Shown: piece after piece, positions 1-39,399 of the stretch
Layout: every line of letters starts with the position of its first letter
How positions within the stretch are numbered: position 1 is the stretch's first letter
From: an uncultured Coriobacteriia bacterium
GTDB lineage: Bacteria > Actinomycetota > Coriobacteriia > Coriobacteriales > QAMH01
Assembly: GCA_948466335.1 (NCBI GenBank)
Contig: CAOKAE010000015.1
Span: 1 to 39,399 of the forward strand
Direction: 5' to 3'
DNA length: 39,399 nucleotides
The notes under the pieces: model-generated
What the model was told of the DNA's origin: nothing
Seen by the model: only the letters and a program-made list of their open reading frames with translations
Database searches by the model: none
Made by a program: the position numbers and the translations under genes

Positions 1-86
1 ATAAAAGCAAGACAAAAATGTAGCGTTCGCCTCAAAAATATGGCCGTTTGCGTCAAAAAACTTTTCAAATAATCAAAAATATGCTG

Positions 87-114
87 TTGACTTCTATTCG
101 CAGTGGAGTAAATT
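87..114 (+). promoter_or_regulatory. Likely promoter of the TetR/molybdoenzyme operon
   Basis: A -35 box TTGACT (87-92) and a -10-like TAAATT (109-114) are separated by 16 bp, in an AT-rich stretch upstream of the first gene. The predicted start of transcription falls inside the dyad at 116-136, which fits autorepression by the TetR protein. The rest of 1-186 shows no gene. Confidence 0.6.
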
Positions 115-115
115 G

Positions 116-136
116 TACGCGTAGAATATACACGTA
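116..136. promoter_or_regulatory. Candidate TetR operator
   Basis: TACGCGTA (116-123) and TACACGTA (129-136) form an inverted repeat matching at 7 of 8 positions with a 5-bp centre. It sits just downstream of the predicted -10 box and about 50 bp before the regulator start, where TetR-family autoregulators usually bind. Assignment to this regulator is inference from position and symmetry. Confidence 0.45.
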
Positions 137-186
137 TTGGAATAATGCGTTTTCCCGGCATATCGACGTATATCGGGGAGGTCATC

Positions 187-795
187 ATGGCGGCACCGAG
201 AAAGGACGAGGAGCGTGCACGCCTCTACGCCGCAGCCTTGAGGCTGTTTGGCGAGAAGGGCTATATCGCCACGTCCTATCAGGACATTGCCGATGCCTGC
301 GGCACGAGCAAGTCGGTCGTGCAGCATTACTACCCGCGCAAGGAGATGCTCCTCGCGCTCTATCTCGACGAGCACTTTGCCTGGGTGAGCGACATGGCGC
401 ACAGGCTCTGTCCTCCCCATGCCGACATCGTGCAGGTGCTTTGCATGATGGGCTTCATTCACCTCGACAAGCTTCTCGCGGAGGAAAAGGGCTCTCCACT
501 CGTCCAGGACCTTCTGGGCTTTCGCACCTTCATCGAAGGCGTGGTCATGCGTGAGCGCGATTGGCTCGTCGAACGCTGGCCAGGCAACATCGACAAGCGG
601 TATCTGGGCGACTGTCTCGCCGTCGCGCTTAACGGAGCATACGGGTTACTCTCCATTGCCGCGATGGAGGGTCGCGCCCTTACGTCCGAGTATGTCATGC
701 GGCTTTGCTTCGTCCCCTTCGCCATTTCGATTGGGATGAATCCCGAGCACGTCGAAACCATCATCGAGGAATGCAGCTTGCTGCAGGTAGCATAG
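187..795 (+). CDS. TetR/AcrR-family transcriptional regulator
   Basis: A 202-residue protein with an N-terminal helix-turn-helix typical of TetR regulators (residues about 8-55: LRLFGEKGYIATSYQDIADA followed by GTSKSVVQHYYPRKEML), then an all-helical ligand-binding region with no recognisable effector site. ATG at 187 is preferred over an in-frame ATG at 145 because GGGGAGG lies at 175-181, six bases before it, and the TetR fold starts right after. The radical SAM gene begins 15 bp after the stop, so the regulator probably heads and controls the molybdoenzyme operon, with the dyad at 116-136 as a plausible operator. The inducer cannot be read from the sequence. Family assignment is firm; the target is inferred. 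Confidence 0.88.
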   Translation: MAAPRKDEERARLYAAALRLFGEKGYIATSYQDIADACGTSKSVVQHYYPRKEMLLALYLDEHFAWVSDMAHRLCPPHADIVQVLCMMGFIHLDKLLAEEKGSPLVQDLLGFRTFIEGVVMRERDWLVERWPGNIDKRYLGDCLAVALNGAYGLLSIAAMEGRALTSEYVMRLCFVPFAISIGMNPEHVETIIEECSLLQVA

Positions 796-810
796 TAGAG
801 GAGCATCATC

Positions 811-2334
811 ATGAGACCAATGGAATTCGCAAAGCGGACGGCTGCCAACAAGGCCATCGACTACTTCATGGAAGATCCCGTTCCGCGCATCGAGAGCATG
901 ATGGCCACGGTCAACAAGATGCTTCCCGACGCGCTCTTCCCGTCGCAGCGCAAGGCCTTCACCAAGGCCATCGAGGAGCGCAACAATTGGTACCAGCTCA
1001 TATGTCGCGTGGCCGACCTCGACCCGGAAGTCGCAACGGGCCTGCTCAAGTGCTTCTTGACCGAGGCGAATCTCATTGCCTGGGACAAGCAGGAAAAGTC
1101 GCGCGAGAAGTACCAGTGCAACGTGCCCTGGGCGGTGTTGCTCGACCCGACGAGTGCCTGCAACCTGCATTGCACCGGTTGCTGGGCGGCAGAGTACGGG
1201 CACAAGCTCAACCTGAGCTACGATGACATCGACTCCATCATCAACCAGGCCAACGAGCTCGGCACGCACGTCTTCATCTACACCGGGGGAGAGCCGCTCG
1301 TGCGCAAGGCGGACCTCATCAAGCTCTGCGAGGCACATCCCGATTCCGCCTTCCTCTGCTTCACCAATGCGACGCTCATCGACCGGGCCTTTGTCGAGGA
1401 GGTCGCACGCGTGAAGAACTTCGTGCCGATTATCTCGGCCGAAGGCAGCGAGGAAACCACTGACGCGCGCCGTGGCGATGGCGTCTACCAGAAGATTGAC
1501 GCTGCCATGGACCTGCTCAAGGAGCGCGGCGTGCCCTTCGGCGTCTCCATCTGCTACACGAGCCAGAACGCCGATGCGGTATGCACCGAGGAGTACTATG
1601 ACTGGCTCATCGACAAGGGCGCCTTCTTCGCCTGGATCTTCACCTACATGCCCGTGGGCAAGGATTCGCCGGCAGAGCTCATGCCCACGCCGGAGCAGCG
1701 CGAGATGCTCTACGATTTCAATCACAAGATGCGTCATGAGAAGCCGCTGCTCACGCTCGACTTCCAGAACGATGGCGAGTTTGTGGGCGGTTGCATTGCC
1801 GGCGGGCGCCGCTACCTGCACATCAACGCCAACGGAGATGTGGAGCCCTGCGTGTTCATCCACTACTCCAACGTGAACATTCATGACGTGAGCCTGCTCG
1901 ACGCGCTGCGCTCGCCGCTGTTCATGGGCTACTACCACGGCCAGCCCTTCAACGACAATCATCTACGCCCGTGCCCGATGCTCGAGAATCCCGAGTGCAT
2001 CGAGAAGCTCGTCGAGGATTCGGGTGCGCATTCGACTGACCTGGTCCAGGAGGAGACGGTGTACGAGCTCACTGCCAAGACGCGCCCCATGGCGCAACGC
2101 TGGGCCCCGGTTGCCGAGCGCATCTGGACCGACGAGAACGACGAGCGCGCCTCCGAGCGTCATCGCGACGATCTTGGCCAGGCGACGTCGGACCTCAAGA
2201 AGTTCGAGCGTGACGGGCGCATCGTGCGCAGCGCCTTTGACGAAGAACGCGATCCGCGCAGCATCGCCGAGCGCGAGGAGGAGATGGATCGCAAGCTGCA
2301 GGAGATAACCGAAAACGAGAAGGTGCTCGTCTAG
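811..2334 (+). CDS. Radical SAM protein with SPASM-like C-terminal cysteines
   Basis: A 507-residue protein. The radical SAM signature CNLHCTGC (Cys117, Cys121, Cys124) should bind the [4Fe-4S] cluster that cleaves S-adenosylmethionine, and a GGEP motif (TGGEPLV) follows about 45 residues later. Further cysteines in the contexts GGCIAGG, VEPCVF and LRPCPMLENPEC resemble a SPASM/twitch-type auxiliary cluster region, and the last 100 residues are highly charged and helical. The roughly 110 residues before the motif are an unidentified helical domain. RBS GAGGAG precedes the start. It lies between the TetR gene and the molybdoenzyme, so it may mature an enzyme or act in the same pathway. No precursor peptide gene is visible nearby and the substrate is unknown. 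Confidence 0.85.
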   Translation: MRPMEFAKRTAANKAIDYFMEDPVPRIESMMATVNKMLPDALFPSQRKAFTKAIEERNNWYQLICRVADLDPEVATGLLKCFLTEANLIAWDKQEKSREKYQCNVPWAVLLDPTSACNLHCTGCWAAEYGHKLNLSYDDIDSIINQANELGTHVFIYTGGEPLVRKADLIKLCEAHPDSAFLCFTNATLIDRAFVEEVARVKNFVPIISAEGSEETTDARRGDGVYQKIDAAMDLLKERGVPFGVSICYTSQNADAVCTEEYYDWLIDKGAFFAWIFTYMPVGKDSPAELMPTPEQREMLYDFNHKMRHEKPLLTLDFQNDGEFVGGCIAGGRRYLHINANGDVEPCVFIHYSNVNIHDVSLLDALRSPLFMGYYHGQPFNDNHLRPCPMLENPECIEKLVEDSGAHSTDLVQEETVYELTAKTRPMAQRWAPVAERIWTDENDERASERHRDDLGQATSDLKKFERDGRIVRSAFDEERDPRSIAEREEEMDRKLQEITENEKVLV

Positions 2335-2384
2335 CACGACGGGTCACCAACACATCGGCCATGGTGCTGAGTGAGGAGGGGCAC

Positions 2385-4970
2385 ATGAGCGAAAGAAACC
2401 TAAGCCGCCGATCGTTTCTGGCCGGCACGGCGGCCACGACGGCGGCCGCATGCCTGGGTACGGGGGCGCTTCCCGCCGCCAAGGCCCTTGCCGAGAACGT
2501 CGACCCGGCCGGCGAGTGGGTGAGGACCACCTGTTCGCCCAACTGCACCGGAGCCTGCGGCCTGAAGGGCTTCGTGCACGAGGGCCAGATCAAGATGATC
2601 TCGCAGGCGTCCGACTACCCGTTCGAGCAGTACAACCCGCGCGGATGCCTCAAGGGCGTTTCCGTCAACACCATGCTCTACGGTCCGCATCGCCTCACCA
2701 AGCCCCTCGTCAAGAACGAGGACACGGGCAAGATGGAGGAGACCGATTGGGACACGGCACTCACGGCCGCCGCCGATAGGCTCAAGGCCGTCATGGACAC
2801 CTATGGCCCGGAATCCGTAGGCGTGATATGGCAGGTGCAGGGCACCGGTCACATCCAGAAGGGCTCCATCATCCGCTTATCCAACATGATGGGTTGGTCG
2901 GCCATCGGTTGTTACGAGATGAACGGTGACCTGCCCATGTTCTGGCCCGAGACCTTTGGCGTGCAAAGCGAGGAGCTCGAATCCTATTGCTGGGAAGATT
3001 CCAAGTACACCATGATCTTCGGCTCCAACGTCATGGTCACGCGTCTGCCCGACGCGCACTTCCTCAACATCTCGCGCGAAAACGGCGGTAAGGTCGTGAA
3101 CTTCGACCCCAACTACTCGGCGACTTCCGAAAAGTCCACCGAGTGGGTGCGCCTCAAGCCCGACACGGACGCGGCGTTCGCGTTGGCCGTCGCCAAGATC
3201 ATCATCGATGATGGGCTCTACGACGAGAACTTCTGCAAGAACTTCACCGACCTGCCCCTGCTCGTCGATACGGCCACGGGCAAGCGCATCGAGGCTGCCA
3301 ACGTCGCCGGCCTCTCGGCACTTCCCTCACCGGCCTACCGCACGACCTATGTGGCCGTGAACGCCGCCGGCGCGCCCTTCGCGGTCAATCCCGAGCGCCT
3401 GGGGGGCATGGAGGGCTGCACGCTCGAGTACACGGGCAGCGTGCGCCTCAAGGACGGCACGACCGTCAACGCCAAGAGCGGCTTCAGGCTGCTGCGCGAG
3501 AGCCTCGTGGGCAAGACGGCGCAGTGGGCAAGTGACACCACGAGCATTCCCGTCGAGACCATCGAGCGCATCGCCCACGAGTGCGCCACCATCAAGCCCA
3601 TGCACATCATCTTCGGCGGCGCGGGCACGCAGTGGTACCACGGCGACCTCAAGGGCCGTTCGCTCGCGCTCATCGCGGCGCTCACGGGCAACATCGGCCA
3701 GCTCGGCGGCGGCATCTCGACCTACGTGGGCCAGTACAAGACGCGTTTCATCCCCGCGTCCTGGTTCAACCCGCCGCGCATGAACAAGCACTCCATGTCC
3801 TTCCAGTACGCCGTCACCGGACGCACGCCGACGATGCAGCAAAACGCCTTCCCGCCCAATGGCCTCAAGGCTCTCGTCGTGGGTTGGGGCAATCCCATGG
3901 ACCAGCACAACGTCGCCAACTGGCTGCGCAGCGCCAAGGAGAGCGGCGAGCTCGAATGCCTCGTCACCCTCGACTTCCAGCGCACCACCACCGTCGACAT
4001 GAGCGACGTGGCCCTACCGGCCCCCAGCTGGTACGAGAAGCTCGAACTCACCACGACGCCGCTGCATCCCTGGGTGCAGCTTCAGCAGCAGATGGTCGAC
4101 CCGCCCGGCGAGGCGCGTCCCGAGATCTGGATTTGCAAGGAGCTGGCGACGCATATCGACCCTTCCTATGCAGACCAGTGGCCGGTCTTTGACGAATCCC
4201 AGGCCGAACAGGTGGCCGATGACGTGTTGCGCATGCTCCTGCAAAACGGCGGCCCCTATGTCAACCAGCTCACGGCCGAACAGCTACGCGAGGGTCCGGG
4301 CAAGCTCTGGCATGCCAATCCGGGCGAGAAGCGCATCCCGTTCTGGAGCCAGATTCACGAGGGCACGCCCTTCCCGAGCCAGTCGCTCCCCAACGCCATT
4401 GACGTGACGGCACCCTTTGTCAGGTCCGGTCGCATCCAGTTCTATCGCGACGAAGACGAGTTCCTCAGGCTCGAGGAACAGCTCCCGTGCTACAAGCCCG
4501 CCTTCGAGGATACCGAGTACGCGGCCGATCCCGAGGCGCGCACCAAGTATCCGCTCGCCTTCATCACGCGCAACAGCACCTACCGCGTACATTCGACGTA
4601 CGTGAACAATCCCTTCATGCTCGAGTTGCAAAACTCCATGCCCAAGATCTTCATGAATCCCGACGATGCCAAGGAGCGCGGCCTGGAGTCGGGAGACCTG
4701 GTCGAGGCCTACAACGGCCGCGGCAAGTGCCAGGGCGGTCTCGTGCTCGACCCGGGCATGTATCCCGGCCAGGCCATCTTCGACCAGGGCTGGTGGAGCG
4801 AGTACATGGATGGCGACAGCTACAACTCGCTCATCTATCCGTGGATCAACCCCACCAACGAGGTGTACTACCTCTCGGGCGTGTGGTCGCCCAACATGGC
4901 GTGGAACGAGTGCGCATGCAACGTCCGTCTCTTGCAGAAGGGCGGGGCGCGTAAGGAGGTCATGCAATGA
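2385..4970 (+). CDS. Tat-exported molybdopterin oxidoreductase, DMSO reductase superfamily (catalytic subunit)
   Basis: An 861-residue catalytic subunit. A twin-arginine signal (SRRSFLAG, residues 7-14) and an Ala-rich h-region direct folded export. Cys50, Cys54, Cys58 and Cys88 (CSPNCTGAC ... RGCLKG) form the N-terminal [4Fe-4S] site of bis-MGD enzymes, and the C-terminal part has the molydopterin dinucleotide-binding domain. ATG 2385 is chosen for GAGGAGGGG at 2373-2381 and because the Tat motif then sits at the N terminus; an ATG at 2361 lacks this. The next gene overlaps by 4 bp. Together with the ferredoxin and NrfD subunits it should form a membrane-bound complex exchanging electrons with the quinone pool. 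The reaction is unknown (S-oxide, N-oxide, catechol or other reduction are options). At the expected Mo-ligand position it reads GDLP (181-184) rather than the GDYS of TorA/DmsA. Confidence 0.88.
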   Translation: MSERNLSRRSFLAGTAATTAAACLGTGALPAAKALAENVDPAGEWVRTTCSPNCTGACGLKGFVHEGQIKMISQASDYPFEQYNPRGCLKGVSVNTMLYGPHRLTKPLVKNEDTGKMEETDWDTALTAAADRLKAVMDTYGPESVGVIWQVQGTGHIQKGSIIRLSNMMGWSAIGCYEMNGDLPMFWPETFGVQSEELESYCWEDSKYTMIFGSNVMVTRLPDAHFLNISRENGGKVVNFDPNYSATSEKSTEWVRLKPDTDAAFALAVAKIIIDDGLYDENFCKNFTDLPLLVDTATGKRIEAANVAGLSALPSPAYRTTYVAVNAAGAPFAVNPERLGGMEGCTLEYTGSVRLKDGTTVNAKSGFRLLRESLVGKTAQWASDTTSIPVETIERIAHECATIKPMHIIFGGAGTQWYHGDLKGRSLALIAALTGNIGQLGGGISTYVGQYKTRFIPASWFNPPRMNKHSMSFQYAVTGRTPTMQQNAFPPNGLKALVVGWGNPMDQHNVANWLRSAKESGELECLVTLDFQRTTTVDMSDVALPAPSWYEKLELTTTPLHPWVQLQQQMVDPPGEARPEIWICKELATHIDPSYADQWPVFDESQAEQVADDVLRMLLQNGGPYVNQLTAEQLREGPGKLWHANPGEKRIPFWSQIHEGTPFPSQSLPNAIDVTAPFVRSGRIQFYRDEDEFLRLEEQLPCYKPAFEDTEYAADPEARTKYPLAFITRNSTYRVHSTYVNNPFMLELQNSMPKIFMNPDDAKERGLESGDLVEAYNGRGKCQGGLVLDPGMYPGQAIFDQGWWSEYMDGDSYNSLIYPWINPTNEVYYLSGVWSPNMAWNECACNVRLLQKGGARKEVMQ

Positions 4971-5644
4971 GATACGCGATGGCCATAGACCTTGACCGCT
5001 GCATCGGATGCAGGACCTGCGCGGTCATATGCAAGGATCACAACGCGGAGCCCCGGGGCATCTGGTGGAACCGCGTCTTCTCGCCGGGTGCTCCCGAATA
5101 CGGTACCTCGGTTATCGTGGACGGCATGCCCCGCATGGAATTCGTGCCCATCAGCTGCCAGCATTGCGAGAACGCGCCGTGCCAGCAGGTGTGCCCGACG
5201 GGCGCCACCTACACCGACGACACGGGAACCGTGCTCGTCGATTACGAGAAGTGCATCGGCTGCCGTTACTGCATCACGGCATGCCCCTACGAGGTACGAC
5301 AGTTCAACTGGTCCAAGCCCGACGGCGTCGAGGGCGTCGATGGCGAGTATCGCTGGGGATACCCCGAGGACTACCGCCAGGACGGGCGCCTCGTCTACAC
5401 GCCGGTGCGTCCCGAGGGCGTCGTGGAGAAGTGCACCTTCTGCGTCCAGTACACCAACCAGGGCGGCATTCCGGCCTGCTGTACGGGCTGCCCGGCAAAC
5501 GCTCGCATCTTCGGTGACATCGAGGATCCGGAGTCCGAAATCTCGCAGTACATGTCCGGGCGTCAATGGCTCGTCCTCGGCGAGTCGTTCGGCACCAAGC
5601 CCAAGGTGTACTACTTGCCTTCGACGCGTGGAGAGGGGGAGTAG
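4967..5644 (+). CDS. 4Fe-4S ferredoxin-type electron-transfer subunit (DmsB/NrfC-like)
   Basis: A 225-residue protein with the cysteine pattern of four [4Fe-4S] clusters: CIGCRTCAVIC near the N terminus, CQHCENAPCQQVCP, CIGCRYCITACP, and a C-terminal CTFC ... CCTGCP group. This is the electron-wire subunit of DMSO reductase-type complexes, passing electrons between the membrane anchor and the molybdenum subunit. It has no export signal of its own, as is usual for partners that hitchhike with a Tat substrate. The start overlaps the stop of the catalytic gene (ATGA at 4967-4970), with AAGGAGG 7-8 bases upstream, so the two are translationally coupled. Confidence 0.93.
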   Translation: MRYAMAIDLDRCIGCRTCAVICKDHNAEPRGIWWNRVFSPGAPEYGTSVIVDGMPRMEFVPISCQHCENAPCQQVCPTGATYTDDTGTVLVDYEKCIGCRYCITACPYEVRQFNWSKPDGVEGVDGEYRWGYPEDYRQDGRLVYTPVRPEGVVEKCTFCVQYTNQGGIPACCTGCPANARIFGDIEDPESEISQYMSGRQWLVLGESFGTKPKVYYLPSTRGEGE

Positions 5645-5646
5645 CC

Positions 5647-6945
5647 ATGACGGAGCAAACTCAACATACGAGGAAATGGCCCATCATCCTGGCCGCCGTC
5701 TTCATCGCGGTGGGCTGTGCGGCATGGATCTGCCAGCTCACGATGGGGCTTCTCGTCGGGTCGGGCATGAGCAACACCTTCGCGTGGGGCCTCATGATCG
5801 CGGTCTTCGCGTTCCTCGTGGGCTTTGGCGCAGGTAGCCAGTTCGTCGCGTCGTACATCGTGCTTGCCAACCGCAAGGACCTCATGCCCTACGTCAAGAC
5901 CGCGCAGGCCGTCGCGCTTGCCGGTGCCATCGGTGCGGGCGTGGCGATTCTCATCGACCTGGGGCACCCGGCCCACATCATGGCGATGCTCACGGGTCCC
6001 AATCCCACCTCGGCGCTCACCTGGGACATGATTGCGCTTACGGTGTTCATCGTCATCGCGATCATCAACGTCATCGCCATCGCGCGAAACAGTAAGGCGC
6101 TCAAGTTCTGGATGGTCTTGGGGCTCATCAGCGCCTTCGCGTTGCAGCTCGTCGAGGGCCTGCTCTTCGCCCTCATGGAGGCGCGCGTGTGGTGGCATAG
6201 CTTCATCATGCCCGTCGACTTCATCGTCGTCGCCGTGGTGTGCGGCCTTGCCATCGCGGTCATCGTCTGTGCGCTCAAGAAGGACGAATTCAAGCCCGAG
6301 GCGCTGCACGACTTGAGCTTCCTGCTTGCCGTGGCCATCATCGTCCACTTGGTGCTCGCCGTCATCGAGCTTGCGATCGTCTGCTTTGGCGGCAGCGCGG
6401 CCGATGGTGGGGCACTTGCGGCAATCGGAAGCGTCTGGCTGTTCTACGTGCTAGAGCTCGGCTTGCCGCTGGCCGCCGTGTTCGTGCTGCTACTTGGCAA
6501 GAAGGATCCCGCCAAGAGCATGCTCGTCGGTGGCGTGTTGACCGTCGTCGGCATGTTCTTCCATCGGCTCATGCTGCTCTATCCAGCCTTCGCCAGTCCC
6601 ACGCTCTACGTGCCGCTATCCAACGAGCCGTCCCCGAGCTGGGCGCTTCCGGCTTCGACGGGCCTGTACAATCACACAGGCAACGCCTTCGAGATAGCCC
6701 AGGGCTACATTCCCAACTTCTTCGAGTGGGCGAGCATGCTGCTGCCGCTCGGCGTTGCATTGGCGGTGTTCCTCGTAGTCGTGTGGTTCGTCGCCAAGGT
6801 CGGCAAGCCCGCAGCCGAGGCAAGTGGCGCCCAGGATACCATCGAGGTGAAGGAGACGGTAGAGGTGCACGAGTCTGCTGACGACCCCGAGGTGGCCGAG
6901 GTAAAGGAGGCTCTTGTCGAGCAGGAGAGGGGTGAGGACCGATGA
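5647..6945 (+). CDS. NrfD/DmsC-type membrane anchor subunit
   Basis: A 432-residue polytopic membrane protein with roughly nine or ten hydrophobic segments, starting at about residue 12 and ending near residue 400, then an acidic cytoplasmic tail rich in Glu and Val. By position after the ferredoxin gene and by overall character it is the quinol-interacting anchor of the molybdoenzyme complex (NrfD/PsrC/DmsC superfamily). It carries no obvious haem-ligand pattern. ATG 5647 follows the previous stop by 2 bp and uses the GAGGGGGAG at the end of the upstream gene as RBS. The downstream lipoprotein gene overlaps its stop by 4 bp. The exact subfamily was not resolved by eye. Confidence 0.85.
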   Translation: MTEQTQHTRKWPIILAAVFIAVGCAAWICQLTMGLLVGSGMSNTFAWGLMIAVFAFLVGFGAGSQFVASYIVLANRKDLMPYVKTAQAVALAGAIGAGVAILIDLGHPAHIMAMLTGPNPTSALTWDMIALTVFIVIAIINVIAIARNSKALKFWMVLGLISAFALQLVEGLLFALMEARVWWHSFIMPVDFIVVAVVCGLAIAVIVCALKKDEFKPEALHDLSFLLAVAIIVHLVLAVIELAIVCFGGSAADGGALAAIGSVWLFYVLELGLPLAAVFVLLLGKKDPAKSMLVGGVLTVVGMFFHRLMLLYPAFASPTLYVPLSNEPSPSWALPASTGLYNHTGNAFEIAQGYIPNFFEWASMLLPLGVALAVFLVVVWFVAKVGKPAAEASGAQDTIEVKETVEVHESADDPEVAEVKEALVEQERGEDR

Positions 6946-7592
6946 AGTCACTGAAGAAGACTCTCGTCCTGTTGCTGAGTGCGACACTCGTGGCGTGCGC
7001 GGCGCTGTGCGTTGCAGGCTGCGGTGGCCAGCAGGCGTCGTCCGCGGCGTCATCGACATCGTCGTCTGCCTCGAGTGAGGCGACCGAGGCGCGGGGCAAG
7101 ACGCTCGTGGTCTACTACTCGGCGACGGGCAATACCGCCGCCATCGCCCAGGCCATCGTTGCGCAGATGGGGGCGACGAGCTTCGCCATCCAGCCCGCGC
7201 AGCCCTATACGAGCGCGGACCTCGAATACGACAACCCGGACAGTCGCGTTTCCAAGGAGCACGCCGACGCCGCGCTGCAGGATGTCGCGCTCGCGCAGGA
7301 GACGCCCGATGATTGGGCGAGCTACGAGACCGTCATCATCGGCTATCCCATCTGGTGGGGCGAGGCGGCTTATCCCGTGGCCAGCTTCGCGAGGGCCAAC
7401 GACTTCACGGGCAAGTCGGTCATCCCGTTTTGCACCTCGGCATCATCCGATATCGGCAACAGCGCCGAGAAGCTTTCCCAGGCCGCCCAAGGCGGCGAGT
7501 GGCTGGGCGGCATGCGCTTCCCGGCCAACGTGAACAGCGACGAGGTGCGCCAGTGGGTCGACGACCTCGGGCTCGAGAACCAGAACCTGTAG
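6942..7592 (+). CDS. Extracytoplasmic flavodoxin-like lipoprotein
   Basis: A 216-residue protein with a lipoprotein signal (hydrophobic core, lipobox VAG-Cys27), a Ser/Ala-rich linker, then a flavodoxin-like domain. The phosphate-binding loop reads YYSATGNTAAIA (about residues 63-74), and IGYPIWWGEAAYP in the middle is typical of the flavodoxin_4 group, where it stacks on the FMN ring. It should sit on the outer face of the membrane beside the Mo enzyme and could shuttle electrons to it or from its anchor. The ATGA overlap with the NrfD gene (6942-6945) argues for co-expression. An exported flavodoxin is uncommon because FMN must be loaded outside; its role is inference. Confidence 0.85.
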   Translation: MKSLKKTLVLLLSATLVACAALCVAGCGGQQASSAASSTSSSASSEATEARGKTLVVYYSATGNTAAIAQAIVAQMGATSFAIQPAQPYTSADLEYDNPDSRVSKEHADAALQDVALAQETPDDWASYETVIIGYPIWWGEAAYPVASFARANDFTGKSVIPFCTSASSDIGNSAEKLSQAAQGGEWLGGMRFPANVNSDEVRQWVDDLGLENQNL

Positions 7593-7618
7593 AACGTGCA
7601 TGAGAGGGGGAGCGTGCC

Positions 7619-8569
7619 ATGATCGAGATATTAAAGACCGATGACGGCGCGCTCCGCCGGCTCGACGGGATTGAGCCGGGATGCTGGGTCAACGCCTGCG
7701 GCATCACGGACAAGGAGGCGAGCTGGCTCATGGAGGAGCTGGGCGTCTCCGAGGACTTCGTCGAGGCCATGCGCGACCGCGACGAGGTATCGCGAGCCGA
7801 GAAGGACGAGGCGAGGGGACAGACCCTCGTCATCGTCGACTATCCGGCGGCCGAGGACGCCGCGACCCTTCAGGACCCCGAACTCTTGGAGTTCGACACG
7901 CAGCCCGTATCCATTCTCATCATCGACGACCCGGGTGTCATCGTCACGGCGACGGTCACGGCCTGTGCCATCATCGAGCACATCAAGGGCGATACGGAGA
8001 TTCGCATCGTCACGTCCCAGCGCTCGCGCTTCCTGCTCGACATGCTCCTCAAGGTTTCGCAGAGCTACATCGAGTCCCTGCGCCTGCTGGAGAAGCAGAC
8101 CGTGTGCCTCGAGCGCAGGATGCGCAAGACGCAGAACAACGCTGGTCTTATGAGCATGCTCGGCATCGAGAAGTCGCTGCTGTTCATGTCGACGTCGCTC
8201 AAGAGCAGCAGGCCCACCCTCGAGGCCATACGAGGCGGGGATTTTGTCGAGCTCTTCGAGGACGACCATGACCTCATGGGGCTCGTGGACATCGAGTACA
8301 AGCAGGCAAGCGAGATGTGCGCCATCTACACCGATGTCATCGCCAAGGCCATGGACGCCTTCTCGGGCGTGGTGAGCAACAACGTCAACGCATCCATGAA
8401 CTTCCTCACCGGCGCCACACTGCTGCTGTCAATTCCCACGGCGGTGTTCAGCTTCTATGGCATGAACACCGATCTGCTTCCCATGAGCGACTCGTGGATA
8501 TTTCCCACGCTGCTCTCCATCGCCCTGGCGGCCATCGCGGTGGTCATTTTGATGCGCTGGAAGAAGTGA
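7619..8569 (+). CDS. corA: CorA-family magnesium/divalent cation transporter
   Basis: A 316-residue protein with the CorA layout: a large soluble N-terminal funnel domain, a long stalk helix with the pattern SYIESLRLLEKQTVCLERRM, then two C-terminal membrane helices. The YGMN pore signature (FYGMNTDLLPM) ends the first helix, and a basic tail (MRWKK) closes the protein. It would conduct Mg2+, or in some members Co2+ or Ni2+, into the cell. It starts 26 bp after the flavodoxin-like lipoprotein with RBS GAGGGGGAG, so it is probably the last gene of the molybdoenzyme operon, although no functional link is obvious. A long hairpin begins 4 bp after its stop. Confidence 0.92.
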   Translation: MIEILKTDDGALRRLDGIEPGCWVNACGITDKEASWLMEELGVSEDFVEAMRDRDEVSRAEKDEARGQTLVIVDYPAAEDAATLQDPELLEFDTQPVSILIIDDPGVIVTATVTACAIIEHIKGDTEIRIVTSQRSRFLLDMLLKVSQSYIESLRLLEKQTVCLERRMRKTQNNAGLMSMLGIEKSLLFMSTSLKSSRPTLEAIRGGDFVELFEDDHDLMGLVDIEYKQASEMCAIYTDVIAKAMDAFSGVVSNNVNASMNFLTGATLLLSIPTAVFSFYGMNTDLLPMSDSWIFPTLLSIALAAIAVVILMRWKK

Positions 8570-8573
8570 CTCT

Positions 8574-8733
8574 GGGGCGCTGGCTGGACAAGCTGGCTCT
8601 CGCACCCAACACGCGATTTGTGCAACGCCGCGAAAGAACTCGCGCACAAAGACCGTGCGCTCAGACACCTTTCGCTAAACCCGCGTTGCGCAAACCGCGT
8701 GTCTGCTCGAGATGCTTGTCCAGCCAGCGCCCC
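8574..8733. repeat. 160-nt nested near-perfect hairpin element
   Basis: The outer arms 8574-8593 and 8714-8733 are perfect 20-bp reverse complements. Nested inside are 8609-8628 against 8683-8702 (18 of 20), GCGAAAG/CTTTCGC (8630-8636, 8669-8675) and GCGCAC/GTGCGC around a 7-nt loop (8642-8660). A short TCTCG/CGAGA pair can also form between the first two stems. No T-run follows on either strand, so it is not a standard terminator. It could be a structured RNA, an mRNA 3' stabiliser for corA, or a MITE-like element. The remaining gap (8734-8811) holds a small palindrome at 8775-8788. Confidence 0.85.
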
Positions 8734-8811
8734 TTCGTTGGTGAATAAAATCAGCATGCTTAGCTGTTCGAGATGCCCTTAAAAGGGCCTGTCCTGCGCC
8801 GGTGAAAAGAT

Positions 8812-9405
8812 CTATTTTCGTGTACCACCGAAAAAGTAAGCGAACGAGGTGTCTGCCAGCATATCGATGGTGAAAGTGTCTTGCCAGTCGAGGGCCGCTT
8901 CGCGTGCCGGGAGCAAGTCGCTCGTCACGTCGTGGGGCACGGACGAATGATGGGCGTTGAGGGTATCGCGACCCATGCCGTGGGCGACGAGAAAGCGGCC
9001 CCGGGGTTTCAGCAGTGACGCCGTGGCGGCTACGAGCGCTGCCTTGTCGAGGATGTGCGGATAGGCGTTGTAGATGACGACGGCATCGAAGGGCTCGTCG
9101 TTCGTGTAGTCGAGGATATCGCGACATTCAAAGCGCAGACGTTCTGCCGGCACGTCGGCGAAGGTCTCGCGGGCGCAGGCGAGCATCTTTTCCGAGAGGT
9201 CGAGCGCGACGATGGATGAGGCATCCAATTCGAGATAGGCGCGCTCCATGATGCCCGTGCCACAGCCGACATCGAGCACGCGCGAGCCTTCATGCACACC
9301 GGCAAGCTGGGCGACCATGAGGTGCTTTGCGCTCGCCGGCTCGGCCTGCTCGTTCCACGTGTCGGCTCGTTCATCGAAGTACGCGCCAATCTTTCCAATG
9401 CTCAT
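8812..9405 (-). CDS. Class I SAM-dependent methyltransferase
   Basis: A 197-residue Rossmann-fold methyltransferase. Motif I VLDVGCGTG binds S-adenosylmethionine, an acidic residue ending the second strand (IVALDLS) holds the ribose, and motif IV is FDAVVIYNAYPHI. ATG 9405 is chosen because AAAGGGGC precedes it and the family start (GKIGAYFDERADTWNE) follows; the longer upstream reading frame is the shadow of the ABC gene. It lies 47 bp after the ATPase gene on the same strand, so it looks like the last gene of the importer operon. It may modify the imported chelate or a metallophore, but the methyl acceptor cannot be deduced. Confidence 0.87.
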   Translation of the reverse strand: MSIGKIGAYFDERADTWNEQAEPASAKHLMVAQLAGVHEGSRVLDVGCGTGIMERAYLELDASSIVALDLSEKMLACARETFADVPAERLRFECRDILDYTNDEPFDAVVIYNAYPHILDKAALVAATASLLKPRGRFLVAHGMGRDTLNAHHSSVPHDVTSDLLPAREAALDWQDTFTIDMLADTSFAYFFGGTRK

Positions 9406-9452
9406 GGGATGCCCCTTTCTATCTAATCGCGATGTGACGTCTCTTCGCATTT

Positions 9453-10220
9453 TTATCCAGTCGGTACCACGAGGAAGCCATTCTCGTAGGGCACCAGGTC
9501 CACGGACATGCCGTAGACGTCCTCGATCGTCTCCCTGGTCATCACCTCGGAGCCGCCGCTTGCCCGAACCTTGCCATCCTTGAGCAGGCAGAAGCGGTCG
9601 CAATAGCGCAGGGCGAGGTTGAGGTCGTGCATGACGGCGGCGCAGGCGATGTTTTGCTCATGGGCCGCCTGCCTCACGAGATGCATGACCTCGACCTGGT
9701 TGGCCATGTCGAGGTTGTTCGTGGGCTCGTCGAGCAGAAGCACGTCGGTCTCCTGCACGAGCGCGCGGCCGATGACGACCTTCTGGTGCTCGCCGCCCGA
9801 AAGCTCGTCGATGTAGCGCAGCGCGAGCGGGCCCAGGCCCAGTTCGTCGATGACGCGGTCGACGATGGCGAAGTCCTCGTCACGCGGCGCGGCCTGGATG
9901 TAGGGTTTGCGGCCGAGTAGGAGCGCGTCGTAGACGGTAACGCCGTGGGCGTGGGAGTGCTGGGCGACGAGTGCGATCTTACGCGCTCTCTCATCGCGCG
10001 TGTATGTGGTGATGTCCTCGCCAGACAGCGTGACTGTGCCGCGCTGGGGGCGGATGATGTCGTCGAGGCAGGAGAGCAGCGTCGACTTGCCGCAGCCGTT
10101 GACGCCCAGAATCGCGAGGAAGGAGCCGGGCACGATCTGGGCGCTTACCTTCTCGAGGACCTGGCCAGCTCCGGGGTACGCGTACGCGATGTCGCGGGCT
10201 TCGAGCATGGCGTCGTTCAT
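9453..10220 (-). CDS. ABC transporter ATP-binding protein (iron-siderophore/cobalamin type)
   Basis: A 255-residue FecE/BtuD-type ATPase. Walker A is GVNGCGKST, the Q-loop lies in ALVAQHSHAH, the signature is LSGGEHQKV, Walker B is VLLLDEPTNNLD and the switch histidine is in VMHDLNLALRY. The pattern LGRKPYI after the Q-loop is typical of ATPases that pair with FecCD-type permeases. The start overlaps the permease stop by 4 bp (10217-10220), with GAGGAG just upstream. It energises uptake of the ligand delivered by the lipoprotein encoded at 11342-12433. Confidence 0.93.
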   Translation of the reverse strand: MNDAMLEARDIAYAYPGAGQVLEKVSAQIVPGSFLAILGVNGCGKSTLLSCLDDIIRPQRGTVTLSGEDITTYTRDERARKIALVAQHSHAHGVTVYDALLLGRKPYIQAAPRDEDFAIVDRVIDELGLGPLALRYIDELSGGEHQKVVIGRALVQETDVLLLDEPTNNLDMANQVEVMHLVRQAAHEQNIACAAVMHDLNLALRYCDRFCLLKDGKVRASGGSEVMTRETIEDVYGMSVDLVPYENGFLVVPTG

Positions 10221-11311
10221 CGATGGGCTCCTCTCATGAGGAGGTACAGGAATAGCGGCGCGCCGACGAACGAGGTGATGGCGCTGATGGGGAGCACGAC
10301 GCCGACGATTGCCATGCGCGCGATGATGTCGGAGAGCAGCAGGATGCCCGCACCCGCGAGTGCCGAGGCAGGCAGCAGGTAGCGATAGTCGTTGCCGATG
10401 AAGCGACGCATGATGTGTGGCGCGACCAGGCCAATGAAGTTGATGGTGCCGCAAAAGGCGATGACCGAGGATGCGGCGAAGGCGCCGACGATCATGCCGA
10501 GCATGCGCGTGCGCTTCACGTTGAGGCCCAACCCGTGTGCCGTGCCCTCGCCCGATTCCATCGCATTGTAGTTCCAGCGATTGCAGTAGAAGAAGACGAG
10601 GGCGGCTGTCGCGATGACCGCCATGATGACGATTTCGCGATAGGAGGCACGCCCCAGGTCGCCGAAGGTCCAGAAGACGACGGCGGCAACCTGCGTGTCC
10701 TGCGCGAAGTACTGGATGAGCGCCGTCGCGCCCGTGAACAGTGCGGAGAGCGCCACGCCAGCGAGCACGATGCTCTCGGGTGTCATGTCGCGGAAGCGCG
10801 AGAGCGCGAGTATGGCGAGGGTCGAGGCAATCGCGCCGAGGAAGGCGCAGAGCACGGTGAGGTAGGGATTGCTCGCGCCAAGTCCCTCGTATGCCGCAGC
10901 TGACGAACCCACTCCCAGGACGATGATGGCGATGGAGGCGCCAAATGCAGCGCCCTGGGAGATGCCGAGCGTGCTCGCAGAAGCGAGGGGGTTGCGTAAC
11001 ACGCTCTGGAACGCACAGCCCGCGAGGGCCAATGCGATGCCGCCTATGATGGCCGTGAGTATGCGTGGCATGCGCAGGTTCCAAACGACGATGAGGTCAT
11101 GCTCGCTTCCCTGTCCGAAGAGCGCGGCGATGACATCGAGCGGAGAGAGGCTTGCCGTGCCCAGCATGATCGAGATGACGACGAGGGCCAGGATCACGAG
11201 GGCGAGCGCGCAGATGACGAGGCGCTTGTACCTCGTGTAGCCACGATACTGGTCGCGATAGGAGGCCGGCGCATGGGCGGCATGCGCTGTCCTCAGGTCC
11301 TCGGGATTCAT
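10217..11311 (-). CDS. FecCD-family ABC transporter permease
   Basis: A 364-residue permease. The N-terminal cytoplasmic stretch (about 30 residues) is followed by about ten hydrophobic helices, with family hallmarks RMPRILTAIIGGIALALAG, FQSVLRNPLASASTLGISQGA and LVAPHIMRRFIG. It forms the homodimeric channel of a BtuCD/FhuB-like importer. ATG 11311 has a purine-rich GAGGTAGAGG directly ahead. It is the middle gene of binding protein, permease and ATPase, separated from the binding protein by 30 bp. The substrate class (ferric siderophore, haem or corrinoid) is not resolved. Confidence 0.93.
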   Translation of the reverse strand: MNPEDLRTAHAAHAPASYRDQYRGYTRYKRLVICALALVILALVVISIMLGTASLSPLDVIAALFGQGSEHDLIVVWNLRMPRILTAIIGGIALALAGCAFQSVLRNPLASASTLGISQGAAFGASIAIIVLGVGSSAAAYEGLGASNPYLTVLCAFLGAIASTLAILALSRFRDMTPESIVLAGVALSALFTGATALIQYFAQDTQVAAVVFWTFGDLGRASYREIVIMAVIATAALVFFYCNRWNYNAMESGEGTAHGLGLNVKRTRMLGMIVGAFAASSVIAFCGTINFIGLVAPHIMRRFIGNDYRYLLPASALAGAGILLLSDIIARMAIVGVVLPISAITSFVGAPLFLYLLMRGAHR

Positions 11312-11341
11312 CCTCTACCTCGTCCTCATCTGCGATTGCGC

Positions 11342-12433
11342 CTAGAAGCTGAGCTTGTCGAAGACGAGACCCTTGGCCTTGAGCTGGTCGTAGCAATCCA
11401 CGCCGAGCATGACCTGGAGAATCTCGCGGTACGTGTTCTCGAGGTCGACATCGGCGAAGGCCTCGGGGTACACGGTCGCCCCGTCGAAGTATGCGTCGCA
11501 GATGGCGATCTCGATGTTCGTGCCGTTCATGTTGTAGGAAGGCTGGGTATAGATATTGCCCGTCTGGAACGCCTTGAGGCCATTGAAGAACGCCTGGTTA
11601 TCGGCGTAATCCTTCCTCATGAGCTCCATGTTGCTTGCGTTGAGGAACATGAAGTCCGGGTTCCACTCGCCAAGCTGCTCGAGTGTGACCTCGACGGAGC
11701 CAGACGATGCCGCGCTGTCGGCGACGTTGTCGATGTGCACGGCCTCGAACGGCGGATACTGGGCGTAAGTGCCCCCGAAGCTCTTGGCGCCCTTGTAGTT
11801 CACGGCGCCGGCATAGCAGCTCGGCTTGTCGTCATCGGGGATGGTCGCCGTGCGGCTGTCGAGGTCGGCTTGCCAGCCGTTCATCTTGTCGATGACCTCC
11901 ATGGCGTGCTCGCTCGTGTCGAGTACGTCGCCAACGACCTGGATGGACTCGAAGACGTCCTTCGTGAAGATCTGGTCCTGGTAGCTGATGCCGATGACGG
12001 GAATCTTGATTTGGTTCTGGAGCTCGTCGCATTCCTGGGCCGAGCGGCTCGAGATGATGACGTCGGGCTTGAGCTCGAGCAGCGCTTCGCCATCAACGCT
12101 CGTTTCCATGAGGTGATTGCCGTTGGAGGTCGTGGGAAGCTCGGCGAGGAGCTGCTCGGCGGCAATGGTGTAGGGGCGGGCTGTCGAAGCGGGCTTGTCC
12201 ATCTCGGTCACGGCGATGAGCTTGTCGGCACCGCCTGCATAGACGACGAAGCGCGCGGCGCTTCCGACCGTCGCACAGGTCTCGACATTGGCGGGAATGG
12301 TCACGGAGCGGCCGTAAACGTCGGTCACGGTGCGCGTCTCGGCGCCCGATGAGCTGCCAGTCGAGCAGCCCGCAAGCGCGAAGACCAGAACGATTGTGGT
12401 GGCCAGGGCGATGAATGGCTTTGCGAATCTCAT
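11342..12433 (-). CDS. ABC transporter substrate-binding lipoprotein (FecB/BtuF type)
   Basis: A 363-residue lipoprotein with a signal peptide and lipobox LAG-Cys23, followed by a Ser/Gly linker. The mature part opens with VTDVYGRSVTIPANVE, the usual start of class III binding proteins, and ALLELKPDVIISS is the conserved segment after the first lobe. These proteins clamp metal chelates between two rigid lobes. The start is preceded by GAGAGGAGC. The gene heads the four-gene operon, and the 12434-12605 region with its tandem dyads probably holds its control elements. I found no cobalamin riboswitch core there, which weakly favours an iron- or metal-chelate substrate. Confidence 0.9.
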   Translation of the reverse strand: MRFAKPFIALATTIVLVFALAGCSTGSSSGAETRTVTDVYGRSVTIPANVETCATVGSAARFVVYAGGADKLIAVTEMDKPASTARPYTIAAEQLLAELPTTSNGNHLMETSVDGEALLELKPDVIISSRSAQECDELQNQIKIPVIGISYQDQIFTKDVFESIQVVGDVLDTSEHAMEVIDKMNGWQADLDSRTATIPDDDKPSCYAGAVNYKGAKSFGGTYAQYPPFEAVHIDNVADSAASSGSVEVTLEQLGEWNPDFMFLNASNMELMRKDYADNQAFFNGLKAFQTGNIYTQPSYNMNGTNIEIAICDAYFDGATVYPEAFADVDLENTYREILQVMLGVDCYDQLKAKGLVFDKLSF

Positions 12434-12496
12434 AGAGGGCTCCTCTCAGTCTCGACTATGAGGATGTCCACGATAGAGCAATACCGAGGCGATGAT

Positions 12497-12561
12497 GTTA
12501 CGAATTCCTCATTCGGCACACTTTGAGGGATAAACGGTGTTACGTATTCGCGATGCGTCAC
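12497..12561. promoter_or_regulatory. Two tandem imperfect dyads, 42 bp apart, in the ABC importer promoter region
   Basis: 12497-12519 and 12539-12561 share the pattern GTTACGWAT, 5 bp, then ATKCGKCAC, each an imperfect inverted repeat (GTnACGnAT against ATnCGTnAC in the second). The similarity continues into the flanking bases. The 42-bp period is four helical turns, so both would face the same side of DNA. They probably bind a regulator of the metal importer; no known box (Fur, DtxR, NikR) was recognised. Confidence 0.5.
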
Positions 12562-12605
12562 ATTATGGGGCAAAAGCTCGTCACCGGACTTTTGTATCAT
12601 TGCTC

Positions 12606-12655
12606 GTTCAATTATGAAAACATATGATTGAAATTGAACACCTATTTGGTATCAT
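12606..12655 (+). promoter_or_regulatory. Promoter and operator of the choline kinase fusion gene
   Basis: A -35 TTGAAA (12628-12633) and -10 TATCAT (12650-12655) are spaced by 16 bp. An inverted repeat GTTCAATT (12606-12613) / AATTGAAC (12632-12639) overlaps the -35 box, a typical repressor position. The downstream gene product carries its own N-terminal helix-turn-helix, so autoregulation is possible. Confidence 0.5.
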
Positions 12656-12705
12656 CTCTAGTCATTGACCAAGACGACCTGTCATGAGTGCGGGAGAGGC
12701 ATACC

Positions 12706-14526
12706 ATGGCCGACGATACGAACAGCGCAGGCGAGCTGACGCGAAACCAGTTTTCCGTTCTGCAAAGCCTCGTGCGAGAACCGCAACTTCCACAGCGTTC
12801 CATTGCCGAGCGTACGGGCCTGTCGGTGGGTACGGTGAACGCCGCGATACGGCAGTTGCTCGACCGCGGCGACTTGGAAAAGGCCGGCTCGGGCGCCTTG
12901 CGGCCAACGGAACAGGGCGAGCGTTCGCTCGATCCGTATCGGGTTGACAACGCGATCATCCTGGCAGCGGGTCTTTCCACGCGATTTGCGCCCATTTCCT
13001 ACGAGAAGCCCAAGGGGCTTCTGCGCGTACGCGACGAGGTGCTCATCGAGCGCCAGATTCGCCAGCTCAAGGAGGCGGGCATCGATGACATCACCATCGT
13101 CGTGGGATACAAGAAGGAGTACTTCTTCTACCTGGAGGAGCTCTTCGACGTGCGCATCGTCGTGAACGAGCATTACGCGAAGCGAAACAACCATTCCTCG
13201 CTCATGGCCGTGCTTGACAGGCTCAGGCGTACCTACGTTTGTTCCTCGGATAATTACTTCGTCGAGAATCCCTTCGAGTCCCATGTCTACGAGGCCTACT
13301 ACGCCACACAGCATGTGCAGGACGCGACGGACGAGTGGTGTGTGCAACTGGGCAGCAGGAACCGCATCGTGGGCGTGACCATCGGCGGGGCGGATTCGCA
13401 GATTATGCTCGGACACGTCTTCTTCGACGAGGCATTTTCCGAGCTCATGGCCCAGATCATTCGTGACGAATGGGACCTGCCCGCAACGAAGGGCAAGCTC
13501 TGGGAGACCCTGTTCGTCGACCATATCGACGAGATGCGCATGGTCGCGCGTCCCTATCCGGCCGACATGATTCACGAGTTTGACGCTCTCGATGACCTGC
13601 GCGAATTCGATCCGCATTTCATAGAGAACGTGGATTCGCTTGCGTTCGACAACATCGTGGCCGCGCTCGGCTGCAGCAAGACGGACATTTGCGATGTGTA
13701 TCCGCTCAAGCAGGGCCTGACGAACTTGTCATGCCACGTGCGTGTTGGCGATGCCGAATACGTGTACCGGCATCCCGGCGTAGGGACGGAGAATCTCATC
13801 GATCGCGATGCCGAGCTTGCGGGCTTGCAGATTGCCCATGACCTGGGCCTCGATAACACCTTCATCACCGGCGATCCGCAAACGGGCTGGAAGATCTCGC
13901 ATTTCGTGGCGGATTGCACACAGCTTGACCCGCATGATGCCGCACAGACCAAGCGCGCCATGCAGATGGCACGTGCCTTGCACGAGTCGGGCGCGACGCT
14001 CGAGCGCGAGTTCGATTTCTATGCGGAGTCCAAACGCTACGAAGCCCTGCTGCGCGAGCGCGAGGGTATCATCGACGTTCCGGGTTTTGACGAGATGGCC
14101 GCCCGCATGGGGCGCCTGCACGAGTTCGTCGAGGCCGACGAGACGTTTAGCTGCCTGTGTCACAACGACTTCTTCTACCTGAACTTCCTCGTGGGTGCAG
14201 ATGACGCAATCTCGCTCATCGACTGGGAGTATGCGGGCATGTCGGATTACGCGAGCGACTTCGGCACGTACACCGTGTGCTGCGAGCTCTCGCCCGAGGA
14301 GGCCGAAGCGGCGCTCGCCTGCTACTTTGACCGAGAGCCCAGTTTCGAGGAGCTGCGTCACAACTTCGCGTACGTGGCGCTTGCCGGATGGTGCTGGTAC
14401 GTCTGGTCGCTCATGAAGGAAGCCGAGGGCGATGTCGTGGGCGAATGGCTCTACATCTACTACCGCTACGCAAAGAAGTACTTGAACATGGTTCTGCCGT
14501 GGTACGAGCAAGGCGAACGCGTCTAG
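12706..14526 (+). CDS. HTH–phosphocholine cytidylyltransferase–choline kinase fusion (LicC-LicA-like)
   Basis: A 606-residue three-part protein. Residues about 14-75 are a winged helix-turn-helix (RSIAERTGLSVGTVNAAIRQ). About 82-310 is a nucleotidyltransferase with LAAGLSTRF (86-94) and KPKGLL (101-106), as in LicC, which makes CDP-choline. About 320-606 is a choline kinase-like domain with Brenner motif HNDFFYLN (His486, Asp488, Asn493) and metal-binding DWEYA (Asp506). ATG 12706 with GGGAGAGG upstream is preferred to a GTG at 12688. The LicB-like permease gene follows by 22 bp. Together they would import and activate choline for phosphocholine decoration of surface polymers. No LicD transferase is in this window. 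Substrate choice (choline against ethanolamine or another amino alcohol) is inferred. Confidence 0.87.
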   Translation: MADDTNSAGELTRNQFSVLQSLVREPQLPQRSIAERTGLSVGTVNAAIRQLLDRGDLEKAGSGALRPTEQGERSLDPYRVDNAIILAAGLSTRFAPISYEKPKGLLRVRDEVLIERQIRQLKEAGIDDITIVVGYKKEYFFYLEELFDVRIVVNEHYAKRNNHSSLMAVLDRLRRTYVCSSDNYFVENPFESHVYEAYYATQHVQDATDEWCVQLGSRNRIVGVTIGGADSQIMLGHVFFDEAFSELMAQIIRDEWDLPATKGKLWETLFVDHIDEMRMVARPYPADMIHEFDALDDLREFDPHFIENVDSLAFDNIVAALGCSKTDICDVYPLKQGLTNLSCHVRVGDAEYVYRHPGVGTENLIDRDAELAGLQIAHDLGLDNTFITGDPQTGWKISHFVADCTQLDPHDAAQTKRAMQMARALHESGATLEREFDFYAESKRYEALLREREGIIDVPGFDEMAARMGRLHEFVEADETFSCLCHNDFFYLNFLVGADDAISLIDWEYAGMSDYASDFGTYTVCCELSPEEAEAALACYFDREPSFEELRHNFAYVALAGWCWYVWSLMKEAEGDVVGEWLYIYYRYAKKYLNMVLPWYEQGERV

Positions 14527-14548
14527 GCGCTGAGATTGGGGAACAGGC

Positions 14549-15526
14549 ATGGGAGCTTTCAACAAGGTGAAGTATGGTCTGAGCAGTGGCGTGCTCTGGG
14601 GTCTCGACACGGTCATTCTCGGTATTGCGCTCACGATGTCGCCATACATCGGCACGCTCGAGGCATTCGCGTTTGCTGCGATTGCGTCATCGGCTCTGCA
14701 TGATATCTTCTGCGCAATCTGGCTCGCCATCTACATGGGCGTGCGAGGTCGCCTCAAGGATACGTGGACGGCACTGCGCACTCGCAGCGGCAAGGTGGTT
14801 ATCTTGGGTGCCCTGTTGGGCGGTCCCATTGGCATGACGGGCTACGTCATCGCCATCAACAACATTGGCGCAGGCTACACGGCTATCATCTCGGCTTTCT
14901 ATCCAGCCGTAGGTGCGATCCTCGCCTTCATCATCCTGAAGGAGCGCATGAGCGCAAAGCAGCTCATCGCATTTGCCTGTGCGCTTGCTGGCATCGTCGC
15001 CATGGGTGTGCTCTCGCTTACCGATGCCGAAACGGCGGGGGATCCCGTTCTAGGCCTCGTGGGCGCGGCCGCTTGCGTGCTCGGATGGGGAAGCGAGGCG
15101 GTGCTCTGCGGCTGGGGTATGCGTGACGATGCCGTTGATAACGAGACGGCGCTGCAGATTCGCGAGACGACGAGCGGGCTCGTCTACGCCATCGTTGTGC
15201 TACCCGCGTTTGGTGCCTGGGCCTTTACGGCAAGCGCCATTCCCTCCATGGCAACGGGCGTCGTGGCTCTGGCCGCGTTGGCGGGTACCGCGTCGTATCT
15301 GTTCTATTACAAGTCCATCAGCTCGCCGTTGGGAGCCGCGAAGTCCATGGCGCTCAACATCAGCTACTCGGCATGGGCGGTGCTCTTCGCGTTTGTCTTG
15401 CAGGGTACGGTGCCCACGGTGGCGTCGGTCGTGTGCTGCGTCGTCATCCTAGGTGGCACGATTCTCGCGGCAAGCGATTGGAACGAGCTCTTCGCGCGTG
15501 GTGCTGGCCAAGTCGACGAGGCGTAA
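14549..15526 (+). CDS. licB: LicB-like EamA/DMT-superfamily permease (putative choline transporter)
   Basis: A 325-residue membrane protein with about ten hydrophobic helices in two EamA-type halves (first half ends around the segment AFIILKERMSAKQ, second half contains FYYKSISSPLGAAKSMALN). It resembles LicB of phosphocholine loci, which imports choline. The gene follows the kinase fusion by 22 bp, with GGGGAACAGG as RBS, so the two form one operon. The stop is followed by a structured repeat (15535-15636) and a terminator-like stem (15665-15696). General family is secure, the choline substrate rests on context. Confidence 0.8.
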   Translation: MGAFNKVKYGLSSGVLWGLDTVILGIALTMSPYIGTLEAFAFAAIASSALHDIFCAIWLAIYMGVRGRLKDTWTALRTRSGKVVILGALLGGPIGMTGYVIAINNIGAGYTAIISAFYPAVGAILAFIILKERMSAKQLIAFACALAGIVAMGVLSLTDAETAGDPVLGLVGAAACVLGWGSEAVLCGWGMRDDAVDNETALQIRETTSGLVYAIVVLPAFGAWAFTASAIPSMATGVVALAALAGTASYLFYYKSISSPLGAAKSMALNISYSAWAVLFAFVLQGTVPTVASVVCCVVILGGTILAASDWNELFARGAGQVDEA

Positions 15527-15534
15527 GGGGTGGA

Positions 15535-15636
15535 CGTCGGGCAGGCCGCCTCGCCTCGATGGTCGCTTCCCGACGGTCCACTTCGTGGTCCTTTCGGCTC
15601 GCTCCCTTAGACCTCGGCTCGACGACCTGCCCGACG
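15535..15636. repeat. Dispersed structured element, copy 1
   Basis: CGTCGGGCAGG (15535-15545) and CCTGCCCGACG (15626-15636) bracket a core (15554-15620) that matches the element at 22984-23084 at about 60 of 67 positions. The inner hairpin is CCAC-TTC-GTGG here and CCGC-TTC-GCGG in copy 2, a compensatory change that supports a conserved fold. There is no T-run after this copy. It lies directly after the licB-like gene. Confidence 0.75.
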
Positions 15637-15664
15637 CCAGGTTGTCTGATGGTGCACTTCCTAC

Positions 15665-15696
15665 TGTGACAGGTGCTTGGTGCCTGTTACATTTTT
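15665..15696 (+). terminator. Rho-independent terminator of the choline operon
   Basis: TGTGACAGG and CCTGTTACA (15665-15673, 15683-15691; one mismatch) enclose a 9-nt loop and are followed by TTTTT. It overlaps the stop codon of the convergent hydrolase gene. Confidence 0.7.
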
Positions 15697-16894
15697 AGCT
15701 TTCTGGCGCGAGCCTGTCGGCGATGTTGGTCACGGCGCTTGCTGCCGCGCCGAGCGTGCCGTGGGCGTTTTGCGAGAGCGCCTTGACGAAGGAGCGCGCC
15801 GCCGAAAGCAGGATGTCACGATCGGGTTTGTCGAGCTTGCGTGACGCCTCGAGAAGCAGGGACAGTCCCTTGGTGCCGCCCCGGAGGAAATCGACGGGGT
15901 TATGCGCGTGGGAGACCTCGATGGCCTCGAAGAACGCATCGACCATCTTCTCCCGCTCCGCATCATCGTATTCCGAGAGCCATGCGTGGAGCGTCCGGGC
16001 GGTCACCTGCGTTGATTCGGGAAGACCCGGCAGGCAGACGAAGTCGGTGAGCTCGTCGTTGACCTGCCAGGTGAACGCGCTGTGCTGCTCGAGGCCGGTG
16101 GCGTCACTCACTGCCACGTGCACGGGCGCATCGGAATCGAGCATGATCCCGACGAGCGATTCCTCGGGGACGACCTTCGTGAGCTTGCCTGCAAGCGGCC
16201 TGTAGTCCGCCTGCGTGAAGGTGCCCGCCTTGAAGCCGGGGCCATCCAGATTGTAGACGTGCGCGATGCGCTCCTGGATGCGCGGCATACAGCGCAGCGC
16301 CGCGTATTCGGCAAGGTTGCCGCCCTTGGAATGGCCCACCACGTAGAGGGGGCCGGGTAGGTGCTTTTGCGCGGCGACGGATTCGAGGTACTGCAGGGCC
16401 AGGTCTTGGGCGGGAACGGGCATGGTGAAGGCCATGTTGAAGTCCTCGCGCCATCCCACCCGCGAGGTGTCCGTCCCGCGAAACGAAACGCAGGTGAACA
16501 GGTCCTTGTAGACGAAGGTCATGGCGGCGAACTGCACCTGCCGCGACGCGTCGAAGACGTCCTGGTAATTGAGGGCGAGCATGGCGCGATAGCGTGGACT
16601 GGCGGCCACGCCGAAGAGCGCTTCCTTGGCCTTGTCCGGATCGAGCAGGCTTGCGAACATGGTCGCGAAATGCTCGGCGCGCAGCATGTCGATGAAGTGG
16701 ATGGGCGGCTGCGCATCGTGCCTGCCGAAGAGCGTGCGCAAACCCGCGCGCGGCCTCTTGCCGGGAAGGGGAGCCATGGTGTCCTTGGCGTGCACCATGG
16801 CGATCTGCGAGAGGGCCGTGGCATCGAGAACGCCAAAGGGGAGTTCTTCGAAGCTTGCGAACTGCTTTTCGAGAAAGTCTGTCATATACATCAT
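15695..16894 (-). CDS. Lipase-like alpha/beta hydrolase (Mbeg1/DUF2974-like)
   Basis: A 399-residue protein with a lipase-type FRGTDT segment (138-143) and the nucleophile elbow VVGHSKGGNLAEYAA with Ser189. The wording GHSKGGNLA is typical of the Mbeg1-like/DUF2974 family of predicted lipases and esterases. No signal peptide or membrane segment is seen, so it is probably cytosolic. The first ATG of a run (M-M-Y-M) at 16894 is used, with GAGG upstream. It follows the cation diffusion facilitator gene by 12 bp, suggesting co-transcription without a clear functional reason. Substrate unknown. Confidence 0.78.
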   Translation of the reverse strand: MMYMTDFLEKQFASFEELPFGVLDATALSQIAMVHAKDTMAPLPGKRPRAGLRTLFGRHDAQPPIHFIDMLRAEHFATMFASLLDPDKAKEALFGVAASPRYRAMLALNYQDVFDASRQVQFAAMTFVYKDLFTCVSFRGTDTSRVGWREDFNMAFTMPVPAQDLALQYLESVAAQKHLPGPLYVVGHSKGGNLAEYAALRCMPRIQERIAHVYNLDGPGFKAGTFTQADYRPLAGKLTKVVPEESLVGIMLDSDAPVHVAVSDATGLEQHSAFTWQVNDELTDFVCLPGLPESTQVTARTLHAWLSEYDDAEREKMVDAFFEAIEVSHAHNPVDFLRGGTKGLSLLLEASRKLDKPDRDILLSAARSFVKALSQNAHGTLGAAASAVTNIADRLAPES

Positions 16895-16906
16895 GATGGC
16901 CTCGTC

Positions 16907-17809
16907 CTACGCGGGATTGACGTGAATCATGACGTGCTTCACCTCGGGAAACGCCTGCTCGACGTTGTCATGGACGCGTTCGGCGATGGCATGGGCATCC
17001 GTGAGCTGCATCGTGCCGTCAATGGCGATTTCCATGTCGACGTACACCTTGTCGCCAAACATGCGCGTACGTAGCACGTCGATGCGCTCCACCTGGCTTT
17101 CGTCGTCGACGAGCTCGCGAATCTTGTCCTCGAACTGCGGACCGCACGAGGTGTCGAGCATCTTCTTCAGGGCATCGATGATGATCGACACGCCCTGCTT
17201 CAGGATGAACAGGCAGATGACGACGCTGGCGATGGGATCGCACACGGGATAGCCGAGCATGGAGCCGCCCACGCCGATGAGCGCACCGATGGAGCTCAGG
17301 GCATCGGAGCGGTGATGCCAGGCATCGGCTTCGAACGCCGACGAGCGGATGATGCGCGCCCAATGGCGCGTGTACCAGAACATGGCCTCCTTGACGGCGA
17401 TGGAGACGATGGCGGCGACAAGGGCGATTGCGCCGGGTATGGGCAGGCTCTCGTAGTTGCCCGCGAGGATCTTCTCGAGACCGGCCCAGCCGATGCCGAT
17501 GCCCGTCACCAGGAGCACGATGCCGAGCGCGATGGCTGCGAGGCTTTCGATGCGCTCATGACCGTAGGGATGCGATGCATCGGCGGCGCGGCGGCCGAAT
17601 TTGACGCCGATGAGGGCGATGAGGGTCGCGAAGACATCAGAGAGCGAGTGGACGGCGTCGGAGACCATGGCGCTCGAATTGCCGACGATGCCGGCGAAGA
17701 ACTTGAACGCCGACAGGAAGATGTTGCCGACGATGCCCACGAGCGAGAGCTTGCGGATGACAAGCTTCTCGTCTGGCTTCGGATTTGCGTCTGCGTTTGC
17801 CTGTGTCAT
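16907..17809 (-). CDS. Cation diffusion facilitator (CDF) metal efflux protein
   Basis: A protein of about 300 residues with six membrane helices and a C-terminal ferredoxin-like cytosolic domain. The two metal-binding signatures of the family are visible: SDAVHSLSD in helix II and DAWHHRSDA in helix V (HxxxD each), and a C-terminal segment TDAHAIAERVHDNVEQAF. It would export Zn2+, Mn2+ or Fe2+ against protons. I use ATG 17809; a TTG at 17842 is possible but lies against the terminator palindrome, and neither has a strong RBS, so the start is uncertain. Confidence 0.9.
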   Translation of the reverse strand: MTQANADANPKPDEKLVIRKLSLVGIVGNIFLSAFKFFAGIVGNSSAMVSDAVHSLSDVFATLIALIGVKFGRRAADASHPYGHERIESLAAIALGIVLLVTGIGIGWAGLEKILAGNYESLPIPGAIALVAAIVSIAVKEAMFWYTRHWARIIRSSAFEADAWHHRSDALSSIGALIGVGGSMLGYPVCDPIASVVICLFILKQGVSIIIDALKKMLDTSCGPQFEDKIRELVDDESQVERIDVLRTRMFGDKVYVDMEIAIDGTMQLTDAHAIAERVHDNVEQAFPEVKHVMIHVNPA

Positions 17810-17841
17810 GGATTCGTCTGCTTCTCGTGTCGTTTGCAACA

Positions 17842-17867
17842 AGCCCCCGGAAACGTTTCCGGGGGCT
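17842..17867 (-). terminator. Palindromic terminator after the TRAP permease gene
   Basis: A perfect 26-bp palindrome (GC-rich outer arms, AAACGTTT centre) lies just downstream of the TRAP permease stop. On the minus strand it is followed by TGTTG, a weak T-run. It separates the TRAP operon from the metal efflux gene. Confidence 0.65.
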
Positions 17868-17881
17868 CAATGATAGCGTTC

Positions 17882-20125
17882 CTATTTGCCGGTTTCCGCG
17901 GGTTTGTCCACTCTATTCTTGCGCGCGAGGCCGTACTGGACGACGAAGACGGCCACGATGATCGCGATGCCCACGATGTCCGTGAACGATTCGGGAATCA
18001 TGAGCGCGAGTCCGCCGATGATGAGCACGATGCGCAAGAGCATGGGTATTCGTTCGAAGAGGTTGCCGTTGAGTCCGGCGGCAATGCCGAAGAGGCCCAC
18101 GAGCGAGGTGATGATGGGGATAATGATCTCCCACCAGTTGCTCATGCCGTCGAGCAGCATGATGGGGTTGAAGGCGAAGATGTAGGGCACGATGAAGGCG
18201 GCGATGGCGATCTTGCTCGCCGTGAAGGCCGTCTTCATCGGGTTTGACTTGGCGATGGCGCTGCCCGCATAGGCTGCTAATGCGACGGGCGGCGTGATGT
18301 CGGCGACGATGCCGAAGTAGAAGACGAAGAAGTGGGCCGCCACGGCAGGTATGCCGAGCTGGATGAGGATCGGCGCGCAGGTGGAAGCCATGATGCAGTA
18401 GTTCGCCGTGGTGGGGACGCCCATGCCCAGGATGATGCAGCACACCATGGTGAGCACGAGGCCGACCATGGTCGCGTCACCGGCGAAGTTGACGATGGCG
18501 TTGATGAGCGTGCCGGCAAGTCCGGTGACGGTGATGCAGCCGGCGATGAGGCCGGCCATGGCGCAGGCGACGGCCACGGAGACGCAGCTACGGGCGCCGG
18601 CGATGAGCGCGTCGTAGCCCGTCGCGAGGGCGACCTTGAGCGAGTCGACGAGGACGCCGCCGACGGTCTGGTCCGCGGAGCGTTCCTTGACGCCGGTCAC
18701 GAAGAAGTTGATGAAGCCGATGACGAAGGCTCCGACGATCGAGATGGCGGCCGAAACGGCCATGGTGCGCGCACCCGAGGCGACGAGCCACACGAGCAGC
18801 ACGAGCGGGATGACGAGATAGCAGTTCTTGCCGAGATAGCTCCACTTGGGAAGCTCGGCGCGCGGGATGCCCTTGAGCTGGAGCTTCTTCGCCTCGAGGT
18901 GGACGGCGAGGAAGATGCCCGTGAAGTAGAGCAGGGCGGGGATGATGGCCTTGGCGGCAACCTCGATGTAGGGGATGCCCATGTACTCGGCCATGAGGAA
19001 GGCTGCGGCACCCATGATGGGCGGCATGATCTGGCCGCCGGTGGACGAGGCCGCCTCGACGGCACCGGCGAATTCCGGCTTGTAGCCGGTCTTCTTCATC
19101 ATGGGGATGGTGACCGAACCCGTCGTGACCGTATTGCCGACCGACGAGCCGCTCACCATGCCGCATAGTGCGCTCGAGATGACGGCGACCTTGGCGGCAC
19201 CGCCGCTCGACCAACCGGCGATGCGGTTCGCGAACGAGATGAAGAAGCCCGCGATACCCGTGCGCTCGAGGAAGGCGCCGAAGATGATGAAGAGCACGAT
19301 GTAGGTGTAGCAGACGTTGATGGGCGTGCCGATGATGCCGTTGGTGGTGTAGAACATGCGGTAGACCACGGTGCGAATGGAGAGCATGACGTCCATGCCG
19401 CGATCTGCCACGAAGAAGTAGAACGCGTAGATGAGCAATGCGGCCACCACGAAGATGATGGGCAGGCCGACGCTGCGACGGCAGAGCTCGGCGACGATGA
19501 GTATGCCCACGATGCCGATGATGACCATGACCTCGTCGATGCGCGTGCCGAGCTTGATGATGGGCAACGCGTTGAAGGCGAAGTAGAAGAAGCAGGCCGC
19601 GCCGATGATCATGAGCAGGATGTCGTAACAGGGGATATGGTTGGTGCGCACCTTCTTCTTGTTGGCGGGATACACCAGAAAGCCGATGATGACGATGCAG
19701 CCGAGGAAGAGCGTGAGCCTGACCTCGGGCAACGCCGTGGAGAACAGCGTCATGCCGATGCAGTAGACGGAGAAGATGGCCATGATGGCGCGCACGATGA
19801 CCTTGGGGACGCCTTCCCAGATACGCGTGTTGGACTCGCGGTCGAACTTGCGCAGGATCTGCTCGGCCTCGTCGCTCTCGACGGGCGCGTCATCCTTGTC
19901 CATGATGATGTCGGCGCCCTCTTCGGTCGCGATGCCGGTCTCGATCTCCTCGCCGATGAGGTCGGAGTCCTCGATGGCCTTGAAGCTTCCCGTCTTGGTC
20001 TGGTCGGGGGCATCCGGGTGGGGCTCGAGGTCAACGACCGTCTCGCGAACGTCGACGTCCTGCTGCGCGGTGGGCGGCACGCCGGTTTTCTTTCTCTTGA
20101 TTCTGTTCTTGACCCTATCGACCAT
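17882..20125 (-). CDS. TRAP transporter fused permease (TAXI-associated, DctQM-type)
   Basis: A 747-residue protein. The first 115 or so residues are charged and hydrophilic, which is longer than usual. Next come the small-subunit helices and then the large 12-helix DctM-like domain with AEYMGIPYIEVAAKAIIPALLYF, GSSVGNTVTTGSVTIPMMKKTG and MGVPTTANYCIMA, typical of fused permeases that work with TAXI binding proteins. It imports an organic acid or amino acid using a sodium or proton gradient. RBS GAGGGG precedes ATG 20125. The binding protein gene lies 115 bp upstream in the same operon, separated by a hairpin. Confidence 0.92.
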   Translation of the reverse strand: MVDRVKNRIKRKKTGVPPTAQQDVDVRETVVDLEPHPDAPDQTKTGSFKAIEDSDLIGEEIETGIATEEGADIIMDKDDAPVESDEAEQILRKFDRESNTRIWEGVPKVIVRAIMAIFSVYCIGMTLFSTALPEVRLTLFLGCIVIIGFLVYPANKKKVRTNHIPCYDILLMIIGAACFFYFAFNALPIIKLGTRIDEVMVIIGIVGILIVAELCRRSVGLPIIFVVAALLIYAFYFFVADRGMDVMLSIRTVVYRMFYTTNGIIGTPINVCYTYIVLFIIFGAFLERTGIAGFFISFANRIAGWSSGGAAKVAVISSALCGMVSGSSVGNTVTTGSVTIPMMKKTGYKPEFAGAVEAASSTGGQIMPPIMGAAAFLMAEYMGIPYIEVAAKAIIPALLYFTGIFLAVHLEAKKLQLKGIPRAELPKWSYLGKNCYLVIPLVLLVWLVASGARTMAVSAAISIVGAFVIGFINFFVTGVKERSADQTVGGVLVDSLKVALATGYDALIAGARSCVSVAVACAMAGLIAGCITVTGLAGTLINAIVNFAGDATMVGLVLTMVCCIILGMGVPTTANYCIMASTCAPILIQLGIPAVAAHFFVFYFGIVADITPPVALAAYAGSAIAKSNPMKTAFTASKIAIAAFIVPYIFAFNPIMLLDGMSNWWEIIIPIITSLVGLFGIAAGLNGNLFERIPMLLRIVLIIGGLALMIPESFTDIVGIAIIVAVFVVQYGLARKNRVDKPAETGK

Positions 20126-20146
20126 GGATTTCCCCTCATAAATGCA

Positions 20147-20194
20147 TCGAAGCCATGATGGAAAGGCAGGACACCCCTCGCGTCATGGCTTCGA
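20147..20194 (-). promoter_or_regulatory. Intra-operon hairpin between binding protein and permease genes
   Basis: TCGAAGCCATGA (20147-20158) and TCATGGCTTCGA (20183-20194) are perfect 12-bp inverted repeats with a 24-nt loop and no T-run. Such stems commonly stabilise the upstream mRNA or partially attenuate, giving more binding protein than permease. Function is inferred. Confidence 0.6.
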
Positions 20195-20240
20195 CCTAAC
20201 TCAAAACGCTTGATGGCCTTACGGGACCATCTCCTCGAAA

Positions 20241-21251
20241 TTACTTAGTGGGAACGGTGATGTTCTTCTCTGCAAAGTACTTCGCGGCACCGGGATGATA
20301 CGGAACACTGGCAACGGACGCGCCCTTCTCGAGGCTGATCTCCGCGTACTTGGCGTGGTTCTCGATCAGCTCGGGGGCGTTGTCGAAGATGTCGGCCGTG
20401 AGGGCGTAGACATCCTCCTCGGAAACGGCGTTGTCGACGATGATGACGGCGTCGACGCCGACGGTCACCACGTCAGTGGTCTGGCCCGCGTAGGTTCCGG
20501 CAGGGATGACGGCCTCGGAGTAGAAGTTGTTCTCGGCGATCAGCTGCTGGATGTGTGCCTGGTCCAGGGAGATCAGGTACGCGGTCTTGGTGGTGGAAAG
20601 GTCGGTGATGGCCGTGGTGGGAGCACCGGCGACGATGAAGGCCGCGTCGATCTTGCCGTCCTTGAGGGCGTCGGCGGAATCACCGAAGCTCTGGTAGGTC
20701 GGGTTGATGTCGCTCTCGGAAAGGCCGTAGGCACCGAGGATGTCGATGGCGTTGAAGTAGACGCCCGAACCGGCAGCGCCGATGGAGACGTTCTTGCCGC
20801 GCAGGTCGGCGACGGACGTGATGCTGGGATCACAGGTCACGATCTGAACCTGCTCCTGGTACAGGGCACCGAGCGTGGAGAAGCTCGTGACGGGCTTGCC
20901 CTCGAACAGGTTGGTGCCGTCGTAGGCGTAGGCCATGACGTCGGACTGGGCGAAGCCGAGTTCGGCAGTGCCGTCCTCGAGCTCCTGGATGTTGGCCTGG
21001 GAGCCACCGCTGGAGGCGGCGGTCACGCTGATGTCGGTGTTGTTGGTCGCATGCTGCGCGATGACGGAGCCGAAAGCGTAATAGGTACCCGACTCGCCGC
21101 CGGTCACGAAGCGCAGGCTGCCACCGTTGTCTGCGCTAGAGCTAGCGCTACCTGAGTTGCCGGAGCCGCATCCAACCAAGGCGAACGAAAGTGCCATGGC
21201 CAAGGCGAGAACGCCTACGATGGAGACAAGCCCCTTCTTCTTCATTTTCAC
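20241..21251 (-). CDS. TAXI-family TRAP transporter substrate-binding lipoprotein
   Basis: A 336-residue protein with a signal peptide and lipobox LVG-Cys28, a Ser/Gly linker, then the TAXI-family opening LRFVTGGESGTYYAFGSVIA and IQELEDGTAELGFAQSD, which shape the ligand pocket. ADLRGKNVSIGAAGSG is also characteristic. It delivers substrate to the fused permease downstream. GTG at 21251 is taken as start because AGGAGAG sits 6 bases before it; ATG at 21245 would remove two residues. A -10-like TATAAT on this strand (21320-21325) lies about 70 bp upstream. The ligand (for example glutamate or a dicarboxylate) cannot be read from sequence. Confidence 0.92.
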   Translation of the reverse strand: MKMKKKGLVSIVGVLALAMALSFALVGCGSGNSGSASSSADNGGSLRFVTGGESGTYYAFGSVIAQHATNNTDISVTAASSGGSQANIQELEDGTAELGFAQSDVMAYAYDGTNLFEGKPVTSFSTLGALYQEQVQIVTCDPSITSVADLRGKNVSIGAAGSGVYFNAIDILGAYGLSESDINPTYQSFGDSADALKDGKIDAAFIVAGAPTTAITDLSTTKTAYLISLDQAHIQQLIAENNFYSEAVIPAGTYAGQTTDVVTVGVDAVIIVDNAVSEEDVYALTADIFDNAPELIENHAKYAEISLEKGASVASVPYHPGAAKYFAEKNITVPTK

Positions 21252-21319
21252 GTTGAACTCTCCTCTTCCCTCTGGGACAAATCATGCATGTTTTGGGCAT
21301 ACATGAAAAACTCTATGCA

Positions 21320-21325
21320 TTATAT
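21320..21325 (-). promoter_or_regulatory. -10 box candidate for the TAXI-TRAP operon
   Basis: TATAAT on the minus strand, about 70 bp before the binding protein start. No convincing -35 box at the right distance. Confidence 0.4.
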
Positions 21326-21435
21326 CTGCAATCTGGCGCCGGAAATCTTTCATTAAAGAAACAGATTACGGTTTGGTGGCAGGCAGGTGGGGCAGATGGG
21401 CAGGGCGTCTGTCCCAATCTTTATTGCTGTAGGCG

Positions 21436-21441
21436 TATAAT
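21436..21441 (+). promoter_or_regulatory. -10 box candidate for the flavoprotein/lipid kinase pair
   Basis: TATAAT on the plus strand 50 bp before the flavoprotein start. No good -35 box is visible, so activator dependence is possible. Confidence 0.45.
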
Positions 21442-21490
21442 TTCCCCATCATGGGTTGCAAGGCGCAACGTCCGAGACGAGGGAGTCGCC

Positions 21491-22033
21491 ATGTCCAAGA
21501 ACATTCTGCTTGTCCACGCAAGCCCGCGTGAGGGAGGCAATTCGAGCATACTCGCCGATTGGTTCGAGCGCGGCGCGCTGGAAGCGGGCAACAAGGTCAC
21601 GCGCATCGACGTGGGCCACGCCAAGATCGCCGGTTGCATGGCTTGCGAGTACTGCTTCTCGCACGAGGGCGAATGCGTCAACAAGGATGACATGCAGAAG
21701 TTCTACCCGCTTTTGCACGAGGCGGATGTCATCGTCTATGCCACGCCCATGTACTTCTACAACTTCCCCGCCCAGCTGCGCGCGTTTCAGGATCGCATGT
21801 TCTGCGGTATCGCCAAGCCCTTCGGCATCACGGCGACGGCGCTGCTGCTGTGCTTCGAGGACAAGGACGAGACCACTTGCGAACCGGTCGTCAACAGCTA
21901 CCGGGTAGCGGCCAACTACTGCAAGCAGGAGAATCTCGGCGAGGTCATCGTCAAGGGCGTGTACGAGAAGGGCGCCATCGAGGGCAATCCCGGCCTGCAA
22001 GAGGCCTACGAGCTCGGGTTGAGCATCAAGTAA
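21491..22033 (+). CDS. Iron-sulfur flavoprotein-like NAD(P)H-dependent FMN reductase
   Basis: A 180-residue flavodoxin-fold protein beginning with ILLVHASPREGGNSSILAD, the FMN phosphate loop of the NADPH-dependent FMN reductase family. Cys49, Cys52, Cys55 and Cys62 (GCMACEYCFSHEGECVNKDDM, split here by eye into C-x2-C-x2-C-x6-C) match the compact cluster motif of iron-sulfur flavoproteins, so it may carry both FMN and a [4Fe-4S] cluster. YATPMYFYNFPAQLRAFQDR is the usual region over the flavin. RBS GAGGGAG precedes the ATG. The lipid kinase gene begins 13 bp after its stop. Physiological partner unknown. Confidence 0.85.
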   Translation: MSKNILLVHASPREGGNSSILADWFERGALEAGNKVTRIDVGHAKIAGCMACEYCFSHEGECVNKDDMQKFYPLLHEADVIVYATPMYFYNFPAQLRAFQDRMFCGIAKPFGITATALLLCFEDKDETTCEPVVNSYRVAANYCKQENLGEVIVKGVYEKGAIEGNPGLQEAYELGLSIK

Positions 22034-22046
22034 CCGGGGAGGCGCG

Positions 22047-22982
22047 ATGAGCGAGGATTCCGCATCGGTTCTGGTCGTGGCCAATCCGGCTGCCGGTAAC
22101 GGCACGGGCACGCAGGCTGCGCGTCGTGCCGTCGGCGAGCTCGAGGGAGCCATTGCCGCCGGCAGGACGGGAAGCTTCCTCGCCGGTGCGCAGGTCGATG
22201 CCGCCTTTCTGAGTTCGCCTGACCAGGCGCGCGCCATCATCGAGGAATCAGCGCGACATCGTGCCGTCATCGCCGTGGGTGGCGATGGGCTCGCGCACCT
22301 GGCCGTGAACGCCCTCATGGCGATTGACCCCGAGCAGCGCCCCGCTTTTGCGGTGGTGCCCGCGGGCACGGGCAACGACTATGCCCGTGCGCTCGGCTTG
22401 CCCCTCGATCTCAGGCATGCCGTGCACGCCATACTCAAGGCAGACCCGAAGCCCGTCGACGTAGGCCTGTGCAATGGCGAGTACTTCGCCGAGACGCTTT
22501 CCTTCGGCCTCGATGCCGCCATCGCGCTCGACACGGTGCAGCGCCGCGAGAGGACGGGCCGCTCGGATGCGGGCGTGTACTTCTCGAGCGGCATCGATCA
22601 GCTCACGCACAACCTGGTCGCGCGCAGCTACCATGGCAACTTCGATGGTGCGCATGTCGAGGGCAAGAGCGTCACCTTCGCCGTGCAGATCGGGCCCTAC
22701 TACGGTGGTGGCTTCAAGATTTGCCCCGAAGCCAAGCTCGATGACGGCATGCTCGACATCTGCATCTCGCACCCGCCCGTGAGCATTCCGCGGGCGATCT
22801 ACATCTTCATGCGGGCCAAGAACGGCAAGCACGTGCACATGAAGCCCATGGAGTTCGCCATGGCGCATCACGCCTTCGTCGAGTTCGCCGAGGAGCCGCC
22901 ATGCCAGATTGATGGCGAGCCCATGCACGACACGCGCTTCGACATCAGCTGCGTGCACGATGCGCTGCGCGTGCTGGCCTAA
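22047..22982 (+). CDS. Diacylglycerol kinase-family lipid kinase
   Basis: A 311-residue DagK/YegS-type kinase. VVANPAAGNG opens the fold, AVGGDGLAHLAVN holds the GGDG nucleotide-binding motif, and VPAGTGNDYARALGLP is the conserved second motif. The C-terminal half is the beta-sandwich seen in DgkB and YegS. It phosphorylates a membrane lipid such as diacylglycerol, recycling it to phosphatidic acid. GGGGAGG precedes ATG 22047. It shares an operon with the flavoprotein, and the structured element at 22984-23084 with its T-run probably ends the transcript. Confidence 0.92.
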   Translation: MSEDSASVLVVANPAAGNGTGTQAARRAVGELEGAIAAGRTGSFLAGAQVDAAFLSSPDQARAIIEESARHRAVIAVGGDGLAHLAVNALMAIDPEQRPAFAVVPAGTGNDYARALGLPLDLRHAVHAILKADPKPVDVGLCNGEYFAETLSFGLDAAIALDTVQRRERTGRSDAGVYFSSGIDQLTHNLVARSYHGNFDGAHVEGKSVTFAVQIGPYYGGGFKICPEAKLDDGMLDICISHPPVSIPRAIYIFMRAKNGKHVHMKPMEFAMAHHAFVEFAEEPPCQIDGEPMHDTRFDISCVHDALRVLA

Positions 22983-22983
22983 G

Positions 22984-23089
22984 CGCGGACAACGCCCTTC
23001 ACCTCGACGGTCGCTTCCCGACGGCCCGCTTCGCGGTCCTTACGGCGCGCTCCCTTAACCTCGGCTCAAGGCGCTATCCGCGCTTTTTG
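22984..23089 (+). terminator. Dispersed structured element, copy 2, ending in a terminator
   Basis: 22984-22997 and 23071-23084 pair as GCGCGGA/TCCGCGC and CGCC/GGCG around a 3-nt internal loop, and are followed by TTTTTG. The bracketed core (23003-23068) is about 90% identical to the copy at 15535-15636. This copy starts 2 bp after the lipid kinase stop, so it looks like an unusually large intrinsic terminator or a mobile palindrome that supplies one. Confidence 0.7.
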
Positions 23090-23091
23090 TC

Positions 23092-23190
23092 ATTTCGAGC
23101 GAAGGGGCGAAGCCCCGGAGTCGAGAAATCTCGATCTTGCCTGCGATAAAAGAACGAGATTTCTCCGCTACGCTCGCTCCGGTCGAAATG
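23092..23190. repeat. REP-like complex palindrome
   Basis: CATTTCGA (23092-23099) and TCGAAATG (23183-23190) bracket GAGAAATCTCG (23123-23133) against CGAGATTTCTC (23155-23165), plus a local GGGGC-GAA-GCCCC hairpin (23104-23116). The wording resembles dispersed intergenic palindromes found in many bacterial genomes. It fills the gap between the lipid kinase and the convergent phosphatase-fold gene. Confidence 0.75.
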
Positions 23191-23214
23191 GAAGCTAAGA
23201 GAAATCTGCTGTCC

Positions 23215-24291
23215 TTAGAGCAGCGTTGCGTTCAATAGCACCGGGTTGTGGTCGGTGAATTCGAACCCCGCATCGATGGTCGTGAGCGTGTCGATGCTCA
23301 CGTTGTCCGAGACGATGAAGCCGTCGATCATGTAGAACTGGAACGGCGTGCCGCCATCGTAGGACCTGTCGAGCGAGCGGCAGGTGGGTACCGTGGCGTC
23401 CATGGCCGCCGTGAACCCGTCGCCCAGGGACGTCACGTCGATGTAGCCGCACTGCCAGTACTCGTCGCCGAGCAGCGGATAGGCAGACGTGTCGACGTTC
23501 GAGAAGCTCTGGTTGAAGTCACCGCCCGCGATGACGTAGTTGCCCTTCGCGCGCTCGTCTTGCAGCAGCTGTGCGAGCTGGGCCGTCTGCGCAGCCTTGC
23601 CCTCGCCATCGTCGTAGGCCTCCAGGTGCAGGTTCACGAGCACGAGTTCGGCGGAGCTATTTTCGATGGGGATGCGCTCGACGAGTAGACAGCGCTTGAG
23701 GTTGCCCAGACGAACGGGCCAGGAGAAGGGGCAGGGGAGCTGCACGCGCTCGGCGCCACTCGCTTGCATGGACGAGAGCGTCATGATGCCGCTTTCGACG
23801 GCGCCGATGGGCGGCAGGGGATAGGGGACGTAGGCGACGTCGTAGTTGAGCGCGTAGGCCGACGAGTACTCGGGTGCGAATGCCGTGGCGAGACGGGCGC
23901 GCTCGTTGATGCCGTAGGTGCGCTCGGAGTCCTGGTCGACCTCCTGCAGGAAGATAAAGTCGGGGTCGAGGGAGACGAGCTCGTCTTCGATGCCGGTGAG
24001 GTTTGCGAGGACGCCCGCGTGCGAGATGGTGCGTACGCCATCGCCGCCATCCATGAAGAAGTCGGCCTCGGCGGAAAGGCCACCATAGCCGGCATTCCAG
24101 GTGACGATGCTGATGTTGTCGCCAACCGCGAGCTTGCCGCGGGGCGCACCGTGGATTTCGACTTCCTGCGTGGCGGGCGGGTTGTATTCGGTAGCGGTGA
24201 GAAAGCCGACGAGCGCCGCGACGAAGACGATGAGTATCGCGACGATGATGCCGATGACCTTGCTTGTCTTGCGGGCGATGGAAGCTTCCAT
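23215..24291 (-). CDS. Membrane-anchored endonuclease/exonuclease/phosphatase-fold protein
   Basis: A 358-residue protein with one N-terminal membrane helix (about residues 11-32) and an exported EEP domain. Catalytic-type motifs appear in order: VTWNAGYGG (Asn), FLQEVD (metal-binding Glu), NLHLEAYDDGEGKAAQ, GGDFNQ (Asp and Asn) and TDHNPV (catalytic His). Such proteins hydrolyse phosphodiesters or phosphomonoesters; members include nucleases, sphingomyelinase-like enzymes and inositol phosphatases. Its location outside the membrane argues for an extracellular nucleic acid, lipid or sugar phosphate. GAGGGAG precedes the ATG. It stands alone, facing the Nudix gene across two palindromes. Confidence 0.85.
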   Translation of the reverse strand: MEASIARKTSKVIGIIVAILIVFVAALVGFLTATEYNPPATQEVEIHGAPRGKLAVGDNISIVTWNAGYGGLSAEADFFMDGGDGVRTISHAGVLANLTGIEDELVSLDPDFIFLQEVDQDSERTYGINERARLATAFAPEYSSAYALNYDVAYVPYPLPPIGAVESGIMTLSSMQASGAERVQLPCPFSWPVRLGNLKRCLLVERIPIENSSAELVLVNLHLEAYDDGEGKAAQTAQLAQLLQDERAKGNYVIAGGDFNQSFSNVDTSAYPLLGDEYWQCGYIDVTSLGDGFTAAMDATVPTCRSLDRSYDGGTPFQFYMIDGFIVSDNVSIDTLTTIDAGFEFTDHNPVLLNATLL

Positions 24292-24306
24292 GGGGACTCC
24301 CTCTTC

Positions 24307-24339
24307 AATGAGACAAATGCACAGGGCATTTGTCTCATT
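24307..24339. repeat. GAGACAAA palindrome, copy A
   Basis: Perfect 14-bp arms AATGAGACAAATGC / GCATTTGTCTCATT with a 5-nt loop. Related copies lie at 24355-24389 and 38012-38048. A -10-like TATACT (24341-24346) falls between copies A and B ahead of the Nudix gene. Confidence 0.85.
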
Positions 24340-24354
24340 TTATACTGTGGGCGT

Positions 24355-24389
24355 AATGAGACAAATTGGTCAGACACATTTGTCTCATT
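24355..24389. repeat. GAGACAAA palindrome, copy B
   Basis: Perfect 12-bp arms AATGAGACAAAT / ATTTGTCTCATT with an 11-nt loop, followed by CCCAGGTCAGG; copy C is followed by the similar GCAGGTCAAGG. It lies in the likely 5' leader of the Nudix gene. Confidence 0.85.
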
Positions 24390-24415
24390 TCCCAGGTCAG
24401 GACGAGGAGAGTCTT

Positions 24416-24913
24416 ATGAGTGTTCAGACGACGCTGTGCTATATCGATAACGGCGATGCCTATCTCATGTTGCATCGCGTGAAGAAGGAAAACGACGTCA
24501 ACGAGGGCAAGTGGATTGGCATCGGCGGCAAGTTCGAACCCGACGAAAGCCCCGTCGAGTGCATGATGCGCGAGGTGAACGAGGAAACGGGTCTCGAGCC
24601 GCGCGAATGGCAGTATCGTGGCATCGTCACCTTCGTGTCCGCGCGATGGGTCACGGAGTACATGCACCTCTTCACGATCACGGGGTGGTCGGGCACGGTA
24701 CGGAGCTGTAACGAGGGCATATTAGAATGGGTGCCCAAAGACGAGCTGCTGGACCTTCCGCATTGGAAGGGCGACGAAATATTCTTGAACCTCATCTCTG
24801 CTCCCGAGACGCCCTTCTTCTCGCTCAAGCTCGTCTACGACGAAGATGACACGCTGGTTGACGCGCGGCTCGATGGCTCGCCCGTCGACTTGAAAGATTG
24901 GAATTGGGCATGA
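24416..24913 (+). CDS. Nudix hydrolase (MutT/8-oxo-dGTPase-like)
   Basis: A 165-residue protein with a complete Nudix box, GKFEPDE then SPVECMM then REVNEETGL (about residues 38-60), which binds Mg2+ and the diphosphate. The opening TTLCYIDNGDAYLMLHRVKK is typical of small 8-oxo-dGTP diphosphatase homologues, which clean oxidised nucleotides. ATG 24416 follows GAGGAGAG by about 5 bases. The hslO start overlaps its stop (ATGA, 24910-24913), pairing two oxidative-damage functions. The two palindromes upstream may affect its transcript. Confidence 0.9.
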   Translation: MSVQTTLCYIDNGDAYLMLHRVKKENDVNEGKWIGIGGKFEPDESPVECMMREVNEETGLEPREWQYRGIVTFVSARWVTEYMHLFTITGWSGTVRSCNEGILEWVPKDELLDLPHWKGDEIFLNLISAPETPFFSLKLVYDEDDTLVDARLDGSPVDLKDWNWA

Positions 24914-25800
24914 ACGTCATATCGATGAAGCGCGATCATGTGGTGCGCGCAACCGCCGCAAACGGAACCATCCGCGCCTTTGCCGTGTACTCGCGCAGCC
25001 TGGTCGAGGACGCCCGCGCCATGCATGGGCTGTCGCGCACGGCCACGGCGGCGCTCGGGCGCACGCTCACGGCCGCCGTCATGATGGGCACGATGATGAA
25101 GGGCGACAAGGACGCGCTCTCCATCGTCTTCAATGGCGATGGTTCCCTGGGCAACATCACCGCTACGGCCAAGTCCGATGGAAGCGTCAAGGGCTACGTG
25201 GGCAATCCGCAGGCCTCGCTGCCGTCGAAGGTGGGCGAGAAGCTTCGCGTGGGCGAGGTCGTCGGCAAGGGCACGCTGCGCATCATCTATGACCTCGCGA
25301 TGCGCGAGCCCTATAGTGGCGTCGTCGAGATCCAGTCCGGCGAGATTGCCGACGACATCGCGTACTATCTCACCTCGAGCGACCAGATTCCCTCGGCGGT
25401 ATCGCTGGGCGTGCTGCTCAACGAGGACAGCACGGTGCGCGAGGCCGGTGGATTCATCGTCCAGCTCATGGATGGCGCGACCGACGAGACGGCGGCACTT
25501 CTGGAGGAGCGCGTCGCGGCGCTGCCCTCCATGACCACGATGCTCACGGAAGGCGAGACGCCCGAGAGCATCCTGGAGCGCCTGCTGGGCGACATGGACC
25601 TGCAGGTTCTCGAAGACAAGCCCGTGGAATTTCGTTGCGATTGCACGCGCGAGCGTACCCTCAAGCTGCTGTCGCTCGTGAGCAAGGATGAGCTGCAGAG
25701 CATGGTGGACGAGGGCGAGGACGTCGAGATGGTTTGCGCGTTCTGCAACAGCAAGTACCTATACACGCCCGAGGAGATTGCGGGGTTGGTGGAGGACTAG
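24910..25800 (+). CDS. hslO: Redox-regulated chaperone Hsp33
   Basis: A 296-residue Hsp33. The N-terminal domain includes RATAANGTIRAFAV and the segment GDGSLGNITATAKSDGSVKGYV, characteristic of the family. The C-terminal redox switch has Cys243 and Cys245 (CDC) and Cys276 and Cys279 (CAFC), which hold Zn2+ when reduced and form disulfides on oxidation to activate holdase function. ATG 24910 overlaps the Nudix stop, giving translational coupling; a TTG at 24898 is less likely. All four switch cysteines are present, so it should be functional. Confidence 0.95.
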   Translation: MNVISMKRDHVVRATAANGTIRAFAVYSRSLVEDARAMHGLSRTATAALGRTLTAAVMMGTMMKGDKDALSIVFNGDGSLGNITATAKSDGSVKGYVGNPQASLPSKVGEKLRVGEVVGKGTLRIIYDLAMREPYSGVVEIQSGEIADDIAYYLTSSDQIPSAVSLGVLLNEDSTVREAGGFIVQLMDGATDETAALLEERVAALPSMTTMLTEGETPESILERLLGDMDLQVLEDKPVEFRCDCTRERTLKLLSLVSKDELQSMVDEGEDVEMVCAFCNSKYLYTPEEIAGLVED

Positions 25801-25823
25801 AGGCTGCCCTGACCGGCGGTTTT

Positions 25824-25908
25824 ACACTTTCATGAGCGAACTTTGGCGGAAATTCACACTTTCATGAGGGAACTTTCGAAGAAACTCGCATTTTTATGAG
25901 GGAATACG
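25824..25908. repeat. 32-bp-period tandem repeats, 2.7 copies
   Basis: Units start at 25824, 25856 and 25888. The first two share ACACTTTCATGAG-GAACTTT and continue with AAA-TC; the third is diverged (TTTTTATGAGGGAA). They lie between hslO and the antitoxin promoter. There are no spacers, so this is not CRISPR. They may bind a regulator or mark a past insertion. Confidence 0.75.
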
Positions 25909-25924
25909 CTTGTTTTCTAGAGAT

Positions 25925-25952
25925 GCTATACTTAATTACGAATTTGTATAGC
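25925..25952. promoter_or_regulatory. Toxin-antitoxin operator over the -10 box
   Basis: GCTATAC (25925-25931) and GTATAGC (25946-25952) are perfect inverted repeats with a 14-bp centre. The left arm overlaps a -10-like TATACT (25927-25932), and the right arm abuts the RBS AAGGAG (25953-25958). This is the usual place for antitoxin autorepression. Confidence 0.6.
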
Positions 25953-25963
25953 AAGGAGCTGCT

Positions 25964-26299
25964 ATGGAACAAGTGCAGATGAACACGCGCATCGGGGTCG
26001 AGGTCAAACGCGTTGGAGACGAGGTGCTTCGTCGCTATGGCTATTCACCCTCATCGGCGGTGCAGGCTCTCTGGGCTTATCTCGCTGAGCATAATGAGCC
26101 ACCCGCCTTCATGCCATCGAAAGCAACGCCAAACGACGTCGAAGCCAGGAAGCGTGAGGTTGCTGACGGGGTCGGACTTGCTATAAGGCTTGCAGTCGAA
26201 GCTGGGGTGATTTCTTCCGGTGCAGGTTGGGTTGATGAGCTCGATTATGACGAGCTGCGAGAATTGGCCTGGGAGGAACGAGGCGTCTTCGATGACTGA
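25964..26299 (+). CDS. RelB/DinJ-like antitoxin
   Basis: A 111-residue protein. Its start, QVQMNTRIGVEVKRVGDEVLRRYGYSPSSAVQALWAYL, resembles the ribbon-helix-helix DNA-binding domain of the RelB/DinJ family (TRI.-V...--VL...G-S.S.AV.A). The C-terminal part is acidic (ELDYDELRELAWEERG) and would wrap the toxin. RBS AAGGAG is 5 bases before ATG 25964. It overlaps the PIN toxin gene by 8 bp, a typical coupled antitoxin-toxin order. Pairing of this antitoxin type with a PIN toxin is less usual than with RelE/YafQ. Confidence 0.78.
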   Translation: MEQVQMNTRIGVEVKRVGDEVLRRYGYSPSSAVQALWAYLAEHNEPPAFMPSKATPNDVEARKREVADGVGLAIRLAVEAGVISSGAGWVDELDYDELRELAWEERGVFDD

Positions 26300-26774
26300 T
26301 AGTCACCTCACCCTGCTTATCGATACAAATATCTGGCTAGATTATTATTTGGGGCGTAAGGGTGCCGCAGATGCTGCGGCTGCCGTCCAATGCGCGCTTG
26401 ATCATGAGGATGCGATTGTTGTCACGCCGGGTATTCTCAAGGACGTGTTCTATCTTGTCGGTTCAACGATTAAAAGAAGGGCGCGCAAAGAGGAGGGGAG
26501 CCTGAGTGAAAGCTCTGCCCTGGTAGCTAACGAGGCCTCATGGGCGTGCCTGTCAAGCATGCAAGGCTTGGCTGCTGTTTTGAACCAGGGCTTCGGCGAG
26601 CATTTGGAAGCGAGCGCCTTGCGCCCGAAGAATGCAGATTACGAGGATAACTTGCTTCTCGCCACAGCGAGGAATGCCAAACTTGATTACATCATCACGA
26701 GTGATAAGGGCCTGCTGGCAAACGAGGTGGTGCCGGCGCTCGCGCCGGCAGAGTATGCGGGGCTGAAGCGATAA
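26292..26774 (+). CDS. PIN-domain toxin (VapC-like ribonuclease)
   Basis: A 160-residue PIN-fold protein. Acidic active-site residues appear as Asp11 (LLIDTNIWLDYY), Asp119 (ADYEDNLLLATA) and Asp138 (YIITSDKGL); these coordinate Mg2+ for RNA cleavage. ATG 26292 lies inside the end of the antitoxin gene, and a longer upstream frame is only antitoxin shadow. VapC-type toxins cleave tRNA or rRNA when freed from the antitoxin. A GC-rich hairpin lies in its last codons (26731-26750). It converges on the 655-codon unknown gene. Confidence 0.85.
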   Translation: MTDSHLTLLIDTNIWLDYYLGRKGAADAAAAVQCALDHEDAIVVTPGILKDVFYLVGSTIKRRARKEEGSLSESSALVANEASWACLSSMQGLAAVLNQGFGEHLEASALRPKNADYEDNLLLATARNAKLDYIITSDKGLLANEVVPALAPAEYAGLKR

Positions 26775-26827
26775 AGGAAAAAGGGAGCACAAGCCTTTTT
26801 ATACAGATGCTTACGAGAATGGGATGC

Positions 26828-28795
26828 TCAGGCCTGTTTTGAAATGCTGTTACATTTTGCGACGTATGCGCCAAGCTCCCTCTTGTTGTTCTCGAGTTTT
26901 TGCAGCTCATTGCTAATTCGAAAGATGTCATCGGAAATAAAGCGCTCTTGCTCTCGTACCCAATTGTGCTCACCGGATTCGATGACGGGGCTCTTCATTT
27001 TTGAACGTATTTCCTCCAGCTGTGATTCAAGTCGCTTTTTCTCTTGTTGATATTTTGAGAGGACGGGATCAAGTGATGTGACGATATGTTCTTCAGCTTG
27101 CCGCCTTATGTCTTGGCATATTTCAAGTAGCGAGACGATAACGGACTGCAGTTTGGTAAAGGCAGCTATCGATTTAAGCTCATTAAAGAGATTGAGAGCT
27201 ACTCTTGCTTTCTTGATACGAAACTGAATTAAGTCGAAGTTTTTGTATGTGCGAATAAAATATCCTGGGTACGGTATAGTCTCATCTGCGAGGGCGTCAA
27301 TGCCCTCTGCTTGTCCAAACCGTTTATATAGCTCTGTGAGCAGTTTTTGGCGTGCTAATCCAACGCGAACGAAATCGACGGAATTGTTATTCTCGGAATT
27401 TAGGCTAAATGTGCTCTGTATCTTCGATTGCAGCTCAAGGCTATAGTTTAGTCTCTGGTTGTCCTGATCCCTGCTAACGCTCATGACAAAGTTCAATATT
27501 TGCTGTTTATCTTCGTTGCTGAGGTCAACAGCAGAAGGACACCTGTATACATCCGATGGGTTCCATTCGTCATACAAAACGAGGCTAAGACTATCTTGGG
27601 AGACGAGGTCGTTAAAACAATTGAGGTCCGTGAATTGCAAAAACGTAGACGCACATGAGACCATACGAAGCAAGTCTTTTAGCTCGATAAGGGCACGAGC
27701 AAAATACTTTTCAATAAATGCGACTTCTCCAATGGCATTGAACTCCTGCCAGTATTCAACTGCGTTTTCGAAGCATAATTTATAACTTGCAGGGGCGAGT
27801 TCGTACATGTCGGTGAAACCGGCCAATTCGAACAAGTGAGCTATGTTGTAAAAGATAATCAGCGGCGCATTAACTGCGTTTATGCCTTTGTAACATAGTA
27901 TTGATAAGAAATAGCTTGATCGACCGAATCCGAAGTTCGTCTTTAGTTCAATTTTCAAATCACCTGATGCGTCGAGATTTATCTGGAAATTATCCCACCC
28001 CAGTTTTCTAGATGAGTAAGCTACGACTTGGGGGTCTGCATCATAGCGGGCGTAAAGATCTTCAAGAATGGATGCCTGATAGTACTCAGGTAAATTGTCA
28101 ATGAGGCACTGATTTCCCGGCGTGATGACATAATCAAGTTCTGAACTCCCATAAGCTCCATTGAAACAACGACAATAGCTCTTTTTCGAGAACAAGCCAG
28201 GGACTAAAGAACGCGCCGTTTGTACAAATTCAGCGAATCTTTTGTCGTAATCGTCGAGGCATGCCACAAGCTTTCCACGCATTGTATCTAGTTTATTAAG
28301 GAGAGAGGCTGCATTCTTCCGGTTAAAGTCGCTGGGCAATTTCGAACCCCTCTCCAGGCTTTCTTCCTGGAGAGGGGCTTGGCGTATTGCATTTTCCCGA
28401 TCAGCGAGATATGAGACCGTATTGGGAGACAGCCATTGCGCATGGGGAGATACAGGGACCAAAACCCTAGGGTGCTGCTGACCGCATGTGGCCGCCAGCA
28501 GATTGTCATAAGTCCTAAGGACTCGTTGCATGTAGGTGTTATCTGCATCTCGATAAAAGGGCTGTGCGAAGTCTGGATTCTCTGTGGCAACAAGCTCGTC
28601 GAATAGCTCTTTGGCCCTTCGATGATCCCAGCCATGTATCGTGGCGCTCATTTCTTTGAACTTATCGACGATTTGCGAATTGTATGGAATACGCTCATAG
28701 CAAACGAACAGCTCTCCGCTTTCCTTGCGCTTAATCAGGCACATGACGTCAGTTGCAATTTCGCCAGAATCGATATGGGAGCTGGGGCTATCCAA
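26828..28795 (-). CDS. Unrecognised 655-residue protein with C-terminal coiled coil, likely acquired and phase-variable
   Basis: I do not recognise this family. The 655-residue product has no signal peptide or membrane helices. The N-terminal part (residues about 10-80) looks like mixed alpha/beta, the middle contains LKTNFGFGRSSYFLSILCYKG, and about residues 560-650 are strongly helical and charged (SKYQQEKKRLESQLEEIRSKM and EQERFISDDIFRISNELQKLENNKREL), suggesting a coiled coil. By eye the gene is much AT-richer than its neighbours and uses codons rare elsewhere, so it was probably acquired. TTG 28795 is the only good start in frame before the upstream TGA, with AAGGCAGGA as RBS; an ATG lies 17 codons in. 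Its promoter spacer contains a C14 tract. It sits beside a toxin-antitoxin pair. A defence role is speculation. Confidence 0.8.
   Translation of the reverse strand: MDSPSSHIDSGEIATDVMCLIKRKESGELFVCYERIPYNSQIVDKFKEMSATIHGWDHRRAKELFDELVATENPDFAQPFYRDADNTYMQRVLRTYDNLLAATCGQQHPRVLVPVSPHAQWLSPNTVSYLADRENAIRQAPLQEESLERGSKLPSDFNRKNAASLLNKLDTMRGKLVACLDDYDKRFAEFVQTARSLVPGLFSKKSYCRCFNGAYGSSELDYVITPGNQCLIDNLPEYYQASILEDLYARYDADPQVVAYSSRKLGWDNFQINLDASGDLKIELKTNFGFGRSSYFLSILCYKGINAVNAPLIIFYNIAHLFELAGFTDMYELAPASYKLCFENAVEYWQEFNAIGEVAFIEKYFARALIELKDLLRMVSCASTFLQFTDLNCFNDLVSQDSLSLVLYDEWNPSDVYRCPSAVDLSNEDKQQILNFVMSVSRDQDNQRLNYSLELQSKIQSTFSLNSENNNSVDFVRVGLARQKLLTELYKRFGQAEGIDALADETIPYPGYFIRTYKNFDLIQFRIKKARVALNLFNELKSIAAFTKLQSVIVSLLEICQDIRRQAEEHIVTSLDPVLSKYQQEKKRLESQLEEIRSKMKSPVIESGEHNWVREQERFISDDIFRISNELQKLENNKRELGAYVAKCNSISKQA
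28347..28377. repeat. Strong hairpin inside the unknown gene
   Basis: CCCCTCTCCAGG (28347-28358) and CCTGGAGAGGGG (28366-28377) form a perfect 12-bp stem with a 7-nt loop, in otherwise AT-rich coding sequence (codons for APLQEESLERG). It could pause transcription or mark an insertion. Confidence 0.75.
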
Positions 28796-28869
28796 CGAGA
28801 GTCCTGCCTTTCGTGGCCGGCGTGTTTCCAGAGGGCGTCTATTGGTTTTGAATACGCGTTGCTCTCGTC

Positions 28870-28901
28870 ATTATCGGGGGGGGGGGGGGTAAATTCGTCA
28901 A
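28870..28901 (-). promoter_or_regulatory. Candidate phase-variable promoter with C14 spacer tract
   Basis: On the minus strand TTGACG (28901-28896) and GATAAT (28875-28870) are separated by 20 bp, made of AATTTA plus fourteen C. With eleven C the spacer would be the optimal 17 bp. Homopolymer slippage would therefore tune transcription of the 655-codon gene, as in known poly-G/poly-C promoters. The predicted leader is about 68 nt. Box recognition is by eye. Confidence 0.6.
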
Positions 28902-28920
28902 GCGACTTGTAACGCTTGAC
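28897..28920. promoter_or_regulatory. Inverted repeat over the -35 box
   Basis: GTCAAGCG (28897-28904) and CGCTTGAC (28913-28920) are perfect inverted repeats with an 8-bp centre. The left arm overlaps the minus-strand TTGACG box, so a repressor or activator may bind here. Confidence 0.5.
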
Positions 28921-28954
28921 CTTAGATGACGCGCTGATTACGGCATTGCCTTCA

Positions 28955-28960
28955 TATAAT
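28955..28960 (+). promoter_or_regulatory. -10 box for the papain-like-fold candidate
   Basis: TATAAT on the plus strand 27 bp before the start at 28988, with only a weak -35 (CGCTGA, 28932-28937). Confidence 0.5.
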
Positions 28961-28987
28961 GTAAGGCCTCATCACAAAGGAGCCATC

Positions 28988-29677
28988 ATGCACGAATCGT
29001 TCAAGACCTGGGAAACCAACAAGACGCTCGAGCATGCGCACAAGATTCAGGAGCGCGAGGCGATTCCCCAATCCACGTGGGATGTCGCGCCGAAGGATGC
29101 GTACTGCATCTTCATGCTCTTCAACCTGGAAGCTGCCGATGACGAAGGTCATTGCATTTTGGCACTCGGCCCGACCGATGGCGCTCTCGAGACCTATTCG
29201 TACTATCGCCACAGCACCAAGATCGAGGCGCCCGGCATCATGGCGTGTCTGAAGGATCCCATGACTTTCGAGCGGCTATGCGATGGGAGCGGCTGGATCG
29301 TCCACGGGCAGCCCGGCAACTACTGGAACGAGCATGTGAACGCCGCTATCGCCCTATGGTGCGACAAGGCAGCCTACGAGAAGGCCCGTGCCTACGCCGA
29401 AGCCAAGAAGGCAAACACGGGTACGTACAACCTCGTCACCTACAACTGCCTGACCTTCGTTGACGATGCACTCAAGCAGGCGGGTATACGTCTTGCGACA
29501 AAGAGTGGCAAGCGCGTGCGCACCATCGTTCCCAAGGAAGCGTTCTTCGAAATCGACAATGTCGAAGGAGCCCATAAGTTCGAGGCGTGGAAGTACTGGT
29601 TTGACTTGGGCAAGGCTCCGGATAACGGCCTGCGCACCATCGACGATGTGCCCGGCCAGGACAAGCCTCTCGAGTAG
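28988..29677 (+). CDS. Uncharacterised protein, possible permuted papain-like (NlpC/LRAT-type) fold
   Basis: A 229-residue protein with no signal peptide or membrane helix. DDEGHCILALGP places His55 in a GH context, and TGTYNLVTYNCLTFVDDALKQAG has Asn153-Cys154 at the start of a helix. A GH strand followed later by an NC-helix is the arrangement of permuted papain-like enzymes (LRAT, DUF4105-like and related amidases or acyltransferases), so a Cys/His hydrolase or transferase is plausible. AAAGGAG precedes the ATG. Base composition is closer to the chromosomal norm than the neighbour at 26828-28795. It converges with the cysteine synthase-like gene. The fold call is inference. Confidence 0.7.
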   Translation: MHESFKTWETNKTLEHAHKIQEREAIPQSTWDVAPKDAYCIFMLFNLEAADDEGHCILALGPTDGALETYSYYRHSTKIEAPGIMACLKDPMTFERLCDGSGWIVHGQPGNYWNEHVNAAIALWCDKAAYEKARAYAEAKKANTGTYNLVTYNCLTFVDDALKQAGIRLATKSGKRVRTIVPKEAFFEIDNVEGAHKFEAWKYWFDLGKAPDNGLRTIDDVPGQDKPLE

Positions 29678-29685
29678 GACGCTTC

Positions 29686-30627
29686 TTACTCCCCGAACAG
29701 CGGGGTGGAGAAGTAGCGCTCGCCGGTGTCGGTGAGGACGGTGAGCACGCAGGCGTCCGGTCCGAGTTCGCGCCCCAGACGCAGGGCCGCCACCACGTTG
29801 GTGCCGCTCGAGATGCCGCAGAGCAGGCCCTCGTCACGGGCGAGGCGTTGCGCCATGTCGATGGCCTCGTCATCGCTCACCACGCAAGTCGCGTCGATCA
29901 CGCTCTGGTCGAGGATGGCGGGGATGACGCCGTCACCGATGCCCATCTGCAGATGCGTGCCGATGTTGCCGCCTGCGAGCATCGCGGCATTCTCGGGTTC
30001 GGCTGCCCAGACGATGGTGGCGGGGTTTGCCTCCTTGAGGGCACTGCCGATGCCAGTGAGAGATCCACCCGTGCCAAAGCCGCAGGCAAAGCCGTCGATG
30101 ACGATGCCGGAATCGGCAGCATCCTCGAGGATTTCGACTGCCGTTTGCGTGCGCTGGATGGCCACGTTGTCGACGTTCGAGAACTGGTCTGGCATGAAGG
30201 CGTCAGGGTCTGCCGCCGTTTGCTCGCGTGCGATGGCGGCGCAGGTCTCGATGGCCTTGCCGATGTCACCGTCATCATGCACGAGCTCGATTTGCGCCCC
30301 GTAGGCCTCGCAGATCTTACGACGCTCGACCGAGACGGAGTCGGGCATGATGATGCGCACGTCGTAGCCGCGCACCGCGCCCACGAGGGCCAGGCCGATG
30401 CCCTGGTTGCCGCTCGTCGGCTCGATGATGGTGGTCTTTCCGGGCTGGATTTCGCCGCGCCTTTCGGCTTGGACGATCATGTTGTACGCCGTGCGCGTCT
30501 TGATCGAGCCACCGACGTTGAGCGCCTCGAACTTCACGAGAATCTGCGCGCAGCCCTCGTCGGGGATGTTGCGTAGCCGGATGAGGGGCGTGTGCCCCAT
30601 TGCCTCGAGCACGTTGTCGTAAACCAT
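29686..30627 (-). CDS. Cysteine synthase-family PLP enzyme
   Basis: A 313-residue fold-type II PLP enzyme. Lys43 in NVGGSIKTRTA is the Schiff-base lysine, EPTSGNQGIGLA is the substrate (asparagine) loop, and GFGTGGSLTGIG binds the PLP phosphate. EPENAAMLAGG and GDGVIPAILD further support O-acetylserine sulfhydrylase or a close relative. The lysine motif is SIKTRTA rather than the usual SVKDR, and the product could be another beta-substituted alanine (for example diaminopropionate) instead of cysteine. GAGGAACGC precedes ATG 30627. No serine acetyltransferase is adjacent. Confidence 0.85.
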   Translation of the reverse strand: MVYDNVLEAMGHTPLIRLRNIPDEGCAQILVKFEALNVGGSIKTRTAYNMIVQAERRGEIQPGKTTIIEPTSGNQGIGLALVGAVRGYDVRIIMPDSVSVERRKICEAYGAQIELVHDDGDIGKAIETCAAIAREQTAADPDAFMPDQFSNVDNVAIQRTQTAVEILEDAADSGIVIDGFACGFGTGGSLTGIGSALKEANPATIVWAAEPENAAMLAGGNIGTHLQMGIGDGVIPAILDQSVIDATCVVSDDEAIDMAQRLARDEGLLCGISSGTNVVAALRLGRELGPDACVLTVLTDTGERYFSTPLFGE

Positions 30628-30815
30628 GCGTTCCTCTTACGTCATGTCGCCGGACGGGCGGCCTGTCGTCCGAATTTCCTCGGAGATTATACGCGAAGGC
30701 ATTGATGCCACCGTGGGGTTTCGCTTCCGTTTCCCAACCGTTTTTTGGAACGGGGCCGTGGTACCATGTCTGCTTACCGCGCTGGGGAGAGCGCGCCGGA
30801 CAAGCGAGGGATGAG

Positions 30816-32207
30816 ATGGCACAACGAGCGAGGTTTTCAAGCAACATCGGCTTTCTGCTGGTAAGCGCCGGCTGCGCGATCGGATTGGGCAACGTCTGGC
30901 GTTTCCCCTACATCACGGGCGAGTACGGCGGCGCGGCCTTCATCCTTCTCTACATCTTCTTCCTCGTGCTCTTCGGCCTGCCCATGCTCACCATGGAGTA
31001 CACGGTGGGTCGTGCGAGCCAGAAGTCGATATCGCGCGCCTTTGACGTGCTCGAGCCCGAGGGAACCAAGTGGCATTTCATGCGCTGGGTGGGCTTCATC
31101 GGCAACTTCATGCTCATGATGTTCTACACCTGCGTCGCGGGCTGGATGCTCAACTACTTCGTCAAGATGTCGGCGGGCGAGTTCAATGGCATGGACACGG
31201 CCCAGGTGGGCGGGGTTTTCGAGGCCATGCTCGCCAATCCCGGCGAGGTCGTCCTCTGGACGGTCATCGTGTGCGTGGTTGGCATGCTCGTTTGCGGGCT
31301 GGGCGTGAACAAGGGCGTCGAGCGCGTCACCAAGTTCATGATGTGCGCCCTGTTCGTCATCTTGCTCGTGCTCGTCATTCGTGCCGTTACCCTGCCGGGC
31401 GCCGAGGGCGGCCTAGCGTTCTATCTCATGCCGGACTTCTCCAAGATGTTCGCGAACGGCCCCGGTGGCTTTGCCGAGGTGGTCTACGCCGCCATGGGCC
31501 AGAGTTTCTTCACGCTCTCCATCGGCATCGGCTCCATGGAGATCTTCGGTAGCTACCTGGGCAAGGAGCGTCGCATCTTTGGTCAGGCGCTGTCCGTCGG
31601 TGTGCTCGACACCATCATCGCGCTCATGGCCGGCCTCATCATCTTCCCCGCCTGCTTCGCCTTTGGCGTCGACCCGGGAAGCGGTCCCGGCCTTGTCTTC
31701 GTGACCCTGCCCAACGTCTTCGCGCAAATGTGGCTTGGCCAGCTCTGGGGCGCGCTCTTCTTCCTGTTCATGTCCTTTGCGGCGCTCTCCACGGTCATTG
31801 CCGTGTTCGAGAACATCATCGCGATGTTCATGGACTACAAGGGCTGGGATCGCCCCAAGACCGTGCGCATCGCGCTCGTGCTCATCACCATTCTGTCGCT
31901 GCCCTGCGCGCTGGGCTTCAACGTGCTTGCCGGCGTGCAGGTTCCGGGCATCGGCGACATCCAGGGCATCGAGGACTTCATCGTCTCGAATAACCTGCTG
32001 CCCCTGGGCTCGCTCGTGTTCCTGCTCTTCTGCACGCGCAAGTTTGGCTGGGGTTGGAAGAACTTCATCAAGGAAGTCGACACGGGCGAGGGCATGAGGT
32101 TTCCGCAGTGGATGCACGGCTGGGTGAGCTATTGCATCCCCGTGCTGCTCATCATCGTCTTCGTTATGGGCTGGATGCCCATCATCGGAGGCTGGCTCGG
32201 CCTTTAG
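30816..32207 (+). CDS. Sodium-dependent SLC6/NSS-family amino acid transporter
   Basis: A 463-residue membrane protein with about 11-12 helices. The family signature SAGCAIGLGNVWRFPYITGEYGGAAF in helix 1 (about residues 17-42; GNVWRFPY at 25-32) holds the sodium and substrate sites, as in LeuT. Later SIGIGSMEIFGSYL (helix 6 region) and FAALSTVIAVFENIIA (helix 8) fit the family. It would co-import an amino acid with Na+. ATG 30816 with GAGGGATG upstream is preferred to upstream frames. The 188-bp gap before it has no gene and no clear promoter. Eleven-helix bacterial members are often tyrosine or tryptophan transporters, but the substrate is unknown here. Confidence 0.92.
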   Translation: MAQRARFSSNIGFLLVSAGCAIGLGNVWRFPYITGEYGGAAFILLYIFFLVLFGLPMLTMEYTVGRASQKSISRAFDVLEPEGTKWHFMRWVGFIGNFMLMMFYTCVAGWMLNYFVKMSAGEFNGMDTAQVGGVFEAMLANPGEVVLWTVIVCVVGMLVCGLGVNKGVERVTKFMMCALFVILLVLVIRAVTLPGAEGGLAFYLMPDFSKMFANGPGGFAEVVYAAMGQSFFTLSIGIGSMEIFGSYLGKERRIFGQALSVGVLDTIIALMAGLIIFPACFAFGVDPGSGPGLVFVTLPNVFAQMWLGQLWGALFFLFMSFAALSTVIAVFENIIAMFMDYKGWDRPKTVRIALVLITILSLPCALGFNVLAGVQVPGIGDIQGIEDFIVSNNLLPLGSLVFLLFCTRKFGWGWKNFIKEVDTGEGMRFPQWMHGWVSYCIPVLLIIVFVMGWMPIIGGWLGL

Positions 32208-32219
32208 GGCATGCGGGCG

Positions 32220-33893
32220 CTAGGCGTTGTTGCCGCCGTGGCGGATGATGTCGATGATGATCCACAGCGTAAGCCCGATGCCAACGCAATAACCCGTGAA
32301 CGAGAGCACGGGCAGGCCGGCGACGGTGGGTTCCGAAATCGTGCTCACGAGGGCCGCGCTCACGAGCGTGCCAGCCGTGATCATGCCAAGCGTGAGGCGG
32401 TTGATGATGCGCGAGAGCTTGCCAAGGGGCTCTTGGCTGCTCAACATCTCCATGTTGACCTTGAGCTGGCCGCGACTCAGCATGTGCGTCACGTCGCCGA
32501 CGTACTCGGTGGCTCGTGCCAGGCCACGGGCCGAGCGGTCGAGATTGATGATGAGGTCGCGCGTGAGCTGCTTGAACTCCTCGATGGGCGTCTTCTCGCG
32601 GCTTAGATGGCCGTTGATGACATCCACCATGTTGAAGCTGCCCACGAAGTTGATGAGCGTTCCCTCGAGCGTGACCAGCCCGCGCGCGACGGCGGTGAGG
32701 CAGCTGGGAAGCTCGAGCTTGCATTCGCGCATGGCGTTGGTGATGTCGGTGAGAAACGCGCCGATGTCTATATCGCCCATTTCGGCCGAGGCGTAGCGGT
32801 CGATGATGCGGTCGAGGATGCTGAGCAGGCGGGGATGGTCGATGGCGTTGACGTCACCACCCACCGAGAACCCGATGAGGGCGTCTTCGAGCATGGCGGA
32901 GCTCTCATGCCCCACGGCGACGATGACGCGCGAGAAGTTGGCGCGTTCGTCGGGCGTGAGGCGACCCATGTTGCCGAGGTCGAGGTAGACGATGCAGCCG
33001 TCCTTGATCACGATGTTGCCGGGATGCGGGTCTGCGTGGAAGAAGCCGTCGTCGAGAACCTGCGTGGCGTAGTTGTCGAGCAGCTTCTCGCCGATTTCGG
33101 CCAGGTCGTAGCCGTTGGCGAGGAGCTTGTGCGTGTCGCGGATCGAGATGCCGTCGACGTACTCCATGACGAGCACTTCCTCGGTGCTGTACTGCAGATA
33201 GGGCCTGAGGCAGTGGAGGAAGACGACGTCCCTGTTGAACTCGGCGAACTCCGCGAGGTTTTCGGCTTCCTTGATGAAGTCTGTCTCCTCGAGGAAGGTC
33301 TGCCAGAGCTCCTCGACCACGTCACCCAAGTCGACGATCTGGTTGTCCTTCATGAAGCGCTGCGCATGTTTGGCAAGCGAGCGCATCATGTCGATGTCCT
33401 GCGCCATGGTGATACGCACGCCCGGACGCTGGACCTTGATGGCGACCGCCTCGCCGCTTTCGCGCAGGATCGCGCGGTGCACCTGGGCGAGCGAGGCGCT
33501 GCCGAGGGGCTTGGGGTCGATTTCCGAGAAGATCTGCTCGCGACGTTCCTTGCCGTAGATGGTGTCGAGCGCGGCAAGCACCTCATCGAAGGGGAGGGGG
33601 TCGACGTCCATTTGCAGGCGTGAAAGCTCCTCGCAATATGCGGGTGGCAGAATCTCGGAGCGCGTCGAGAGCGTCTGGCCTATCTTGATGAAGCTCGGGC
33701 CGAGCTCCTCGAGCATGGAGCGTAGCTCGATGGGCGTGATGCCCTGGAAGGCGTGGTAGCGGCGCACGATGCTCAGCAGCTCGCGCAGGCGCGCGAGCCT
33801 CGAGCGGCGTGTCAGCCCGAACTGCTTTTGCGGGCTGACACCCGATGGCGTGCCGAAGACGCGCTTGAACAGGTTGTTGCCACTCGTCGGCAT
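32220..33893 (-). CDS. ABC1/UbiB-family atypical kinase
   Basis: A 557-residue UbiB-like protein. KIGQ (70-73, the KxGQ motif), the Ala-rich loop GSASLAQVH (131-139) that replaces the P-loop, VAIKVQRPG (Lys for ATP), HADPHPGN (286-293) and DLGNMG (305-310) are all intact. Two hydrophobic C-terminal helices (about residues 490-550) anchor it to the membrane. Family members act as ATPases in isoprenoid quinone synthesis or lipid handling. The phasin-like gene ends 6 bp upstream and is co-transcribed. An 11-bp inverted repeat (33809-33841) lies in its early coding region. A quinone-related role here would concern menaquinone, as inference. Confidence 0.93.
   Translation of the reverse strand: MPTSGNNLFKRVFGTPSGVSPQKQFGLTRRSRLARLRELLSIVRRYHAFQGITPIELRSMLEELGPSFIKIGQTLSTRSEILPPAYCEELSRLQMDVDPLPFDEVLAALDTIYGKERREQIFSEIDPKPLGSASLAQVHRAILRESGEAVAIKVQRPGVRITMAQDIDMMRSLAKHAQRFMKDNQIVDLGDVVEELWQTFLEETDFIKEAENLAEFAEFNRDVVFLHCLRPYLQYSTEEVLVMEYVDGISIRDTHKLLANGYDLAEIGEKLLDNYATQVLDDGFFHADPHPGNIVIKDGCIVYLDLGNMGRLTPDERANFSRVIVAVGHESSAMLEDALIGFSVGGDVNAIDHPRLLSILDRIIDRYASAEMGDIDIGAFLTDITNAMRECKLELPSCLTAVARGLVTLEGTLINFVGSFNMVDVINGHLSREKTPIEEFKQLTRDLIINLDRSARGLARATEYVGDVTHMLSRGQLKVNMEMLSSQEPLGKLSRIINRLTLGMITAGTLVSAALVSTISEPTVAGLPVLSFTGYCVGIGLTLWIIIDIIRHGGNNA
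33809..33841 (-). repeat. Perfect hairpin in the early UbiB coding region
   Basis: GTGTCAGCCCG and CGGGCTGACAC (33809-33819, 33831-33841) form a perfect 11-bp stem with an 11-nt loop, starting about 50 nt after the start codon. It could affect ribosome progress or be coincidence. Confidence 0.7.
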
Positions 33894-33899
33894 GAACCG

Positions 33900-34433
33900 C
33901 TATTCGCTCTTGAGATGGTCGACGGGGTCGACGTCGTTGCCGCCGTAGGTGCCGTCGGGGTTGATGACGACATCGCCGGGATCGGCCTTTCCAGCCGAGG
34001 GCTCTGCAGGAGTCTCGACGTCGAGATGATCGACGGGGTCGACATCGTTGCCGCCGTAGGTGCCGTCGGCGTTGATGACCACGTCGTCATCGGCGATTTC
34101 CTCGGCTTCGACGACGACGTCATCACTGCCGTCCTCGCCCATCTCGCGGGCGATTTGCGCCATCTGCTCGGCGAAGGCCACGCGCTCTTCGGGAGTGAGC
34201 GAGCGCACGTAGGCGCGGATGGACTCCTCGCGCACCTTGTTCACGCTTTCCTCGGCCTTGTGCTTGAGCTCTTCGTTCATCTTGCGGCCCTGGTCGACGG
34301 TTACCTGACCGCGCTCCACGAGGTCGTCGATGACTGCCTTGGCCTTCTCGCCGCCAATGGACAGGGCGCCGACGCCGGCGAGGAAGATGTTCTGGAAGGT
34401 CTCGGTAAGATTGTTCGCAACATTGTTCGCCAT
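33900..34433 (-). CDS. Phasin-like coiled-coil protein with duplicated C-terminal motif
   Basis: A 177-residue protein. Residues about 1-95 are amphipathic helix in the style of phasin/PhaF-like granule proteins (NLTETFQNIFLAGVGALSIG, then EELKHKAEESVNKVREES). Then comes an acidic stretch and a 20-residue motif DVVIN-DGTYGGNDVDPVDHL present twice, 37 residues apart. ATG 34433 has AAAGGAGAAC upstream and excludes 12 codons of a longer frame. It is followed by the UbiB-family gene 6 bp later, a pairing that may reflect a shared role in membrane or polymer organisation. No PHA synthase is in the window, so a storage-granule role is not supported. Confidence 0.75.
   Translation of the reverse strand: MANNVANNLTETFQNIFLAGVGALSIGGEKAKAVIDDLVERGQVTVDQGRKMNEELKHKAEESVNKVREESIRAYVRSLTPEERVAFAEQMAQIAREMGEDGSDDVVVEAEEIADDDVVINADGTYGGNDVDPVDHLDVETPAEPSAGKADPGDVVINPDGTYGGNDVDPVDHLKSE
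33913..34081. repeat. 58-bp coding direct repeat, 111 bp apart
   Basis: Copies at 33913-33970 and 34024-34081 differ at only a few positions and encode the duplicated DGTYGGNDVDPVDHL motif of the phasin-like protein. The high nucleotide identity suggests a recent duplication that could expand or contract in frame. Confidence 0.8.
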
Positions 34434-34524
34434 GATGTTCTCCTTTACGAAGGTGAATACCGAACACATTCATTTTAGCGCAGGATGATGTTTGCTCGGG
34501 CATGACCTTTCCACTTGTTTGGGC

Positions 34525-34530
34525 TATTCT
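34525..34530 (+). promoter_or_regulatory. -10 box for mfd, suggesting a leaderless transcript
   Basis: TATTCT ends 7 bp before ATG 34538, the distance at which the transcript would begin at the start codon, as in many actinobacterial leaderless genes. No Shine-Dalgarno is present before either possible start. Confidence 0.5.
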
Positions 34531-34537
34531 TTCGACC

Positions 34538-37500
34538 ATGCTAATTGACCACCTACAACACCAGCTCTTTTCCGCGGAGACGATGCAGCCCGTGCTCGCC
34601 AAGATTGAGGCGGGTGATGACGCGTCGCTCGGCATCGTCGCGTCCGCGCGTCCCTTTGTCGTCGCGTCCCTGTTCGCGCGTCAGCCACGTACGGTCTTCG
34701 TCGTCGTGAGCGGCAACGACGCGGCCGAGCGTTTCGCCAACGACGTCGCGGCCTACATCGGCCGCGCGCACGTTTGCGTGTATCCCGAGCGCATGGACAT
34801 GCCCTGGCAGGATGTGCGGCCCGACCACAAGGTCGTCGGTGCGCGCACGCGGGCCATCGGCCTGCTCGCGCTGGGACGCCCCATGGTGATCGTGGCCTCC
34901 GCCCGCTCGTTGTTGCGTAAGGTCGCGCCCGCATCGGGTAACGTCTTCGCGCCACTCGTCATCACGCGAGATGATGGCGTCGTGGACGCGGCCACGGGCG
35001 AGCCCATCGCCTACGAGGACGTTGCCGTCCAGCTCGTGAGCCGCGGCTACGAACGCCTCGACGAGCTCGATGGCCCCGGGACCTTCACGCAGCAAGGCGA
35101 CACCGTCGACGTGTTCGGCTCGGGCATGACCGCGCCCGTGCGCATCGAGTTCTTCGGCGATGACGTGGACGGGCTGCGTCGGGTGGTCGCGAGCACCGGG
35201 CAGACCGTGGGCGAGATCGAGCGGGCCGAGATTTGGCCCGCACGCGAGTTTGCCGTGAGCGCCGGCGGCATCAAGCGGCTCAAGGAGAAGCTGCGGCTCT
35301 GGCTCGCGAGCGACCGCGAGACAATAGACAAGGTCGCGATGCTCGAGCAGGGCGTGCCCTTCGGTGACATGGACCGCTTCGCCCCCTATCTCTACAAGGA
35401 GCTCGATCAGCCCATACAGTACGCCTCCAAGGGCACGCTCATCGTCATCGCCGAGCCACGTTCCCTCTTTGACGACGCGGGCCATCGCTTCGACGAGATA
35501 AGCGCCATGGCCACCGAGGCGGGTCTCAAGCCCGATGAGCTCGAGGCCTTGTTCGCGCCGCCCGCCAAGATGGACTTCGGCACGCGCCAGCGCCTCACGC
35601 TGCAATCGATCATGCGCATCGGCGGGGCGGTCGATGCCGACCTGGCCATACAGCGCCCCAACGTCGCCGGTCGCGAGGAGAAGCTCTATGCCGTCATCCG
35701 GGCGCAGGTCAAGGCAGGTATGACCACGTTGTTCTCGGTGCCCGACCGCCGTGCGCGCGAGGACTTCGAGCTGGCCTTCGGCGATTGTTCCATTCCCTTC
35801 GTCGAGCGCCTCGACAAGACGGACGAACCCCTCGACCGCCGCTACCTCAACATCGTCGACATCGACGTCCCCAACGGCTTCATCATTCCCGACGCGCGCC
35901 TCGCCATTATCTCCATCGCCGACCTCTCGCGTCGGGGCGGCACGCGCGCCGCGAACCGCACGATCGACATCACCGAGGTCACCTTCCCGTACCAACCCGG
36001 CGACTACGTCGTGCACGCCTCGCACGGCATCGCGTTGTTCTCGGGTATGGTGCGCCAGGAGGCCGCGGGCGTGGAGCGGGACTACCTGCTGCTCTCCTAT
36101 GCCGAAGGCGACAAGCTCTACGTGCCCGTCGAGCAGATTGACCGGGTGACGCGCTACGTCGGGCCCGACGGTTCGGCACCGCGCCTCACGCGCCTGCATA
36201 CGGCCGACTGGAGCCGTGCCATGGGCAAGGCGCGCAAGTCGGCCAAGAAGCTCGCGTTCGACCTCGTCGACCTCTACGCGCGCCGCTCGTCGGTCAAGGG
36301 CTTCTCGTATTCGTCGGATACCGTATGGCAGGAGGAGATGGAGCAGATCTTCCCCTACGAGGAGACGCCCGACCAGCTCAAGGCCATCGCCGACGTGAAG
36401 GCCGACATGGAGTCCGAGCGTCCCATGGACCGCCTCATCTGCGGTGACGTGGGCTTTGGGAAGACCGAGGTCGCGCTACGCGCCGCCTTCAAGGCCGTGA
36501 GCGACGGGCGACAGGTGATGATCCTGTGCCCGACGACGATCCTGGCCCAGCAGCATTACACGACCTTCAACGACCGCTTCGCGCCCTTCGACATCTCCGT
36601 CGAGGTGCTGAGCCGCTTCAGGAGCGCCGCCCAGCAAAAGGCCGCGCTCGAGGGCTTCGCCAACGGGACGGTCGACGTGCTCGTGGGCACGCATCGCCTG
36701 CTGAGCCGTGACGTCAACCCCAAGAACCTCGGCCTCGTCATCATCGACGAGGAACAGCGCTTTGGTGTGGGACACAAGGAGCAACTCAAGAACCTGCGCG
36801 AGAGCGTCGACGTGCTCACGCTTTCGGCCACGCCCATTCCGCGTACGCTGCAGATGTCGCTGTCGGGCGTGCGCGACATGTCGCTCATCTCCACGCCGCC
36901 TCCCGGTCGTCGGCCCGTCGCCGTGCACGTGGGGGAGTGGGACGAGGACATTGTGAGCGGGGCCATCCGGCGCGAGATGGAACGTGGCGGACAGGTCTAC
37001 TACGTGAGCAACCGCGTGCGCACCATCGATGACGCCCTTGATCGCGTGGTGGCCGCGGCTCCCGAGGCACGCGTGGGCGTGGCCCACGGCAAGATGAACG
37101 CCAAGCAGATCGAGGCCGTCATGGAGCAGTTCTCGGCGGGCGAGATCGACGTGCTCGTGGCCACGACCATCGTCGAGAGCGGCCTGGACAATCCCCACAC
37201 CAACACGCTCATCATCGAGGATTCCCAGCGCCTGGGCCTCGCCCAGCTCTACCAGCTCAAGGGCCGCGTCGGGCGTTCGGGACAGCAGGCTTATGCCTAC
37301 TTCCTCTTCCCGCCCGAAAAACCGCTCACCGAGGAGGCGACCGAGCGCCTGCAGGCCATCGGCGAGTTCACCGACCTGGGAAGTGGCATGAAGGTCGCCA
37401 TGAAGGATCTCGAGATTCGCGGGGCGGGAAGCATCCTGGGTGCCGAGCAGAGCGGCAACATGAGCGCCGTGGGCTTCGACCTCTTCGCCTCCATGCTCGC

Positions 37501-38002
37501 CCAGGCCGTGTCGGACGCGCGCGGCGAGGAGCAGATCGCCCACGAGGACATCTCGATCGACCTGGCCGCCGACTTCTTCATCCCCGAGGAGTTCATGCCG
37601 GCCACCGACGAGCGCGTGCTGTTCTACCGGCGCATCGCGGCCGCCCATACCCTGGCAGATGTGGACCGCATCGCCGAGAGCATGCAGTCTTCGTACGGCG
37701 CGCTGCCCGAGCCGGCCCGCAACATGCTCGACCGTGCTAGGCTCAAGGCGCTCGCCTCCGAATGCGGCGTCACGTCCATCACGCAGTCTGGCGGCAAGGT
37801 CGTGATCGCGCCGGTATCACCCGTACTCAAGAGCGCGGCGACGAAGGACGAGGAGGTGCGTGCGGTGTTCGAGCGTCTACGTGCCCTCTACTTCGCGAAA
37901 TCGGAGAAGTACACCGTGCCGTGCTCGAAGGGCGAGCCGGCTCTGGCGGTCGCCCTCGACATGCTCGAGGCGCTTGCGAAGGTGGCGGAGGACAACAGGT
38001 AA
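34538..38002 (+). CDS. mfd: Transcription-repair coupling factor Mfd
   Basis: A 1154-residue Mfd, close to the 1148 of E. coli. In order: UvrB-homology region (residues 1 to about 330), RNA polymerase-interacting domain around 485-545 (YQPGDYVVHASHGIALFSG then DKLYVPVEQID), Walker A GDVGFGKTE (636-644), DEEQ (737-740), helicase motifs TIVESGLDNPHTNTLII and QLKGRVGRS, and the C-terminal TRCF domain (FIPEEFMP onward). It displaces RNA polymerase stalled at lesions and recruits UvrA. I prefer ATG 34538 to 34502, since a -10 box sits 7 bp before it and neither has an RBS. It converges with uvrA, its partner in nucleotide excision repair. Confidence 0.95.
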   Translation: MLIDHLQHQLFSAETMQPVLAKIEAGDDASLGIVASARPFVVASLFARQPRTVFVVVSGNDAAERFANDVAAYIGRAHVCVYPERMDMPWQDVRPDHKVVGARTRAIGLLALGRPMVIVASARSLLRKVAPASGNVFAPLVITRDDGVVDAATGEPIAYEDVAVQLVSRGYERLDELDGPGTFTQQGDTVDVFGSGMTAPVRIEFFGDDVDGLRRVVASTGQTVGEIERAEIWPAREFAVSAGGIKRLKEKLRLWLASDRETIDKVAMLEQGVPFGDMDRFAPYLYKELDQPIQYASKGTLIVIAEPRSLFDDAGHRFDEISAMATEAGLKPDELEALFAPPAKMDFGTRQRLTLQSIMRIGGAVDADLAIQRPNVAGREEKLYAVIRAQVKAGMTTLFSVPDRRAREDFELAFGDCSIPFVERLDKTDEPLDRRYLNIVDIDVPNGFIIPDARLAIISIADLSRRGGTRAANRTIDITEVTFPYQPGDYVVHASHGIALFSGMVRQEAAGVERDYLLLSYAEGDKLYVPVEQIDRVTRYVGPDGSAPRLTRLHTADWSRAMGKARKSAKKLAFDLVDLYARRSSVKGFSYSSDTVWQEEMEQIFPYEETPDQLKAIADVKADMESERPMDRLICGDVGFGKTEVALRAAFKAVSDGRQVMILCPTTILAQQHYTTFNDRFAPFDISVEVLSRFRSAAQQKAALEGFANGTVDVLVGTHRLLSRDVNPKNLGLVIIDEEQRFGVGHKEQLKNLRESVDVLTLSATPIPRTLQMSLSGVRDMSLISTPPPGRRPVAVHVGEWDEDIVSGAIRREMERGGQVYYVSNRVRTIDDALDRVVAAAPEARVGVAHGKMNAKQIEAVMEQFSAGEIDVLVATTIVESGLDNPHTNTLIIEDSQRLGLAQLYQLKGRVGRSGQQAYAYFLFPPEKPLTEEATERLQAIGEFTDLGSGMKVAMKDLEIRGAGSILGAEQSGNMSAVGFDLFASMLAQAVSDARGEEQIAHEDISIDLAADFFIPEEFMPATDERVLFYRRIAAAHTLADVDRIAESMQSSYGALPEPARNMLDRARLKALASECGVTSITQSGGKVVIAPVSPVLKSAATKDEEVRAVFERLRALYFAKSEKYTVPCSKGEPALAVALDMLEALAKVAEDNR

Positions 38003-38011
38003 CGAGCGGGA

Positions 38012-38048
38012 CAATGAGACAAACGTGTCTATCATGTTTGTCTCATTG
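38012..38048. repeat. GAGACAAA palindrome, copy C
   Basis: Perfect 13-bp arms CAATGAGACAAAC / GTTTGTCTCATTG with an 11-nt loop, between the convergent mfd and uvrA genes. No T-run follows, but it may still act as a bidirectional 3' end. Confidence 0.85.
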
Positions 38049-38062
38049 CGCAGGTCAAGGCG

Positions 38063-39399
<1,337 letters not shown>

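What the first reader, a model, noticed from the sequence alone, without database searches (positions are those of the whole stretch)
26828..28795. Unrecognised, AT-rich 655-codon gene beside a toxin-antitoxin pair
It is far AT-richer than its GC-rich surroundings by eye, has a TTG start, no known domain that I can name, a distinctive FGFGRSSYF segment and a long C-terminal coiled coil. Foreign composition, a switchable promoter and neighbouring toxin-antitoxin genes are the usual company of defence genes, so a new anti-phage or contact-related function is possible.
Basis: partly seen in the sequence, partly recalled or inferred. Interest (0 to 1): 0.75.

Follow-up and report, generated by a model that had tools for sequence, protein, structure and literature searches.

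The report
Orphan swap-in defence gene, switchable promoter
A foreign-looking gene of an undescribed protein family sits in a chromosomal slot that changes between sister species; its few known relatives replace the helicase in what look like anti-virus gene sets, so it is probably a part of bacterial immunity that can be flipped on and off, but this has not been tested.

Summary
An intact 655-codon TTG-start gene (minus strand, 28795..26828, 45% GC against 62% around it) belongs to no family in the libraries searched and lies beside a RelB/PIN pair. In a sister species with about 95% identical flanks, the 2,990 bp holding the pair and the gene are absent. Next to hsp33 the sister carries a UvrD-type helicase and an ankyrin protein instead, so this is a variable slot. 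Upstream of the gene, 14 C lie between TTGACG and GATAAT. As assembled the spacer is 20 nt, and eleven C would give 17, so an on/off promoter is plausible. In the 395 Coriobacteriales genomes held, relatives occur in three other genomes (two full-length at 32% identity, one cut by a contig end), plus one 34-residue remnant. In both full-length cases the gene is third in an operon, after an NYN-nuclease-like gene and a gene with an HsdS/Mad5-like C-terminus. Five further operons with the same first two genes carry P-loop helicases or ATPases of three unrelated kinds there. The window gene, with no P-loop, is thus a stand-alone copy of an exchangeable third component of a candidate DNA-targeting defence system; its genome shows neither partner. 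Mechanism is inferred and both structure predictions failed.

The parts
26828..28795 (-). The gene of the finding ('C'): 655-aa protein of an undescribed family, TTG start, no P-loop, C-terminal helical hairpin / coiled coil
28870..28875 (-). -10-like hexamer GATAAT (minus strand)
   Evidence: read; test
28876..28889 (-). Homopolymer of 14 C on the coding strand (G14 on +) inside the promoter spacer; candidate slippage switch
28896..28901 (-). -35-like hexamer TTGACG (minus strand); spacer to -10 is 20 nt as assembled
25964..26299 (+). RelB/DinJ-like antitoxin of the neighbouring toxin-antitoxin pair (weak match)
26292..26774 (+). PIN-domain toxin (PIN_3); start read as the ATG overlapping the antitoxin stop; convergent with the gene
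25907..28895 (.). Variable segment (toxin-antitoxin pair + gene C) lying between the two blocks conserved in sister genome G002
25825..25905 (+). Three-copy direct repeat, 32-bp period (CACTTTCATGAGNGAAC), directly before the variable segment; also three copies in the sister genome
24898..25800 (+). Left conserved flank: hsp33-like gene (product name recalled, no family search run)
   Evidence: product name recalled
28988..29677 (+). Right conserved flank: divergent gene with a sub-threshold TseH-like match, followed by a cysK-type PLP enzyme (PALP)

Best explanation
The gene is a stand-alone copy of an exchangeable third component of a modular, restriction-like candidate defence system of Coriobacteriales. 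Shown: its full-length relatives follow an NYN-nuclease-like gene (A) and a gene ending in an HsdS/Mad5-like recognition domain (B), in a slot that related operons fill with helicases or ATPases. Shown: in the window it lies with a toxin-antitoxin pair in a segment that the sister species lacks. Inferred: A and B recognise foreign DNA, and the slot gene acts on it or stops the infection. Inferred: the window copy acts without A and B, or with unlinked partners. Inferred: slippage in the C14 tract changes the -35/-10 spacing (20 nt as assembled, probably low or off; 17 nt with eleven C, on), so only some cells pay its cost.
For: Relatives at 32% identity over the full length, E about 1e-93. C start overlaps B stop in L004, which suggests translational coupling. 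Of seven A-B loci with a readable third gene, two carry C (G296, G407), one a UvrD helicase (G301), two an SLFN-like ATPase (G409, G457), two a NERD-helicase matching PDC-M16A (G343 at E 9e-66; G412, cut by its contig end, read by eye as the same). Small gene D follows C in G296, G407 and G321 and follows the ATPase in G457. C lacks a P-loop and shows no convincing similarity to the other occupants. A carries NYN-type acidic residues invariant in 8 of 8. The plasmid relatives of A are followed by an N-6 methylase gene in 8 of 9 regions read, of 15 records hit. B matches mad5 E 1.8e-6. Variable slot. Purifying selection between two relatives, dN/dS 0.25. Phase variation by a G tract has a precedent in an actinobacterial phage-defence gene, pglX (PMC4365076, passages seen).
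Against: The window genome shows neither A nor B, so the operon logic may not apply to it; it is about 97% complete. No relative has been tested experimentally. The two named relatives come from metagenome assemblies. In G407 the B gene is split over two frames. No length variation of the C tract has been seen: there is one assembly only, and several contigs of this genome end in poly-G runs that could be artefacts. The A-B operons carry no G/C run of 8 or more in the regions read.
Confidence: 0.5

Rival explanations
1. A passing orphan: a recently acquired fragment of an A-B-C operon that lost its partners and has no function in this host; the ORF is still open only because it arrived recently.
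For: A and B not found in the genome; third-position GC 0.48 shows poor amelioration, i.e. recent arrival; a 34-residue C remnant in G244 suggests that such genes decay.
Against: It is full length, has a ribosome-site-like sequence and its own promoter-like hexamers that flank a homopolymer better than 99.8% of simulated flanks, which a mere fragment would not be expected to carry.
Confidence: 0.25
2. A self-sufficient single-gene abortive-infection or toxic effector, independent of A and B, kept rare in the population by its slippery promoter.
For: Own promoter-like site, no partners nearby, variable slot with a toxin-antitoxin pair; full length with no operon in this genome.
Against: Every full-length relative found is in an A-B operon (2 of 2); no known toxin or effector domain.
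Confidence: 0.2
3. A contact-dependent or surface protein.
For: Surface structures are a predominant class of phase-variable functions (PMC11868660, passages seen).
Against: No transmembrane stretch, no secretion or surface family match, relatives in nuclease/specificity operons.
Confidence: 0.05

Closest known systems
MADS (methylation-associated defence system; PADLOC models mad1-mad8, roles of the parts recalled)
   Same: B's C-terminus matches mad5, the specificity-like component (E 1.8e-6 for L004, 2e-4 for L024, 0.0056 for L026); one slot ATPase matches mad8 weakly (E 3e-4)
   Different: No active methyltransferase subunit seen in the Coriobacteriales operons, and the window gene matches no mad component
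Type I restriction-modification (HsdS)
   Same: B matches specificity-subunit models weakly (best E 3.7e-5)
   Different: No HsdM or HsdR with B in the operons read; B lacks the catalytic N/D/S/EPP[YFWH] and SAM-binding patterns
NYN nuclease + N-6 DNA methylase pairs on actinobacterial plasmids
   Same: Gene A is homologous (37-39% identity for the best three) and is followed by a methylase-like recognition gene, often next to type I restriction genes
   Different: B is shorter and shares only its recognition-domain region with that methylase (hhalign 34%, E 4e-4); no C relative on plasmids by tblastn
PDC-M16 (PADLOC candidate system)
   Same: One kind of slot-C occupant matches PDC-M16A at E 9e-66
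   Different: It is the alternative to the window gene, not a detectable homologue
Pgl/BREX of Streptomyces coelicolor
   Same: Actinobacterial phage defence switched by a homopolymeric G tract (PMC4365076, passages seen)
   Different: There the tract is attributed to pglX; here it is in a promoter spacer, and no BREX match was found

Membership tests
Candidate A-B-C operon system (described here) | C-family protein, full length | tested here: met
   32% identity over the whole length to L011 and L012 proteins
Candidate A-B-C operon system (described here) | Adjacent NYN gene (A) and HsdS/Mad5-like gene (B) | tested here: not met
   No A or B in the window or found in the genome; the window gene is therefore filed as an orphan relative, not as a complete system
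Gabija / UvrD-helicase defence (GajB) | P-loop SF1 helicase | tested here: not met
   No Walker A motif in the window protein, no helicase match
MADS | match to a mad component | tested here: not met
   No PADLOC match of the window protein at E 1 or better
Phase-variable promoter (homopolymer in the -35/-10 spacer) | Homopolymer between recognisable hexamers | tested here: met
   C14 between TTGACG and GATAAT, chance 0.002
Phase-variable promoter (homopolymer in the -35/-10 spacer) | Length variation of the tract with expression change | not testable with these tools
   No reads, no second genome holding the gene in this slot
Type II toxin-antitoxin pair (neighbour) | PIN toxin with overlapping antitoxin gene | tested here: met
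   PIN_3 E 9e-16; antitoxin RelB-like, sub-threshold; ATG/TGA overlap read
Anti-phage defence gene | Reduces phage plating | not testable with these tools
   Needs an experiment

The most novel reading that the evidence does not exclude
The gene founds a new, P-loop-less effector family that substitutes for helicases in a previously undescribed modular immune system (NYN nuclease + methyltransferase-derived, non-methylating DNA reader + exchangeable effector), and that has also escaped as a single-gene, promoter-phase-variable defence cassette.
Probability: 0.3. Interest if true: 0.8.

Novelty: new variant of a known kind. Interest (0 to 1): 0.52.

Why it matters
If right, it points to a modular restriction-like system in gut and rumen Coriobacteriales in which the effector is swapped as a cassette, and names a non-helicase effector family with no known fold. 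The stand-alone copy with a slippery promoter would let the effector be tested apart from its recognition parts. The full-text searches made here (in a PubMed Central open-licence library) did not turn up a description of the NYN + methylase-like pair as a defence system; that library lacks most subscription papers.

Tried and rejected
Distant homologues: the single-sequence and profile scans of genome contigs gave none and two; the viral-contig scans with the gene, a hand-made motif pattern and gene B gave no relative (the two motif hits were chance frames); plasmids and phages by tblastn gave none at E 0.01, and a 95-residue fragment at E 10 gave one chance-level match (E 2). The phylum search gave three weak hits besides the window's own: L079 lies antisense to a subtilase-like frame (subtilase named by eye), and L078 and L080 gave no local tblastn match; all were dropped. 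These scans are limited in reach: the first missed relatives that the second found, so relatives in other phyla (the low GC suggests some) are not excluded.

Structure: both AlphaFold jobs failed (mean pLDDT 42.9 for the whole protein; 36.1 for the conserved core), so no fold search was run. Sequence searches against solved structures found nothing for C or B; for A the best was 2qip at E 0.06 (that 2qip is NYN-like is recalled).

I considered the motif TNFG.G...YF as one remembered from other phyla; nothing in the calls supports that, and it is not used. Reading B as a degenerate methyltransferase rests on its shared recognition region and absent motifs and is inference. I tested whether C shares a domain with the other slot occupants; hhalign gave at most 5.7% probability.

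Full report
What is there. The finding's coordinates hold one intact reading frame on the minus strand, 28795 to 26828, TTG start, 655 codons. Its GC is 0.45; outside the island no 1,968-bp stretch of the window falls below 0.577, and its third-position GC is 0.48 against 0.85-0.87 in the conserved flanking genes hsp33 and cysK. The longest frame in 500 shuffles of the island is 225 codons. The start is supported by a ribosome-site-like AGGCAGGA just upstream and by alignment of its Met with an internal Met of the relatives. Pfam, PADLOC, NCBIfam and PHROGs give no match above a cut-off; the weak ones are to coiled-coil stretches and scattered. There is no Walker A motif and no transmembrane stretch.

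The slot. A sister genome of the same genus (G002, about 94-95% DNA identity in both flanks) matches the window up to 25906 and again from 28896. In between, the window has the RelB/PIN pair and the gene; next to hsp33 the sister has a 1,026-residue UvrD-type helicase with topoisomerase-type zinc ribbons and an ankyrin protein matching the candidate model PDC-M72A (E 5e-31). The sister's two flanks lie on different contigs, so the full length of its insert is unknown. The left edge of the segment falls directly after a three-copy, 32-bp-period direct repeat that both genomes carry. The gene is found in 1 of the 7 genomes held for the family, the window's own.

The promoter. On the coding strand, TTGACG, six bases (AATTTA), 14 C and GATAAT follow one another upstream of the gene. 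Ten of twelve hexamer positions match the consensus; 0.2% of 200,000 simulated flanks do as well. The spacer is 20 nt; eleven C would make it 17. This is the arrangement of known spacer-length switches (recalled), and a G tract is held to switch the actinobacterial phage-defence gene pglX (PMC4365076, passages seen). No variation has been observed here. Other runs of nine or more G/C exist in this genome, several at contig ends, so an assembly artefact cannot be excluded, although this tract lies inside a contig.

The relatives. Searching all 395 genomes held for the order with a profile found matches in 5: the window's own genome, G296 and G407 (full length), G321 (308 residues, cut by the contig end) and G244 (34 residues). 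Identity is 32% over the full length. In both full-length cases the gene is third in an operon: A (157 residues), B (about 500 residues), C, then a small gene D; C overlaps the end of B in L004. D and a tyrosine-recombinase-like gene also follow C in G321 (the L004 copy of the recombinase matches solved integrases, E 3e-10).

The system. A is NYN-like: Pfam NYN E 0.0026, below cut-off, with acidic residues D21, D86 and D111 invariant in 8 of 8 aligned sequences. Its relatives on actinobacterial plasmids are mostly annotated NYN proteins. Of the 15 plasmid records hit, I read nine regions; in eight (H3, H4, H5, H7, H8, H10, H11, H12) the NYN gene is followed by an N-6 DNA methylase gene, in H2 not; type I restriction genes follow in H3, H4, H7, H10 and H11. 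B matches mad5 and type I specificity models at its C-terminus (best E 1.8e-6) but lacks methyltransferase motifs. In the order, nine genomes have a B match. G248 and G316 match only in the recognition region and are left out of the operon count. The other seven have A and B, with the third gene being C (2), a UvrD helicase (1), an SLFN-like ATPase (2) or a NERD-helicase (2; the G343 copy matches PDC-M16A at E 9e-66, the G412 copy is cut by the contig end and was judged by eye from its sequence). The SLFN-like matches are weak (E 3e-4 and 1e-3, below cut-off). C shows no convincing similarity to the other occupants.

Reading. The window gene is a lone member of an exchangeable effector slot, carried in a segment with a toxin-antitoxin pair, with a promoter built like a slippage switch. 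How it acts is not known: it has no recognisable catalytic motif and structure prediction failed. The most likely role is as an effector or helper in defence against foreign DNA, working with A and B in its relatives and acting alone or with unlinked partners here. It could also be a decaying orphan. I put 0.5 on the first, 0.25 on the orphan, 0.2 on a self-sufficient toxic or abortive-infection gene.

Novelty. The protein family is not in the libraries searched and I found no description of the system (search listings only), so it is at least a new variant of a restriction-like defence kind. Without a test or a fold I do not call it categorically new.

Noticed in passing
25825-25905: Three-copy 32-bp-period direct repeat after hsp33, also in three copies in the sister genome (L045 1245, 1277, 1309), at the edge of the variable segment; may be a recombination target.
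   Followed up: partly
L045 1366-5999 (sister genome G002): The same slot holds a 1,026-residue UvrD-type helicase with zinc ribbons and an ankyrin protein matching candidate defence model PDC-M72A.
   Followed up: partly
L024, L025, L026, L027, L028: A modular NYN + HsdS/Mad5-like + variable helicase/ATPase operon in Coriobacteriales, not in the window, that deserves study of its own.
   Followed up: partly
L081, L082, L084 (actinobacterial plasmids): NYN + N-6 methylase pairs whose methylase has EPPF where N/DPPF would be expected (expectation recalled), in 3 of 3 checked; possibly non-methylating DNA readers.
   Followed up: partly
Own genome: contigs C1, C2, C7, C8 ends: Several contigs start or end in runs of 10 to 52 G; artefact, or real long tracts that broke the assembly.
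   Followed up: partly
28988-29674: Divergent neighbour with a sub-threshold match to the TseH-like family.
   Followed up: no
L004 5545-5832, L028 1049-1360: Small gene D with what looks like an internal duplication follows two unrelated slot-C genes.
   Followed up: partly

Follow-up and report, generated by a model that had tools for sequence, protein, structure and literature searches.

The window analysed here, a stretch of 39,399 nucleotides from an uncultured Coriobacteriia bacterium, carries a pure homopolymer of 14 C residues on the minus strand (28876-28889; G14 on the plus strand), which we propose as a slippage site. Read along the minus strand from 28901 to 28870, the site is TTGACG-AATTTA-C14-GATAAT; in plus-strand order this corresponds to ATTATC (28870-28875), G14 (28876-28889), TAAATT (28890-28895) and CGTCAA (28896-28901). 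The minus-strand -35-like hexamer TTGACG (28896-28901) and the -10 box GATAAT (28870-28875), the latter abutting the tract, each match the consensus at five of six positions. They are 20 bp apart with 14 of the 20 spacer bases being C, exactly as an earlier reading of the letters alone (the sequence-only reading) had described. A standard promoter scan, restricted to spacers of 16-18, gave no report of this TTGACG/GATAAT site because its spacer is 20. The arrangement, an uninterrupted run of one base set between a -35 and a -10 box ahead of a gene, is of the opc/porA type. A layout like that of the Bordetella fim promoters is possible, as C14 abuts GATAAT and a conserved palindrome lies upstream, GTCAAGCG-ACTTGTAA-CGCTTGAC (28897-28920), which is a candidate operator.

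The gene downstream of these boxes, on the minus strand at 26828-28795, encodes an orphan protein of 655 aa with a C-terminal coiled coil. Its TTG start codon at 28795 is credible because AGGA (28802-28805) precedes it by 6 nt and the initial Met of the protein aligns with an internal Met of two full-length homologues (MDSPSSH vs. MSSPYEH). The tract is located upstream of the gene and outside its coding frame, the two being separated by an in-frame TGA at 28870-28868, and any switch must therefore act on transcription. A reading-frame switch of the kind found in Bifidobacterium breve pilus genes is ruled out by the same stop codon, as the open frame begins past the tract. The fold of the 5'-UTR is ordinary (z = -0.63).

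Run statistics were derived from a 279-kb sample of the window genome and from pattern searches. The sample contains 97,610 G/C runs of length 1, 217 of length 5, nine of length 6 and three of length 7, each further base lowering the frequency by a factor of about four to six. The expected number of runs of at least 14 is about 5 × 10⁻⁶ per window, or at most 1 × 10⁻³ with a very lax decay, which bears out the earlier statement that a pure run of this length is unlikely by chance. Boxes matching at five or more of six positions and so placed occur at 1.2 × 10⁻⁴ of 557,000 insertion points. The C14 run with its flanking boxes is far beyond chance.

The genome of a sister species, an uncultured Coriobacteriia MAG (contig CATLBX010000060.1), is 94-96% identical to the window genome in the flanks on both sides of the locus. 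At the orthologous site it reads ATTATC-G13-TGTTTACGACAAGCGACTTGTAACGC, that is C13 vs. C14, an indirect comparison, between two species, in which each assembled tract length is uncertain by at least one base. Three blocks are intact in otherwise diverged intergenic DNA: ATTATC with the tract, an inverted-repeat block of 21 bp, and the promoter and ribosome site of the divergent gene. The homology on the left stops at 25906, after GAGGGAATA, and that on the right starts at 28870 with the -10 box, so that along the minus strand it ends exactly after GATAAT. The segment in between (25907-28869) is replaced in the sister by genes for an ankyrin protein and a UvrD-like helicase. Since the homology ends exactly at the -10 box and different genes stand behind it, the promoter and tract have stayed in place and the cargo has been exchanged, and the switch would belong to the locus and not to a particular gene. 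Conservation of the tract and the -10 box in a species with different downstream genes also argues for a real promoter; the promoter position proposed earlier in front of the 655-codon gene holds.

In the sister assembly the locus is divided between two contigs: C30 leads from an Hsp33 gene through the different genes to the ATTATC-G13 motif, and C60 starts at the same motif and continues into the divergent gene. As the 14-bp core motif occurs once in the window genome and, in exact form, in the sister only at the end of C30 and the start of C60, we infer that these contigs abut at the locus, a join that is not assembled sequence. A G tract that is difficult to read or present in several lengths would be expected to break an assembly at this point, and the "G's end" effect (PMC9187656) is offered as a comparison. 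The tract could also be an artefact of assembly or sequencing, by two-colour poly-G or a mis-join, as some contigs of the window assembly finish in poly-G (G50, G52) or in garbled GC-rich sequence and one internal junction looks garbled; it is, however, internal, has clean sequence on both sides and recurs at the orthologous site of an independent assembly, which makes this explanation extremely improbable. Some of the runs at contig ends, these included, are probably sequencing artefacts. Poly-G or GC-garbled ends were seen in the window genome (G000) at the ends of contigs C2 and C8 and the starts of C22 and C27, and in the sister (G002) at the end of C42, a pattern that fits Illumina reads failing within G tracts or just past them. 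The internal junction (G000:C1:145846-145904; L013) has G11, GC garble and C12 in a near mirror arrangement and is a possible misassembly of two outward poly-G artefacts. The proposal that every contig end marks a genuine G tract could not be sustained, since most of the sampled ends are repeats or ordinary sequence.

The sister comparison also bears on which upstream element the tract might space. Because TTGACG sits in the palindrome and the sister has TTGTCG in its place, the distance that the tract sets may be that to a regulator site and not to a -35 box. Its variable length would then separate the -10 box from a regulator that binds the palindrome (28897-28920), much as in Bordetella fim, with TTGACG simply part of the palindrome and the switch dependent on an activator or a repressor. 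In line with this, the two species have an identical 21-bp block with the palindrome core (28899-28919) amid intergenic DNA that has diverged, and the poly(C) beside the -10 box of B. pertussis fim3 sets expression (14C on, 13C off; PMC10172299). Nevertheless, the regulator is hypothetical, the palindrome could serve the divergent gene, and for the window genome TTGACG matches a -35 box well, so we consider this account possible but doubtful.

The divergent gene (28988-29677, plus strand) is conserved, encodes 229 aa and has its own -10 box, TATAAT at 28955-28960, and SD sequence. As the tract lies within the divergent intergenic region, it could act on this gene or through a G-quadruplex or i-motif, and G14 is able to form quadruplex structures. 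Against an action on the divergent gene, the tract is about 65 bp upstream of its -10 box, and the homologues of the gene in other genera are without such a tract; we regard the whole proposal as very unlikely.

In order to be neutral, the tract would have to be one outcome among many of a lineage-wide expansion of G/C runs, with no effect on expression. Runs of at least 9 G/C number 24 in the window genome and 22 in the sister, several of them outside promoters, and no such run occurs in the genus's third genome. About 14 other clean internal runs of length 9-12 are found in the window genome, and lengths at orthologous tracts in the window genome and the sister are 9/10, 9/12, 9/6, 9/2 and 9/4. 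Two further tracts in the sister occupy promoter spacers, namely TTGACT-6-G11-1-GACAAT before a signal-peptide DUF5648 protein (L050 1499-1509) and TTGACA-9-G10-TATTCT in front of a short ORF that has a strong SD and ATG (L069 2577-2586). Promoter-like contexts are only modestly enriched among all tracts, and some tracts are probably neutral because others in the two genomes lie between convergent genes or within genes. For the present site, however, neutrality is rather unlikely: of about 15 clean internal tracts in the window genome C14 is the longest, it directly adjoins a -10 box that is conserved, its coincidence with both boxes has a chance of about 1 × 10⁻⁴ per site, and the -10 box survives despite the exchange of the DNA beyond it. 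Among 397 genomes of the order, C8 followed by KATAAT was found in four, and only the window genome and the sister have it as a long tract; the remaining two matches are C9, one of them at a contig end.

The explanation that we favour, with moderate confidence, is a slipped-strand phase-variable promoter of the Neisseria opc / Bordetella fim type that drives exchanged accessory genes. Support comes from the improbability of the run and boxes by chance, from ATTATC-G13 and the 21-bp block in the sister with homology ending after GATAAT, and from the split of the sister assembly at the shared single-copy motif. The length differences of orthologous tracts elsewhere, the two further promoter-spacer tracts in the sister and the limitation of a long C tract with KATAAT to two of the 397 genomes point in the same direction. 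Counted against it are that only two species share the site, with lengths one base apart, that the -35-like box differs in the sister (TTGTCG), that the assembled spacers are long in both species (20 and 19 bp), neither being a predicted ON length, and that other tracts lie outside promoters, with a modest enrichment of promoter contexts overall.

In such a phase-variable promoter, replication slippage would add or remove C residues in the tract and so alter the distance from GATAAT to the upstream element, be it the TTGACG -35-like box, the overlapping palindrome or both. Sigma-70 promoters usually have spacers of 16-18 bp. By this rule, minus-strand transcription of the cargo is predicted to peak near C10-C12 (16-18 bp), and the assembled C14 (20 bp) to leave it weak or off. 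The sequence-only reading had proposed that the loss of three C would give the ideal spacer of 17 bp, and the predicted optimum at C11 stands.

Most known slippery promoters come from pathogens among the proteobacteria and control surface antigens. In Neisseria meningitidis opc, the length of a promoter poly-C tunes transcription, and changes in its length, for instance from 11C to 12C or 14C, are selected (Sarkari 1994, as cited in PMC6389960). Opc resembles the present site in having the poly-C tract in its promoter, and differs in that its product is an outer-membrane protein, whereas the cargo here looks intracellular and is exchanged between species, and switching here is predicted. Bordetella fim2 and fim3 likewise have a C-stretch of similar length in the promoter and an upstream regulatory box, but are BvgA-activated fimbrial genes of a proteobacterium (PMC1891110, PMC10172299). 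Bifidobacterium breve UCC2003 is, like the organism studied here, a Gram-positive gut actinobacterium with G-tracts; an ON/OFF slippage switch has been shown experimentally for its pilus G-tracts, and promoter-spacer G-tracts are mentioned as well (PMC9187656). The proven tracts of B. breve are, in contrast, intragenic, acting as a reading-frame switch, and the species belongs to a different class of Actinomycetota. The earlier remark that this kind of actinobacterium offers no established example thus stands for Coriobacteriia, where the literature searched contained no slipped-strand promoter, and has to be qualified for actinobacteria more broadly in view of the B. breve switch.

The 655-aa protein had no credible match in PADLOC, Pfam, NCBIfam, PHROG or PDB families. 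Its relatives are confined to three other genomes among 397 of the order, at about 30% identity; none was found in phages, plasmids, viral contigs or the phylum sample, a GTDB scan returned nothing, and a single-sequence AlphaFold model (mean pLDDT 40.8) was unusable. In the two complete loci the homologues lie between a phage-type integrase and a protein weakly similar to Mad5 or a type I specificity subunit. These neighbours and the low local GC (48% vs. 62%) suggest that the 655-aa protein is mobile and possibly defence-type cargo. A surface location is unlikely, and the parallel drawn earlier with switched surface genes probably does not carry over to the encoded protein. In other Coriobacteriales, a mobile two-gene unit (L104 3-3417) was observed in which an HsdS/Mad5-like gene of 490 aa overlaps a 662-aa homologue, with an integrase adjacent; it is a possible uncharacterised defence module.

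In the sister, the gene immediately following the promoter encodes an ankyrin protein of 506 aa, and a second one a UvrD-type helicase of 1026 aa with topoisomerase zinc ribbons, which resembles anti-phage defence proteins such as GajB (ankyrin and helicase genes on C30, L065, at 4539-6059 and 1366-4446); the two form a candidate defence pair. Variable defence hotspots have conserved flanking genes and exchanged cargo. The locus shares with them its fixed flanks and swapped cargo, including the GajB-like helicase and ankyrin protein, and differs from them in that the promoter, slippery tract included, is part of one of the flanks. We suggest only tentatively that the conserved phase-variable promoter is a fixed expression slot, which would place exchanged accessory or defence genes under stochastic on/off control as a form of switchable immunity. 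What sets the locus apart is that horizontal exchange has replaced the genes to be controlled and left promoter and tract conserved, with cargo that resembles phage defence and not a surface antigen. If this is true, any cargo exchanged into the locus would be switched stochastically, a simple hedge against the cost of immunity genes; promoter-spacer phase variation would extend to the Coriobacteriia, understudied gut commensals, and this promoter would be the first of its kind reported in the class.

The exchanged segment of the window also contains, at 25964-26774 on the plus strand, a small gene that overlaps a PIN-domain gene. The second of these (26220-26774) encodes a PIN_3 domain and is a likely toxin; the first (25964-26299) has no Pfam match and is, from gene order, its putative antitoxin partner. 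The two probably form a toxin-antitoxin pair.
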